A DNA stretch of 58,284 nucleotides from NCBI GenBank assembly GCA_001784155.1, contig MFPL01000011.1, forward strand, positions 1 through 58,284, given 5' to 3'. The stretch comes from Candidatus Levybacteria bacterium RIFCSPLOWO2_12_FULL_41_12 (GTDB lineage: Bacteria > Patescibacteriota > Microgenomatia > Levybacterales > UBA12049). The notes beneath the pieces are model-generated. The model did no database searches. It was not told where the DNA came from and worked only from the letters and a program-made list of their open reading frames with translations. This document shows, piece by piece, positions 1 through 58,284 of this stretch (positions are counted from its first letter, which is position 1; the number at the start of each line of letters is the position of its first letter). The position numbers and the translations under genes were made by a program.

Positions 1-88
1 AATAGGTTTTCTGATCGCAAAGAAGAATATAAATATGCCAAGGCATACCTTGAAAAAATGGGTCAGCAAACCCTGAGCTTGTCGAATG

Positions 89-161
89 GGTGGATGACGG
101 GGATCGAACCCGCGGCCGCCTGGACCACAACCAGGTGCTCTACCACTGAGCTACATCCACC
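89..161 (-). tRNA. tRNA-His (GTG)
   Basis: Minus strand GTGGATGTAGCTCAGTGGTAGAGCACCTGGTTGTGGTCCAGGCGGCCGCGGGTTCGATCCCCGTCATCCAC; loop contains GTG; G-1 opposite C73. Confidence 0.95.
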
Positions 162-418
162 ATGTTTGCATAAATCTCGTCTCTAACTTCTCTTCCTGAC
201 CCACTTTTAAAGTATTTTTCTAAAGTCCTTGCTTCTAACCTACTATTAACCACTTCTACATGTATCATTTCAAACGGTCCTCTATTTAATGTGGACTTAG
301 TCGAAATATTACCCTTATCATGTTGAGCAAGCCTTCGATTTATATTATCAGTAAATCCCGTATAAAACTTACCGTCCTTTATGCTTCTTAAGATGTAAAC
401 GCAATATTCGGTTTTCAA
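140..418 (-). CDS. Small GIY-YIG nuclease (UPF0213/YhbQ-like); 3' end runs into the tRNA-His gene
   Basis: YCVYILRSIKDGKFYTGFTDNINRRLAQHDKG motif; TTG start; last codons and stop lie in the tRNA 5' half. Confidence 0.85.
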   Translation of the reverse strand: MKTEYCVYILRSIKDGKFYTGFTDNINRRLAQHDKGNISTKSTLNRGPFEMIHVEVVNSRLEARTLEKYFKSGSGREVRDEIYANMVDVAQW

Positions 419-467
419 TGCTCTACACTGACCTGCCTGCCGGCAGGCAGGGCTACATCCACCATGC
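419..467 (-). pseudogene. Partial tRNA-His 5' half duplicate interrupted by palindrome CCTGCCTGCCGGCAGGCAGG
   Basis: tgctctac-actga[cctgcctgccggcaggcagg]gctacatccaccatg versus intact tgctctaccactgagctacatccaccatg at 137-165. Confidence 0.85.
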
Positions 468-549
468 CTAAATTATATCATCTTTTTAAACCTTGATGTA
501 GATATTTGGAATTGACGTTATTTGAAATATAAGTCACAATTACCCTATA

Positions 550-1443
550 ATGCAGCACATGAAAGAAAGGCTTGGCGAAGGAGTTGTCGATGAAGTATAT
601 TTTTTTGATGTAGATGGAGTGATAACCGTTCCTGACTCCCGTCAGTTTGACAGAGAAATAATGGAAGATATTGCCAGACGTCTTTCGCAGGGAGAACCTG
701 TAATTTTAAATACCGGAAGATCCATATCTTGGATTCAAACTAGAATAATAGCAAGACTTATCCATGCACACAATCTTAAGGATAACTCATCGCTTGCGAA
801 CTTGTTTGTCGTTGGAGAAAAGGGCGGAACCTGGCTAACCCTAGATGAGGACGGACTAATGCATGAGCACAGAGATGACTCTATATCTGTCCCCCAAGAT
901 TTACAAGACGAAGTTAGGCTTGTTGTGGAAGAAAGATTTCCTAAAACTATGTTTTTTGATAGAACTAAACATACTATGATTTCTGTCGAAATGAATGAGG
1001 TTAACGATAGGAGATATGAGGGAGAATTGAGTCTAGAAGCGTTTGAGAGAGATCAGATAAGATTAGTAGAAGTTTTGGGTGAAATTTTGAAAAAAAGAGG
1101 ACTCGATAAAATTTTAGAGATAGACCCTACTACAATTGCAACAGATATACAAAACAAAAAAGTTGGCAAGGATTTTGCGGCAAGAAAAGCAATAGCTTGG
1201 CTTGAAGCAAAGGGATTTAAATCAGAAAGATTTGTCGCTGTAGGCGACAGTAAATCAGACCTCGCAACGGCAGAGGAATTGCATAATAACGGGTACGATG
1301 TTCAGTTTGTTTTTGTTGGAGCGGAGTCAGATAGGGAAGACATTCAAAGAGGTAATCCTGTTTTCCCGATTTTTTTTCCAGAGGGCAAATTTAATAAAGG
1401 CACAGTAGAATTCTTAAGAAGAAAAACAAGTCAAGTCTTGTAG
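550..1443 (+). CDS. HAD-superfamily hydrolase, sugar-phosphatase-like
   Basis: FFDVDGVITVPDS, LNTGRS and VAVGDSKSDLATAEEL HAD motifs; TATAAT 7 nt upstream of ATG. Confidence 0.8.
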   Translation: MQHMKERLGEGVVDEVYFFDVDGVITVPDSRQFDREIMEDIARRLSQGEPVILNTGRSISWIQTRIIARLIHAHNLKDNSSLANLFVVGEKGGTWLTLDEDGLMHEHRDDSISVPQDLQDEVRLVVEERFPKTMFFDRTKHTMISVEMNEVNDRRYEGELSLEAFERDQIRLVEVLGEILKKRGLDKILEIDPTTIATDIQNKKVGKDFAARKAIAWLEAKGFKSERFVAVGDSKSDLATAEELHNNGYDVQFVFVGAESDREDIQRGNPVFPIFFPEGKFNKGTVEFLRRKTSQVL

Positions 1444-2201
1444 GGGGTGTGGTGTTTATAGGAATTGTTCTTGGCAAACTCGATAATTTTTTTCGCATTA
1501 GCAAATCCTAATTTTTCAATTTCCTCCAAACTTTTCTTCTCATTAAAATATAAGTAGAGAACCGGATCTGCTTCCTTATAAGAAAATCCAAATTCTCCCT
1601 CGTCTGTTTGATTTTCCCAAAGATTGGCAGAGGGAGGTTTGTTAATTATTGAAACCGGCACGCTTAAATACTTCGCAAGTTCATAAACTTGAGTTTTATA
1701 AAGATGTAAAATTGGCTCGAAATCCGAAGCCTCATCACCAAACCTTGTATAGTAGCCAAGCAGTTTTTCGGATCTGTTTTCGGTTCCGCACACTAATGCG
1801 TCAAGTTTTTTCGCCATATCATACAGAACCGTCATTCGGACTCTTGTCATAACATTTCCGCGTCTTAATGTGTCTTCCTCTGGAATTTTTAATTCTCCGA
1901 TAATTTTGTCCGCCATTTGCTTTATTGAAAGACTTGTTAAGTAATTGCTTGGAATACCCGCTCCTTTCAAAGCCTCTTCCGTGTCAAGTGACTTATCTTC
2001 AAAATATGGGAGACTAACCGGGTGAATATTATCAGGACCGAGCACGCGAGCGAGGAGATTTAGGCTAACAGATGAATCTACCCCACCTGACAATCCCAAA
2101 ACCACATTTTGCTTATTTTGCATGCCTAGTGTATCTTTTATAAAACTTGTTATTTTTTTAATCTGTTCTTCGGGATTTATGGAAAGCAAACTATCGCCCA
2201 T
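1431..2201 (-). CDS. nadE: NAD+ synthase
   Basis: VLGLSGGVDSSVSLNLL ATP-pyrophosphatase loop, GTENRSEKLLGYYTRFGD. Confidence 0.92.
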   Translation of the reverse strand: MGDSLLSINPEEQIKKITSFIKDTLGMQNKQNVVLGLSGGVDSSVSLNLLARVLGPDNIHPVSLPYFEDKSLDTEEALKGAGIPSNYLTSLSIKQMADKIIGELKIPEEDTLRRGNVMTRVRMTVLYDMAKKLDALVCGTENRSEKLLGYYTRFGDEASDFEPILHLYKTQVYELAKYLSVPVSIINKPPSANLWENQTDEGEFGFSYKEADPVLYLYFNEKKSLEEIEKLGFANAKKIIEFAKNNSYKHHTPYKT

Positions 2202-2751
2202 ATAACTTATGTTTAATTATATACTCTTCCACCTCCGGCGGAACAAAATTTTTTATAGACTTTCGTTCCTTCAAAAGCTTTCTGATTTCAGTTGATGAAA
2301 TATCAAATTGCGAGTTAGTCTCAAGTCGTTCAAAACCTTTAGGCAATTTTTGGAGAATTGGATATCCCGGCCTAGGATAAACCAAAAAAGTAGCAAAATG
2401 TGTAAGTTTTTCAGGATCCTTCCACCTGTAAAGTTCATATAGAATATCGGATCCAATTATCCAGAAAAGGTCGGCACCGAGTTCTTTTTTCAATATTTTC
2501 AAACTGTCAATCGTTCGTACTGTTTTGTTTTTTATTTCAATATCCGAAACGTCTGTTTTATCCTGCAAGATGGACCTAAGCATTGCTATTCTAGCTTTGG
2601 AAGATGCAATTACCTCCGTCCATGGATGTTTATATACGGGGATAAAAAGGAATTTATCAATGTCCGGACGCTTTTTCAAAACTTCTTCCGCGATCTTTAA
2701 GTGACCTGTGTGAGGAGGATCAAAGCTTCCTCCTAAAATAGCAATCTTCAT
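2191..2751 (-). CDS. nadD: Nicotinate-nucleotide adenylyltransferase
   Basis: MKIAILGGSFDPPHTGHL nucleotidyltransferase motif; ISSTEIRKLL C-terminal motif; next to nadE. Confidence 0.92.
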   Translation of the reverse strand: MKIAILGGSFDPPHTGHLKIAEEVLKKRPDIDKFLFIPVYKHPWTEVIASSKARIAMLRSILQDKTDVSDIEIKNKTVRTIDSLKILKKELGADLFWIIGSDILYELYRWKDPEKLTHFATFLVYPRPGYPILQKLPKGFERLETNSQFDISSTEIRKLLKERKSIKNFVPPEVEEYIIKHKLYGR

Positions 2752-2863
2752 CTCGGAAAGTATAGCATATCAAGTTTGATTTTAGACCTGTTTCAAGGTA
2801 AAATACAACTATAGTTCCTGGTTTTCATTGAAAATTGAAAATTAAGAATTGAAAATTGTTTTA

Positions 2864-2936
2864 GGCCCTGTAGCTCAACGGATAGAGCGAGTGCGTTCTA
2901 AGCACCAGGTTGGGGGTTCGATTCCCTCCAGGGTCG
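2864..2936 (+). tRNA. tRNA-Arg (TCT)
   Basis: GGCCCTGTAGCTCAACGGATAGAGCGAGTGCGTTCTAAGCACCAGGTTGGGGGTTCGATTCCCTCCAGGGTCG. Confidence 0.95.
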
Positions 2937-2990
2937 CAATTCCCCTTTCCAATCCTCTCTTGCTATTTGACTTTTGATATACTAAATTAA

Positions 2991-3980
2991 GTGTATAACC
3001 CATTGTTTAATTACGTTCTTCAAAATCAATTTATAGCGGCGATCCTTCTCCTGGGGTTGGGAATTTTCCTCTGGGAGGTAAAAGATATTCTTATTGCGGT
3101 ATTTATAGCCTACGTTCTCATGGCATCCCTCTATCCTGCTGCAAAGTATTTGATGGCAAGAAAAGTGCCCAAAATTATTGCGATCACGGTTCCATATCTG
3201 CTGGTCCTAGCATTCGTAGTTCTCCTTATTTTACCACTTCTTCCATTCTTCGTATCTCAAATTCAGGCACTTTTTGAGAATCTTCCGTTGTATGTTAAGC
3301 AGTCTTCAGAAGTTCTGGGAATAGATATCAATCTGACGCGTATAAACAGTTATCTTAACGGTTCATTCACCGGTCTTACACAAAATGCTTTTGCGGTTAC
3401 CGGCAAAATATTCGGAGGAGTTTTCTCGATTATCACAATTCTTATAGTCAGCTTCTACCTTCTTGTTTATCATGATAAGCTGGATCGCTTCGCCATAGCA
3501 TTCTTCCCAAGGAATTTAGAACCTGCAGTAGCCAGGGTAATCGCACAAATCGAAGAGAAGCTTGGAGCATGGCTTCGAGGACAAGTCTTTCTATCTTTTG
3601 CTGTAGGGGGAATTACATGGCTTACTCTCACCGTGCTTGGAATCCCATTCGCGCTTCCACTGGCGCTCCTTGCGGGAATTCTTGAAATAGTACCCACCAT
3701 GGGACCTATTATCGCAGCTATCCCTGCAGTTATAGTGGCTTTTTCAATATCTCCAACGCTGGCAGGTATTACAGTTCTGGCTTATATAGGAATTCAGCTC
3801 GCAGAAAATAATCTTCTTGTACCTAAAATAATGCAAAAAGCCGTCGGCCTTAACCCGATTATAGTTATAACAACTATTCTTATCGGGGCGAAGACGATGG
3901 GAGTCTTGGGAGCGCTTCTCGCAGTTCCCTTCCTGTCTGTTGTAATTATTATCTACAAAGCGATGCGAAACCTCGAATAA
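2991..3980 (+). CDS. AI-2E family transporter / membrane permease
   Basis: Multi-TM protein with GILEIVPTMGPIIAAIPAVIVA typical of the family; GTG start 7 nt after TATACT. Confidence 0.85.
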   Translation: MYNPLFNYVLQNQFIAAILLLGLGIFLWEVKDILIAVFIAYVLMASLYPAAKYLMARKVPKIIAITVPYLLVLAFVVLLILPLLPFFVSQIQALFENLPLYVKQSSEVLGIDINLTRINSYLNGSFTGLTQNAFAVTGKIFGGVFSIITILIVSFYLLVYHDKLDRFAIAFFPRNLEPAVARVIAQIEEKLGAWLRGQVFLSFAVGGITWLTLTVLGIPFALPLALLAGILEIVPTMGPIIAAIPAVIVAFSISPTLAGITVLAYIGIQLAENNLLVPKIMQKAVGLNPIIVITTILIGAKTMGVLGALLAVPFLSVVIIIYKAMRNLE

Positions 3981-4000
3981 TTTGAGCGGGATAGGGGAGT
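3981..4000 (-). pseudogene. tRNA-Gly 3'-end fragment, copy 1
   Basis: tttgagcgggataggggagt identical to 4222-4241 (3' end and flank of the intact tRNA-Gly). Confidence 0.85.
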
Positions 4001-4084
4001 TACTTCGATTTCACTCAGTATAAACTTCTCCTCCCCCAAACTATAATTCGTTAGTCTCACGCGAATGGTGAGCCTGTCGAATCC

Positions 4085-4106
4085 AGAGCGTGATAGGGGA
4101 GTCGAA
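4085..4106 (-). pseudogene. tRNA-Gly 3'-end fragment, copy 2
   Basis: gagcgtgataggggagtcgaa versus intact gagcgggataggggagtcgaa. Confidence 0.75.
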
Positions 4107-4225
4107 GTCACAAGTTCTGCTCCGCAGCCTCGCGACCCCGCCTCCGAACTAATGTTCGTCCGGCAGGTTCGACTACCATCAAAAAAAGAATTTCCTAGAA
4201 CTTTCGTTCTAAAAAATTCTCTTTG

Positions 4226-4296
4226 AGCGGGATAGGGGAGTCGAACCCCTCTTTTTTGCTTGGAAAGCAAATGTTGAGCCGATCAACTAATCCCGC
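4226..4296 (-). tRNA. tRNA-Gly (TCC)
   Basis: GCGGGATTAGTTGATCGGCTCAACATTTGCTTTCCAAGCAAAAAAGAGGGGTTCGACTCCCCTATCCCGC; loop TTTCCAA. Confidence 0.93.
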
Positions 4297-4331
4297 AGCG
4301 ATTATTATTTTACCTTAAAAACAGTAGGAGA

Positions 4332-4847
4332 TCAAAGACGGCCAGCAAGATAAGCTTCTGCAACATCGGTTGGGGTAAGAGAAGACAAATTTAACCCCTT
4401 CTCACCTAAGCTATCTGATACTCTTCTTACCATACCTTCCCCTTTTTCAATAAAATGGTCACGGGCTGCAAAAGAACTCACTCCAGAACCAAGCCCGATC
4501 ATCACAATGTTTATAAGAAACTCCCTTGCTAGAGGATTAACTACCTCTTCGAACGTATGCTTCAGGTGATAATCGGACACAGCTCTTGCCTCCTGTGACC
4601 CCGGAATAAAACGGCCTAATGTGGTTATGCGTTCCGCAAATTGAGGAAAGTCCGTCTCAGCTTTTTGCCAAGCTCTTGCCCTTTCATCTCCTGACGGCTT
4701 TCCATGTTTTGTTACTGGATACTCCCTAAAGTAGTCTAATTGATAAGCTTCTGCTACTTCACCTGCGGCTAGTCTTCTTAGAGTAACCCTGTCAACCTCC
4801 ACAGCCTCCCGAACCGCTACTGCTTGCGAATCTTTTACTTCAGTCAT
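4332..4847 (-). CDS. Hypothetical protein
   Basis: 171-aa open frame between tRNA genes; no family recognised. Confidence 0.55.
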   Translation of the reverse strand: MTEVKDSQAVAVREAVEVDRVTLRRLAAGEVAEAYQLDYFREYPVTKHGKPSGDERARAWQKAETDFPQFAERITTLGRFIPGSQEARAVSDYHLKHTFEEVVNPLAREFLINIVMIGLGSGVSSFAARDHFIEKGEGMVRRVSDSLGEKGLNLSSLTPTDVAEAYLAGRL

Positions 4848-4870
4848 ATTATTTTTCGCTTGTCGAAGTG

Positions 4871-4944
4871 TCGGGGACAGAGGACTCGAACCTCCGACCT
4901 CACGGTCCCAAACCGCGCGCTCTAGCCAACTGAGCTAGTCCCCG
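4871..4944 (-). tRNA. tRNA-Pro (TGG)
   Basis: CGGGGACTAGCTCAGTTGGCTAGAGCGCGCGGTTTGGGACCGTGAGGTCGGAGGTTCGAGTCCTCTGTCCCCG. Confidence 0.94.
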
Positions 4945-4961
4945 TTCTTCAAAGAAGAATT

Positions 4962-5225
4962 CTATTTCAGTTTGGAATAATTATCAAGAATCAATCTCCT
5001 GAATCTATAGCCAATTCCAGACTTTAGAAATAGTTCTCTTTTACCTGCGCAAAGCTCACAATAAAAACTTTCAAAGTATATCAGCTCCCAAGGCTTATTA
5101 CTCTTTGTGTATGTCGATAAGCCACTATTATGTTCTTTTAACCTACTCTTTACATCCTTAATGGTAAGCCCAACGTATGTCTTCTTTGGACTTTTTAAAC
5201 TTTTCAGAATGTAAACGATATACAT
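4962..5225 (-). CDS. Small GIY-YIG nuclease located between tRNA-Leu and tRNA-Pro
   Basis: YIVYILKSLKSPKKTYVGLTIKDVKSRLKEHNSG. Confidence 0.85.
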   Translation of the reverse strand: MYIVYILKSLKSPKKTYVGLTIKDVKSRLKEHNSGLSTYTKSNKPWELIYFESFYCELCAGKRELFLKSGIGYRFRRLILDNYSKLK

Positions 5226-5250
5226 CGAAAATCAAAGTACTGCTTTGCAG

Positions 5251-5333
5251 TACCGCGAAGAGGAGTCGAACCTCCACACCCGTTAGGGTAAAGGCTCTTA
5301 AGGCCTTCGTGTCTACCATTCCACCACCGCGGC
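5251..5333 (-). tRNA. tRNA-Leu (TAA)
   Basis: Long variable arm; anticodon loop CTTAAGA; 3' end TCGCGGTA merges into hairpin GTACTGCAAAGCAGTAC. Confidence 0.92.
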
Positions 5334-5409
5334 GCACTCCTATTTTACATTAGATAGGCGTGGGTATCAACTATAGGCATCTTTATGCTATAATCCAGCT
5401 TGTTTTAGA

Positions 5410-5889
5410 ATGAAAGATTTACAGCCAAAACCAGATAGTTATAAAAACCGTCAGCAAGCGGCCTCAGCGCTATTTGTTTTGGTCCATTTCTACCTTTTTC
5501 CGGACGGCGAAACAGACGCAGGTCAAGTTAGACAACGACAGTGGCGTTTTTTTGCAAGAAGATTTCCTCAATACCTAGAGGGAGCGGAGCTAGTAAGGCT
5601 TGCCGTAGAGAGAGGCATTAGGATTCATCGTTCCGTAGTAAGAGTGCCGGATTTTTTTAACGGTAGTCCTTCTGGTCCCAAACTTCTTAAACCGTTACTT
5701 CTTAGTAGGATTTTTCCGGACGGAGATCTACCAACCACTCTAGAAGGAAAGGAAGAGGCCCTCAGGACAGAAGCTGCGCAAATGCTAAGAGAAATTGGAA
5801 GAGCACGCGTGCAAACAGACGTATACGAAAGCACAATGACGGGACGCCTCCGGATTCCTCATGTGGATCGACATGTCGAAGTCGCCTAG
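5410..5889 (+). CDS. Hypothetical protein
   Basis: 159-aa open frame with upstream TATAAT; no family recognised. Confidence 0.55.
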   Translation: MKDLQPKPDSYKNRQQAASALFVLVHFYLFPDGETDAGQVRQRQWRFFARRFPQYLEGAELVRLAVERGIRIHRSVVRVPDFFNGSPSGPKLLKPLLLSRIFPDGDLPTTLEGKEEALRTEAAQMLREIGRARVQTDVYESTMTGRLRIPHVDRHVEVA

Positions 5890-6842
5890 TTGTGAGGAGG
5901 GGGTTCAACCCCCGCAAGCCTAAGAGAATAATCTAGTAAATCTTTCATCTCCTGCCGTCTATTCTGACTTCCGAGAAGCACACCTATAATCTGATGCCCT
6001 CCGTAATCAATATAGGTAACTAGGCAAAGTCCTGCCTCAGGCGTATATCCGGTTTTCACTCCTTTTACTCCAGGGTAACTTGTCAAGAGGTTCGTATCGT
6101 TATACAGATAGAAGTATTTATGGTCTGAATTTCCCGGAATTTCTTTTTCGACTGTCGCTACAACTTTTCCAAAAAGAGAAAGATTTGATAGGCCGTAGCG
6201 CGTTATTATAAGAAGGTCCTTTGCTGTTGTATACTGCGCGCCGTCTCCTTCAAGCCCGGACGGATTGGTAAAATGGGTATTTGTAAGTCCAAGCGCCTCG
6301 GCTTTTTCATTCATCGCATCTATGAATGCGTTTCTACCTCCTTCGTAATTAGAGGCCAAAGCCTCTGCAGCGTCATTTCCCGAAGGAAGTATAAGCCCGT
6401 ACAAAAGCTCCTCTAGATGCATAACTTCTCCACTAGTCAGCCCCATGCTATTTTCTCCGACTATATCTGAATCATATACATAATACCTATCGTTTTCTTT
6501 TTTATGCTCTAGAGCTACTATTGCTGTCATAATTTTCGTAAGAGATGCCATGGGGTAACGCGCGTCAGAGTCTTTTTCATAAACTATTTCGTCTTCTGTC
6601 AGATCGTAAACAAGTGCTCCTTGTGCTGATATCTCTGGCTTTCCCGACGAAAACGATAGAACACCACCCCTTGAGGGTGACCATATATCAAGCGTGGAAA
6701 CTTGCCTGTTCTCAAGAAGGGTCAAAAAAAGAGGGACAGGCGATGTAATCTTTTCTTGAACCTCACCACTACGCGCGTAGAAAAAATAAAAGACTACGAA
6801 CAAAACTGCGAGAAGGGAAATCGGAAAAAGCTTTCTAAGCAT
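5886..6842 (-). CDS. D-alanyl-D-alanine carboxypeptidase (serine peptidase S11)
   Basis: YPMASLTKIMTAIVALE (SxxK), SGNDAAEALA (SxN), VKTGYTPEAG (KTG). Confidence 0.93.
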   Translation of the reverse strand: MLRKLFPISLLAVLFVVFYFFYARSGEVQEKITSPVPLFLTLLENRQVSTLDIWSPSRGGVLSFSSGKPEISAQGALVYDLTEDEIVYEKDSDARYPMASLTKIMTAIVALEHKKENDRYYVYDSDIVGENSMGLTSGEVMHLEELLYGLILPSGNDAAEALASNYEGGRNAFIDAMNEKAEALGLTNTHFTNPSGLEGDGAQYTTAKDLLIITRYGLSNLSLFGKVVATVEKEIPGNSDHKYFYLYNDTNLLTSYPGVKGVKTGYTPEAGLCLVTYIDYGGHQIIGVLLGSQNRRQEMKDLLDYSLRLAGVEPPPHN

Positions 6843-7857
6843 TTTGGGAGACTATGTTTATTGGATGTCCTTTTAAAAAACCTTCTACATTTTGAATCGT
6901 GGTTTCAGTTATGCGAGACAGGGCCTCTTTACTGTTAAAGGCATTATGAGGGGTAATAAGAACCTTCGGATGATTTATAAGCACGTGGTTCATCATCACA
7001 TTTTTAAGATCTGTCGCGTGGTTGGGGGAAGTCAAAACGCTTATTTCTTCATTAAGCTCACGCTCATTCTCCAATACATCTAATCCAACCCCTTCAAGTA
7101 TTCCATTACTAAGCCCTAGAAGAATCGCCTCGGTCTCAATCAGCCCTCCTCTCGCAGTATTGATAAGATAGCTTCCTTTTTTAAAGCTAGTTATGTTTTC
7201 TTTATTTATCATATGTTTTGTGTCAGGGTTTAGGGGAACATGAAGAGTTACGATATCGGATTTCCTAAGAAGCTCTCCCAGATCCGTATATTCAAAATTA
7301 AACTTTTTTTTCAAATTTTCATCTTCCAAAGTCGTGTGAACAATAACTTTCATTCCAAAAGAATTGGCAATACGCAAAACATTAATTCCTATTTTTCCAA
7401 GCCCGACTATTCCTAATGTTTTACCATGAATATCAATTCCCGTAAGCTCCTTATGTTCAAAGTTGAGATTTTTTACCTGGTCTACGGATTTGTAGATTTT
7501 CCTGGTAAGAGAAAGAATCAAAGCGAAAGTATGCTCTGCTACGGTATTGCTTCCGTATTCTGGGATGTTAGATACGCTAATCCCATGGTTCTTACAGTAA
7601 TCAAGATCAATATGATCAAAACCTGATGAACGGGTAGCGATATGCTTAAGACTTAGAAACGTCTTTAGAACTTCCTCTGTAAGGGCGGAGTAAACAAATG
7701 TAGAAATTACCTCAAGCTCGGAGTACTCTGATGAATTCTTAGCAGACAAAAGATCTGATACGAGCTCCGCATCGGGGAACTTTCCGGAAAGAGCATCCTT
7801 TTCCCAATCCTGTACTTCGAAAAATATTATTTTCACTAGTCTTATTGATTGTAGCAA
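6835..7857 (-). CDS. D-isomer-specific 2-hydroxyacid dehydrogenase
   Basis: GKTLGIVGLGKIGINVLRIA, INTARGGLIETEAI, LITPHNAF motifs. Confidence 0.92.
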   Translation of the reverse strand: MLQSIRLVKIIFFEVQDWEKDALSGKFPDAELVSDLLSAKNSSEYSELEVISTFVYSALTEEVLKTFLSLKHIATRSSGFDHIDLDYCKNHGISVSNIPEYGSNTVAEHTFALILSLTRKIYKSVDQVKNLNFEHKELTGIDIHGKTLGIVGLGKIGINVLRIANSFGMKVIVHTTLEDENLKKKFNFEYTDLGELLRKSDIVTLHVPLNPDTKHMINKENITSFKKGSYLINTARGGLIETEAILLGLSNGILEGVGLDVLENERELNEEISVLTSPNHATDLKNVMMNHVLINHPKVLITPHNAFNSKEALSRITETTIQNVEGFLKGHPINIVSQNA

Positions 7858-7862
7858 AAAAG

Positions 7863-8402
7863 CTAGTTTTCTTCTTGCGGGGTAGGAGTAGGTGATTCTG
7901 ATTCTTCTTCAGTAGGAGTCGGCGACAACTCTTTTTCCTTTATTGCCAAAAGTTCAAGCTCAAACATTAAAGTAGCGTTCGGCGGAATAACCCCAGTTAC
8001 TCCTGATGTCCCATATGCAAGACTAGGCGGAACAATTAGTCTTCTTTTTCCTCCTACTTTCATTCCTAAGACCCCCCTATCCCATCCTTCAATAACCCTG
8101 CCTACGCCGATTTCAGTCTCAAAAGGAGTTCCTCTTTTGTAAGAACTGTCAAATACCTGACCGCTTGACAGAGCACCCTGATAATGAATGGTTATAGTGT
8201 CTCCCTCTTTAACCGCAGCGCCAGTTCCTACTTTAAGATCTTCGATTTTAAGAGTAGGACTTTCCGGGCGAGGGGAGGGGGTAACAGTCTGTAAAGCAAA
8301 GTCGTCCGTGGTATTTGTCGTGGATTGTCTTTCTCTAAGAATAAGAAATCCTATACCGACCAAAACCAAAATAATTATTACTGCGGCAAGCGCTCTCTCC
8401 AT
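7863..8402 (-). CDS. Membrane-anchored FKBP-type peptidyl-prolyl isomerase
   Basis: N-terminal TM; GDTITIHYQGALSSGQVFDSSYKRGTPFETEIGVGRVIEGWDRGVLGMKVGGKRRLIVPPSLAYG. Confidence 0.93.
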   Translation of the reverse strand: MERALAAVIIILVLVGIGFLILRERQSTTNTTDDFALQTVTPSPRPESPTLKIEDLKVGTGAAVKEGDTITIHYQGALSSGQVFDSSYKRGTPFETEIGVGRVIEGWDRGVLGMKVGGKRRLIVPPSLAYGTSGVTGVIPPNATLMFELELLAIKEKELSPTPTEEESESPTPTPQEEN

Positions 8403-8570
8403 AGGATTAGCATATTACCAAAATATTTCTAGAAAAACAATTGGATTACCGAGCGGCATTAGGTCTGGAGAACAGGAATTAACCTTGGTTCTTTTACTTT
8501 TTCTTCTACTTCTTTTTTAATATCTCCATCTCCATCCGAAAAAATGTAGTTTAAAATCTAAACCTAGAAT

Positions 8571-8816
8571 TTGACTTATAGTCTAAAAATGATATATAAT
8601 CTTCTTGACGTTGATGGAGAAAGGACTTCGTCCCTAGAGCTCCGGAGTCAGTTGCAGAAAAAATCCGGAAGGAAAGTATGCAACAAATAAGCTAATTTGC
8701 TTTCTGTCAAGGCTAAAACAGAAGGATTTTTAATTAGGAAGAAGCGTGGCACCACGGTAATTCCGTCGCTTTAAAAATTGTTTAGATTTTTAAAGGGGAC
8801 GGATTTTTTATTTATT
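8571..8816 (+). promoter_or_regulatory. Promoter plus T-box-like leader with terminator
   Basis: TTGACT-18-TATAAT (8571-8600); AAGCGTGGCACCACGG (TGGNACC core) at 8742-8757; terminator stem CCGTC...GACGG with T-run (8763-8809) just before ATG 8817. Confidence 0.75.
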
Positions 8817-9467
8817 ATGGGAGGAATTGAAGCAAAATTAGAACATATTCAATCTCTAGTAGCTGGTATGGAAAGACCAGCTGTAGTTGTCGAGGCTGCT
8901 CATATTTATACAGATGAACAGCCAACGAGAAAACACGAGCAAGGAGCAGAAATAGGAGGAAGAGTCGCCTCATTTCTGGCTGGGATGGGCTTGGATGTAC
9001 AACGAATGCTTTTCGTTGATGATCTCAACGCTCACAGTCAAGACCTGGATCTTTCCTCATATCAAAGCATGATTTCAGAGAGGGGATTTTCTCCGGATGT
9101 GCTAATTATGGAGTCAACCCTACAAGAAGACGCAGACGAAATTATACGTTCCCTACAAGATACTGGCCACACGGAAACCAATAAACACGGCGCAATAATT
9201 CTTAAAAAGCCCTACAAAAGAGCAAAAGAAATCGTTCTGAAAAAAAGTCCTGGCAGAGGAGAAACAGCGGCCTGCGCTGCGCTCGATGCAGCTCTTTATC
9301 TAAAAAAGCGCGAAGGAGCGGGGATATCAGTAACAGTCCTTCATGAAGAATGGAGAGAGCAGCAAGAAGACGTAAGGAGAGTATTGGAGGCCCTTGGGGT
9401 GGATATTCCAGTACTAGAAATTTACTATGATGATGAGGGCGAAGTGGAAGTTGAATTTGATTTTTAA
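8817..9467 (+). CDS. Hypothetical protein downstream of the T-box
   Basis: Open frame; likely start ATG 8817 rather than 8778, which lies within the terminator. Confidence 0.65.
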   Translation: MGGIEAKLEHIQSLVAGMERPAVVVEAAHIYTDEQPTRKHEQGAEIGGRVASFLAGMGLDVQRMLFVDDLNAHSQDLDLSSYQSMISERGFSPDVLIMESTLQEDADEIIRSLQDTGHTETNKHGAIILKKPYKRAKEIVLKKSPGRGETAACAALDAALYLKKREGAGISVTVLHEEWREQQEDVRRVLEALGVDIPVLEIYYDDEGEVEVEFDF

Positions 9468-10603
9468 TGAAAAAGTTTTACAGATGCGTCAAGTGTCAAA
9501 CAATATATCCTTTTAACAGGGACATATTAACTTGCCCAAAACATAGCAAGTATTATGGCTATCTTACTCTTATTTATGACTACAAAAATGTTAAGCTAGG
9601 GAATGACAAAAACGTTTTTAAAAAATATAAAAATCTATTTCCTCTAGAAGAGTTTGAGATCAATTTTAACGAGCAAAAAACACCACTTATTAAATTAAAT
9701 AAATTTGGCGTTAAGCATGAATTATCCAATCTATACGTAAAAGACGAATCAAAAAATCCAACGGGTTCTTTTAAAGATAAGGAAAGCTTATTTGCCATAA
9801 ATATGGCCCTTAAGTGGGAAGTTTCAAACATATTCGTAGTGTCTTCTGGGAATGCTGCAATATCAACTGCTGCCTATGCTCAAAAAGCAGGCCTAAAATA
9901 CACAAGCTACGTCCCCAAAAATCTTTCTGTCGGAAAAAGATTCTTGATTGGCTTATATGGTGGGCTAGTTAAGGAAATTAATGGAAATTATGAAGAAATT
10001 TACAGAAAAGCAATTGATATGCCATTCCCTGGATGGAATTGTACCCCCGGATTAAACCCAATTAAAGAAGAGGGAATAAAAGTTATAGGTTTTGAAATTT
10101 TTGAGGAGATAGGGGTTCCCGATGTAATCATTGCGCCTTGCGGCAATGGAACTCTGCTTTTTGGCCTTTTTAAGGCGTTTAAGGAACTTTCTTTTCTAGG
10201 AGTTACTACTAAAATGCCAAAATTTTTAGGAGTCCAGATAAGAGGAGCTTCTCCTCTAAAATCTGCTTTTGAACAGCAGGAGGATTTTGTAAAACTTAAC
10301 GATATTCCTAGCTCTATTGCAGAAGGAATCGTAGCTGAGGAATCATATTCTTCGCCCAAGGTAATGTATGCTCTCGAAGATACTGGCGGAGAGATAATTG
10401 AGGTTTCCGACTCGGAAATAACTCAAGCAATAAAGGAAATAATTAAGACAGAATCTATAATTCCAGAACCTACATCTGCAGTTGCTTATGCAGCGATAGA
10501 AAAAGTTAATATTAATAAAAATGATAAAGTAGTACTCATAAATACTGCGGGAGGTCAAAAAAATCTTAAGGAGATAATGCAGTTACTCATAAAAGCCTCG
10601 TAG
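9467..10603 (+). CDS. thrC: Threonine synthase-like PLP-dependent enzyme
   Basis: N-terminal C-x2-C...C, KDESKNPTGSFKDKES PLP-lysine motif, overlaps the upstream stop. Confidence 0.82.
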   Translation: MKKFYRCVKCQTIYPFNRDILTCPKHSKYYGYLTLIYDYKNVKLGNDKNVFKKYKNLFPLEEFEINFNEQKTPLIKLNKFGVKHELSNLYVKDESKNPTGSFKDKESLFAINMALKWEVSNIFVVSSGNAAISTAAYAQKAGLKYTSYVPKNLSVGKRFLIGLYGGLVKEINGNYEEIYRKAIDMPFPGWNCTPGLNPIKEEGIKVIGFEIFEEIGVPDVIIAPCGNGTLLFGLFKAFKELSFLGVTTKMPKFLGVQIRGASPLKSAFEQQEDFVKLNDIPSSIAEGIVAEESYSSPKVMYALEDTGGEIIEVSDSEITQAIKEIIKTESIIPEPTSAVAYAAIEKVNINKNDKVVLINTAGGQKNLKEIMQLLIKAS

Positions 10604-10619
10604 TTTATAACCTAAAAGA

Positions 10620-10836
10620 ATGAGAAACGTTGAATCCCGACTGACAAGTACCGTGGTCATAGTTCGCCCAGATTATTTCGGCTTCAACGATCAGACAAGC
10701 CAAGACAACGTTTTTCAGCAAAAAACAAATGGGTGTTCTCGAAAGAAATGGACAAATTGTTCCCGTTAAAATCGACACTATAGAAATCGTGGATGGAGGC
10801 AGCGCCCGCTGCACGATGGCCAAAATCTTCACTTAA
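10620..10836 (+). pseudogene. Amidinotransferase / citrulline-hydrolase (CtlX)-like remnant with internal deletion and frameshift
   Basis: STVVIVRPDYFGFNDQTSQDNVFQ resembles the family N-terminus; a second frame gives IEIVDGGSARCTMAKIFT*, resembling the C-terminus. Confidence 0.55.
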
Positions 10837-10844
10837 TTTTAGTG

Positions 10845-10940
10845 CTGCCGGTCTTGGATTCCCGTTTACCCCGCATACGGGGCTAGTCGGGACAAGTCGA
10901 ACTCCCGCTTTCTTCGGGACAAGCAAAATAGATTATCCTA
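10845..10940 (-). pseudogene. Candidate 3' half of a split, inactive tRNA-Gln with palindromes
   Basis: Minus strand ends AATCCAAGACCGGCAG; ACCGGCA is a perfect complement of TGCCGGT at 11348-11354. Confidence 0.6.
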
Positions 10941-10947
10941 GAAAAGG

Positions 10948-11018
10948 CTGGGAGACTAGGATTCGAACCTAGATAGTAAGATCCAAAGTCTTACGTCCTA
11001 CCATTAGACGATCTCCCA
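10948..11018 (-). tRNA. tRNA-Gln (TTG)
   Basis: TGGGAGATCGTCTAATGGTAGGACGTAAGACTTTGGATCTTACTATCTAGGTTCGAATCCTAGTCTCCCAG. Confidence 0.94.
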
Positions 11019-11260
11019 GCTCCTTCTAGGAGCTCTTTAAATTTATACCCTCCTTTATACAATTTTAATTCTTTTTCCCTGACCCTTGCCTCTAAATAAT
11101 TATTAAATTTTTCAAATTTGACTAAAATAAACGGTATTCTACTTTTGGTTGAAACCACCTTACCGCTGTTGTGTTTAGTCAGTCTTTGTCTTAAATTACT
11201 TGTTATTCCTATATAATACTTGCCATCCTTAAGACTTTTGAGAATATAAACATAAACCAT
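10991..11260 (-). CDS. Small GIY-YIG nuclease whose 3' end reads into tRNA-Gln
   Basis: VYVYILKSLKDGKYYIGITSNLRQRLTKHNSG; C-terminus GRSSNGRT* is encoded by the tRNA 5' half. Confidence 0.85.
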   Translation of the reverse strand: MVYVYILKSLKDGKYYIGITSNLRQRLTKHNSGKVVSTKSRIPFILVKFEKFNNYLEARVREKELKLYKGGYKFKELLEGAGRSSNGRT

Positions 11261-11261
11261 T

Positions 11262-11354
11262 TTTCAAAGTCAGTCCCGTTTACCCCGCATACGGGGCTGG
11301 CGGGACAAGTTGTCCTATTTACTCCGTCTTGCGGAGCCATTAGACGAACCGGCA
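11262..11354 (-). pseudogene. 5' half of a split, inactive tRNA-Gln with two palindromes
   Basis: Minus: TGCCGGTTCGTCTAATGG[CTCCGCAAGACGGAG]TAAATAGGACAACTT[GTCCCGCCAGCCCCGTATGCGGGGTAAACGGGAC]TGACTTTGAA. Confidence 0.75.
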
Positions 11355-11438
11355 ATGCCCTTTTATCTTATCAGAATTAGCCTCTTGTGACAAGAAAAAC
11401 TTGAAAAAATACTCCTGCTTTAGTAGTCTAACACCAAC

Positions 11439-12071
11439 TTGTTTAAAAACAGAAAAGACGCAGGAAAGAAATTAGGAAACCTGCTTAAAAAATATGGTAA
11501 TGAAAAACCCGTAATTCTTGCTTTGCCAAGAGGGGGAGTAATCGTGGCCTATGAAGTTGCAAAAATACTGAAAGCCCCCCTTGATGTAATAGTCTCACGA
11601 AAAATAGGAGCTCCTTCTATGCCTGAGTACGGAATAGGCGCAGTATCCGAAGGAGCAAATTTTTTGGATAAGAAAAACGCTTCAGACGTAGGCCTGAAGA
11701 AAGACCAACTGGATGTTTTAATTAAACTTCAAGAAGAAGAAGTTAACAGAAGGGTAAAGCTTTATAGAAATGGAAAGAAATTACCAAAACTGTCTGGAAA
11801 AACAGTAATAATTGTTGACGACGGACTGGCAACAGGCGTCACGGCCCATGCGGCAATAGAAGCAATAAAAAAACTCAAAGCAGGTAAGATAATTTTTGCA
11901 GCCCCAGTTTGCGACAGAAAAACAGCAGAAAGTATGAGGGGAAAAATTGAAGCCGTGGAGTGTATTTCTTTCCCAAGTCTTTTTTCAATTGGATTTTACT
12001 ATCTGGATTTCGAACAGGTAAGCGACCAGGAAGTTATTGAGGTTTTGTCAAAATCTCGGAAAAGGTGGTAA
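11439..12071 (+). CDS. Phosphoribosyltransferase family protein
   Basis: VIIVDDGLATGVTAHAAIEAI PRPP-binding motif; TTG start. Confidence 0.88.
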   Translation: MFKNRKDAGKKLGNLLKKYGNEKPVILALPRGGVIVAYEVAKILKAPLDVIVSRKIGAPSMPEYGIGAVSEGANFLDKKNASDVGLKKDQLDVLIKLQEEEVNRRVKLYRNGKKLPKLSGKTVIIVDDGLATGVTAHAAIEAIKKLKAGKIIFAAPVCDRKTAESMRGKIEAVECISFPSLFSIGFYYLDFEQVSDQEVIEVLSKSRKRW

Positions 12072-12082
12072 AATAGGGAAGC

Positions 12083-12165
12083 GCCGCGGTGGTGAAATGG
12101 TATACACGCAGTGTTCAGAACGCTGTATCCGCAAGGATGTGGAGGTTCGACTCCTCTCCGCGGCA
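12083..12165 (+). tRNA. tRNA-Leu (CAG)
   Basis: GCCGCGGTGGTGAAATGG...; loop TTCAGAA; ...CCGCGGCA. Confidence 0.95.
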
Positions 12166-12210
12166 CTTCGCTATTGACAATAGATTGTCACAGCAATATA
12201 ATTCTAGCTT

Positions 12211-12771
12211 GTGAGTACTAGAAGAACTCCAGAACAACCCCTGCCTTACCCCTCAAGCACACAAGCTGTATTGGATCAACGAAGACTTAATAGGGAGCAA
12301 TTTGAAAGAAAAGTCTTAGAAAGGGAGGTAATAGGCGAAGCAACAGGCTTAATTTGGGACTATGGTCAAATTGACTATATGCCAGTAAGCTGGAAATATT
12401 CCCATCCAATCATTAAGCCCGGTAGAAATTCTACCCCATACATTGAATTGGGAACAAGAAATGAGACAGGAAGGCCCTATGTGGGTCGTGTTACGGCTGA
12501 ATTCGGTGAGCCTACAGTGGGACATCCTACTGGGGATGTTTTATGGATTAGGGTTGAAACCCACACAAGAGACGAGGAAGAATATATAGGGAACCGTGAC
12601 GAAATAAAGGTATACAATCCAGAAGTTAAACCTAAGAAGGATGAAGATCGACGACAAGAACCCGATGGGAGATTGGATCAGGCACTCGAGAAGATGGAAC
12701 TTTTAGGAGAGCGTTATAAAGCTGCAGGGCTACATCCTCACCCAAGCATACCAGATCCAGATCATCCATAA
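12211..12771 (+). CDS. Hypothetical protein
   Basis: 186-aa frame; consensus-like promoter TTGACA-17-TATAAT directly upstream; GTG start. Confidence 0.6.
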   Translation: MSTRRTPEQPLPYPSSTQAVLDQRRLNREQFERKVLEREVIGEATGLIWDYGQIDYMPVSWKYSHPIIKPGRNSTPYIELGTRNETGRPYVGRVTAEFGEPTVGHPTGDVLWIRVETHTRDEEEYIGNRDEIKVYNPEVKPKKDEDRRQEPDGRLDQALEKMELLGERYKAAGLHPHPSIPDPDHP

Positions 12772-12813
12772 TTCCTTTTAATTTAGCTTTAGTTTTGGTA
12801 GAATAATAAACGC

Positions 12814-12897
12814 GCGGATGTGGTGAAATGGTATACACGCAGCCTTGAGGTGGCTGTGCCCTTAAAAAGCGTGGAGGTTCGACTCCTCTCATCCGCA
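12814..12897 (+). tRNA. tRNA-Leu (GAG)
   Basis: GCGGATGTGGTGAAATGG...CAGCCTTGAGGTGGCTG...CATCCGCA. Confidence 0.95.
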
Positions 12898-12994
12898 CAG
12901 CGCTAAAGCGCAACAACTAACGACTAAGCTCTAACAGCTAAAGGGATTAGAAGTCAGCAGTTAGAAGTTATTTGTTATTTCGCTTTGCGAAATC

Positions 12995-13067
12995 GGACGA
13001 TTAGCTCAGTTGGTAGAGCGTCGCATTTACACTGCGAATGTCGGGGGTTCGAGCCCCTCATCGTCCA
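12995..13067 (+). tRNA. tRNA-Val (TAC)
   Basis: GGACGATTAGCTCAGTTGGTAGAGCGTCGCATTTACACTGCGAATGTCGGGGGTTCGAGCCCCTCATCGTCCA. Confidence 0.95.
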
Positions 13068-13071
13068 CAAT

Positions 13072-13144
13072 GCTGAGGTAGCCAAGGTGGTCAAGGCACC
13101 TGTCTGAAGAACAGGCTATATGTGTTCGACTCACATCCTCAGCA
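13072..13144 (+). tRNA. tRNA-Phe (GAA)
   Basis: GCTGAGGTAGCCAAGGTGGTCAAGGCACCTGTCTGAAGAACAGGCTATATGTGTTCGACTCACATCCTCAGCA. Confidence 0.93.
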
Positions 13145-13156
13145 CATCGGTCTGCT

Positions 13157-14137
13157 TTGCAGACCTCAGTGCAAGCACTTTCGGCTACTCAAGATAAACA
13201 CATAATGATTGTCATAACGGGGACTATTGCCTTTGACTACATAATGAACTTTCCCGGAGAGTTCAAAGACCACGTACTTCCATCGCAGTCTCATCAAATA
13301 AATCTCTCATTCATAGTTAATAAATTTGCGAAGAGAAGAGGAGGAACCGCTGGAAATGTTTCCTACTCAATGGGCCTTCTTAAAACTCCGCACACACTTT
13401 TCTCCGTAGCAGGATCGGATTTTGAAGAATACAGGAAAAAACTTGAAGAGCTAGGAATAGACTGTTCAAAAGTTTCCATAAAAGAAGTTGAGCATTCATC
13501 TACCGGATTTGCGATGACTGACGCGACAAATAATCAAATCTGGGGATATTTTTATGGAGCATCAGACCATATTAAGGATTTAAAACTAAACAGTATTGCA
13601 AAGAGAGGTGATCTTATACTTGTAGGTCCGTCCGGCGCCGAAGGCTCCATGTCATTTATAGATCAATGTATCACACAAAGAATTGAATACGCTTTTGACC
13701 CGGGCTTTATTCTGACACAGGTGAAGAATGAGGATCTGGCAAAAGGAGTAAAACATGCGAAATATATTTTTGGCAACGACTATGAAATAAAGCTTATTAA
13801 GGATCGGATCAAGTCCTCAGAGAACGAATGGAAAGATAAAATCGTAGTGACTACGCTTGGAGAAAAAGGTGCCACAGTTGCGGCAGAAGGCCGAACCCAC
13901 AAGATAAAAGCAGCCCAGCCAAAAGCATTAATTGACCCTACAGGCGCAGGAGATGCTTTCCGAGCCGGGTTTTTAGCAGGACTTGAAAAAGTACTAGACC
14001 TAAAAACATGCGGAGAAATGGGCTCTACAGCAGCATCATTTTGCCTCGAAGAATACGGGACACAGGAACATATTTTTACCAAACAAGAGTTCGAAAAACG
14101 ATATAGACAAACATATGGCCATATGTTAAAGTTCTAA
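13157..14137 (+). CDS. PfkB-family carbohydrate kinase, adenosine-kinase-like (likely start ATG 13205)
   Basis: [16 protein letters not shown] and [17 protein letters not shown] motifs; next to ahcY. Confidence 0.85.
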
Positions 14138-14147
14138 TTCATCAAAG

Positions 14148-15407
14148 ATGAGCATACAATACGACGTAGCTGATTTATCTTTAGCCCCCCAGGGTGAGCT
14201 AAAAATCGAGTGGGCAGGACAGCAAATGCCCGTCCTCGCCACTATCAAAAACCGCTTTAAAAAAGAAAAACCACTAAAAGGAATTACCATAGCTGCGTGT
14301 CTTCACGTAACCAGTGAGACTGCCAACTTAATGCTTGCGCTAAAAGAAGGTGGAGCATCAGTCGTTCTTTGTGCCTCAAATCCACTATCCACTCAAGATA
14401 TGGTGGCAGCGTCTTTGGTAAAAGATTTCGGAATTCCTACATTTGCCGTTCATGGAGAAAATAATAAAACTTATTATCAGCATTTAAATCAAGCTCTTGA
14501 TTTTAATCCTCAAATAACAATGGACGACGGAGGAGACCTAATATCTCTTCTTCACACAAAAAGAAAAAATCTTATAAAGAATATAATCGGCTCCTCAGAG
14601 GAAACAACGACAGGAGTAATAAGACTTAAGGCAATGGAAAAAGATAAAGCGCTTAAGGTACCGGTCCTCGCAGTCAACGAATCGAATACGAAACACATGT
14701 TTGACAACCGCTATGGCACAGGCCAGTCTACGATCGACGGAATAATCAGAGCCACAAATATACTGCTGGCAGGCAAAACATTCGTTGTAGGAGGCTATGG
14801 ATGGTGTGGAAGGGGTATAGCATCGCGTGCGCGAGGCATGGGCGCTCATGTGGTAGTCACAGAGGTGGATCCCGTACGGGCACTTGAAGCCTTAATGGAC
14901 GGGTTTATGGTTATGAAAATGGATGAGGCTGTAAAGATAGGAAATATCTTTGTTTCCGCAACCGGTGACAAGCATGTCATAACCACAACTCATCTTAAAA
15001 AAATGAAGGAAGGCGCAGTTGTAGCGAATTCCGGACACTTCGACGTAGAGATAGATATGGCGGGGCTTGAAAAGCTGGCTACAAAGAAAAGGACCCTTAG
15101 GCCGTCCTTGACAGAATATACCCTAAGCGGTAAAAAGGTTTACGTTTTGGGCGAGGGAAGACTTGTTAATCTCGCGGCTGCAGAAGGACATCCTGCAGAA
15201 GTGATGGATATGTCCTTCGCAAATCAGGCATTAGCGGCAGAATATTTCGTAGATCACAAAGGAAAACTTGATAATAAAGTCTACGTTCTTCCGAAAGAAC
15301 TTGATAACAATGTAGCAAGTCTAAAGCTTAAGGCTATGGGAGTTTCCTACGACCGCCTTACGCCCGAGCAAAAAAAATACCTATCCTCATGGACCGAAGG
15401 CACGTAG
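14148..15407 (+). CDS. ahcY: Adenosylhomocysteinase
   Basis: [43 protein letters not shown]-binding motif; C-terminal [25 protein letters not shown]. Confidence 0.96.
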
Positions 15408-15423
15408 AAAGCCCCGTCTTCAC

Positions 15424-15490
15424 TTGACACAAATCACCCTAAATGCTAGAATTTCCATCTATCCAACTGAAGAAATTTAGTTGGATTTTT
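15424..15490 (+). promoter_or_regulatory. Promoter followed at once by a terminator-like hairpin in the leader of the LysM gene
   Basis: TTGACA (15424)-17-TAGAAT (15447); CCAACT...AGTTGG + ATTTTT (15463-15490) abutting ATG 15493. Confidence 0.6.
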
Positions 15491-15492
15491 AT

Positions 15493-16179
15493 ATGGGGCA
15501 GGAATTTGTGGTAGGCGCATTAGCGCTTGCTCTCAGCTTTTTTCCTCTTAATCCTACTCAATCTCAATCTGCTCAGCTTCAAAATCCTCAAACAAAAACT
15601 GTGAATGAAAAATCACAGACTGGGGAAGTTATTGTCAAAAAAGGAGACGCTCTATCTTCTATTGCCGAGAAGTCTTACGGGTCATCTGAATACTGGACTA
15701 ATATCTGGAATGATAATACATGGATTAAAAACCCAAATCTCATAGAGGAGGGCTGGAAAATTAAAGTAAAAATGGAAAAACCTGAGAAACCCGCAAACCT
15801 TCAGGAAAAACTTGCAAAAAAACTGGAGAAGCAAAGAGGTTTGGCTTTAGCACTTCCGGCAACAAATATATTGCCTCTATCTCAAAACGTCACTGCGTTA
15901 CCTTCATCTGGTGTTGGCCCACTTAACGACGCCCAGATCAGCTTTCTTGGAAACTGTGAGTCTGGTATGACAGCCGGAAGAAACAGCGGAAACGGCTACT
16001 TTGGAGCTTTTCAATTCTCCCCGGGAACATGGAGAAGCATGGGAACAGGATATGAAAGAGCGGATTTGGCGCCTCTGGAGGTTCAGACCGAGGCAGTTCA
16101 AAGATTGGTCTCACGATCAAATATCTATGGGCAGTTTCCCGCCTGCTCAAGAAGAATGCAGGCTCTCGGCTTACTCTAA
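15493..16179 (+). CDS. LysM-domain protein with transglycosylase/Rpf-like C-terminal domain
   Basis: VIVKKGDALSSIAEKSYGSSEYWTNIWNDN (LysM); SFLGNCESGMTAGRNSGNGYFGAFQFSPGTWRSMG. Confidence 0.85.
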   Translation: MGQEFVVGALALALSFFPLNPTQSQSAQLQNPQTKTVNEKSQTGEVIVKKGDALSSIAEKSYGSSEYWTNIWNDNTWIKNPNLIEEGWKIKVKMEKPEKPANLQEKLAKKLEKQRGLALALPATNILPLSQNVTALPSSGVGPLNDAQISFLGNCESGMTAGRNSGNGYFGAFQFSPGTWRSMGTGYERADLAPLEVQTEAVQRLVSRSNIYGQFPACSRRMQALGLL

Positions 16180-16183
16180 ACCC

Positions 16184-16942
16184 TCAGCTAGCGAATTTTT
16201 CAAGGACGCGAAGATATTCTTTATTTAAACCTCCTAGGCGATAAAGTATTACATTTTCTATTCTTTCTTTTTGGACAAGGGTTAAATCCTTTTCCAATTG
16301 AGAAGGGGAGATTAATGGTATTGTATGGTCTTCTACCCCTCGACCGATTAGGCCAAGAGCAACAGAATAATTACGAAATTTATGTTTATTATTTTTTATA
16401 AAACCACGTAGGTATTCTGATTTATTCTTTACCTTAAGTAAAGAACTATATAGCATATCGATATAATGGAAGCTTCCTGAAGGGAAATAAGTACACGTTG
16501 AATATAGGAAAAGCTTACTTATTCCGCTTTTTGGAGTCGCAGTAACTATGAGAGAATGGTTTTTGTTTAATATTCCTTGTATGATTTTCCGATTAGTGAA
16601 AAAGTGAGGTAGTTGAGTTATAAAAAGCTTTTTATTTAGTATTGGTAGTTCTGCATCCCAGAGTACCCTGAAATTTTGGTTTGTTTCTCTAAGCTCGTTT
16701 TGAATTCGCTTGACTGCCGATGTTTTAGAAAATACTGACATCCAATAACCTTCATCTAACTTAAGGATTGGCCAGTAAACTATCTTATCTACATTCTTAT
16801 AAGATTCTTTTATTCTATTTTCTAAATAGCGGAATTCTTTAAGGTTTTTAGCTGCGATATAAAGGTTAGTTCGAAATTTAATGAGACGTAGCTTAGATAG
16901 ACTTTCATTGCTTGGAAATTCTTCGAAAAAGTCTATCTGCAT
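16184..16942 (-). CDS. Hypothetical protein
   Basis: 252-aa frame; no family recognised. Confidence 0.6.
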   Translation of the reverse strand: MQIDFFEEFPSNESLSKLRLIKFRTNLYIAAKNLKEFRYLENRIKESYKNVDKIVYWPILKLDEGYWMSVFSKTSAVKRIQNELRETNQNFRVLWDAELPILNKKLFITQLPHFFTNRKIIQGILNKNHSLIVTATPKSGISKLFLYSTCTYFPSGSFHYIDMLYSSLLKVKNKSEYLRGFIKNNKHKFRNYSVALGLIGRGVEDHTIPLISPSQLEKDLTLVQKERIENVILYRLGGLNKEYLRVLEKFAS

Positions 16943-16970
16943 GATTTATATGTAATACTTTTTTTGTCTG

Positions 16971-17042
16971 AGCGGGCGAAGGGAATCGAACCCTCCACCT
17001 TCTCGTTGGCAACGAGACGTTCTACCGATGAACTACGCCCGC
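16971..17042 (-). tRNA. tRNA-Gly (GCC)
   Basis: GCGGGCGTAGTTCATCGGTAGAACGTCTCGTTGCCAACGAGAAGGTGGAGGGTTCGATTCCCTTCGCCCGC. Confidence 0.94.
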
Positions 17043-17126
17043 AAATTCTGTTTGAGTATATCAAAAAAACAGATTAGCTTCAACGCTTGACAACAAATCT
17101 CTCAGATGGCAGAATAGGGTGAAATC

Positions 17127-17690
17127 ATGAAGAAAGTGTTTTCTACTGCCTCCTTTTTTCTGATAACTCCTTTTTTCCTCGTTCTTTGCATTCTTTATTT
17201 GTCATACCTAGGCTACCACTCAAAAAAACCATCAGTTCTGGCAGCCAGCACTTCTGCATATACTGCAATACCCAACTATAACGCTTTATCCGTGAGGATA
17301 GAGGAAGACGACTCAAAGACCGAAACGGTGAGACAGTTCTTCACTAGGTATAACTCGCCTCTCGCAGAACATGCTCACGACATAGTATCTGCAGCAAAAG
17401 CGAATAATATCGATTTTAGACTAATCCCTGCTATTGCCATGCAGGAATCCACAGGGTGCCGAACGATTCCTAAGGAATCGTATAACTGCTGGGGATATGG
17501 AATATACGGGGGGAAGGTTTTGAAGTTTGACAATTTTAAAGAGGCGATTGATACCGTAACTCGCGCTATAGCTATAAAATATATCCAGAATGGATTCACA
17601 ACTCCCGAAGAGATACAAAAAAAATGGACTCCATCAAATGATGGTTCTTGGTCACTCTCCGTCAATCACTTCATGAACCAACTACAATAA
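17127..17690 (+). CDS. Secreted glucosaminidase-like cell-wall hydrolase
   Basis: Signal/TM N-terminus; IDFRLIPAIAMQESTGCRTIP...NCWGYGIYGGKV. Confidence 0.75.
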   Translation: MKKVFSTASFFLITPFFLVLCILYLSYLGYHSKKPSVLAASTSAYTAIPNYNALSVRIEEDDSKTETVRQFFTRYNSPLAEHAHDIVSAAKANNIDFRLIPAIAMQESTGCRTIPKESYNCWGYGIYGGKVLKFDNFKEAIDTVTRAIAIKYIQNGFTTPEEIQKKWTPSNDGSWSLSVNHFMNQLQ

Positions 17691-17705
17691 ACCTATAGTG
17701 GGGAC

Positions 17706-17800
17706 TTGACAAACCCTATAGTCTGTAGTATACTACTCGGCAGATCCTAAGGTAGGCCGTCCAAATGCTTACGTTAGGATTTTTTATGGCCAAAAACGCC
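17706..17800 (+). promoter_or_regulatory. Promoter plus immediate terminator-like hairpin upstream of a wall-hydrolase gene
   Basis: TTGACA (17706)-17-TATACT (17729); ATCCTAA...TTAGGAT + TTTTTT about 10-50 nt downstream. Confidence 0.65.
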
Positions 17801-17828
17801 TAAAAGCGTATATTCGGCTAGGAGAAAT

Positions 17829-18377
17829 ATGAAACCCATAATAACAATTGCTTTTCTAATTTTCGTGGCTTTAATGCCTGGATCTACCTATGCGTTTCAG
17901 AATGCATCGGGGTCTTCCGCCAAGCTTGTGTCTACCTATGGCAACAAGCTCCCCGACAGGCGTGAGCAGATTCTTAAGGACTTTTTACTTCAGTATGACT
18001 CGCCTTTGGCTGCAAATGCTGGGGACTTCGTGACTAGCGCGGATAAATATAGCCTCGACTGGAGGCTAGTAGCGTCAATTGCAGGCCTTGAATCTACATT
18101 CGGACAGCATATTCCCTATAACTCTCATAACGCTTGGGGATGGGGAGTATATGGAGACAACGTTATAAGATTTAACTCATGGTCTGAGGGTATTGAGGTC
18201 ATTTCAAAGGGGCTTAGAGAAAGGTACCTAAAGGATAATCCTGAAACTGATCCATATCTAATAGGACTTACTTATGCTGCGTCACCTACATGGGCACAAA
18301 GAGTATCTTATTTCATGGCTAGAATCGAAGATTTCGAGAAAGCCCAAAGCGCCGAGAGGCTTCCGCTTTCGATCTAA
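17829..18377 (+). CDS. Secreted glucosaminidase-like cell-wall hydrolase
   Basis: Signal peptide; LDWRLVASIAGLESTFGQHIPYNSHNAWGWGVYGDNV; paralogous to 17127-17690. Confidence 0.75.
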   Translation: MKPIITIAFLIFVALMPGSTYAFQNASGSSAKLVSTYGNKLPDRREQILKDFLLQYDSPLAANAGDFVTSADKYSLDWRLVASIAGLESTFGQHIPYNSHNAWGWGVYGDNVIRFNSWSEGIEVISKGLRERYLKDNPETDPYLIGLTYAASPTWAQRVSYFMARIEDFEKAQSAERLPLSI

Positions 18378-18401
18378 ATTTAGTATAATCAAGATCGATA
18401 C

Positions 18402-18486
18402 GCCGAGGTGGCGGAACTGGCAGACGCGCATGGTTTAGGACCATGTGTCGAAAGACATGGAGGTTCGAGTCCTCTCCTCGGTACCA
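18402..18486 (+). tRNA. tRNA-Leu (TAG), CCA encoded
   Basis: GCCGAGGTGGCGGAACTGG...CATGGTTTAGGACCATG...CCTCGGTACCA. Confidence 0.95.
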
Positions 18487-18494
18487 AAGACGTA

Positions 18495-18590
18495 AAGGCG
18501 TGTGGGAACGGACTGAAAGGAGTTCGCTTGCTCGCCCTGAGCGAAGCCGAAGGGCTTGACAAGCGGAATTCGACTCCCTTCGTCCGCACT
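18495..18590 (+). pseudogene. tRNA 3'-half remnant with an inserted palindromic element
   Basis: AAAGGAGTTCG[cttgctcgccctgagcgaagccgaagggcttgacaagcggaa]TTCGACTCCCTTCGTCCGCAC. Confidence 0.5.
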
Positions 18591-18619
18591 TCGTTTGCTC
18601 AATGTAAACGCTAAATAAT

Positions 18620-19447
18620 ATGACATCTACGATCACTAAGAAAGAGGATAAAACAATCGCACTCAAGATAAACGTAACCTGGGAAGAGGTAAAAAAGGCG
18701 CGTGAAGAAGTCATAGCGGAAATGGTAAAAAATGCGGATTTACCGGGATTTCGAAAAGGAAAGGCTCCTAAAAAAATTGTCGAGGAAAAACTTGATAAAT
18801 CAAGAGTTCAGGAGGAAACATTAAGACACCTACTTCCAAAAGCATATATCGAAGCCGTAAAAGAACACAAAATAGAACCCATAATTGATCCCAAGGTTCA
18901 TATAAAACCCCTCGAAGAGGGAAAAGATTGGGAATTCGAGGCCTTAACTGCTGAAGAACCCGAGATAAGCTTAGGAGAATATAAGAAAAACGTCCAGTCG
19001 GTAACAGCCAAGTCGAAAATTATTGTACCCGGAAAAGAGAAGCAGGAGGTTAAACTTGAGGATATTATAAAAGCGCTCCTGGACTCAACTACTGTTGAGA
19101 TACCAAAGATTCTTATAGAACGCGAGGCAGATAAGCTTTTATCCCAAAGCCTTGATGAAATAAAAAAATTGGGGCTAACACTTGACCAATATCTGTCTTC
19201 AACGGGCAAGACAGCCGAGATGTTACGTCTTGAGGCCGAAGGAAAAGCGGCAAATGATTTAAAGCTAGAATTTACCCTAAGAAAAGTGGCAGATAGCGAA
19301 AAAATAACTGTTTCCGATGCTGATCTCGAGAATACTATAGGTAAAGCAAAAACCTCTGAGGAAAAACAGAATTTACAAGCCAACAAATACCTTCTCGCAA
19401 GCATACTCAGACAACAGAAGACGCTTGATTTCTTGCGTAGCTTGTGA
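18620..19447 (+). CDS. tig: Trigger factor
   Basis: VTWEEVKKAREEVIAEMVKNADLPGFRKGKAPKKIVEE. Confidence 0.9.
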   Translation: MTSTITKKEDKTIALKINVTWEEVKKAREEVIAEMVKNADLPGFRKGKAPKKIVEEKLDKSRVQEETLRHLLPKAYIEAVKEHKIEPIIDPKVHIKPLEEGKDWEFEALTAEEPEISLGEYKKNVQSVTAKSKIIVPGKEKQEVKLEDIIKALLDSTTVEIPKILIEREADKLLSQSLDEIKKLGLTLDQYLSSTGKTAEMLRLEAEGKAANDLKLEFTLRKVADSEKITVSDADLENTIGKAKTSEEKQNLQANKYLLASILRQQKTLDFLRSL

Positions 19448-19462
19448 TAAATTCTACCAACT

Positions 19463-20125
19463 ATGAGTTCAACTAAAGCAAAGAAGTTAATGCAGTTTGT
19501 CGACGAGAATACAGTCGAATCAGTTAAGAGCCTCGGCGAAGACCTTAAATCCGGAGTTACCGATGATCTGGTTAAGGAAACGGGAAGAGCTCTTTGGGAG
19601 CAGATGCTAGGTAAAACTCAGGAAGTTAAAGGCGAAGACTATAAAGACTCTACGAGCAAACCCTCAGGTGTACTTGCAGAAGGTACCGAGCTAAGCCTCA
19701 AGGATCTAAAGAGAAGAACAGAAGATCTAATACCACGCGTAGAAGCTGGCATTAATTACGCAGCAGAGGTAATCCACGGAGAAAAGAGGGAAAGACACGA
19801 GCAGTCTCAAGAGCTAAGAGTTAGAATGGAGGAGATTTCAATTGAGCTTCGTCAGCTTATGAACACTTCCCAAGAGCTCCAGGCTCAATTCAAGGATGTT
19901 TCTCTAATCGAAGTACCAGAAGACCCGGGAAAATATCACTTAACATTCCTGGAATGGATACTGGATACGATAAGAAAAGCAAGGCTTAAGGTAGAAGATT
20001 CAGGCGCATGGCTTGAGGCCTTCTATACTAAGAAAGCAAAAAGAGGATATTGGAATATGTTTAAAAAACACGGTACAACTTTCGGCCTTTCTGGTGAAAG
20101 AGTAGTCTCCACCCAAACAGGTTAA
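19463..20125 (+). CDS. Hypothetical protein
   Basis: 220-aa charged/helical frame; no family recognised. Confidence 0.6.
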   Translation: MSSTKAKKLMQFVDENTVESVKSLGEDLKSGVTDDLVKETGRALWEQMLGKTQEVKGEDYKDSTSKPSGVLAEGTELSLKDLKRRTEDLIPRVEAGINYAAEVIHGEKRERHEQSQELRVRMEEISIELRQLMNTSQELQAQFKDVSLIEVPEDPGKYHLTFLEWILDTIRKARLKVEDSGAWLEAFYTKKAKRGYWNMFKKHGTTFGLSGERVVSTQTG

Positions 20126-20239
20126 TATCCCCTTGACGACAAGCGCTATCGACTTCTATTTCAAGAAGGCAAATTGATTGTCTAAGTAAATTCATTCTGA
20201 TAAAATAGACGAGCCTTGAGGGGGGGGCTTGTTTATTTA

Positions 20240-20311
20240 GGACTCGTAGCTCAGCGGTAGAGCGCTTCGTTGACATCGAAGAGGCCAGAGGTTCGACACC
20301 TCTCGGGTCCA
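20240..20311 (+). tRNA. tRNA-Val (GAC)
   Basis: GGACTCGTAGCTCAGCGGTAGAGCGCTTCGTTGACATCGAAGAGGCCAGAGGTTCGACACCTCTCGGGTCCA. Confidence 0.95.
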
Positions 20312-20314
20312 CAA

Positions 20315-20575
20315 ATGGCATTTGTTTATATACTTCAATCTCTAACCAACTCCCGATATTACATTGGATCAACGAACAATCTTGATAGAAGAATTAATGA
20401 ACACAATCAGGGAAAATCAGGCTATACAAGATTCACTAGGCCATTTAAGTTAGCGTTTGCAAAAGAATTTTCTACCTCAAGGGAAGCAAGGCAAATTGAA
20501 TATAAACTTAAAAAGTTGAAGAGCAGAAAAATTGTAGAGAGAATTGTTTCTAGCGGAGAGATTCGAATTGGTTAG
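20315..20575 (+). CDS. Small GIY-YIG nuclease starting 3 nt after tRNA-Val
   Basis: AFVYILQSLTNSRYYIGSTNNLDRRINEHNQG; the open frame also extends upstream through the tRNA. Confidence 0.87.
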   Translation: MAFVYILQSLTNSRYYIGSTNNLDRRINEHNQGKSGYTRFTRPFKLAFAKEFSTSREARQIEYKLKKLKSRKIVERIVSSGEIRIG

Positions 20576-20632
20576 AGCGGTCCGATGTTCATCGGACAGG
20601 TCACCCCGATGTACATCGGGATCGGGTCCACA
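20563..20632 (+). pseudogene. tRNA remnant with two palindromes and the tRNA-Val 3' end
   Basis: TTGGTTAGAGCG-GTCCGATGTTCATCGGAC-AGGTCA-CCCGATGTACATCGGG-ATCGGGTCCACA; CGGGTCCACA repeats 20304-20313. Confidence 0.7.
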
Positions 20633-20678
20633 GCTAAAAGCAATTGACACAAGACTTTTTTCCCCATACACTTAATCT

Positions 20679-20906
20679 ATGTCTGCCAATAAACACGAAT
20701 ACGTAAATAGGCCTCGCAAACATATTTTCCTCAACAATCTCCTCGGAGGACTTGCCTGGGGACTCGGAGCCACAATTGGACTTTCTATAATAATCGCGGT
20801 ATTAGGTATTATAGGAAACCACATAGGCTTTATTCCATTTATAGGCGACTTTGTTTCAAATACCTTGAATTCAGTTTTACAAAACAACCCCCAGCTGGTA
20901 AAATAG
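20679..20906 (+). CDS. Small membrane protein, DUF5665-like
   Basis: LNNLLGGLAWGLGATIGLSIIIAVLGII. Confidence 0.7.
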   Translation: MSANKHEYVNRPRKHIFLNNLLGGLAWGLGATIGLSIIIAVLGIIGNHIGFIPFIGDFVSNTLNSVLQNNPQLVK

Positions 20907-20915
20907 CCGAGCACA

Positions 20916-22124
20916 ATGGCAAAACCCAACACAAAAAGTCATCAAGAAATAGGTCGAGAGCTAGATCTTTTTTCCGTGCACGACGTTGCGCCTGGAGCTA
21001 TTTTTTGGCATCACAAGGGCTACATAATTTATAAAACCCTGGTTGATTTTCTTCGGAAAAGACTTCTTTCCGAAGGATACAAGGAAATAAACACACCGGT
21101 AATGGTAAAGAGTGATCTGTTTAAAAAATCAGGCCACTGGGATTTTTATCATGAGCACATGTTTACCCTTGAAGTAGATGGAGAAAGCTATAGCCTGAAA
21201 CCAATGAATTGTCCGGAAGCTTGTCTAGTTTACTCAACGCGTCTTCGAAGTTACCAAGATCTTCCCCTAAGGCTTGCAGATTTCGGTGTCCTTCACAGGA
21301 ATGAATTGTCGGGAGTCCTGGGAGGAGCGTTTAGAGTAAGACAATTCTCTATAGATGACGCGCATCACTTCGTGCGACCGGATCAGATCGAAGACGAGGT
21401 ACATGGCCTTATTCTTCTGGTCGTTGAGTTTTACAAATCCTTAGGATTCATTCCCGAATTTTTCCTTTCCACAAAACCCGATAAAGCAATGGGAGACCCC
21501 AAGCTTTGGGAGGAAGCAGAAAAAGATTTGAATCAAGCGCTAGACAATGCAAAAGTTAAGTATGGAATGAAAGAAAAGGACGGAGCGTTCTACGGACCGA
21601 AAATTGATATTCACATAAAAGACTCTCAAGACAGAGACTGGCAGCTTGCCACAATTCAACTTGACTTCCAAATACCTGAAAAAATGCAGCTTGAATACAT
21701 AGATAAAGACGGCAAAGCAAAAAGACCAGTTATAGTGCACCGCGCCATACTCGGATCAGTTGAACGATTTATCGGAATTCTTACGGAGCATTATCAAGGC
21801 GCTTTTCCGATCTGGCTTTCACCGGTTCAGGTAGTACTTCTTCCAATAGCAGACAGGCATACAGAACACGCAAAAAAAATCGCCGAGAAATTATCGGAGG
21901 AGGGAATTAGAGTAGAAGTCGACGACCGCTCGGAAAGACTTCAGGCCAAGATTCGCGAGGCTACTTTACAAAAAGTTCCCTTCTTAGGTATAATAGGGGA
22001 CGAGGAGCTCAAGAATAAAGACTTAAGCCTCTCAGTTCGAGACAGAAATGGGAAAGATTACGGACTGTTGAATCTTTCCCAATTTAAAATATTGGTAAAG
22101 GAAGACATTGATAAAAAGGTTTAG
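20916..22124 (+). CDS. thrS: Threonyl-tRNA synthetase, short form without N-terminal TGS/editing domains
   Basis: Begins at the catalytic core (GRELDLFSVHDVAPGAIFWHHKG); MNCPEACLVY; anticodon-binding C-terminus. Confidence 0.94.
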   Translation: MAKPNTKSHQEIGRELDLFSVHDVAPGAIFWHHKGYIIYKTLVDFLRKRLLSEGYKEINTPVMVKSDLFKKSGHWDFYHEHMFTLEVDGESYSLKPMNCPEACLVYSTRLRSYQDLPLRLADFGVLHRNELSGVLGGAFRVRQFSIDDAHHFVRPDQIEDEVHGLILLVVEFYKSLGFIPEFFLSTKPDKAMGDPKLWEEAEKDLNQALDNAKVKYGMKEKDGAFYGPKIDIHIKDSQDRDWQLATIQLDFQIPEKMQLEYIDKDGKAKRPVIVHRAILGSVERFIGILTEHYQGAFPIWLSPVQVVLLPIADRHTEHAKKIAEKLSEEGIRVEVDDRSERLQAKIREATLQKVPFLGIIGDEELKNKDLSLSVRDRNGKDYGLLNLSQFKILVKEDIDKKV

Positions 22125-22695
22125 AAGACCAGGAGAAACCAAAAAATTTTACAGGATAAATGATCGGATTTTTGCGTCAACTCTTAGAGTGCTCGACGCA
22201 GAAGGCAAACAGATCGGAGTTCTGGGGAAGATTGAAGCGCTAGAAAAGGCAAGAGAGTTAGGGCTTGATCTGGTAGAAGTAGCGCCAAAAGCAAGCCCGC
22301 CGGTCGTTAGGATTATCAATTTTAATAAATTTCTTTATCAGGAGGAAAAGAAAAAAAGAGAAGAAAAAAGAAAGAGCAAGGGCTCTGAAACAAAAGAAGT
22401 AAGACTCGGTCCGTTTATGGACGATCACGACCTCGATGTAATGATGAGACGTGCGAGAGAATTTCTTACTGAAAATAATAAAGTTAAAATGGTAGTCAAG
22501 TTTACGGGAAGACAAATGGCTCATCCCGAATTCGGACACCAGATAATGGAAAAGGCTATTGGCATTCTTTCAGATATTTCGAAAGTTGAGAAAGAAAGAC
22601 GATTTGAAGGAAGAAATTTAATATCGATGCTCTCGCCCGAAAAGAAAGGAAATAAAAACAATGCCGAAGAAGAAAATAAAGAGATCAGTATCTAG
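22108..22695 (+). CDS. infC: Translation initiation factor IF-3
   Basis: YRINDRIFASTLRVLDAEGKQIGVL; LDLVEVAPKASPPVVRIINFNKFLYQEEKKKRE. Confidence 0.95.
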   Translation: MIKRFRRPGETKKFYRINDRIFASTLRVLDAEGKQIGVLGKIEALEKARELGLDLVEVAPKASPPVVRIINFNKFLYQEEKKKREEKRKSKGSETKEVRLGPFMDDHDLDVMMRRAREFLTENNKVKMVVKFTGRQMAHPEFGHQIMEKAIGILSDISKVEKERRFEGRNLISMLSPEKKGNKNNAEEENKEISI

Positions 22696-22855
22696 AAGAT
22701 TTAAGGTTACAAAGACCGGTAAGGTTATGTTCTCCCATCAGTATAAAAGCCATCTTAAAATGGGCAAGAGAAAGTCAAGATTAAGAAGACTTAAGGAACC
22801 GGGAGTTTTGTCAAAACCGTTTGCAAGAAAAGTAAAGATGATGCTGGGAGCATAA
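22661..22855 (+). CDS. rpmI: 50S ribosomal protein L35
   Basis: SVSRRFKVTKTGKVMFSHQYKSHLKMGKRKSRLRRL. Confidence 0.92.
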   Translation: MPKKKIKRSVSRRFKVTKTGKVMFSHQYKSHLKMGKRKSRLRRLKEPGVLSKPFARKVKMMLGA

Positions 22856-22856
22856 T

Positions 22857-23201
22857 ATGGCAAGAGTTAAAAGAGGAGTTGTATCTAGGAGAAAACATAA
22901 AAAGCTACACGATAAGACTCGCGGATTTCGCGGTACGAAATCTCGACTTATCAGGGCCGCACATGAAGCGGCGCTTCACTCAGGCGCTTATGCATACCAC
23001 GGACGAAAACTTCGAAAAAGAGACAACAGATCTCTTTGGATTGTAAGAATAGGCGAAGCTGCAAGGAAAGAAGGTCTTTCTTATAGTACTCTCATGGATA
23101 AGCTTAAGAAGTCCAAAATTGAACTAGATAGAAAAACTCTTTCGGATTTGGTGCAAACTGATCCCGAAACTTTTAGTAAAATTGTCTCCTCAGTAAAATA
23201 A
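22857..23201 (+). CDS. rplT: 50S ribosomal protein L20
   Basis: MARVKRGVVSRRKHKKLHDKTRGFRGTKSRLIRAAHEA. Confidence 0.96.
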   Translation: MARVKRGVVSRRKHKKLHDKTRGFRGTKSRLIRAAHEAALHSGAYAYHGRKLRKRDNRSLWIVRIGEAARKEGLSYSTLMDKLKKSKIELDRKTLSDLVQTDPETFSKIVSSVK

Positions 23202-23224
23202 TTCCTCTTTGATATAATTACCCC

Positions 23225-23791
23225 GTGAATAAAAGGGACATTATCCTACTCATCGAAAAAGACGAGTGGATGATGAACGCGCTTCGCGCCGCGCATTCTT
23301 TAAATCTTCCGGACTGGTGGATTGGTGCAGGATTTGTAAGAAGTAAGATTTGGGATTATCTTCACGGGTATAAGAAGAGAACGCCACTTCCGGATATAGA
23401 TTGTATTTACTTTGACGCTGGTGATTTTACAGAAAACGAAATGAAGTCCGACACCACAAAAGCTGAAAAAGATTACGAGAAAGCGCTAGGCAAACTCTTT
23501 CCGTCTGTAAAATGGAGCGTTACCAACCAAGCCAGAATGCATATTTTTCATGATCGCCCTCCATATAAATCCTCTGAGGAAGCGCTTTCGGGTTGGGTGG
23601 AAACCGCAACTTGTATCGGGGTAAAGCTTGAAAATGGAAAGATAATCCTCTCAGCACCCCATGGAGTAAAGGATTTAGTAAATCTCATTCTTAGGCCCAC
23701 GCCAAATTACATAGGGAGCGAATGGTTTGATCGGAGAATGAAGGAAAAAAAGTGGATTAAAAAATGGTTCAAGCTGAAAATAGTTGTTTAG
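23225..23791 (+). CDS. Nucleotidyltransferase family protein (PF06042-like)
   Basis: LPDWWIGAGFVRSKIWDYLHGY; LPDIDCIYFD; GTG start 6 nt after TATAAT. Confidence 0.8.
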   Translation: MNKRDIILLIEKDEWMMNALRAAHSLNLPDWWIGAGFVRSKIWDYLHGYKKRTPLPDIDCIYFDAGDFTENEMKSDTTKAEKDYEKALGKLFPSVKWSVTNQARMHIFHDRPPYKSSEEALSGWVETATCIGVKLENGKIILSAPHGVKDLVNLILRPTPNYIGSEWFDRRMKEKKWIKKWFKLKIVV

Positions 23792-23833
23792 TCGTCTGCA
23801 TTATGCTTCAGAATTTGGTATCCTTAAAACATC

Positions 23834-24889
23834 ATGGAAGAAGAACTGTTGAATATTAAAAACAATGCTGTTTCTTTAATTCTTGACGCGCCGGATTTAG
23901 AAACGCTTGAAGGTGTAAAGCTTCAGTTCTTAGGAAGATCAGGAAAGCTCACCGTCGCAATAAAAGAAATAACAAAAATTCCGCAGGAGCGCCGTCCCGC
24001 TGTAGGAATGCTCGCCAACGAAGTAAAAACTACAATAGAAAATACCATTGAATCCCAAGCCTCAAATCTCAAATCACAGGTCTCGAAAAAAATTAGAGAA
24101 GATATTGACGTCACAAATCCAGGAATTGGTCCTCCCTTAGGCCACCTTCATCTTATTACTCAAGCAATTGAGGAAATATCAGAAATCTTTAAATCCATAG
24201 GATTTTCCCGCGTCCGCTATCCTGAGGTTGAGTGGGATTGGTATGCGTTCGGTGCCCTTAATTTTCCGCCCAATCATCCGGCACGTGATGATTGGGAAAC
24301 TTTTTTCATAAACGAAGAGCCGGATCCCAAGTATGGCCCGATGGTTTTAACTCCTCACACGTCGTCAGGACAAATTAGGGAAATGCAAAGAATAAAGCCT
24401 CCAATAAGAATGCTAAACCTAGCCAAATGCTATAGAAGACAGTCTGATGTGTCCCATACACCGATGTTTCATCAATTCGAAGGACTCGTCGTGGATCGGG
24501 GAATCTCCATAACACATCTTAAAGGAGTTCTTGATTTCTTCGTGAAAAGCTATTTCGGTGAAAAAAGACAGTCTAGAATAAGACCATATCACTTTGAATT
24601 CACGGAACCATCATTTGAAGTAGATGTCACATGCGGAGTGTGTAACGGACGCGCCCGCCTGCCGGACGGGCAGGGATGCAGACTTTGTAAAGAGGGCTGG
24701 CTTGAGATGGGAGGAGCCGGAATGGTCCACCCCAATGTTTTAAAAAATGGCGGAATAGATCCAAACACCTATACCGGCTTTGCTTTCGGTTGGGGGGTAG
24801 AAAGAGTACTTATGATGAAAGAGGGAATTGAAATAGACGATCTCCGGCTTTTGTACTCCAACAAGCTTGAATTCTTAGAACAATTCTAA
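23834..24889 (+). CDS. pheS: Phenylalanyl-tRNA synthetase alpha subunit with a 7-aa palindromic insertion
   Basis: PNHPARDDWETFF, TPHTSSGQIR, FTEPSFEVDVTC, GGAGMVHPNVLKNGGID. Confidence 0.96.
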   Translation: MEEELLNIKNNAVSLILDAPDLETLEGVKLQFLGRSGKLTVAIKEITKIPQERRPAVGMLANEVKTTIENTIESQASNLKSQVSKKIREDIDVTNPGIGPPLGHLHLITQAIEEISEIFKSIGFSRVRYPEVEWDWYAFGALNFPPNHPARDDWETFFINEEPDPKYGPMVLTPHTSSGQIREMQRIKPPIRMLNLAKCYRRQSDVSHTPMFHQFEGLVVDRGISITHLKGVLDFFVKSYFGEKRQSRIRPYHFEFTEPSFEVDVTCGVCNGRARLPDGQGCRLCKEGWLEMGGAGMVHPNVLKNGGIDPNTYTGFAFGWGVERVLMMKEGIEIDDLRLLYSNKLEFLEQF

Positions 24890-24890
24890 A

Positions 24891-26840
24891 ATGAATATAA
24901 AAATTCTTGACAGCTGGCTTAGGGAATATCTTAAAACCTCTGCTAAGCCCGCGGATATTGCAAAGCATTTATCGCTTTCAAGCGTTTCCGTAGAAAGACT
25001 TGAAAGGAAGGCCGAAGACTATATATACGATATCGAGGTGACTACAAATAGACCCGACTTAATGTCCGTTGTTGGGCTTGCCCGCGAGACAGCTGCAGCT
25101 CTAGCTGAACAGGGAATAGAGGCGGAATTTAAAAAAAATTCTTTAGAAAATAGAAATCAAGGAAAAGATTTTCCTGTAAAAATAGAGGCTGAGTCAAATC
25201 TTGTCAACAGAATTTGTGCCGTTGTAATGGATGTCGCGGTCAAAGATTCCCCAAAAAAAATAAAAGATAGACTTGAAGCATCAGGGATTAGGTCTCTAAA
25301 TAATCTGATAGACGTAACAAATTATGTAATGCGGGAAATTGGTCACCCAGTACATGTCTTCGACTTTGACAAACTCAATGCTGAAAAGCTTACTATCCGC
25401 AAGTCAAAAAAAGGCGAGAGTCTCGTAACCCTTGATAAAAAGCAATATTCGCTTTTGGGCGGGGACATAGTAATGGAAGACTCAAATGGCCGGATAGTTG
25501 ATCTGCTTGGTATTATGGGTCTAGAAAATAGCGTGGTGGGTGAAAACACCAAGAAAATATTATTGTTTTTAGACAACACCGACCCCACTCTCATAAGGAA
25601 AACCTCAATGGAGTTGGGAATAAGGTCAGAAGCCGCGGTCTTAAATGAAAAAGGGGTTGATCCAGAACTCGCAATGCCGGCGCTCCTTCGGGGAATTGAG
25701 CTTTACAAGGGGGCTGCAGATGGAAAAGTGTCATCTTCTGTTTTAGACATTTATCCTAACCCACCCAAAAAACACGAGATCAAAGTATCTTTAGAAAAAA
25801 TTAGTAGGGTTATAGGGGAAGCTATTCCTGAAGACAAATGCAGAAGGATTCTTAGAAAGCTTGATTTCGAAGTTACGGACAGGACAGACAAACTTTTGGT
25901 AAAAGTGCCATCTTTTAGGCTCCTTGACGTTAAAATTGAAGAAGATATTATCGAGGAAATAGCTAGAGTATACGGATATCAAAGGCTTCCCAGCATTCTT
26001 CCACCTTTAAACGAGAACTTAAAATTCACGCGCTTCGAGACTGCGTTCTATTGGGAAAGAAGAGTAAAAGAAGCGCTTAAATACTTCGGGTTTACTGAAG
26101 TATACACTTATTCCCTGGTATCCGAGGATTTATACGATGGTCCGATAGAAAACGCTTTAACCCTAAAAAATCCGTTATCTTCTGACATGACATTTCTTCG
26201 GTCTTCCTTGATACCAAGCCTTCTTGAAGTACTTGGTAAGAATAAGGGTCGGGAAGAAATAAAGATATTTGAGATAGCATGCGTTTATAAAAAAAGGCAA
26301 AAAGATTTGCCGGAGGAAAAGCTCCTACTATCCGGGGCGCTAAAAAAACCTAACGTTTCATTTTTTGAAGCAAAAGGAATCCTGGAAACTCTTTTCGAAG
26401 ATCTTGGAATAAAGGGTATAAAGTTTAAGAAAAGACTTGACGGAGCGGGTGGCGCAGAAATTACTAGAGGCAAAGACTACCTGGGCTATATTGAACCCGT
26501 TTCAGCTGACATAATAGATTTCGAGCTGGATTTTGAAAAAGCAACATCTTTCTCCACCTTAAAAAAAGTTTATAATCCTATCGGCAAATTTCCTCCGATC
26601 TCAGAAGATTTAGCCGTTATACTTAAACCCGATATCTCAACTATTGATGTCGCCGAAGAAATTAAAACTACCGACCCCTTGATTGTTAACGTATCGCTTC
26701 TCGATAGGTTTGAGGATATTCGTACTTTTCACATAGTCTTTCAAAGTACCGAGCGAAACATTACAAAAGGGGATGTCGGAAAAGTCCGCGAAAAAATAAA
26801 AAAACGATTAATTGAAATGTTCCAAGCCAACTTTAAATAA
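24891..26840 (+). CDS. pheT: Phenylalanyl-tRNA synthetase beta subunit (short form)
   Basis: DIEVTTNRPDLMSVVGLARE; VTNYVMREIGHPVHVFDFDKL; C-terminal FDX-ACB-like domain. Confidence 0.95.
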   Translation: MNIKILDSWLREYLKTSAKPADIAKHLSLSSVSVERLERKAEDYIYDIEVTTNRPDLMSVVGLARETAAALAEQGIEAEFKKNSLENRNQGKDFPVKIEAESNLVNRICAVVMDVAVKDSPKKIKDRLEASGIRSLNNLIDVTNYVMREIGHPVHVFDFDKLNAEKLTIRKSKKGESLVTLDKKQYSLLGGDIVMEDSNGRIVDLLGIMGLENSVVGENTKKILLFLDNTDPTLIRKTSMELGIRSEAAVLNEKGVDPELAMPALLRGIELYKGAADGKVSSSVLDIYPNPPKKHEIKVSLEKISRVIGEAIPEDKCRRILRKLDFEVTDRTDKLLVKVPSFRLLDVKIEEDIIEEIARVYGYQRLPSILPPLNENLKFTRFETAFYWERRVKEALKYFGFTEVYTYSLVSEDLYDGPIENALTLKNPLSSDMTFLRSSLIPSLLEVLGKNKGREEIKIFEIACVYKKRQKDLPEEKLLLSGALKKPNVSFFEAKGILETLFEDLGIKGIKFKKRLDGAGGAEITRGKDYLGYIEPVSADIIDFELDFEKATSFSTLKKVYNPIGKFPPISEDLAVILKPDISTIDVAEEIKTTDPLIVNVSLLDRFEDIRTFHIVFQSTERNITKGDVGKVREKIKKRLIEMFQANFK

Positions 26841-29130
26841 CGAGAGTTGGTGTCGGGGTAGGGGACTCAGTAGGAGTCAGACTCGGCGTCGGAGTTGAGG
26901 AAGGCTCCTCTTTCTTTTCCTCTTTTTTCTCTTCTTCAAAAACCGATCCTGGGGGATTATATACGGGGTCATCTTTGTAATTCTCTCCAACCCATGCATC
27001 TATCCCTTCCTGCCAGCGATTTTTGCCATCTTTCGATATGGGGTCTGATTCTCTAAAAAGAATGTAGGTTTTTCCGTCTTTGCTCTTATAAACTGACGAT
27101 GCGCTCGTAGGCTCTGTACCTTTTATAAAGTATTCAGATCTGGTAGGTCTATTGTCATAAGGAGTGCCTCCGGTCAAAGAATCAACCTGAACAGCTATGA
27201 CATCGTCCGGCTCCTTGAAGGATTCATTCGGCTTTCCCTTTAAAACATGTGTCATAATTCTGTTCCATATTGGGCTAGCTCCTGTTACTCCCGAAGCAAT
27301 CACTGGATTCATGGGGGTATTGTCGTTATTTCCAACCCATACTCCCACGACATAAGATGGAGTGTATCCCACAGTCCAGTTATCCTTCTTGTTATCCGTA
27401 GTTCCGGTTTTTACAGATACCGCTCGTCCTGGAATATTTAAGTATGACGAGGGACCAAAGACCAAAGATCTAGCATTGTTATCCAAAAGAATGTGGGAAA
27501 TAATAAAAGCTATTCCTTCTGATAAAACTTTTGATCCATCTTTTTTCTTCTGTTCGAAAAGTTTTTTTCCTTTAAGATCTGTTACCCTTGTTATTGCTAC
27601 ATAATCCTGCCTCACCCCTTCGTTTGCTAAGACTCCGTACGCTGTGACTTCATCGAGAAGTGTCGTCTCCCTTCCTCCCAGAACCAGAGACAACCCAACA
27701 GACGACATCGCCTCAGACGTGGGCTGCCAATTTTTTATTCCCATGTCGTAACCTTTTTGCATTACATCTTTTATCCCCACCCTTGCTAACATCTTTACTG
27801 CAGGTATATTAAGTGAATTTCCTAAGGCAAACCGAAGCTGCACGGGACCCCTGAATTTCCCATCATAGTTAACGGGAGTATATGTGGGCTGGTTGTCTTG
27901 CGGAAAGTCTGTCTTCGTATCCATTATCAGAGAGGCTGCCGTGTATCCTTCTTCAAGAGCCCTCGCGTACATGACAGGCTTTAGGGAAGATCCCGGCTGT
28001 CTTTTCGCAAGGCTAGCGTTAAAATTCCCTTCATTGTCCTGATCGAAATAATCCTTACTTCCTACCATAGCCAGTATTTCACCGGTTTTTGGGTCCATCA
28101 CTACCGCTGCTCCGTTTCCGACCTTATAACCTTTGAGCTTTTCTATTTCCTCCTCAACTATCTTCTCCGCTTCTTTTTGGATTTTATAGTCAAGGCTCGT
28201 ATAAATCTGGAGTCCTCCGCCGTCTACCGCTTTTTCACCAAATTGCTCTGCCGCAAGCTGCCTAACAAACATTACGAAATGAGGAGCTTTAATTGCATGG
28301 TTTTTTTGAGTAAATTTATATTTTTTTATTTCCGCAAGGGCTTTTTCTTTTTGATCTTTAGTAATAAATTTCTCTTTTACCATTTGATTCAGAACATACT
28401 CTGTCCTTCCTATGTAATAGTCGTTGCCTGAGAATGGAGAATAGTAAGAAGGCGCCTGCGGAAGTCCAGCCAAAAACGCAGATTGGGCGAGATCTAACTC
28501 CTCAACGCCTTTTCCAAAGTATGCTTCGGATGCCGAGTCTATCCCTATTGCGGTTCCGCCGTAAGGAACGTTGTTTAAATACATTTCGAGGATTTCATCT
28601 TTTGAATATATTTTGTCCGCCTGAACTGCCAGTATTAATTCTTTTACTTTTCTGGGAAGGCTTCGCTCCGAGGTAAGAAGTACGTTCTTTATCAACTGCT
28701 GCGTGATGGTTGATCCTCCGGTAACTCGCCTTCTAAGAATAGGGTCTATTACTAGACCGCGGACGAGCCCAGTTACCGAAAATCCATCATTTTTATAAAA
28801 ACCCTTGTCTTCCGTAGCTACGGTTGCTTGCTGAGCTATTTTTGGAATCCTATCAAGCTCTACATAGCTTCGTATCTCATCTTGATATACGGAGTAGAGA
28901 ATTTCACCATTCCTGTCGTAAATCCTGGTCGAGTTTCCAAGAGATGCCTCAGCCAGCTTACCAGGCTGGGGAAGATCTCTGCCGTACCATAGAAAAATTC
29001 CTACGCTTAAAAACACCATCAAAATTAGGCCGATTAAAGCATAGCGGGAAAGTTTTGAGTATAGGACAATCTTTGAGGATCTAAGTCTTGATCTCCTAGT
29101 CCTTCGAAGACCTAAGCCATAGTCAACCAT
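26833..29130 (-). CDS. Penicillin-binding protein 1A (transglycosylase/transpeptidase)
   Basis: ATEDKGFYKNDGFS, GGSTITQQLIKN, KRQPGSSLKPVMYA, KTGTTDNKKDNWTVGYTP; Pro/Thr-rich C-terminus. Confidence 0.95.
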   Translation of the reverse strand: MVDYGLGLRRTRRSRLRSSKIVLYSKLSRYALIGLILMVFLSVGIFLWYGRDLPQPGKLAEASLGNSTRIYDRNGEILYSVYQDEIRSYVELDRIPKIAQQATVATEDKGFYKNDGFSVTGLVRGLVIDPILRRRVTGGSTITQQLIKNVLLTSERSLPRKVKELILAVQADKIYSKDEILEMYLNNVPYGGTAIGIDSASEAYFGKGVEELDLAQSAFLAGLPQAPSYYSPFSGNDYYIGRTEYVLNQMVKEKFITKDQKEKALAEIKKYKFTQKNHAIKAPHFVMFVRQLAAEQFGEKAVDGGGLQIYTSLDYKIQKEAEKIVEEEIEKLKGYKVGNGAAVVMDPKTGEILAMVGSKDYFDQDNEGNFNASLAKRQPGSSLKPVMYARALEEGYTAASLIMDTKTDFPQDNQPTYTPVNYDGKFRGPVQLRFALGNSLNIPAVKMLARVGIKDVMQKGYDMGIKNWQPTSEAMSSVGLSLVLGGRETTLLDEVTAYGVLANEGVRQDYVAITRVTDLKGKKLFEQKKKDGSKVLSEGIAFIISHILLDNNARSLVFGPSSYLNIPGRAVSVKTGTTDNKKDNWTVGYTPSYVVGVWVGNNDNTPMNPVIASGVTGASPIWNRIMTHVLKGKPNESFKEPDDVIAVQVDSLTGGTPYDNRPTRSEYFIKGTEPTSASSVYKSKDGKTYILFRESDPISKDGKNRWQEGIDAWVGENYKDDPVYNPPGSVFEEEKKEEKKEEPSSTPTPSLTPTESPTPTPTLVI

Positions 29131-29209
29131 AGGTATGTCAAATTATACCAAATTTAAGCCTATCGTCCAAACCTGGCCGTCCGGCAGGCGGGTATGCTAT
29201 ACTCAAAAA

Positions 29210-30370
29210 ATGACCGATATAGACGAGCTTCTTACCCGCGGCATAGCTAATATTATACCTTCAAAGGATAAACTCGCAGAAAAACTAAAAAAAGATGGCA
29301 AGCTGAACGTTTACCTGGGGATCGATCCTACAAATACGAAAATCCATTTAGGTCATGCAGTTTCATTGCGGAAGCTCCAAAAATTCGCGGAGCTAGGACA
29401 CAATGTTACTTTTTTGATAGGTGATTTCACTGCACTGGTAGGGGATACCTCTGACAAAGACTCCGAAAGACCTGTTCTTACAAAAGGTGAGATCGAAGAG
29501 AACTTTAGTACGTATAAAGAACAGGCTGAGAAGATCCTAGATTTTTCAAAAGTGAAAGTCAAACATAATAGCGAATGGCTTGCAAAATTAACTTACTCAC
29601 AAGTTTTTGAACTTAAACAGCAATTCTCTTTGAACGACTTTATAAGCCGGGAGCTTATTAAGAAACGCTTGGATGAAGGAAAAAGCGTGAGACTTGATGA
29701 GACTGAGTACCCAATAATGCAGGGTTACGACAGTTATTTCATGGATACAGATATTCAAATTGGAGGAACAGATCAAACGTTTAACATGCAGGCGGGAAGA
29801 ACATTACAGAAAAAATTGCGGGGAAAAGAGTCTTACTTTTTGGCAACTGAATTTCTAATGGGAACTGATGGCAGAAAAATGAGCAAAACATGGAACAACG
29901 CCATATGGCTAGACGATAGTCCTGAGGATATGTATCGAAAAATCATGGCAATAAACGACGAGCTTATAAATGAATACTATGTGTTGGCGACCGATTTGCC
30001 AATGGAGGAAATTGAAGAACTTAAACAAGGATTAAAAGATCCCCTGAGTGCTAAGAAGAAACTTGCAAAAACAATCGTCGCGGAAATGCACGGAGCAACA
30101 CCCTCCGAAAAGGCAGCCAAGGAGTTTGAGAGAGTAGTTCAAAAAGGAGAAGCCCCTGAAAATATTTCCGAACAGAGGGTAAATCAAGAATCTACTGTTA
30201 ACGAAGGCTTGCTTTTAAAAATGGGTCTAGTTGGCTCTAAATCTGACGCAAAAAGACTTTTCTCTCAAGACGGGGTAAAGCTGAACGGTGAAAAAATAAA
30301 GACGGGAGAAAAGGTAAGCGCAGGCATACTAAGTGTTGGGAAAAAATCCGTAAAACTAAGAATCGATTAA
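29210..30370 (+). CDS. tyrS: Tyrosyl-tRNA synthetase
   Basis: YLGIDPTNTKIHLGH, GGTDQTFNMQAGR, KMSKT; ATG 29210 is 6 nt after TATACT. Confidence 0.93.
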   Translation: MTDIDELLTRGIANIIPSKDKLAEKLKKDGKLNVYLGIDPTNTKIHLGHAVSLRKLQKFAELGHNVTFLIGDFTALVGDTSDKDSERPVLTKGEIEENFSTYKEQAEKILDFSKVKVKHNSEWLAKLTYSQVFELKQQFSLNDFISRELIKKRLDEGKSVRLDETEYPIMQGYDSYFMDTDIQIGGTDQTFNMQAGRTLQKKLRGKESYFLATEFLMGTDGRKMSKTWNNAIWLDDSPEDMYRKIMAINDELINEYYVLATDLPMEEIEELKQGLKDPLSAKKKLAKTIVAEMHGATPSEKAAKEFERVVQKGEAPENISEQRVNQESTVNEGLLLKMGLVGSKSDAKRLFSQDGVKLNGEKIKTGEKVSAGILSVGKKSVKLRID

Positions 30371-30371
30371 T

Positions 30372-30473
30372 ATGGACAAGATTAGAGAAAATAAAAAACT
30401 CTGGAGAATAGTTGCTATTGCAGTAGGAATTGCCCTTATTGCTACTTCTATCCTTCCTTTTTTAAGTCTTTAA
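30372..30473 (+). CDS. 33-aa single-TM small protein
   Basis: MDKIRENKKLWRIVAIAVGIALIATSILPFLSL*, between tyrS and recG. Confidence 0.5.
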   Translation: MDKIRENKKLWRIVAIAVGIALIATSILPFLSL

Positions 30474-30480
30474 GTCTAAA

Positions 30481-32484
30481 ATGGATCTTTCTACTCCCAT
30501 AAAAGACGCCGGCCGTCTTTTCAAAATATACTCAAGACGCCTCGAAAAGCTTGGGATAATCAGGCTATCTGACCTTCTTCTTCACATCCCATTTCGCTAT
30601 GAAGATTATTCTTTGGTATCAAAAATCGGAAAACTTAGGGCAGGGGACGTGGCAACCATAAAAGGAGAGGTAGACTCAATAAAAAATGTTTATACGAAAG
30701 GCTACAGAAGGATTCAAAAAGCCAGGGTAAAAGATAACACGGGTGAGGTAGAAATCGTCTGGTTTAACCAACCCTTTATTCTAAAAACTATTAAGAAGGG
30801 GGAGCGAATATCGATTTCCGGGAAAGTAGACCAGGACGGGGGCAAGCTTGTTTTTCGCTCACCGGACTATGAACTTGAGAGCGAGAATCTAATCCATACG
30901 GGACGGCTTGTTCCCATATATCCTGAGACAAAGGGAGTCTCCTCCAAATGGATTAGGCGTCAGGTTTTTAAGCTTCTCGAAGGGAATGTGGAGAAAGACC
31001 CGCTACCAGATAAAATAAGAAATGAGAATGGATTAATGGAGTATGCAAAGGCTATTCGAAATGTTCACTTTCCGGATACTCCCGACGAAGCATTGAAGGC
31101 TCGAAATAGGCTTGCTTTTGATGAGCTTTTGACTATTCATTTGGGCTCAATCATAAAAAGAGGAGAGTGGGACAAAATTGGTAAAAGCAGACCTTTTAAG
31201 CTAGATAAAGCTAAGTTATCCGAGTTTGAGAAAAGCCTACCTTTCAAGCTTACGGATTCACAGCAAAAAGCAATATCTGAGATTTTAAACGACCTTGGAC
31301 TTGAGAGACCAATGAATAGGTTACTTGAGGGAGATGTGGGATCGGGTAAGACAGTCGTCTCATGCGTGGCAATGTATATTGCCTATTTAAATGGGTTTCA
31401 GTCGGTTTTTATGGCTCCCACCGAAATCCTCACTCTTCAGCACTTTAAGACAATTTCAGACCTACTTTCTCCATTTGGACTTAGTGTTGCACTAAGAACA
31501 GGCAGTTTAAAAACAGGAGAAAAAGATTCCGACATAACGGTAGGAACCCATGCCCTTATTCAAAAGCATGTCGACTTTGAAAATTTAGGCCTTGTAATAA
31601 TAGATGAGCAACAAAGATTTGGAGTAGAGCAAAGAGGAATTTTAAGAAAAAAGGGTAAAACCCCTCACTTTCTTACGATGACCGCGACTCCTATACCCAG
31701 AACCGTCGCTCTAACGCTTTATGGAGATCTTGACCTTTCGGTCCTGACCGATATGCCTAAGGGAAGAAAGATCATAAAGACCTGGGTTGTCCCAAGTGCT
31801 AAGAGGGAGAGTGCATATGCTTGGATAGAAAAAGAGCTTAAAAAAACTTCCTCCCAGGCTTTCGTCATTTGTCCATTTATCGAAGAGTCGGAAAGCGCGG
31901 TTACTGTAAAAGCCGCAGTAAAAGAATTTGAAAATCTTAAAACCCGCGTATTCACAAATTTAAAGCTCGGACTACTTCATGGAAAAATGAAAAGCGCAGA
32001 AAAAGAAAAAGCGCTTGGGGATTTCAGACGAGGAAAGGCGGACATTCTTGTCGCGACACCGGTCGTAGAGGTAGGAATAGATATTCCAAATGCTACTATA
32101 ATGGTTCTTGAGGCATCGGAAAGATTCGGTCTTTCACAGCTTCATCAGCTCCGGGGTAGGGTAGGCAGAGGAGACAAGCAGTCATATTGCCTTTTGTTTA
32201 CAGAGTCTCTATCACAACAAACAATTCAAAGACTTAGATCAATGGAAAAAACTCAGGTTGGATCAGAGCTTGCAGAAATCGATTTAAAATTAAGAGGAGC
32301 AGGGGAAGTCTATGGCACAGCACAACACGGAGTAAGGGATTTAAAAATCGCCAATTTTTCTGATTTAGATCTTTTAAAAAAGTCTTTTGAAGCGGCGAAA
32401 AAAATATTTCCTGACATTAAAAAGTATCCTATGCTTTTAGAAAAAGTTAATAACGTAAGCACAAAAAACGTAAGCCCCGATTAA
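30481..32484 (+). CDS. recG: ATP-dependent DNA helicase RecG
   Basis: LLEGDVGSGKTVV, IIDEQQRFGVEQR, TMTATPIPRTVALTLYGDLDLS, LRGRVGRG. Confidence 0.96.
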   Translation: MDLSTPIKDAGRLFKIYSRRLEKLGIIRLSDLLLHIPFRYEDYSLVSKIGKLRAGDVATIKGEVDSIKNVYTKGYRRIQKARVKDNTGEVEIVWFNQPFILKTIKKGERISISGKVDQDGGKLVFRSPDYELESENLIHTGRLVPIYPETKGVSSKWIRRQVFKLLEGNVEKDPLPDKIRNENGLMEYAKAIRNVHFPDTPDEALKARNRLAFDELLTIHLGSIIKRGEWDKIGKSRPFKLDKAKLSEFEKSLPFKLTDSQQKAISEILNDLGLERPMNRLLEGDVGSGKTVVSCVAMYIAYLNGFQSVFMAPTEILTLQHFKTISDLLSPFGLSVALRTGSLKTGEKDSDITVGTHALIQKHVDFENLGLVIIDEQQRFGVEQRGILRKKGKTPHFLTMTATPIPRTVALTLYGDLDLSVLTDMPKGRKIIKTWVVPSAKRESAYAWIEKELKKTSSQAFVICPFIEESESAVTVKAAVKEFENLKTRVFTNLKLGLLHGKMKSAEKEKALGDFRRGKADILVATPVVEVGIDIPNATIMVLEASERFGLSQLHQLRGRVGRGDKQSYCLLFTESLSQQTIQRLRSMEKTQVGSELAEIDLKLRGAGEVYGTAQHGVRDLKIANFSDLDLLKKSFEAAKKIFPDIKKYPMLLEKVNNVSTKNVSPD

Positions 32485-32537
32485 CGTATTTTTAAGTCTA
32501 TTTGAAAATGCCTCTAGCAAGGGATATAATTGCGGCC

Positions 32538-33098
32538 ATGGCTATTCTTAAAGTAATACGGCTAGGTCACCCGGCACTTAGAACTAAATCGAAAGAAGTA
32601 GACAGAAAAGAGTTGTCTACGAAATTCTTTCAAAAGTTTTTGGATGATTTAGCTAAAACTTGTGTTAAAAACAGTGGCGCTGGAATAGCCGCTCCACAGG
32701 TTGGCAAAAACAAACGGGTTATAGTTGTTCACGTTGATCCCAAAAATCCCCGTTATCCAAATAAAAAACCTTTTCCACTAACAATTGTTGTTAATCCTAA
32801 GGTTTTAAAGAAATCTAAGATAACTAAAGAGGATTGGGAGGGTGATTTATCCGTTGGAATAAGAGCACTAGTGCCGCGCTCCAAAACGTGCATAGTTACA
32901 GGTTTAGACCGATTAGGAAAACCGGTTACTTACAGACTTGACTATGGTTTTCATGCTAGGGTTTTTCAGCACGAAATAGACCATTTGAACGGAATATTCT
33001 TTATAGACAGAGTTAAAAGAAAAGAAACACTAAGCGAACTTAAAGAATGGAAAAGATATTGGAAGAATAAAAAAATGTTGCGATCAAGGCTCAAATAA
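32538..33098 (+). CDS. def: Peptide deformylase with Asp in place of the motif-2 Cys
   Basis: GAGIAAPQVG, WEGDLSVGIRALVPR, FQHEIDHLNGIFFIDRV. Confidence 0.88.
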   Translation: MAILKVIRLGHPALRTKSKEVDRKELSTKFFQKFLDDLAKTCVKNSGAGIAAPQVGKNKRVIVVHVDPKNPRYPNKKPFPLTIVVNPKVLKKSKITKEDWEGDLSVGIRALVPRSKTCIVTGLDRLGKPVTYRLDYGFHARVFQHEIDHLNGIFFIDRVKRKETLSELKEWKRYWKNKKMLRSRLK

Positions 33099-33112
33099 AG
33101 TAAAATACCGAT

Positions 33113-33343
33113 ATGCCTCAGGAACCAAAAAAGCGTCACTCTAGACAAAGGCAGGGAAAAAGAAGAGCTGCGATAAAACTCGCGATGCCCGCTTCAACAG
33201 GCTGTCTTAACTGTGGTGCAATAATAAAACCGCACACCGTTTGCCCAAAGTGTGGATTTTATAAAGCTAGGCAATTTCTTAAAATCAAGACTCCAAAACC
33301 CGTTGAGACACCTTCAGAAAACACTTCTGAAGAAAATAAATGA
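33113..33343 (+). CDS. rpmF: 50S ribosomal protein L32
   Basis: PQEPKKRHSRQRQGKRRAAIKL; CLNCGAIIKPHTVCPKCGFYKARQ. Confidence 0.93.
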   Translation: MPQEPKKRHSRQRQGKRRAAIKLAMPASTGCLNCGAIIKPHTVCPKCGFYKARQFLKIKTPKPVETPSENTSEENK

Positions 33344-33699
33344 AAACCGCGCTTGATCCTCGTCACAAGAAACGCCAAAAAGTAGTTTCTGATCTTTTCA
33401 AAAATGAATTTCATACACAAAGCATAGGGGACACTGCGGCGCGAATTCTAAAAGAACGAAAACATGTAGATCGGGAGATTGAGAAAGCTGCTCCGGAATT
33501 TCCAATTGAAAAAATAAACAGAGTTGACCTTGCTATACTTAGGCTCGCCTGTTTTGAACTGTTGATTGACAAGAAAGAACCGGAAAGAGTGATAATAGAC
33601 GAAGCAATAGAGCTTGCAAAGGAATACGGAGGGGAATCAAGCCCGGCGTTCATAAACGGTGCGCTTGGTAAAATTATAAAGAGTGCAAAATCTTCCTAA
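33340..33699 (+). CDS. nusB: Transcription antitermination protein NusB
   Basis: INRVDLAILRLACFELL...VIIDEAIELAKEYGGESSPAFINGAL. Confidence 0.9.
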   Translation: MKTALDPRHKKRQKVVSDLFKNEFHTQSIGDTAARILKERKHVDREIEKAAPEFPIEKINRVDLAILRLACFELLIDKKEPERVIIDEAIELAKEYGGESSPAFINGALGKIIKSAKSS

Positions 33700-34345
33700 A
33701 TTTAAAAACAGAAATCTTCTTGACGAGGCCTTAACTCACAGGTCTTATCTTAATGAGATTAAAAGAAAGGTAAGCTCAAATGAAAGGCTAGAATTTTTAG
33801 GAGACAGCGTGCTTTCTCTTTTGGTATCAGCTTATCTTTTTGAAAAATACCCACATCTAGACGAGGGTAAACTAACAAATCTTAGATCCCTTTTGGTAAA
33901 CAAAAAAGCTTTTGCCCAAGTAGCAGACGAAATGGGATTAGGAGCGCACCTAAAGCTTTCCAAAGGAGAAGAAGAATCAGGGGGAAGACATAACCTTAGC
34001 CTTTTGGCTGATACCTTCGAGGCTTTAGTTGGAGCACTTTTCCTGGATCAGGGAATTAATGCAGTATCTCAATTCATAAATCCCATACTTTTCCCAAAGG
34101 CAGAAGTATTTATGCAAAAAAACGACCTAAAAGACCCAAAAAGTCTTCTTCAGGAAACGATTCAGTCAAGAAAACATGATTCTCCACACTACAAAGTGAT
34201 GTCTGAAACAGGCCCATCTCATGCAAAGACATTTACGGTCGGGGTATTTGTAAACGAAAAGGTTTTGGGAGAAGGAAAAGGGAAATCCAAACAAGAAGCT
34301 GAAGAAAAAGCTGCAGAAGAAGCGCTTAAAAAATTTGAAGCATAG
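33683..34345 (+). CDS. rnc: Ribonuclease III
   Basis: NERLEFLGDSVLSLLVSAYLF; DTFEALVGALFLDQG; C-terminal dsRBD. Confidence 0.95.
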   Translation: MQNLPKFKNRNLLDEALTHRSYLNEIKRKVSSNERLEFLGDSVLSLLVSAYLFEKYPHLDEGKLTNLRSLLVNKKAFAQVADEMGLGAHLKLSKGEEESGGRHNLSLLADTFEALVGALFLDQGINAVSQFINPILFPKAEVFMQKNDLKDPKSLLQETIQSRKHDSPHYKVMSETGPSHAKTFTVGVFVNEKVLGEGKGKSKQEAEEKAAEEALKKFEA

Positions 34346-34384
34346 CCTTGAGATAATCTCAATTAAATGTTAGAATATTAACTT

Positions 34385-34618
34385 ATGTCACTTGTAATTA
34401 GACTTTCAAAAGTAGGACGAAAAGGCGAAAGAAGATTTCGCATCGTCGTTAGCGAAAAAAGAGCACGCAGGGATGGACGCGCAATAGAATCCCTGGGATG
34501 GTGGGAAAAGGGTACACAAAAGGGGGTAAAGGAAATTGATAGTGAAAGGTTTAACTACTGGGTTTCAAAAGGAGCACGCCCAAGCCCTACAGTAGCAAAA
34601 ATTCTAGAATCGAAATGA
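34385..34618 (+). CDS. rpsP: 30S ribosomal protein S16
   Basis: IRLSKVGRKGERRFRIVVSEKRARRDGRAIESLGWW; TGA stop overlapping the next ATG. Confidence 0.93.
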   Translation: MSLVIRLSKVGRKGERRFRIVVSEKRARRDGRAIESLGWWEKGTQKGVKEIDSERFNYWVSKGARPSPTVAKILESK

Positions 34619-34851
34619 AGGACACACTAAACTTTATAGTTTCCTCAATTGTCAGTAATCCGGATAGCGTATCTATCGATGAAGCGGAGGTAGACGGCGT
34701 AATAAACTTTACTATAAGGGTTGCGAAAGATGATATGGGCAAGGTAATCGGTAAAGAAGGGAAAGTAATAAAGGCAATAAGAAATGTTATGAAAATCCCT
34801 GCCATAAAACAGGAAAAAAGAATTCAGATAGCTCTTGAAGAGTCTGCATAG
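34615..34851 (+). CDS. khpA: KH-domain RNA-binding protein
   Basis: VAKDDMGKVIGKEGKVIKAIRNVMKI. Confidence 0.88.
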   Translation: MKDTLNFIVSSIVSNPDSVSIDEAEVDGVINFTIRVAKDDMGKVIGKEGKVIKAIRNVMKIPAIKQEKRIQIALEESA

Positions 34852-34852
34852 A

Positions 34853-35536
34853 ATGACGATTTCTATAATAACTCTTTTCCCGCAGATGTTTGAGGGGCCA
34901 TTTAGCCACTCGATAATTAAAAGGGCGCTGAATAAAAATCTCCTCGAAATAAAACTCATAGATCTACGCAGTTTTGGGATAGGTAAGCATAAAACCGTCG
35001 ACGACAAACCATATGGCGGGGGAGCGGGGATGATTCTAAGGGTCGATGTTTTGAAAAAAGCAATTGATGAAACACGCGATAAAACTCTTAATAAAAGTGA
35101 AGAAAAAGTGATCCTTATGGATGCTTCGGGAAAAACTTTTAATCAAAAAAATGCTGAAAGACTATCTAAATTAAAACATCTTATAATAATTTGTGGACAC
35201 TATGAAGGCGTGGACGCGCGGGTTCGGAACTTCATTGATGAAGAGATTTCCGTGGGGGATTTTATACTAACAGGCGGAGAAATCCCGGCGATACTTGTAA
35301 CCGATGCTGTAGCACGCTACGCTGAGAACGTTTTGAAAAAAGGAGTTATAGAGGCTGAATCTTTTTCGGGAGACGATAATTCTCACCTTGAGTATCCTCA
35401 ATACACAAGACCCGATGTTTTTGAAAAACTATCTGTTCCAAAAATATTAAGAGAGGGAAATCACGGAAAAATAGCTGAGTGGAAAAAGGAAGCATCAAAA
35501 AAAAGAACCGAGAAGCTTAGACCTGATCTTCTTTAA
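34853..35536 (+). CDS. trmD: tRNA (guanine-N1)-methyltransferase
   Basis: ISIITLFPQMFEGPFSHSIIKRA; DDKPYGGGAGM; DFILTGGEIPAI. Confidence 0.95.
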   Translation: MTISIITLFPQMFEGPFSHSIIKRALNKNLLEIKLIDLRSFGIGKHKTVDDKPYGGGAGMILRVDVLKKAIDETRDKTLNKSEEKVILMDASGKTFNQKNAERLSKLKHLIIICGHYEGVDARVRNFIDEEISVGDFILTGGEIPAILVTDAVARYAENVLKKGVIEAESFSGDDNSHLEYPQYTRPDVFEKLSVPKILREGNHGKIAEWKKEASKKRTEKLRPDLL

Positions 35537-36249
35537 TTCTCAACGGCTGCCTCAGAGGATACTAAATTTTCGAATGTGGGCAAGGGTTGAGTGGAAGGAT
35601 TATTATAAGCCTCAAGTTCTTTTATAAGAAACAATCCCTCTTCCCCCACAGGGCTTATGACTGCGTTTTCGTTAAATCCGGGAGGAGGAAAAGGTTTGTA
35701 ATAAAACGCAAGCTTAATATTAGCACTCCCCGGATTAATACCTATTTTTACAACTCTTGAAATTGGTAAGGTTTTATTCAAAGTCTGCAGGAAGGACGAG
35801 ACAACAGTTGCGTCTCCCGAAAGATTTATGTCAATCTCAAGAGATGGAAACTTTTGGATTTCCGCAGGAGCTTCTGTAAGACTGCCTACAGCAAAATCAA
35901 AATTTCCCAGGATTGTACCTGAAACGTTAGCTGAATAAGACAATGCATTAATAATAGCTTCAAAATTCTTTCCTGAGGGAAGAGCAGAAGATACCAAAGC
36001 TAATTGTGATTCAAGCTCTTTATCTGAAAGTCTCTCAAGAGTTGATAGGTTGTTTTGTAAGACCCCTAGTTTCCGTCTCTCTTCTGTAACAGCGGTCTGA
36101 GACCTTAAGAATTCATTTAATTGAGGGAGTATGACAATAAGGAAAAGCATTATGCATCCCAGTATTGTTAATATGGGAGCAAGAAACGGTTTGTAATCCG
36201 AGTACAGCGTTTTAAAAGTCAGGGCATCGATATTTATTTTTTTATTCAT
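35533..36249 (-). CDS. pilO: Type IV pilus assembly protein PilO-like
   Basis: N-terminal TM and coiled coil; downstream of pilMN. Confidence 0.7.
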   Translation of the reverse strand: MNKKINIDALTFKTLYSDYKPFLAPILTILGCIMLFLIVILPQLNEFLRSQTAVTEERRKLGVLQNNLSTLERLSDKELESQLALVSSALPSGKNFEAIINALSYSANVSGTILGNFDFAVGSLTEAPAEIQKFPSLEIDINLSGDATVVSSFLQTLNKTLPISRVVKIGINPGSANIKLAFYYKPFPPPGFNENAVISPVGEEGLFLIKELEAYNNPSTQPLPTFENLVSSEAAVEN

Positions 36250-36788
36250 GGCATATCAAGAATCACTGTCATAAAAAACTCTCCGGATTTATTATTGGCA
36301 GATAGGCTTTCAATTGTAACTTTTGTAATTGTCGGATTCTCCTTTGTATTTTTCCTGGAATATTTAATAAGCTCGTTTATGAAGTCTGAAACTGGAAGAA
36401 GCGAGATAGATGAAATACTAATAGTCGCGGTCTTTTCTTCGATTTCAAATGAATTAACAAAAATGTCCGCTGGCTTCATATCGAGAATTACAACCATAAA
36501 CTCTGTAAGATCAATACTCTGCTTCCTAATTTCAGAAATCTCAATTACCCTGTTGTTAACTATAGAAAGTTTAGCAGCGCGCGTATTATATGACGCAATT
36601 CTGGTAATTATCTGTGTCTGTTCTCGCTTAATTGCCGCGACAGAGAATTTGGTATTTAAAAGGAAGAGCGATATGGAAAGAAGAGTGGCTACGACAAGAG
36701 ATAAGACTGCTACTATTCTTACGAGTCTTAACTTTTTTTCGTCATATTTCTTAGCACCTTTTCCCGCAACTAAATTTATCTCATTCAT
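36246..36788 (-). CDS. pilN: Type IV pilus assembly protein PilN-like
   Basis: INLVAGKGAKKYDEKKLRLVRIVAVLSLVVATLLSIS; between pilM and pilO. Confidence 0.75.
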   Translation of the reverse strand: MNEINLVAGKGAKKYDEKKLRLVRIVAVLSLVVATLLSISLFLLNTKFSVAAIKREQTQIITRIASYNTRAAKLSIVNNRVIEISEIRKQSIDLTEFMVVILDMKPADIFVNSFEIEEKTATISISSISLLPVSDFINELIKYSRKNTKENPTITKVTIESLSANNKSGEFFMTVILDMP

Positions 36789-37821
36789 CTCTCATAGCAA
36801 GTCCAACGGCAATAGTATAATCAGAACCGTTGTCCAGTATTTCTTTGGGTACTTCCTGAGAACCTAGAACTCGCCATGGATTGGCTATTACAGCCTCTAT
36901 TCCTGTGTTGTTCGCAATAAAAAGTTCTATGCCTGAGAGCTTGGCCGTCCCTCCCGAAAGGAAAATCTGTCTAATTGGGGCGCCATCATTATATTTCTGT
37001 GTATAAAAAGCTATAGACTTTTTTACCTCCTGGATTATAGACATTAAGATGGGCTGCGTGGCCTGACCTATTTTAAGACCGAGCGCTGCCCCGGAAATTC
37101 CATAGGCTTTCTTATATTCTTCGGCCTGGGCCGACGTTAGTCCGAAATCAGCTGCAATAGCGCGATTTATGGCAGCTCCGCCCACCTGCATGGAATAAGC
37201 AAATACCATAACTCCCTCTCTTACAATAGCGATCGAAGTACTCACCGCACCAATACTTATTATTAAAGTCGGAGGAAGTTTATCCGCATCAGGACCCGAG
37301 GTAAGAGACCTAACGGTAGAGAGAATTTCTGTTTCCATAGCGGCAATTGTTAAATCCGCCATAGAAAAAATTTTCTGATATTTATTAATCAGTAGGGTAG
37401 GCGCGCCGACCATGAGAATTTGCATTTTTGAGGTAGCGTCCTTCTTGTCCGGCCTATTGAGAACATTCCAAGTCAGAGAAATACTCGAGAGAGGGACCGG
37501 GATATGCTGTTCTGCCTCCCAATAAATAGCTGATGAGAGTTCTCTGTCTGAAAGATACGGCATTTCAACTACGCTTGTGTAAACCTGATTCTCAGCCAAA
37601 GCGACATTAACTCTTTTAATAGACACTCCTGCGTCGTCTTTAATTTTCTTTATTGCCCTTGCCATTTCCTCCTCATCAAGAGGGGATTCCGACAGTATTC
37701 CTTTGGGCGGTGTAGGGGCGATCATTGCTGCGTTGAGCACATATCCGCCTTTTCCGTGCTTAAGCCAAACGAGCTTCATCGTAGTCGCACCTATGTCTAG
37801 ACCAAATACGTCTTTATTCAT
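36781..37821 (-). CDS. pilM: Type IV pilus assembly protein PilM
   Basis: FGLDIGATTMKLVWL; QMQILMVGAP-like region; IFLSGGTAKLSGIELFIA. Confidence 0.92.
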   Translation of the reverse strand: MNKDVFGLDIGATTMKLVWLKHGKGGYVLNAAMIAPTPPKGILSESPLDEEEMARAIKKIKDDAGVSIKRVNVALAENQVYTSVVEMPYLSDRELSSAIYWEAEQHIPVPLSSISLTWNVLNRPDKKDATSKMQILMVGAPTLLINKYQKIFSMADLTIAAMETEILSTVRSLTSGPDADKLPPTLIISIGAVSTSIAIVREGVMVFAYSMQVGGAAINRAIAADFGLTSAQAEEYKKAYGISGAALGLKIGQATQPILMSIIQEVKKSIAFYTQKYNDGAPIRQIFLSGGTAKLSGIELFIANNTGIEAVIANPWRVLGSQEVPKEILDNGSDYTIAVGLAMRDE

Positions 37822-38661
37822 TTATTGCGGTGAAAAAATCGAGTAAGGGAAAAGTTCTGTTGGAATTTTCGGATGCCCCTGAAATACATTAACCCTTCTT
37901 TTCGTTTCACCCGACGTACCTGTGGACTCAATTAGATTTCCTTGCTGTGGCAGTATTGCGGTCGATTTCACGGCTATTTTACCATCATGGTAAATGGGGA
38001 TTATTCTCGTGATAAGCCCATTGGTTATGGTTATGGGAGGAGTCTTCCACTTAAAAGTGTAATTTTTCCCAGCTATGTCTACTTGTACGCCTCCAGTTGA
38101 TAGGGCGGGGGTAAAATTATTCTGGCCTACCCTAGGGCAAGCATCATATGCATACCTTTGAAGAGACGGAGTAGTTTTGGGACCAGTTATTACGGCAATT
38201 TCCAAAGCAGGAGCAGTTGCATCACAAGTGTTTCCGGTATCGCCCCAGTAAATTGTTAGAGTCGTTGACAGGGGAGGAGTAAAGATTATACTTTCATCAG
38301 TTGAGTAGTTAGAAAGCCAAACATCAGCGCCATCGTCTTTGGGAACCGCATTTCCACCGTTAAGGAAAAAGCTCGCTCCCGATATTGCGGTAACTTTTGT
38401 ACTGTAAGTAGTATTATTCGATCCAAGATTTCTGTCTCCTGCAGGCGCTGTGCCTAACTTTAAAGCTTGTTCAACTCCTGCTTCTGCGGCAGCAAGAGCT
38501 TTTTGAGACTCTGCCTCCTCTGTGGAAGTCCGAAGATTAGTGACACTTCGTGAGATTAGTGAAAGGCCTACTGTAAGCGCAACTATCATTACCAAAACAA
38601 CGATGAGAAGAACTTGGCCTTTTTGTCTTTCCCAATGCTTATCCGGGCAGAGAACTACCAT
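37822..38661 (-). CDS. PilX-like minor pilus protein
   Basis: KGQVLLIVVLVMIVALTVGLSLISRSVTNLRTSTEEAESQKALAAAEAGVEQAL. Confidence 0.7.
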   Translation of the reverse strand: MVVLCPDKHWERQKGQVLLIVVLVMIVALTVGLSLISRSVTNLRTSTEEAESQKALAAAEAGVEQALKLGTAPAGDRNLGSNNTTYSTKVTAISGASFFLNGGNAVPKDDGADVWLSNYSTDESIIFTPPLSTTLTIYWGDTGNTCDATAPALEIAVITGPKTTPSLQRYAYDACPRVGQNNFTPALSTGGVQVDIAGKNYTFKWKTPPITITNGLITRIIPIYHDGKIAVKSTAILPQQGNLIESTGTSGETKRRVNVFQGHPKIPTELFPYSIFSPQ

Positions 38662-38708
38662 AATTTAAGAGTAACAGGGGAGGATTTACCTGTCAAGTCA
38701 AATTGATC

Positions 38709-39329
38709 CTATTTGTTAAGATTTCTGAAAGTTGCTGATGTCTGAAATTCGGCGGATGATTTTTTTTCAAAGAATGAAGTGTCATCGCCTTTTTGAGAAA
38801 GCTTGAAGTAAATACCTATCGTAGGCGTGTCTGTTTCAACATTCTGTGTGCAAGTGAAGTAGCATAAACCGGACTCTATTCTTACCGTATCCGTATCAAA
38901 AAGTGAGACTGGGGTAGAGGCTCCTGTCTTCTGGTATAAAGATTCTACAGAAGAGATGGTCTTGCAAGAAAATATTGACTCGATACTGTCTAGATCTGTA
39001 ATTTTAAGGTATTTATACTGCACGGTTGGCGGGGCAGGGGTTATGCCATATATCGAGCAATTTGTTTCATACACTCCTATGCCTGTTGTGCTTACCCCGT
39101 TGAAGGTTTTCGCAAACTTTATCTCTCTTGAGACTTTTGAAATTGCAGAATTACCGTTTTGCCTAACAGCATCAGTAACGCTGGTTTTGCTGACTCCTCT
39201 TAATGAGGAGAAAAGAATTGCTGTGATTATAGAAGAAACTGCAATTACTACAATACTTACCGCCAAAAGCTCTATCATTGTAAATCCGGCACCGCTTTTT
39301 ATTTTTGAATTTAGAATTTTATTATTCAT
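38709..39329 (-). CDS. Prepilin-type protein
   Basis: GAGFTMIELLAVSIVVIAVSSIITAIL. Confidence 0.8.
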   Translation of the reverse strand: MNNKILNSKIKSGAGFTMIELLAVSIVVIAVSSIITAILFSSLRGVSKTSVTDAVRQNGNSAISKVSREIKFAKTFNGVSTTGIGVYETNCSIYGITPAPPTVQYKYLKITDLDSIESIFSCKTISSVESLYQKTGASTPVSLFDTDTVRIESGLCYFTCTQNVETDTPTIGIYFKLSQKGDDTSFFEKKSSAEFQTSATFRNLNK

Positions 39330-39834
39330 AAAAAATCCCTTCGGATTTAGACGGATTATAATCGGTGAGACAAGACCTCAGCTCTACTTTATGACAATAT
39401 GGACTACCTACAGCTACAGTGCATTTATTGTCTGCCCATTGAACTGTTACGATAATCTTGGTATTGCCGCTACAATCTGTATTTCCGTGTGTGATGTTGA
39501 CTTCTCTTTCAAATATATCTACTCTTTGCTCTTCGGGACATCTCCCGGGATTTGGAAGAACAAGAAGTTGTAAAGTCAAATCTGGACCCAAACAATAATC
39601 CCCTTGCTGAGAGAGGTCGAAAAACGATACCTGTGATTGAGATATTCTTTTTACGGTCTCTATTCCTTCCTGCGCGTATTGAGTGGCCTGATTTTGGTTT
39701 CTCGTAAAAATGGCATTGTTTAGGGAAGAGATAACTACTACTGTAATAGCACCTATTATAGTCACGGCAATGCTTAAAGAAACCAAAGCTTCAATAAGAG
39801 TCTGTCCTTTTTGACTTTTAAACGCTCTTAACAT
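39322..39834 (-). CDS. Prepilin-type protein (PilV-like)
   Basis: QKGQTLIEALVSLSIAVTIIGAITVVVISS. Confidence 0.75.
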   Translation of the reverse strand: MLRAFKSQKGQTLIEALVSLSIAVTIIGAITVVVISSLNNAIFTRNQNQATQYAQEGIETVKRISQSQVSFFDLSQQGDYCLGPDLTLQLLVLPNPGRCPEEQRVDIFEREVNITHGNTDCSGNTKIIVTVQWADNKCTVAVGSPYCHKVELRSCLTDYNPSKSEGIFYE

Positions 39835-40361
39835 CCGCTCTTGACAGTAACAATTCCAAGGTTACTTAATGTGATTAATTTTTCATCCAGACCGTAGCCT
39901 AGAAGACAAATTGACCCGCCGTTAACTGTCTTTGAAAATAAAGGGTAGAAGAAAGTTTCAGTCCCATCCGATGCGATTACACTACTTATCTTTATATTTG
40001 TGGGTAAAGTAATGCTTGTAATCATCTCCTCTGTTAAGTCTGTGCCGTCTCCGCTTGAACATCTCGCACTAAGGGTGAGCTTGCTATTTGAACCGTCTAC
40101 CTCCACCTCGTAGCCATCCAAAACGGCGGGTTGGCTGCACGACGCCTTTGGCTTTACCTGAGAAAGGGAGTTGGACTTGGCTTGATTTAGCAAATTTACT
40201 ACATTTGATACCGATCCGCTTAGCTGCTGGGTCCTATCGTAGTTAACAAAAGACACTATTCCTATGGTAGCAAGTATAGAAATCACAGAAATAACCACAA
40301 TAAGCTCTATTAGAGTAAAACCGTTATTTAAGACTCGGGGTTTTAATTTTGGCAGTCTCAT
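39828..40361 (-). CDS. Prepilin-type protein (GspH/FimT-like)
   Basis: NNGFTLIELIVVISVISILATIGIVSFVNY. Confidence 0.82.
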   Translation of the reverse strand: MRLPKLKPRVLNNGFTLIELIVVISVISILATIGIVSFVNYDRTQQLSGSVSNVVNLLNQAKSNSLSQVKPKASCSQPAVLDGYEVEVDGSNSKLTLSARCSSGDGTDLTEEMITSITLPTNIKISSVIASDGTETFFYPLFSKTVNGGSICLLGYGLDEKLITLSNLGIVTVKSGC

Positions 40362-40933
40362 AAATCGGTAAGAACATAATATTTTCCGTTGGGAGCTGTG
40401 CCACAGTTTGTTGGAGCTCCCGTTGGAGGAGTTAGAGTAATGTCTTTATCATTAGAATTTTCTAAACACGCAACTAGATCGTAGCCATTTAAGTTAATCG
40501 CGTAATAGTAATTGCCACTATTGTATGCCGTAGTACCCAGGGGATCTGATGGGATTTTCTTCATATATATTGTTGTGCAGGTTGGGGCGTTACCCAATGC
40601 TGTGCTAGACGAACAGTTCTTAAGTCCTGGCGAGGTTGGGGGATAGCTTCCTACATCTGCTCGATAAAGCTCCAATGCCGACTGAATCTGTCGAAGATTT
40701 GATTTTCGCTGTGCGTCCCTGCTTCGCTCTCTTACTCCCAGAAAATTTGCCATAAGAAGAGTTGAGAGAACACCTATTATCGCAATTACTATTAGAAGCT
40801 CGACAAGAGTAAACCCCTTATCCGAATTTCCAATTTTTCCCGCCTCAGCGGGATCCCGCATTTGCGTGGACAATTTCCCCCACTTCACCCAAGCTTTGCG
40901 AGGCGAGCAATTTCCAATTAATTTCTTATTCAT
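40358..40933 (-). CDS. Type IV pilin with 28-aa insertion in its leader
   Basis: DKGFTLVELLIVIAIIGVLSTLLMANFLGVRERSRDAQRKSNLRQIQSALELY. Confidence 0.88.
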   Translation of the reverse strand: MNKKLIGNCSPRKAWVKWGKLSTQMRDPAEAGKIGNSDKGFTLVELLIVIAIIGVLSTLLMANFLGVRERSRDAQRKSNLRQIQSALELYRADVGSYPPTSPGLKNCSSSTALGNAPTCTTIYMKKIPSDPLGTTAYNSGNYYYAINLNGYDLVACLENSNDKDITLTPPTGAPTNCGTAPNGKYYVLTDL

Positions 40934-40953
40934 TATTCTTTAATCAATTTAGG

Positions 40954-41571
40954 CTATGGCGAAACATTCGAGCTGGATACTCCGTAATTACAAACGCCTC
41001 CGCAAGCATTCTGCATATTTATGCTTCCTGCACTAGGATCCGAGCATGCATTATTTATTCCCGAGCAAACGCCTGGGTCCTTGCTCCCTCTTTCAAGACT
41101 AACGTATAAATAATACGACTGCCCCTCGGAATAATATATATAGTTATAGCCTCCTTTGGGATCTTCTGGTAAAGTGCTCATGTAAGGAGCCCAAGACTTT
41201 CCCCAATCTTTGATGCCACTATGAAAAATTCTGTACATCGGGCTAGTTGTTGAATGCGCAGGGTACGCACCGAAGTCATTGTAGTAGACCTCTAGAGCTT
41301 TTTGGACTTGCGAAAGGTCTGATTTGCGCCTGACGTCATTTCCTTTATGTATTTGTCCTATCGGGTCAAGGGCCGCCATTACTCCTCCTATCAGGATTGC
41401 AATGAGGCCGATAACAATAACCAACTCAACTAATGTAAAGCCTTTTAAATCCCGAAGAATCGTGTCGAAGCTTTTACTATCATATCTCCAAAAAAAATGC
41501 TTAAAAGTGTTCCTAAAACCAAAAAAGGTCCGAAGGGAATTGTATCCTTTCTTAATCTCTTTTTCCCCCAT
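40954..41571 (-). CDS. Type IV pilin; true start probably near 41450 at the pilD end
   Basis: LKGFTLVELVIVIGLIAILIGGVMAALDP; annotated ORF overlaps pilD by about 127 nt. Confidence 0.82.
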   Translation of the reverse strand: MGEKEIKKGYNSLRTFFGFRNTFKHFFWRYDSKSFDTILRDLKGFTLVELVIVIGLIAILIGGVMAALDPIGQIHKGNDVRRKSDLSQVQKALEVYYNDFGAYPAHSTTSPMYRIFHSGIKDWGKSWAPYMSTLPEDPKGGYNYIYYSEGQSYYLYVSLERGSKDPGVCSGINNACSDPSAGSINMQNACGGVCNYGVSSSNVSP

Positions 41572-42221
41572 AAAACTAGTATGATGGCACTTATTCCTCC
41601 TGTCAAGAACGCAAGATAGATACCAACTAACGTATGCGGAAACCCTAAAGAAAATCCCATAAGGAGCGAGAACTTGAGGTCTCCGAGGCCTATTCCTTTG
41701 CCACGGGTAGCCAAAAATATTATAAAGAAGAAAATGAAAAGTCCTACGGCAGAGAGAAGGCTTAATACAAAGTCTGTTTTAGCAAAGAGCGAGATGTAGA
41801 CTATTACAAAAGCCAGAGTAGGGAACACTATCTTGTCCGGGATAAGCCCGTATCTGAGGTCTGAGAAGAAAATAACTACAAAAGAGCTTGATAAGACTAG
41901 GTAGAAAAGAAGGGATGGGATTAAAGTCATCTGAAAATTTGTCCATACAAAATAATAAATTCCGGCAAAAGTAGCGCCTGTCACTATTTCTACCACAGGG
42001 TAGAAGTAGGAAAGAGGAGCGCCGCAATACCTACATTTGGCAAAAAGACTCGCAAAGGAGAGGACGGGAATTAAGTCCCTCCATCCCAAAACGCTCCTGC
42101 ATGTTTCACAATAACTCCTTCCAAAAATTGACTCTCCTCTAGGAACCCTGTCTATGAGAACATTCAGAAAGCTCCCAAGGATTAGCCCGATTAGGAAAAA
42201 TGCAATGAACGAAATCAACAT
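41445..42221 (-). CDS. pilD: Prepilin peptidase
   Basis: GSFLNVLIDRVPRGESIFGRSYCETC...C-x2-C; GLGDLKFSLLMGFSLG. Confidence 0.93.
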   Translation of the reverse strand: MLISFIAFFLIGLILGSFLNVLIDRVPRGESIFGRSYCETCRSVLGWRDLIPVLSFASLFAKCRYCGAPLSYFYPVVEIVTGATFAGIYYFVWTNFQMTLIPSLLFYLVLSSSFVVIFFSDLRYGLIPDKIVFPTLAFVIVYISLFAKTDFVLSLLSAVGLFIFFFIIFLATRGKGIGLGDLKFSLLMGFSLGFPHTLVGIYLAFLTGGISAIILVLWGKKRLRKDTIPFGPFLVLGTLLSIFFGDMIVKASTRFFGI

Positions 42222-42266
42222 TAAGCTAATAATAAATCAAAAAAGAAGAGGAGAGAAGGGGGAATT

Positions 42267-42854
42267 TTACTCTGTACACCAATAGCAATTAACCCCGCCA
42301 GTAGCCTGCTGAGATTTGCAAGTTGTTCCAACTGTGCTACCCGTCGCGTCTGTATACTTGGTGGCTTTATCTTCCTGTCCTGATGTTGATTTAGGCAGAA
42401 AGCAGACTTTAACACTATTAGTGGATGCATTTGTGGTGACAAAAAGTTTATCGAGTCCAGAAACGTCTTTAAATCCATCCTTAAGCTCAGAATCACCAGA
42501 GCTATCAAGATAATTATCAATACAGGGAATCAATGTTGTTATAGTTGAACCTGCCGCAACGGGTACAGGACAGCTAGCCGCTCCCGCACTTGTAACCCAC
42601 GGGAATTCTGTATGATTTGTATAGTAACGAATATTCCCGTTCACAAACTCTGCACCGATATTCTTCATATTCGCATCAGAGCCTTTGTTAATCTGCTCAA
42701 AGGGGTTAATTGTAGCTACCATGGCAGAGATAAGGATACCCAGGATGCCGATGACGACGAGGAGTTCGATGAGGGTGAAGCCTGCCTGCCGCATGGCATG
42801 GCCTTTTTGAGAAGCTTTAAAAAGCCTTTTTAACGCTTCGGGCAGTTTTCTCAT
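42267..42854 (-). CDS. Type IV pilin with a 21-nt palindromic insertion at the cleavage site
   Basis: SQKG-HAMRQAG-FTLIELLVVIGILGILISAMVATINP. Confidence 0.85.
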   Translation of the reverse strand: MRKLPEALKRLFKASQKGHAMRQAGFTLIELLVVIGILGILISAMVATINPFEQINKGSDANMKNIGAEFVNGNIRYYTNHTEFPWVTSAGAASCPVPVAAGSTITTLIPCIDNYLDSSGDSELKDGFKDVSGLDKLFVTTNASTNSVKVCFLPKSTSGQEDKATKYTDATGSTVGTTCKSQQATGGVNCYWCTE

Positions 42855-42920
42855 GTATATACATATCGTACCTAAATAAAAAACGTATTGTCAAGTGGTA
42901 GTTTTTTGCTTGCCTGCCCC

Positions 42921-44120
42921 CTACTGAATTGAAGAAACCAAACTGTAGATTGGGGTGATGACAGAAATTATCAAGAATGCAACTCCGATACCTAAAACTA
43001 TCATAATAAAAGGCTCCATCGCAGTAGTTAGCGTCTTAACGAGCTGGTTTACTTCATTTTCAAAGTATTCAGAAGCCCTAATAAGCGTCTCGTCTAATTT
43101 TCCCGTTTCTTCTCCTATTTTTACTAGCTGCACCAGAAGTTGAGGAAACATGGGGTAGACTGACATCGAGTCGCCTATTCCCACGCCCTTTTCAATTTTC
43201 TTAGCAATATCTTTTATAGCCATCTCGTAGATTTTATTGTTAGCTACATCTGCTGTCTGTAAAAGAGACTGGACGACTGAAGTACCCGTTCCGACGAGAA
43301 GCCCAAATGTTCTTGAAAATTCAGCTAAGATGGACTGCTTTATGAGCTTCCCAAAGACTGGGAAACGAAGAATCAAATTATCGGATGCCAGTCTCCCCCC
43401 TTCAGTTTTTCTCCATCTGCGAAAGGCATAAATAATAGCGCCTCCTGCCAGAAGTATAATCGGCCAGAAGGTCCTGACAAATCCCGAAAGCCCCATAATT
43501 ATGCGTGTAGGTAAGGGGAGGGGAACGTTAAGATTCTGGTAAAGGGTAGCGAGCTGCGGCATAACAAAAATCATCATTATAAAAATGACAATAATCATCA
43601 TTATGACAACTACAGCCGGGTACATTAGCGCAGATTTTATGGTTGAGCGAAGCTTTTGCTGCTTTTCCAAGTTATCAGCGAGCCGGAGTAGAACTTTATC
43701 CAAGAGACCCGATGATTCACCGGCTCTAACGATAGAGATATAGATCGGCGAAAAAACCTTCGGGTGCTTCTCAATGGCTTTTGAGAAAGACGAACCTTCT
43801 TGAATATCTGCTATCAAAGCATTTACGACTTCAATCATTGAGGGATTTGATATCTGTTCTTTAAGGATATCGAGGCTTCTGGAAAGAGTTATTCCCGCCG
43901 TAATCATGGACGATAGCTGTCTGGTAAACAACACGACGTCTTTTGATTTAACTTTCTTTTTGAAGGGAAGATATTGAGCCAGTCTTTCACTTTGACTTAT
44001 TTGTACAGGAATAAGTTGCCTACCCCGAAGATAGGCTGCTGCTTCATTTACGTCTTTTGCGTCAATTACTCCTCTTACTGTTTTTCCGTCTTTTGTTACA
44101 GCCTTATATGTGAGTTTCAT
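42921..44120 (-). CDS. pilC: Type IV pilus inner-membrane platform protein PilC
   Basis: FTRQLSSMITAGITLSRSLDIL; GTGTSVVQSLLQTADVANNKIYE. Confidence 0.94.
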   Translation of the reverse strand: MKLTYKAVTKDGKTVRGVIDAKDVNEAAAYLRGRQLIPVQISQSERLAQYLPFKKKVKSKDVVLFTRQLSSMITAGITLSRSLDILKEQISNPSMIEVVNALIADIQEGSSFSKAIEKHPKVFSPIYISIVRAGESSGLLDKVLLRLADNLEKQQKLRSTIKSALMYPAVVVIMMIIVIFIMMIFVMPQLATLYQNLNVPLPLPTRIIMGLSGFVRTFWPIILLAGGAIIYAFRRWRKTEGGRLASDNLILRFPVFGKLIKQSILAEFSRTFGLLVGTGTSVVQSLLQTADVANNKIYEMAIKDIAKKIEKGVGIGDSMSVYPMFPQLLVQLVKIGEETGKLDETLIRASEYFENEVNQLVKTLTTAMEPFIMIVLGIGVAFLIISVITPIYSLVSSIQ

Positions 44121-44125
44121 AGCCT

Positions 44126-45193
44126 TTAACCGGTCATTCGAAGAAGATCATCGGGACGAATTGCATAGCTTTTAGCGGTCTCAAGGCTTATGTTTCCTGA
44201 AAGCACCAGGGAAGCGAGGGATGTCTCAAGAGTCGTCATCCCCACATCCTGAGAGGTCTGGATAACAGAATCTATAAGGTGTGTCTTTCCCTCTCTTATG
44301 TTATTCGCTATTGCACCAGTTCCAACCAAGACTTCAACAGCCGGTACGCGTCCTCCATTTATTTGAGGTATAAGTCGCTGGGAAACTATTCCCTTAAGTG
44401 TGGCTGCGAGCTGCACGCGAATTTGCGGCTGCTGATCTGTAGGAAACGTGTCTATAATTCTATCAATCGTCTGGCTTGCTGAATTCGTATGAAGAGTGGA
44501 GAAAACCAAATGTCCGGTTTCAGCGATTGTTATGGCCGCCGAAATGGTTTCGGGATCTCTCATTTCTCCAATCAAAACTACGTCAGGATCCTCGCGAAGT
44601 GTGGCGCGAAGAGCCAAACCCCAGGAATGAGTGTCTATGTTCATTTCTCTTTGTGAAATAATACTTTTTCCTGGCGGATAAACGTACTCTATTGGATCTT
44701 CAATCGTAAGAATATGGTCTGGTTTATTGAGATTTATCTCGTTTATTATTGCCGCTAGAGTTGTCGACTTTCCGTGTCCCGTGGGTCCTGTAACCAGAAC
44801 AAATCCCTGTTTTAAACCTGCAAATGTATGACAAATTTTGGGAAGTTTTAAATCTTCAATCGTCCTTATGTTGGGCTGTAAAAATCTAAAAGCGCCCGAT
44901 ACAAAACCTTTTTGAAAATAAAGATTAGTACGAAATCTTCCCGCGAGCACACCCTGTCCTCCTCCAAATCCAAAGGAAAAATCAAGCTCCTTATTCGTCA
45001 GAAAATATTCCTTCTGGTCGGGTTTCAAAAGCGAAAAAATCATTTCCTCAAGAACCTCGTGCGTCAGGGCAGGGTAGTTGGTGAGATAGTGGAGGGTTCC
45101 GTCAATCCTTATAGTAGGCGGAATACCTATAAGAAGGTGAAGGTCTGATGCATTATTTTTTATGGTAAGAGTTAAAAGTTCTTGTATAGTCAT
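44126..45193 (-). CDS. pilT: Pilus retraction ATPase PilT
   Basis: SDLHLLIGIPPTIRIDGTL; LVTGPTGHGKSTTLAAIINEIN; EDPDVVLIGEMRDPET. Confidence 0.95.
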   Translation of the reverse strand: MTIQELLTLTIKNNASDLHLLIGIPPTIRIDGTLHYLTNYPALTHEVLEEMIFSLLKPDQKEYFLTNKELDFSFGFGGGQGVLAGRFRTNLYFQKGFVSGAFRFLQPNIRTIEDLKLPKICHTFAGLKQGFVLVTGPTGHGKSTTLAAIINEINLNKPDHILTIEDPIEYVYPPGKSIISQREMNIDTHSWGLALRATLREDPDVVLIGEMRDPETISAAITIAETGHLVFSTLHTNSASQTIDRIIDTFPTDQQPQIRVQLAATLKGIVSQRLIPQINGGRVPAVEVLVGTGAIANNIREGKTHLIDSVIQTSQDVGMTTLETSLASLVLSGNISLETAKSYAIRPDDLLRMTG

Positions 45194-45195
45194 AT

Positions 45196-46953
45196 CTATT
45201 CCTGAGCAACGCGGAGAACCTCCTCAATCGTGGTTACTCCCTGAATTACTTTTAAATATCCGTCCTGTTTCATCGTAATCATACCCTCTAGAACTGCCTC
45301 TTTCTCTACAGCTACGCTCTCGGGATGCTCAAGAATCAAGCTCGCAATTTTTTGTGACACAGGAAGGACCTCAAAAACTCCTATTCTGCCTAAGTATCCG
45401 GAACCTCCGCACTCGCCACAACCTTTTCCGCGGTATAACTGTACTTGCTGATTCGCAGGGAACAGTCTTCCCAGGTTTTTCTTTAACTCTTCTACAATTT
45501 GGGCAGACGGAGCATAAGACTCTTTACAATTAGGGCAAATTTGTCTGACAATTCTTTGTCCCACAACGGCGTTCATAACGGAAGATAAAAGAAAAGTTTC
45601 GGCTCCCAGATCTATAAGACGAGGCAGGGCTCCGGCGGCAGAGGAAGTGTGAAGAGTAGAAAAGACCAAATGACCTGTAAGCGCAGCCTGAATGGCGAGC
45701 TCTGTTGTTTCTTTGTCTCTAATTTCTCCAACCAGAATAATGTTGGGGTCTTGTCTTAAAAATGACCTAAGCCCTGTAGCAAAAGTTAGGCCAATTGCTG
45801 GGTTAATCTGAACCTGATTCACGCCAGATATCTGATATTCGACAGGATCTTCAAGCGTCATTATGTTAACCCTCGGAGTATTTAGTTTTGCAAGAACGGA
45901 ATATAAAGTACTAGTTTTCCCCGAACCCGTCGGTCCACAAACTATGATAATTCCGTGCGGGCGGAGAATATTTGTCTCAAGATTTTTTAAGGAAACGCCA
46001 TTGAGTCCTAAATCCTGAAGTGAGGGTACACCTCCTGATTTCCTGAGAAGCCTTATTACAATCTTTTCACCATATACCGTAGGGAGAACAGATATACGAA
46101 GGTCTACCTCTTTCTCCTGTGCTTTAAAGTTGAACCGTCCGTCCTGAGGAGTCCTGTGCTCGTCTATTTTCATGTCTGAGAGAATTTTTATTCTTGAGAT
46201 TACCGACTCCTGAACTGTTTTAGGAAGAGACAATCGATCATATAGGATTCCATCGATTCTATAACGAACACGTATTCTATCTTCCTGCGGCTCTATGTGG
46301 ACATCTGAGGCTCTCGAACTGAGCGCATACTCAAGTATTGTTGAGACTATCTTTGCAATGGGAGCCTCCTTTATGATTTGGGAAATCTGAGTGCTGTCAA
46401 TAGTCTTTGTCTCGTTAAATTCTTCCGTCTCTTTTAGTGCCTCACCGACCTCTCCAACAATCTCCTGTCTATATTGCTCGTTGATCGCGCGCACCACATC
46501 GTTAGGGGAGGCAGCAAAGGTTTTTATATTAAGACGGGTTTTTTGCTTTACAAAGGATAAAGCATCGAGGTCCACGGGATTTGCCATTGCAACAGACAGG
46601 GTCTGAGTCTTTTCGTCAAACAAAAAAGGTATTAAATTAAATCGCTCGACGACCGCGCGCGGTATATAACTTAGAGCCTGGGGTGAGAAAGAAGTGTTAG
46701 ACAGGGAAATAAAAGGAATGCCTAAAAGCTTTGCTTTGGCTTCGGACAATTTTTCTTCGCTTACTAGATTTAAGGACTGGATAATCGCTTCCTCCGGAGT
46801 TCCCTGCGTGGCGCTTCTTACTTTTATATCAGAGTACTGAGTCTGATTGATAATACCTTCAGCGAATAATATATCGCTTAGGCTCGTAACGCTATTTGTC
46901 GTTGTAGCTTGGGGCATTACTATTATAGTAGGAGATTGCATATAAAATTTCAA
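45196..46953 (-). CDS. pilB: Type IV pilus assembly ATPase PilB/GspE
   Basis: ASDVHIEPQEDRIRVRYRIDG; GPTGSGKTSTLYSVL; CPNCKESY...CGECGGSGY. Confidence 0.95.
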   Translation of the reverse strand: MKFYMQSPTIIVMPQATTTNSVTSLSDILFAEGIINQTQYSDIKVRSATQGTPEEAIIQSLNLVSEEKLSEAKAKLLGIPFISLSNTSFSPQALSYIPRAVVERFNLIPFLFDEKTQTLSVAMANPVDLDALSFVKQKTRLNIKTFAASPNDVVRAINEQYRQEIVGEVGEALKETEEFNETKTIDSTQISQIIKEAPIAKIVSTILEYALSSRASDVHIEPQEDRIRVRYRIDGILYDRLSLPKTVQESVISRIKILSDMKIDEHRTPQDGRFNFKAQEKEVDLRISVLPTVYGEKIVIRLLRKSGGVPSLQDLGLNGVSLKNLETNILRPHGIIIVCGPTGSGKTSTLYSVLAKLNTPRVNIMTLEDPVEYQISGVNQVQINPAIGLTFATGLRSFLRQDPNIILVGEIRDKETTELAIQAALTGHLVFSTLHTSSAAGALPRLIDLGAETFLLSSVMNAVVGQRIVRQICPNCKESYAPSAQIVEELKKNLGRLFPANQQVQLYRGKGCGECGGSGYLGRIGVFEVLPVSQKIASLILEHPESVAVEKEAVLEGMITMKQDGYLKVIQGVTTIEEVLRVAQE

Positions 46954-47102
46954 ATAGCAAACAGCAAATCTGATAGAATATAACGCGCGGGGAGCTTTGC
47001 AAAATTTTCGCCACGTACGTCAGCGACGAAGATTATACGGATAAACAAACTTTATTCGCGCAGGCAGTAAGAAAGTTTTAGCAAGCGACCTCAGCGCTGA
47101 CC

Positions 47103-58284: not shown

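Follow-up and report, generated by a model that had tools for sequence, protein, structure and literature searches.

Small GIY-YIG nuclease genes in the genome of Candidatus Levybacteria bacterium RIFCSPLOWO2_12_FULL_41_12 are probably homing-type selfish genes that are at home in tRNA genes and preserve the function of the latter by carrying or rebuilding the tRNA, a reading to which we assign a probability of about 0.68. The evidence comes from a tRNA-His locus at the start of the window, i.e. the 58,284-nucleotide stretch analysed in the current work (contig MFPL01000011.1, here contig C11 of genome G000), from further loci in the window and the remaining genome, and from relatives in the same family and phylum.

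The tRNA-His locus at the start of the window

On the minus strand, the locus consists of GTGGATGTAGC, the palindrome CCTGCCTGCCGGCAGGCAGG, TCAGTGTAGAGCA, a GIY-YIG open reading frame and an intact tRNA-His, the sequence reading exactly in the order described by a first-pass annotation of the same DNA. Its features are as follows (window positions, except where contig C9 is indicated):

452..462, minus strand: displaced 5' part of tRNA-His, nt 1-11, GTGGATGTAGC, identical to the first nucleotides of the intact tRNA-His
432..451, no strand assigned: 20-nt perfect palindrome CCTGCCTGCCGGCAGGCAGG, which splits the D arm of the displaced tRNA-His half; a dispersed repeat with 5 copies in the genome
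419..431, minus strand: displaced 5' part of tRNA-His, nt 12-25, TCAGTGTAGAGCA, one G fewer than the intact copy
140..418, minus strand: GIY-YIG nuclease gene 1, 92 aa, TTG start (PF01541 61.6 bits, over cut-off)
88..160, minus strand: intact tRNA-His(GTG) (ARAGORN; Rfam 68.7 bits), the sole one found in the genome census
1..46, minus strand: N-terminal end of GIY-YIG gene 2, located 3' of tRNA-His and continuing on contig C9 at 36-326 (contig overlap)
C9:357-373: displaced 3' end of tRNA-His beyond GIY-YIG gene 2, 17 nt identical (sequence identity)

The last codons of GIY-YIG gene 1 (ATG GTG GAT GTA GCT CAG TGG TAG) run into tRNA-His, and the D-loop TAG of the intact tRNA serves as its stop codon, which bears out the earlier statement that the open reading frame ends inside the tRNA. 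When the displaced half is aligned with the intact tRNA around the palindrome, 24 of 24 positions match, with a score of 33.0 compared to a maximum of 20.0 in 60 shuffles; the match is therefore not due to chance. The palindrome that breaks this half, already recognised in the first reading and located at 451-432, is the longest perfect palindrome of the window. Contigs C11 and C9 have 81 identical terminal bases in common, and across this joint the row becomes: displaced tRNA-His half, nuclease 1, intact tRNA-His, nuclease 2, displaced 3' end. The overlap thus places a nuclease gene on either side of tRNA-His, with a displaced end beyond each.

This architecture supports the earlier proposal of a minimal, integrase-free nuclease unit within a tRNA gene, with the displaced 5' half left outside on one flank and the tRNA made whole again on the other. 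The insertion point had been assigned to the D arm, but is more probably the anticodon loop, because the displaced half in the closest relative (G054, Candidatus Levyibacteriota, whose nuclease is 68% identical to that of the window) is kept up to nt 34 and displaced halves at many other loci end there. The displaced half of the window has apparently lost nt 26 to about 32.

Two other classes of element were considered for this cassette and rejected. An integrase-type tRNA element would not fit a cassette of about 400 bp with a single open reading frame and with no integrase or 3' att site, and a phage origin would not fit phage records that give distant matches only, with one viral contig.

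The PF01541 cut-off is exceeded by 16 small GIY-YIG genes of the genome. Among the GIY-YIG nucleases Y8, Y19, G21 and R29 are invariant and E67 is present in at least 90%, and with these conserved catalytic-type residues the proteins belong to the GIY-YIG nuclease superfamily. NCBIfam provided no name for them. The product of gene 1 is modelled by AlphaFold with a pLDDT of 90.6, and its nearest solved folds are Slx1 and UPF0213. Given that the protein is a bare GIY-YIG domain, nearest in structure to the branched-DNA nuclease Slx1, its sequence specificity is not obvious.

Further cassettes, displaced halves and insertion sites

The genome of 853 kb encodes, besides UvrC, 16 small GIY-YIG genes, at least 10 of which have a tRNA on the same strand within 250 bp, compared to about 0.3 expected (P about 1.5e-13). 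Three further GIY-YIG genes of the window adjoin tRNAs, namely those for Gln, Val and Leu/Pro:

11265..11354, minus strand: displaced 5' part of tRNA-Gln, acceptor TGCCGGT, with hairpin insertions, ending ..CTTTG in the anticodon loop
10991..11260, minus strand: GIY-YIG gene of the tRNA-Gln cassette, 89 aa, ending inside tRNA-Gln
10946..11018, minus strand: intact carried tRNA-Gln(TTG), acceptor TGGGAGA
10844..10945, minus strand: displaced 3' part of the native tRNA-Gln, acceptor ACCGGCA, the perfect complement of that of the displaced 5' part
20240..20312, plus strand: intact tRNA-Val(GAC)
20315..20575, plus strand: GIY-YIG gene after tRNA-Val
20566..20631, plus strand: displaced 3' part of tRNA-Val, with hairpins in place of the anticodon and T arms
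4962..5225, minus strand: GIY-YIG gene between tRNA-Leu(TAA) and tRNA-Pro(TGG), with no clear displaced half

The tRNA-Gln cassette represents the clearest case, in which a nuclease gene and another tRNA-Gln stand between the two halves of the native tRNA-Gln. Considering that the 40 distinct tRNAs identified in the genome all have different anticodons, each being found once, every intact tRNA beside a nuclease gene is probably the only one of its kind in the genome.

Several other loci bear related traces. At window positions 4000-4225 of the minus strand, downstream of tRNA-Gly(TCC), repeats of the 3' end of this tRNA (..ACTCCCCTATCxCGCTC) occur together with palindromes and with no nuclease gene nearby. 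On contig C6, a displaced 5' part (acceptor TCCGTGA) and a 3' end (TCACGGA) of tRNA-Asn are present at separate nuclease loci 11 kb apart (127.9 kb, L022, and 138.9 kb, L016), as if parted by a larger insertion or rearrangement. On contig C2 (124.9-125.7 kb, L031) a GIY-YIG gene with no tRNA neighbour lies directly downstream of the RNase P RNA gene, the P3 region of which bears hairpin TCCGATGTTTCATCGGA, of a kind known from displaced tRNAs. In a relative (L173, G027) a tRNA-Val/GIY cassette is followed by a displaced tRNA-Val 3' part and then by the truncated start of the same nuclease gene; this second copy beyond the displaced part indicates that cassettes can enter older cassettes.

The Rfam scan did not recover displaced halves, and local alignment to the neighbouring tRNA, with a shuffled null, was used instead. 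A same-isotype displaced 5' part upstream of the nuclease gene was found above this null at 32 of 57 loci in which the nuclease gene precedes the tRNA, more being visible by eye. These parts end either in the anticodon loop (Asn, Asp, Gln, Glu, His, Leu and Lys) or in the T loop (Ile, Val and Gly), and nearly all displaced parts have one arm broken or replaced by a hairpin, the sequence of which varies between nuclease lineages. In the anticodon-loop group the hairpin breaks the D arm, at position 22 in four loci with CCTGCCTGCCGGCAGGCAGG, and in the T-loop group hairpin GGTCGCCTNAGGCGACA stands in place of the anticodon arm. The latter hairpin occurs 14 times in 73 genomes and 0 times in the reversed control, nearly always at T-loop cassette loci. 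In a separate observation (L090, G042), a tRNA-Ser(CGA) that is apparently functional has hairpin GGTCGCCTTAGGCGAC as its variable arm.

The palindrome CCTGCCTGCCGGCAGGCAGG is a dispersed repeat in the genome and the family, with 22 of 26 sampled copies away from tRNAs, and is for this reason regarded as a repeat of the host that lodges in dispensable stem-loops. The break in the displaced half stands as first reported, but the palindrome is a dispersed host repeat, and similar hairpins are found in nearly all displaced halves. This near-universal occurrence is left unexplained by a host repeat and may mean a role for the hairpin. The palindrome might be functional and not a product of decay, serving either as operator (comparable to the I-TevI operator) or 5' hairpin of the nuclease gene, or else interrupting the direct repeat so that the cassette is not lost, an account that we consider possible but on the doubtful side. 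A D- or anticodon-arm hairpin located 12-26 nt ahead of the start codon in nearly all displaced 5' parts, and the near confinement of GGTCGCCTNAGGCGACA to cassette loci, speak for such a function, yet the sequences differ by lineage, CCTGCCTGCCGGCAGGCAGG is mostly found off tRNAs, and palindromes are also present in displaced halves that have no nuclease gene.

The intact tRNA appears to have more than one source. In the window (His) and at about 20 other loci, such as those for Leu at L060 and L239, it shares its 5' half with the displaced piece, the sequence around the insertion site being the same in both at about 20 loci, while at about 15 loci its acceptor stem differs from that of the displaced half, from which it follows that a whole second tRNA was brought in there. 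The earlier suggestion that the element carries a copy of the displaced half therefore applies to the window and the former set of loci, but not to the latter. In G054, the displaced half (GTGGGCG...GTTG) agrees fully with the corresponding segment in the whole tRNA-His of G051, and the intact tRNA-His of G054 has another acceptor, GTGGCAT. Perfectly complementary displaced 5' and 3' acceptors were confirmed at seven loci, five with a nuclease gene (L019, L172, L058, L092 and L093) and two with none (Cys and Thr), the intact tRNA being different from the displaced pair. Several relatives (loci L204, L210, L077 and L059) have a tRNA-His with an aberrant T loop, e.g. GCGGGAGCGTTACCCG in place of the usual TTCGA, the T loop of the window tRNA-His being of the usual kind.

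Partial duplicates in the absence of a GIY-YIG gene, which the first-pass annotation had named as evidence against insertion, do exist: nested or partial tRNA duplicates of this type are found for Cys, Thr and Val(CAC) in this genome and for Asn in L305. Most of them are read as putative remnants. The tRNA-Cys and tRNA-Thr(TGT) of the genome are each nested, with no nuclease gene, within an older tRNA of their own isotype, at its anticodon loop (contig C3 about 12.6 kb, L253 and L271; contig C10 about 10.7 kb, L254; also L070). The approximately 95 nt that surround the inner tRNA show homology between the Cys and Thr loci and in G051 (79% mean column identity), with the general sequence CCCAG..TTAGAA.TGCGGGATCCCG..tRNA..TTCTGGGA, and this surround looks like a structured RNA that is absent from Rfam.

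Empty sites, for which the first-pass annotation had proposed a search, were encountered in relatives: genomes G035, G065 and G069 have a single whole tRNA-His and no half. No orthologous empty site could be identified via a neighbouring gene, synteny being lacking, and the sites were found by tRNA sequence only; owing to this poor synteny most of them are not strictly orthologous. Three states of tRNA-Asn are seen within one genus: the gene is uninterrupted in G067 and G069, contains a group I intron at nt 34/35 in G066 (RF00028, 75.7 bits) and likewise in G068, and is replaced at its site by the nuclease cassette in G051, the leader of which matches that of G066. As for homing genes, the nuclease gene is present at its target site, with displaced halves on its flanks, and empty alleles are present in relatives, strict orthology being provided only by the shared Asn leader. 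In the family, tRNAs for Asn, Leu(CAA), Thr and Asp also occur with a group I intron that has no open reading frame and interrupts the anticodon loop, and the sequences indicate that the cassettes occupy group I intron sites but keep the tRNA by copy and not by splicing.

The cassettes may even be relics of group I introns that lost the ribozyme and kept the GIY-YIG gene, the tRNA having been rebuilt by duplication; as a statement of origin this is compatible with tRNA-resident homing genes, but we consider it rather unlikely to be the case. The site at nt 34/35 and the isotypes (Asn, Leu(CAA) and Asp) overlap with those of the introns, but the T-loop cassettes lie outside the usual intron sites, and no match to the RF00028 core was found in 15 stretches around nuclease genes or genome-wide in G000. 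The window cassette itself was rejected as a group I intron for want of an RF00028 match.

Distribution and lineages of the nucleases

The gene is present in 54 of the 61 genomes of the family and in 191 of 287 genomes of the phylum. Of 130 distinct family copies, 86 have a same-strand tRNA within 250 bp and 2 an opposite-strand one, while tRNA adjacency was observed for 21 of 28 loci in a phylum sample, so that the association of this subfamily with tRNA genes across genomes, which the first reading had called for, was indeed found. Two layouts can be distinguished. Where the nuclease gene precedes the tRNA (44 family loci), only a tiny gap separates the two, and the nuclease stop codon often falls within the tRNA, mostly as the TAG of nt 8-10. 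Where the tRNA comes first (53 loci within 250 bp), the spacer is mostly 50-100 nt and a displaced part is seldom seen, about 38 of 42 such loci having none.

A quick tree of 179 nucleases was generated from about 80 columns, single clades of which are not to be trusted. Layout required 12 changes on this tree compared to a mean of 37.5 when shuffled, and isotype required 28 changes compared to 38.9 in one layout and 32 compared to 43.7 in the other (reached by 0 of 500 shuffles for each trait), while the host-genome label required 109 changes against 106.8 by chance. GIY-YIG lineages therefore track tRNA isotype and layout and not the host genome, the gene tree following the target as is seen for homing endonucleases that spread horizontally. 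A lineage associated with tRNA-Ser combines Patescibacteria with metagenome-assembled genomes assigned to Kryptoniota, Ignavibacteria, Neomarinimicrobiota and an alphaproteobacterium. Such a pattern would be predicted for target-specific, horizontally spreading nucleases, and not for a housekeeping gene.

These distributions weigh on the remaining alternatives. Where tRNA loci contain dispersed palindromes, ordinary recombination or repair could make the duplications, the GIY-YIG genes being passengers that tend to land by tRNAs and are not the cause of the splitting, and the nuclease-free duplicates (Cys, Thr and Val(CAC); Asn in L305), the palindromes of the same kind that are dispersed in the genome and the presence of one Y1 transposase agree with this. 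We nevertheless judge it improbable, as it would have to contend with the 86:2 same-strand bias, with isotype-specific nuclease lineages across phyla, with stop codons that are common to nuclease and tRNA, and with recurrent insertion into the anticodon or T loop. Strict same-strand adjacency, overlap with the tRNA and the match between lineage and isotype could also be taken to mean that the nucleases are host genes for tRNA maturation or turnover, co-transcribed with their tRNA, but the gene is patchy and absent at comparable tRNA loci of relatives, the tree is not host-like, many isotypes per genome have no nuclease gene and the displaced tRNA halves would be left unexplained, all of which makes this very improbable. 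Two further ideas each fit some loci and were set aside: staggered cuts made by the nuclease, giving target duplications of 20-47 bp, and a Y1 transposase that would mobilise the whole cassette by way of the palindromes.

Proposed mechanism, known systems and significance

Homing within tRNA genes may be envisaged in four steps. First, the nuclease of a given lineage would cut the tRNA gene of its own isotype, with the break in or close to either the anticodon loop or the T loop. Second, repair of this double-strand break, templated by the element, would copy in the nuclease gene, with the tRNA halves acting as homology arms. Third, with an outcome visible in the architecture, a whole tRNA of the same isotype would come to lie beside the nuclease gene, either from a copied 5' half or brought in whole, and the resident half or halves would be pushed outside; there being no self-splicing intron, it is this whole tRNA that keeps the function. 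Fourth, and visible in the sequences, the displaced halves lose their function, usually through a hairpin in, or replacing, one arm. The architecture, the association of lineages with particular tRNA targets, the empty sites, the single-copy tRNAs, the intact catalytic-type residues and the fold are observed directly, while DNA cleavage, homing repair, mobility and dependence of the host on the element are what we infer. Since the tRNA is single-copy, loss of the tRNA of the element should be lethal, and since the nuclease frame ends inside the tRNA, an RNase P cut at the tRNA 5' end would remove the stop codon, so that tRNA maturation by RNase P is predicted to suppress the nuclease.

Several observations speak against this scheme. 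At the approximately 20 loci where the restored tRNA equals the displaced half around the insertion site, the nuclease would nonetheless have to spare the restored copy; most tRNA-then-nuclease loci have no displaced part; nested tRNAs exist with no nuclease gene; the bare, Slx1-like domain has no obvious specificity; and the scarcity of strictly orthologous empty sites has been mentioned above.

The closest known parallel is found in fungal mitochondria, where mobile endonuclease ORFs (mORFs) make hybrid genes (Allomyces atp6; Glomus atp6, atp9, cox2 and nad3; PMC3630166). There, likewise, an endonuclease gene comes with a replacement piece of the host gene, which can be foreign, and the native piece is displaced beyond the endonuclease gene and decays (PMC3630166). 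By analogy, the cassettes may be classed with such hybrid genes, in that an endonuclease gene and a replacement piece are combined and the native piece is displaced, though hosts and genes differ: mORFs concern 3' pieces of protein genes in fungal mitochondria (PMC3630166), whereas the cassettes concern 5' halves or whole tRNAs in bacterial tRNA genes, with up to 16 nuclease genes per genome and with hairpins in the displaced arms.

SegB is a free-standing phage GIY-YIG homing endonuclease that is encoded beside tRNA genes and cuts within them; the available part of its description concerns phage tRNA clusters and describes no isotype-specific nesting or displaced halves (PMC13096335), and the cassettes are located on bacterial chromosomes. 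In the rRNA genes of CPR bacteria, non-intron insertions that encode GIY-YIG proteins occur at stem-loops, sparsely and outside homing (PMC11270868); the bacterial group is the same as that of the cassettes, but the genes are for rRNA and the paper makes no mention of tRNA genes. Group I introns of tRNA anticodon loops (RF00028) have the same site, several of the same isotypes and the same genus in common with the cassettes, but preserve the tRNA by self-splicing, whereas the cassette does so by a whole tRNA copy. Synthetic cleave-and-rescue and home-and-rescue drives, comparable as an analogy only, combine a nuclease and a working copy of its essential target in one unit (PMC7968924). Such drives are engineered and their recoded rescue copy is essential (PMC7968924), whereas recoding is not consistently seen in the cassettes, the carried tRNA differing from the displaced one in about 15 loci and being identical in about 20. 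A search of the open literature, with subscription journals and preprints outside its scope, retrieved no report of tRNA-nested GIY-YIG cassettes in bacteria. The principle of an endonuclease combined with a replacement piece is already known from fungal mitochondria, and tRNA genes in bacteria would represent a new setting for it.

If the tRNA-resident homing reading is true, it would describe an endonuclease-driven gene replacement that is bacterial and chromosome-wide and acts on genes that are conserved like no others. It would account for the persistence of 16 small nuclease genes in a genome of 0.85 Mb, provide a route for the exchange of tRNA genes among streamlined bacteria, and yield many natural nucleases with a predicted tRNA-gene target. 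For annotation, split tRNA remnants that contain hairpins and lie beside a GIY-YIG gene can be taken as the mark of a cassette. A more far-reaching version, to which we give somewhat less than even odds, is a natural home-and-rescue system, in which families of isotype-specific nucleases would spread in Patescibacteria because they break essential tRNA genes that exist as a single copy and then provide the sole working one; if so, the host would come to depend on the element, and its tRNA set would gradually be replaced.

Follow-up and report, generated by a model that had tools for sequence, protein, structure and literature searches.

The window analysed here, i.e. the whole stretch of 58,284 nucleotides from Candidatus Levybacteria, carries on its minus strand, from position 11354 to position 10845, two halves of a tRNA-Gln gene that flank a GIY-YIG gene together with a second tRNA-Gln gene, which is intact and different (Table 1). 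The outer tRNA-Gln starts with T1 (complement of 11354) and ends with the discriminator G73 (complement of 10845), and its acceptor strands, TGCCGGT and ACCGGCA, form 7 pairs out of 7. The preliminary description, made from the letters alone, had claimed a tRNA-Gln split by a unit that carries a GIY-YIG gene and a second tRNA-Gln; this held, and the coordinates are exact. The inner gene is the sole intact tRNA-Gln(TTG) found in the genome and differs from the outer one at about 25% of positions.

Table 1. Features of the broken tRNA-Gln locus, of the other tRNA-linked GIY-YIG loci of the window and of one recurrent class of inserts.
Feature	Position	Strand	Remark
5' part of the outer (old) tRNA-Gln, with acceptor TGCCGGT and the D arm's first half	11337..11354	-	Groups with intact tRNA-Gln of relatives
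D-loop palindromic insert, CTCCGCAAGACGGAG followed by TAAA	11318..11336	-	Sequence; comparable D-loop inserts in outer tRNA-Gln of G026 and G049
Outer tRNA-Gln TAGGACAA, 3' D stem onward	11310..11317	-	Sequence
Palindromic insert CTTGTCCCG..CCCCGTATGCGGGG..CGGGA, ahead of anticodon stem	11274..11309	-	Sequence
Outer tRNA-Gln CTGACTTTGA: 5' side of anticodon stem and loop as far as the break	11264..11273	-	Sequence
GIY-YIG endonuclease-family ORF	10991..11260	-	Starts 3 nt past the break; frame extends into inner tRNA
Inner intact tRNA-Gln (TTG), TGGGAGA/TCTCCCA	10948..11018	-	65.8 bits to RF00005
Outer tRNA-Gln, 3' part TATTTTG: variable loop and 5' T stem	10924..10930	-	Preceded by degraded 3' anticodon stem
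T-stem palindromic insert CTTGTCCCGAAGAAAGCGGGA	10903..10923	-	Sequence
Outer tRNA-Gln GTTCGA of T arm	10897..10902	-	Sequence
T-loop palindromic insert	10860..10896	-	Close to palindrome-bearing site in G033 and G010
Outer tRNA-Gln, 3' end: ATCCAAG, acceptor ACCGGCA and discriminator G	10845..10859	-	Sequence
tRNA-His 5' half with 20-nt palindrome in D stem, directly before GIY-YIG gene	416..463	-	Second case in window
GIY-YIG gene between broken tRNA-His half and intact tRNA-His (160-88)	143..418	-
GIY-YIG gene immediately following intact tRNA-Val (20240-20312)	20315..20575	+
GIY-YIG gene immediately following intact tRNA-Leu (5333-5250)	4965..5231	-
TCYCAGCASTATC..TGCGGGATCCCG..tRNA..CTGGGA at tRNA-Cys/Thr	L221, L230, L247, L249, L250; own genome C3:12820-12530 and C10:10930-10640; G051 C2:22813		Several genera

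Besides the cassette, four palindromes interrupt the outer tRNA-Gln, in the D loop, ahead of the anticodon stem, in the T stem and in the T loop. Once they are removed, the 3' part of the outer copy reads TATTTTGGTTCGAATCCAAGACCGGCAG; therefore TTCGA is a genuine T loop that is followed by a palindrome, which corrects the earlier caution that TTCGACT might belong to a palindromic repeat rather than to a T loop. In the outer copy, the anticodon stem has a degraded 3' side. Joining the two halves, the check proposed with the initial claim, failed for the window itself: ARAGORN calls no tRNA in the joined sequence because this 3' anticodon stem has decayed. Two of the palindromes share the core CCCCGTATGCGGGG, of which the 853 kb genome has only 2 copies, both inside this tRNA-Gln. 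A genome-wide dispersed family was considered as the source of the window palindromes and is unsupported, the long palindrome having only these 2 copies; the many copies that characterize dispersed palindromic repeats such as REP or the RPE of Rickettsia are not found for it.

The ORF matches PF01541 (54.3 bits, E=1.8e-14) and its product shows the VYVYIL, YYIG, R and E motifs, i.e. the catalytic domain expected from a GIY-YIG homing endonuclease element. Halves of the target flanking the gene, another expected feature of such elements, are present in the window and in G026; in G049, only the 5' half is present (the contig ends). G026 and G049, which belong to two other genera, carry the two best homologues of the protein within the family (60% identity). 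Each homologue is encoded within a broken tRNA-Gln and just ahead of an intact one, and each of the outer copies bears a D-loop palindrome ending with TAAA.

The linkage between GIY-YIG genes and tRNA genes is not restricted to tRNA-Gln. In the window, it is also observed for tRNA-His, tRNA-Val and tRNA-Leu. Past the GIY-YIG gene associated with tRNA-Val, a displaced tRNA 3' fragment extends to about position 20632 and ends with ATCGGGTCCACA; no displaced fragment was seen at the tRNA-Leu locus. The order of the Val locus (intact tRNA, GIY-YIG gene, 3' fragment) is the reverse of that of the Gln and His loci and, within 20240-20633, the T arm of the fragment is a perfect-looking palindrome (CCCCGATGTACATCGGG). 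Among the 16 GIY-YIG ORFs of the genome, 11 lie less than 150 nt from a tRNA gene, all on its strand, for an expectation of about 0.3 by area according to our own estimate. Likewise, at the loci of relatives, the GIY-YIG genes located at most about 160 nt from a tRNA all lie on the strand of this tRNA. The association of a GIY-YIG gene, a tRNA and a broken relic is also found for Ser, His and Asn in the same genome, for Asn in G051 and for Gly in G046.

A search with the outer 5' half gave matches in 43 of 100 relatives, and most of those inspected are free intact tRNA-Gln genes. In five related genera (G067, G033, G002, G025 and G010) and in the more distant G253, a complete tRNA-Gln sits in the anticodon loop of a second tRNA-Gln, within a hairpin CCTGCCCGCC..GGCGGG and with no nuclease gene inside. 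When the outer halves of such nuclease-free versions are joined, they are called as tRNA-Gln. Nested tRNA-Gln loci occur in records named Levybacteria, Levyibacteriota, Curtissbacteria and Parcubacteria. A tRNA-Gln(CTG) nested in a tRNA-Gln(CTG) was also found in a contig of Saccharibacteria (L093 6951-7180); this locus has an enclosing stem of 10 bp, and the T loop of the outer copy contains a second insert. In a contig of Daviesbacteria (L087 3700-4548), a tRNA-Gln 5' half is followed by a 229-residue ORF, with a weak helix-turn-helix match, and by an intact tRNA-Gln, which may possibly reflect the same trick performed by a different enzyme. The tRNA-Gln of two viral contigs (L094 10697-10812; L095) has a 45-nt insert in its anticodon loop without any intact inner tRNA. 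This insert resembles a mini-tRNA made of a CCA-ended acceptor and a T arm, and its removal gives an intact tRNA.

G033 is syntenic with the window, a tRNA-Leu, Leu, Val, Phe cluster adjoining the locus, and its tRNA-Gln is split too. The comparison with a syntenic relative, which had been expected to reveal an uninterrupted tRNA, therefore failed. Intact tRNA-Gln genes of the ancestral type are present in many relatives, and none was found at the exact syntenic position: the Leu/Leu/Val/Phe cluster is conserved and the place of the tRNA-Gln varies. Nor were two genomes found that share the same site and differ there only in having or lacking the cassette.

The nesting of a tRNA within a broken copy of the same isotype recurs. 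According to a strict test, which requires an orphan T arm or tRNA 3' half directly downstream of an intact tRNA, it concerns 6 of the 44-45 tRNAs of the genome (one of these six loci, Ala-ggc, and the adjacent Ala-cgc have a single orphan half in common) and 7 of the 43 tRNAs of G051, and the same test on the opposite strand gave none in either genome (0/87 tRNAs). About 10 nested loci are found in all in the genome when Gln, Thr, His, Asn and Val loci missed by the strict test are added. More broadly, a pattern of two T loops too close to each other to belong to tandem tRNAs matches 48 of 73 genomes of the family, the reversed-pattern control being rare; this pattern also picks up loci that are not nested, as shown by the mixed content of the set that was inspected. 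Nesting is confirmed for Gln, Cys, Thr, Val, Arg, Pro, Ala and Asn, among others, and the inner and outer isotypes are identical wherever both can be read.

Joining of the outer halves, which had failed for the window, mostly succeeded at homologous loci of relatives: 19 of 24 nested loci of several isotypes are called as tRNAs, and 17 of these carry the isotype and anticodon of the inner copy. When halves of different isotypes were joined, only 10 out of 428 combinations were called, and 45 out of 124 when halves of the same isotype were taken from different loci. The acceptor strands pair at 7/7 with their own partner in 23 of 24 loci and in 4 of 428 cross-isotype combinations, which excludes chance. 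Some of the 24 loci were found through acceptor pairing; the 8 Gln loci of the Levybacteria/Curtissbacteria type were not, and 55 of their 56 acceptor positions are paired.

The comparison of alleles shows that a replacement has occurred. The outer tRNA-Gln copies share 91-100% identity with free-standing intact tRNA-Gln genes of relatives; for example, that of the window is 94% identical to the intact free-standing tRNA-Gln of G032, and that of G026 is identical to the intact gene of G016 across unmasked positions. The inner copies share 90-100% identity with the inner copies of other genera and 75-85% with their own outer copy in 7 of 8 loci, the exception being the Curtissbacteria locus (92%). 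The inner copies of the TGGGAGA type were seen in nested position only, with up to 94-99% identity from one genus to another. Trees are weak since the compared sequences have only 71 nt, but the gaps in identity are large. Comparative data thus favour an outer allele that is the resident one and an inner allele that belongs to a separate lineage. Replacement even looks serial, since the outer copy of G033 is 93% like the inner copies of G002 and G010. The earlier claim that an incoming nuclease-linked tRNA has replaced a resident tRNA is therefore supported, whereas the cutting by the nuclease and its mobility are only inferred.

No ribozyme core of group I introns was detected in the window at the gathering threshold or, by a sensitive search, in one nuclease-free insert. 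The enzymes expected for archaeal-type tRNA introns or split tRNAs, i.e. the splicing endonuclease together with RtcB, are not both present: RtcB (PF01139) is absent from this genome and found in 1 of 12 genomes with nested tRNAs, and the archaeal splicing endonuclease (PF01974) in none of the 12. A genomic island integrated in a tRNA gene is not recognized either, as the sole ORF of note encodes the GIY-YIG protein, the insertion lies in the anticodon loop and there is no repeat of the 3' end.

The reading that we prefer (probability about 0.58) is that these loci are homing cassettes that break a tRNA gene and supply its replacement, a strategy that can be called cleave and rescue. In this reading, a compact cassette made of a different tRNA-Gln and of a GIY-YIG nuclease gene would have broken the resident tRNA-Gln at its anticodon loop. 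The nuclease, like the product of a homing endonuclease gene, would cut intact tRNA genes at the conserved anticodon loop or close to it; the cassette would then be copied in by repair, the flanking halves providing homology. Host survival would depend on the tRNA of the same isotype that the cassette brings and that the nuclease presumably leaves uncut. The inner tRNA would be the working gene and the outer halves relics that later gather palindromes. Loss of the nuclease would lead to nuclease-free nested tRNAs, and later cassettes could invade the new copy. The cleavage site, homing and the immunity of the inner copy are all inferred, whereas the anatomy of the loci with their broken resident gene, their recurrence, the agreement of isotypes, the replacement of alleles and the linkage of nuclease and tRNA genes are directly seen. 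The presence of a replacement for the broken gene, one mark of a cleave-and-rescue element, is observed: the inner copy is intact and of the same isotype, its function being judged only from its sequence. The death of the outer copy is likewise inferred and is likely, since no outer copy is needed to complete the tRNA set (once the initiator tRNA is read by eye), several outer copies have lost stems and nearly all nested genomes lack the known splicing and ligation enzymes.

Some observations fit poorly with this reading. Many nested tRNAs are devoid of any nuclease and lie within a structured hairpin with some covariation, which simple loss of the nuclease does not explain. Indeed, 89% of cells are paired in the nuclease-free inserts, versus 20-53% when the sequences are slid, and some changes are compensatory; only five sequences are available. 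A second class of inserts, TCYCAGCA..GCGGGATCCCG..tRNA..CTGGGA, is found at tRNA-Cys and tRNA-Thr in seven genomes of the family; it gave no Rfam family in a sensitive search of one nuclease-free insert, and its pattern matched no viral contig. Inserts also occur outside the anticodon loop: the Val(tac) of G051 was entered in the D stem, and the tRNA-Val of the window precedes its GIY-YIG gene. The outer acceptor stems are still paired (7/7 in 23 of 24 loci) even where other stems have decayed; this partly reflects detection bias and could possibly signal a residual function. Lastly, cleave and rescue leaves the palindromes of the outer halves unexplained. GC-rich palindromes are rare in the genome (31 under a strict definition). 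The separate motif CCTGCCYG is moderately dispersed and more frequent near tRNAs, with 12 copies observed versus 1.75 expected in G051 and 7 versus 2.0 here.

Another, clearly less probable explanation is that a palindromic or hairpin DNA element is the primary mobile unit and inserts into the hairpins of tRNA genes (D, anticodon and T arms). Copies enclosing a tRNA would survive hits on an essential tRNA, and the GIY-YIG gene would be a passenger or only one route of moving. In favour of this possibility, the inner tRNA of the Gln, Val and Arg loci lies within a hairpin of the same type, CCTGCCCG..GGCGGG, which is also found without any tRNA in D and T arms of outer copies, CCTGCCYG is enriched near tRNAs despite the rarity of GC-rich palindromes, and the joins are exact and without target duplication. 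However, no transposase-like gene was seen in the cassettes, and this hypothesis explains neither the location of 11 of the 16 GIY-YIG genes at tRNAs nor the GIY-YIG cassettes that lack the CCTGCCCG hairpin. Still less probable is an unknown type of tRNA intron, i.e. an insert removed from the RNA, the outer halves being rejoined so that outer and inner tRNAs both work. Joined outer halves do make good tRNAs with acceptors paired at 7/7, the inserts are mostly in the anticodon loop, which is the usual site of introns, the nuclease-free inserts have a paired stem, and removal of the mini-tRNA insert of the phage contigs yields an intact tRNA. Against it, each interrupted tRNA of this genome is backed by an intact copy of the same isotype and none is a sole copy; furthermore, several outer copies lack stems, RtcB and the archaeal splicing endonuclease are found in 1 and 0 of the 12 nested genomes, and no known intron family was revealed by the sensitive Rfam search of one insert. 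A bolder and no less doubtful version assumes an unknown bacterial tRNA splicing that removes the inserts, even the hairpins whose tip is a complete tRNA: RNase P and 3' processing would free the inner tRNA and the halves would be rejoined, one gene thus giving two tRNAs of the same isotype. Splicing stays alive as a rival because of the covariation of the stems, the second class of inserts, the paired outer acceptors and the phage mini-tRNA insert.

The remaining alternatives are weaker. Ordinary local duplication, in which a tRNA gene was doubled and one copy decayed with GIY-YIG genes and repeats accumulating between its pieces, would agree with the constant identity of isotypes and with the cases (Pro, Ser) that retain one half only. 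It is very improbable: the inner tRNA-Gln are far from their own outer copies and near the inner copies of other genera, the outer copies match residents, and the nesting is precise in about eight isotypes, in two families of the order and in more distant CPR lineages. An artefact, either misassembly or chance matches of short tRNA-like pieces, has to be considered since the genomes are metagenome-assembled. It can be practically ruled out, as the arrangement recurs in assemblies from different projects and the controls given above (0/87 tRNAs on the opposite strand, 10/428 cross-isotype joins) are negative or nearly so.

Cleave and rescue would share features with several systems and be identical to none. 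Like the homing endonuclease genes of group I introns found in the anticodon loops of bacterial tRNA genes, the cassette is an anticodon-loop insert with a gene for a homing-type nuclease; unlike them, no ribozyme was found in the window, and the host gene is restored by a complete second tRNA instead of splicing. T-even phages have free-standing homing endonuclease genes that perform intronless homing, such as those of the Seg GIY-YIG enzymes (a review is available, PMC2988022). As in these phages, a small stand-alone GIY-YIG gene adjoins its presumed target, but here the broken target contains both this gene and a replacement copy, the cutting being inferred. Homing endonuclease genes of fungal mitochondria (Allomyces atp6 type) bring a foreign gene end that displaces the resident one. 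Here too, a nuclease is linked to the replacement of the gene that it interrupts and a displaced resident fragment remains; by contrast, the host is a bacterium, the target is a tRNA rather than a protein gene, a whole gene is supplied and many isotypes are concerned per genome. The logic is also that of the synthetic Cleave and Rescue (ClvR) gene drives, which cut an essential gene and carry an uncut version of it (PMC7951863), except that ClvR is engineered with a programmed nuclease whereas the present system is natural and its cutting inferred. Insertion sequences with LAGLIDADG or GIY-YIG genes have been described in rRNA genes of CPR bacteria, those with GIY-YIG genes being in inserts that resemble no intron (PMC11270868). 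The bacterial radiation and the presence of GIY-YIG genes in non-intron-like inserts are the same, but the target is rRNA, no rescue copy is described and tRNAs are not mentioned in the main text. Split or intron-containing archaeal tRNAs (Nanoarchaeum type) have GC-rich complementary extensions at the anticodon loop. The tRNA halves described here have such extensions too; they differ in lying in cis around a full tRNA, in genomes where the archaeal splicing endonuclease was not found and RtcB is mostly absent.

The open-access literature searched yielded no account of a tRNA gene lying within another tRNA gene, an absence that is weak evidence since subscription papers and preprints were outside this search. 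According to the usual view, homing endonucleases avoid harm by residing in introns, in inteins or at intergenic sites. If true, cleave and rescue would be a third harm-avoiding solution in bacteria, in which an essential RNA gene is broken and a spare brought. Its recurrence at several isotypes per genome could therefore explain rapid turnover of tRNA alleles, the many small GIY-YIG genes and stray tRNA halves. Such a natural element would be directly testable, with an enzyme of 90 residues and a target of 71 nt.

Various minor observations were made on individual loci. The intron mode of ARAGORN, applied to the whole genome, missed the nested cases and gave spurious calls of long introns. 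The initiator tRNA, suspected of being an interrupted sole copy, was rejected as such: it is intact at C6:41138-41210, has an unusual T loop (GCGCAACTCC) and was missed by both ARAGORN and the Rfam tRNA search. In the tRNA-Asn locus of G051 (C7:98919-98991 and its flanks), a GIY-YIG gene and an intact copy are enclosed by two broken copies, whose D loops bear palindromes at an identical position. Finally, the tRNA-Cys locus of G011 (L248/L230, at a contig end) seems to be a three-deep nest, with a further CCAG..CTGGGACA tail past the outer copy, after which the contig ends.
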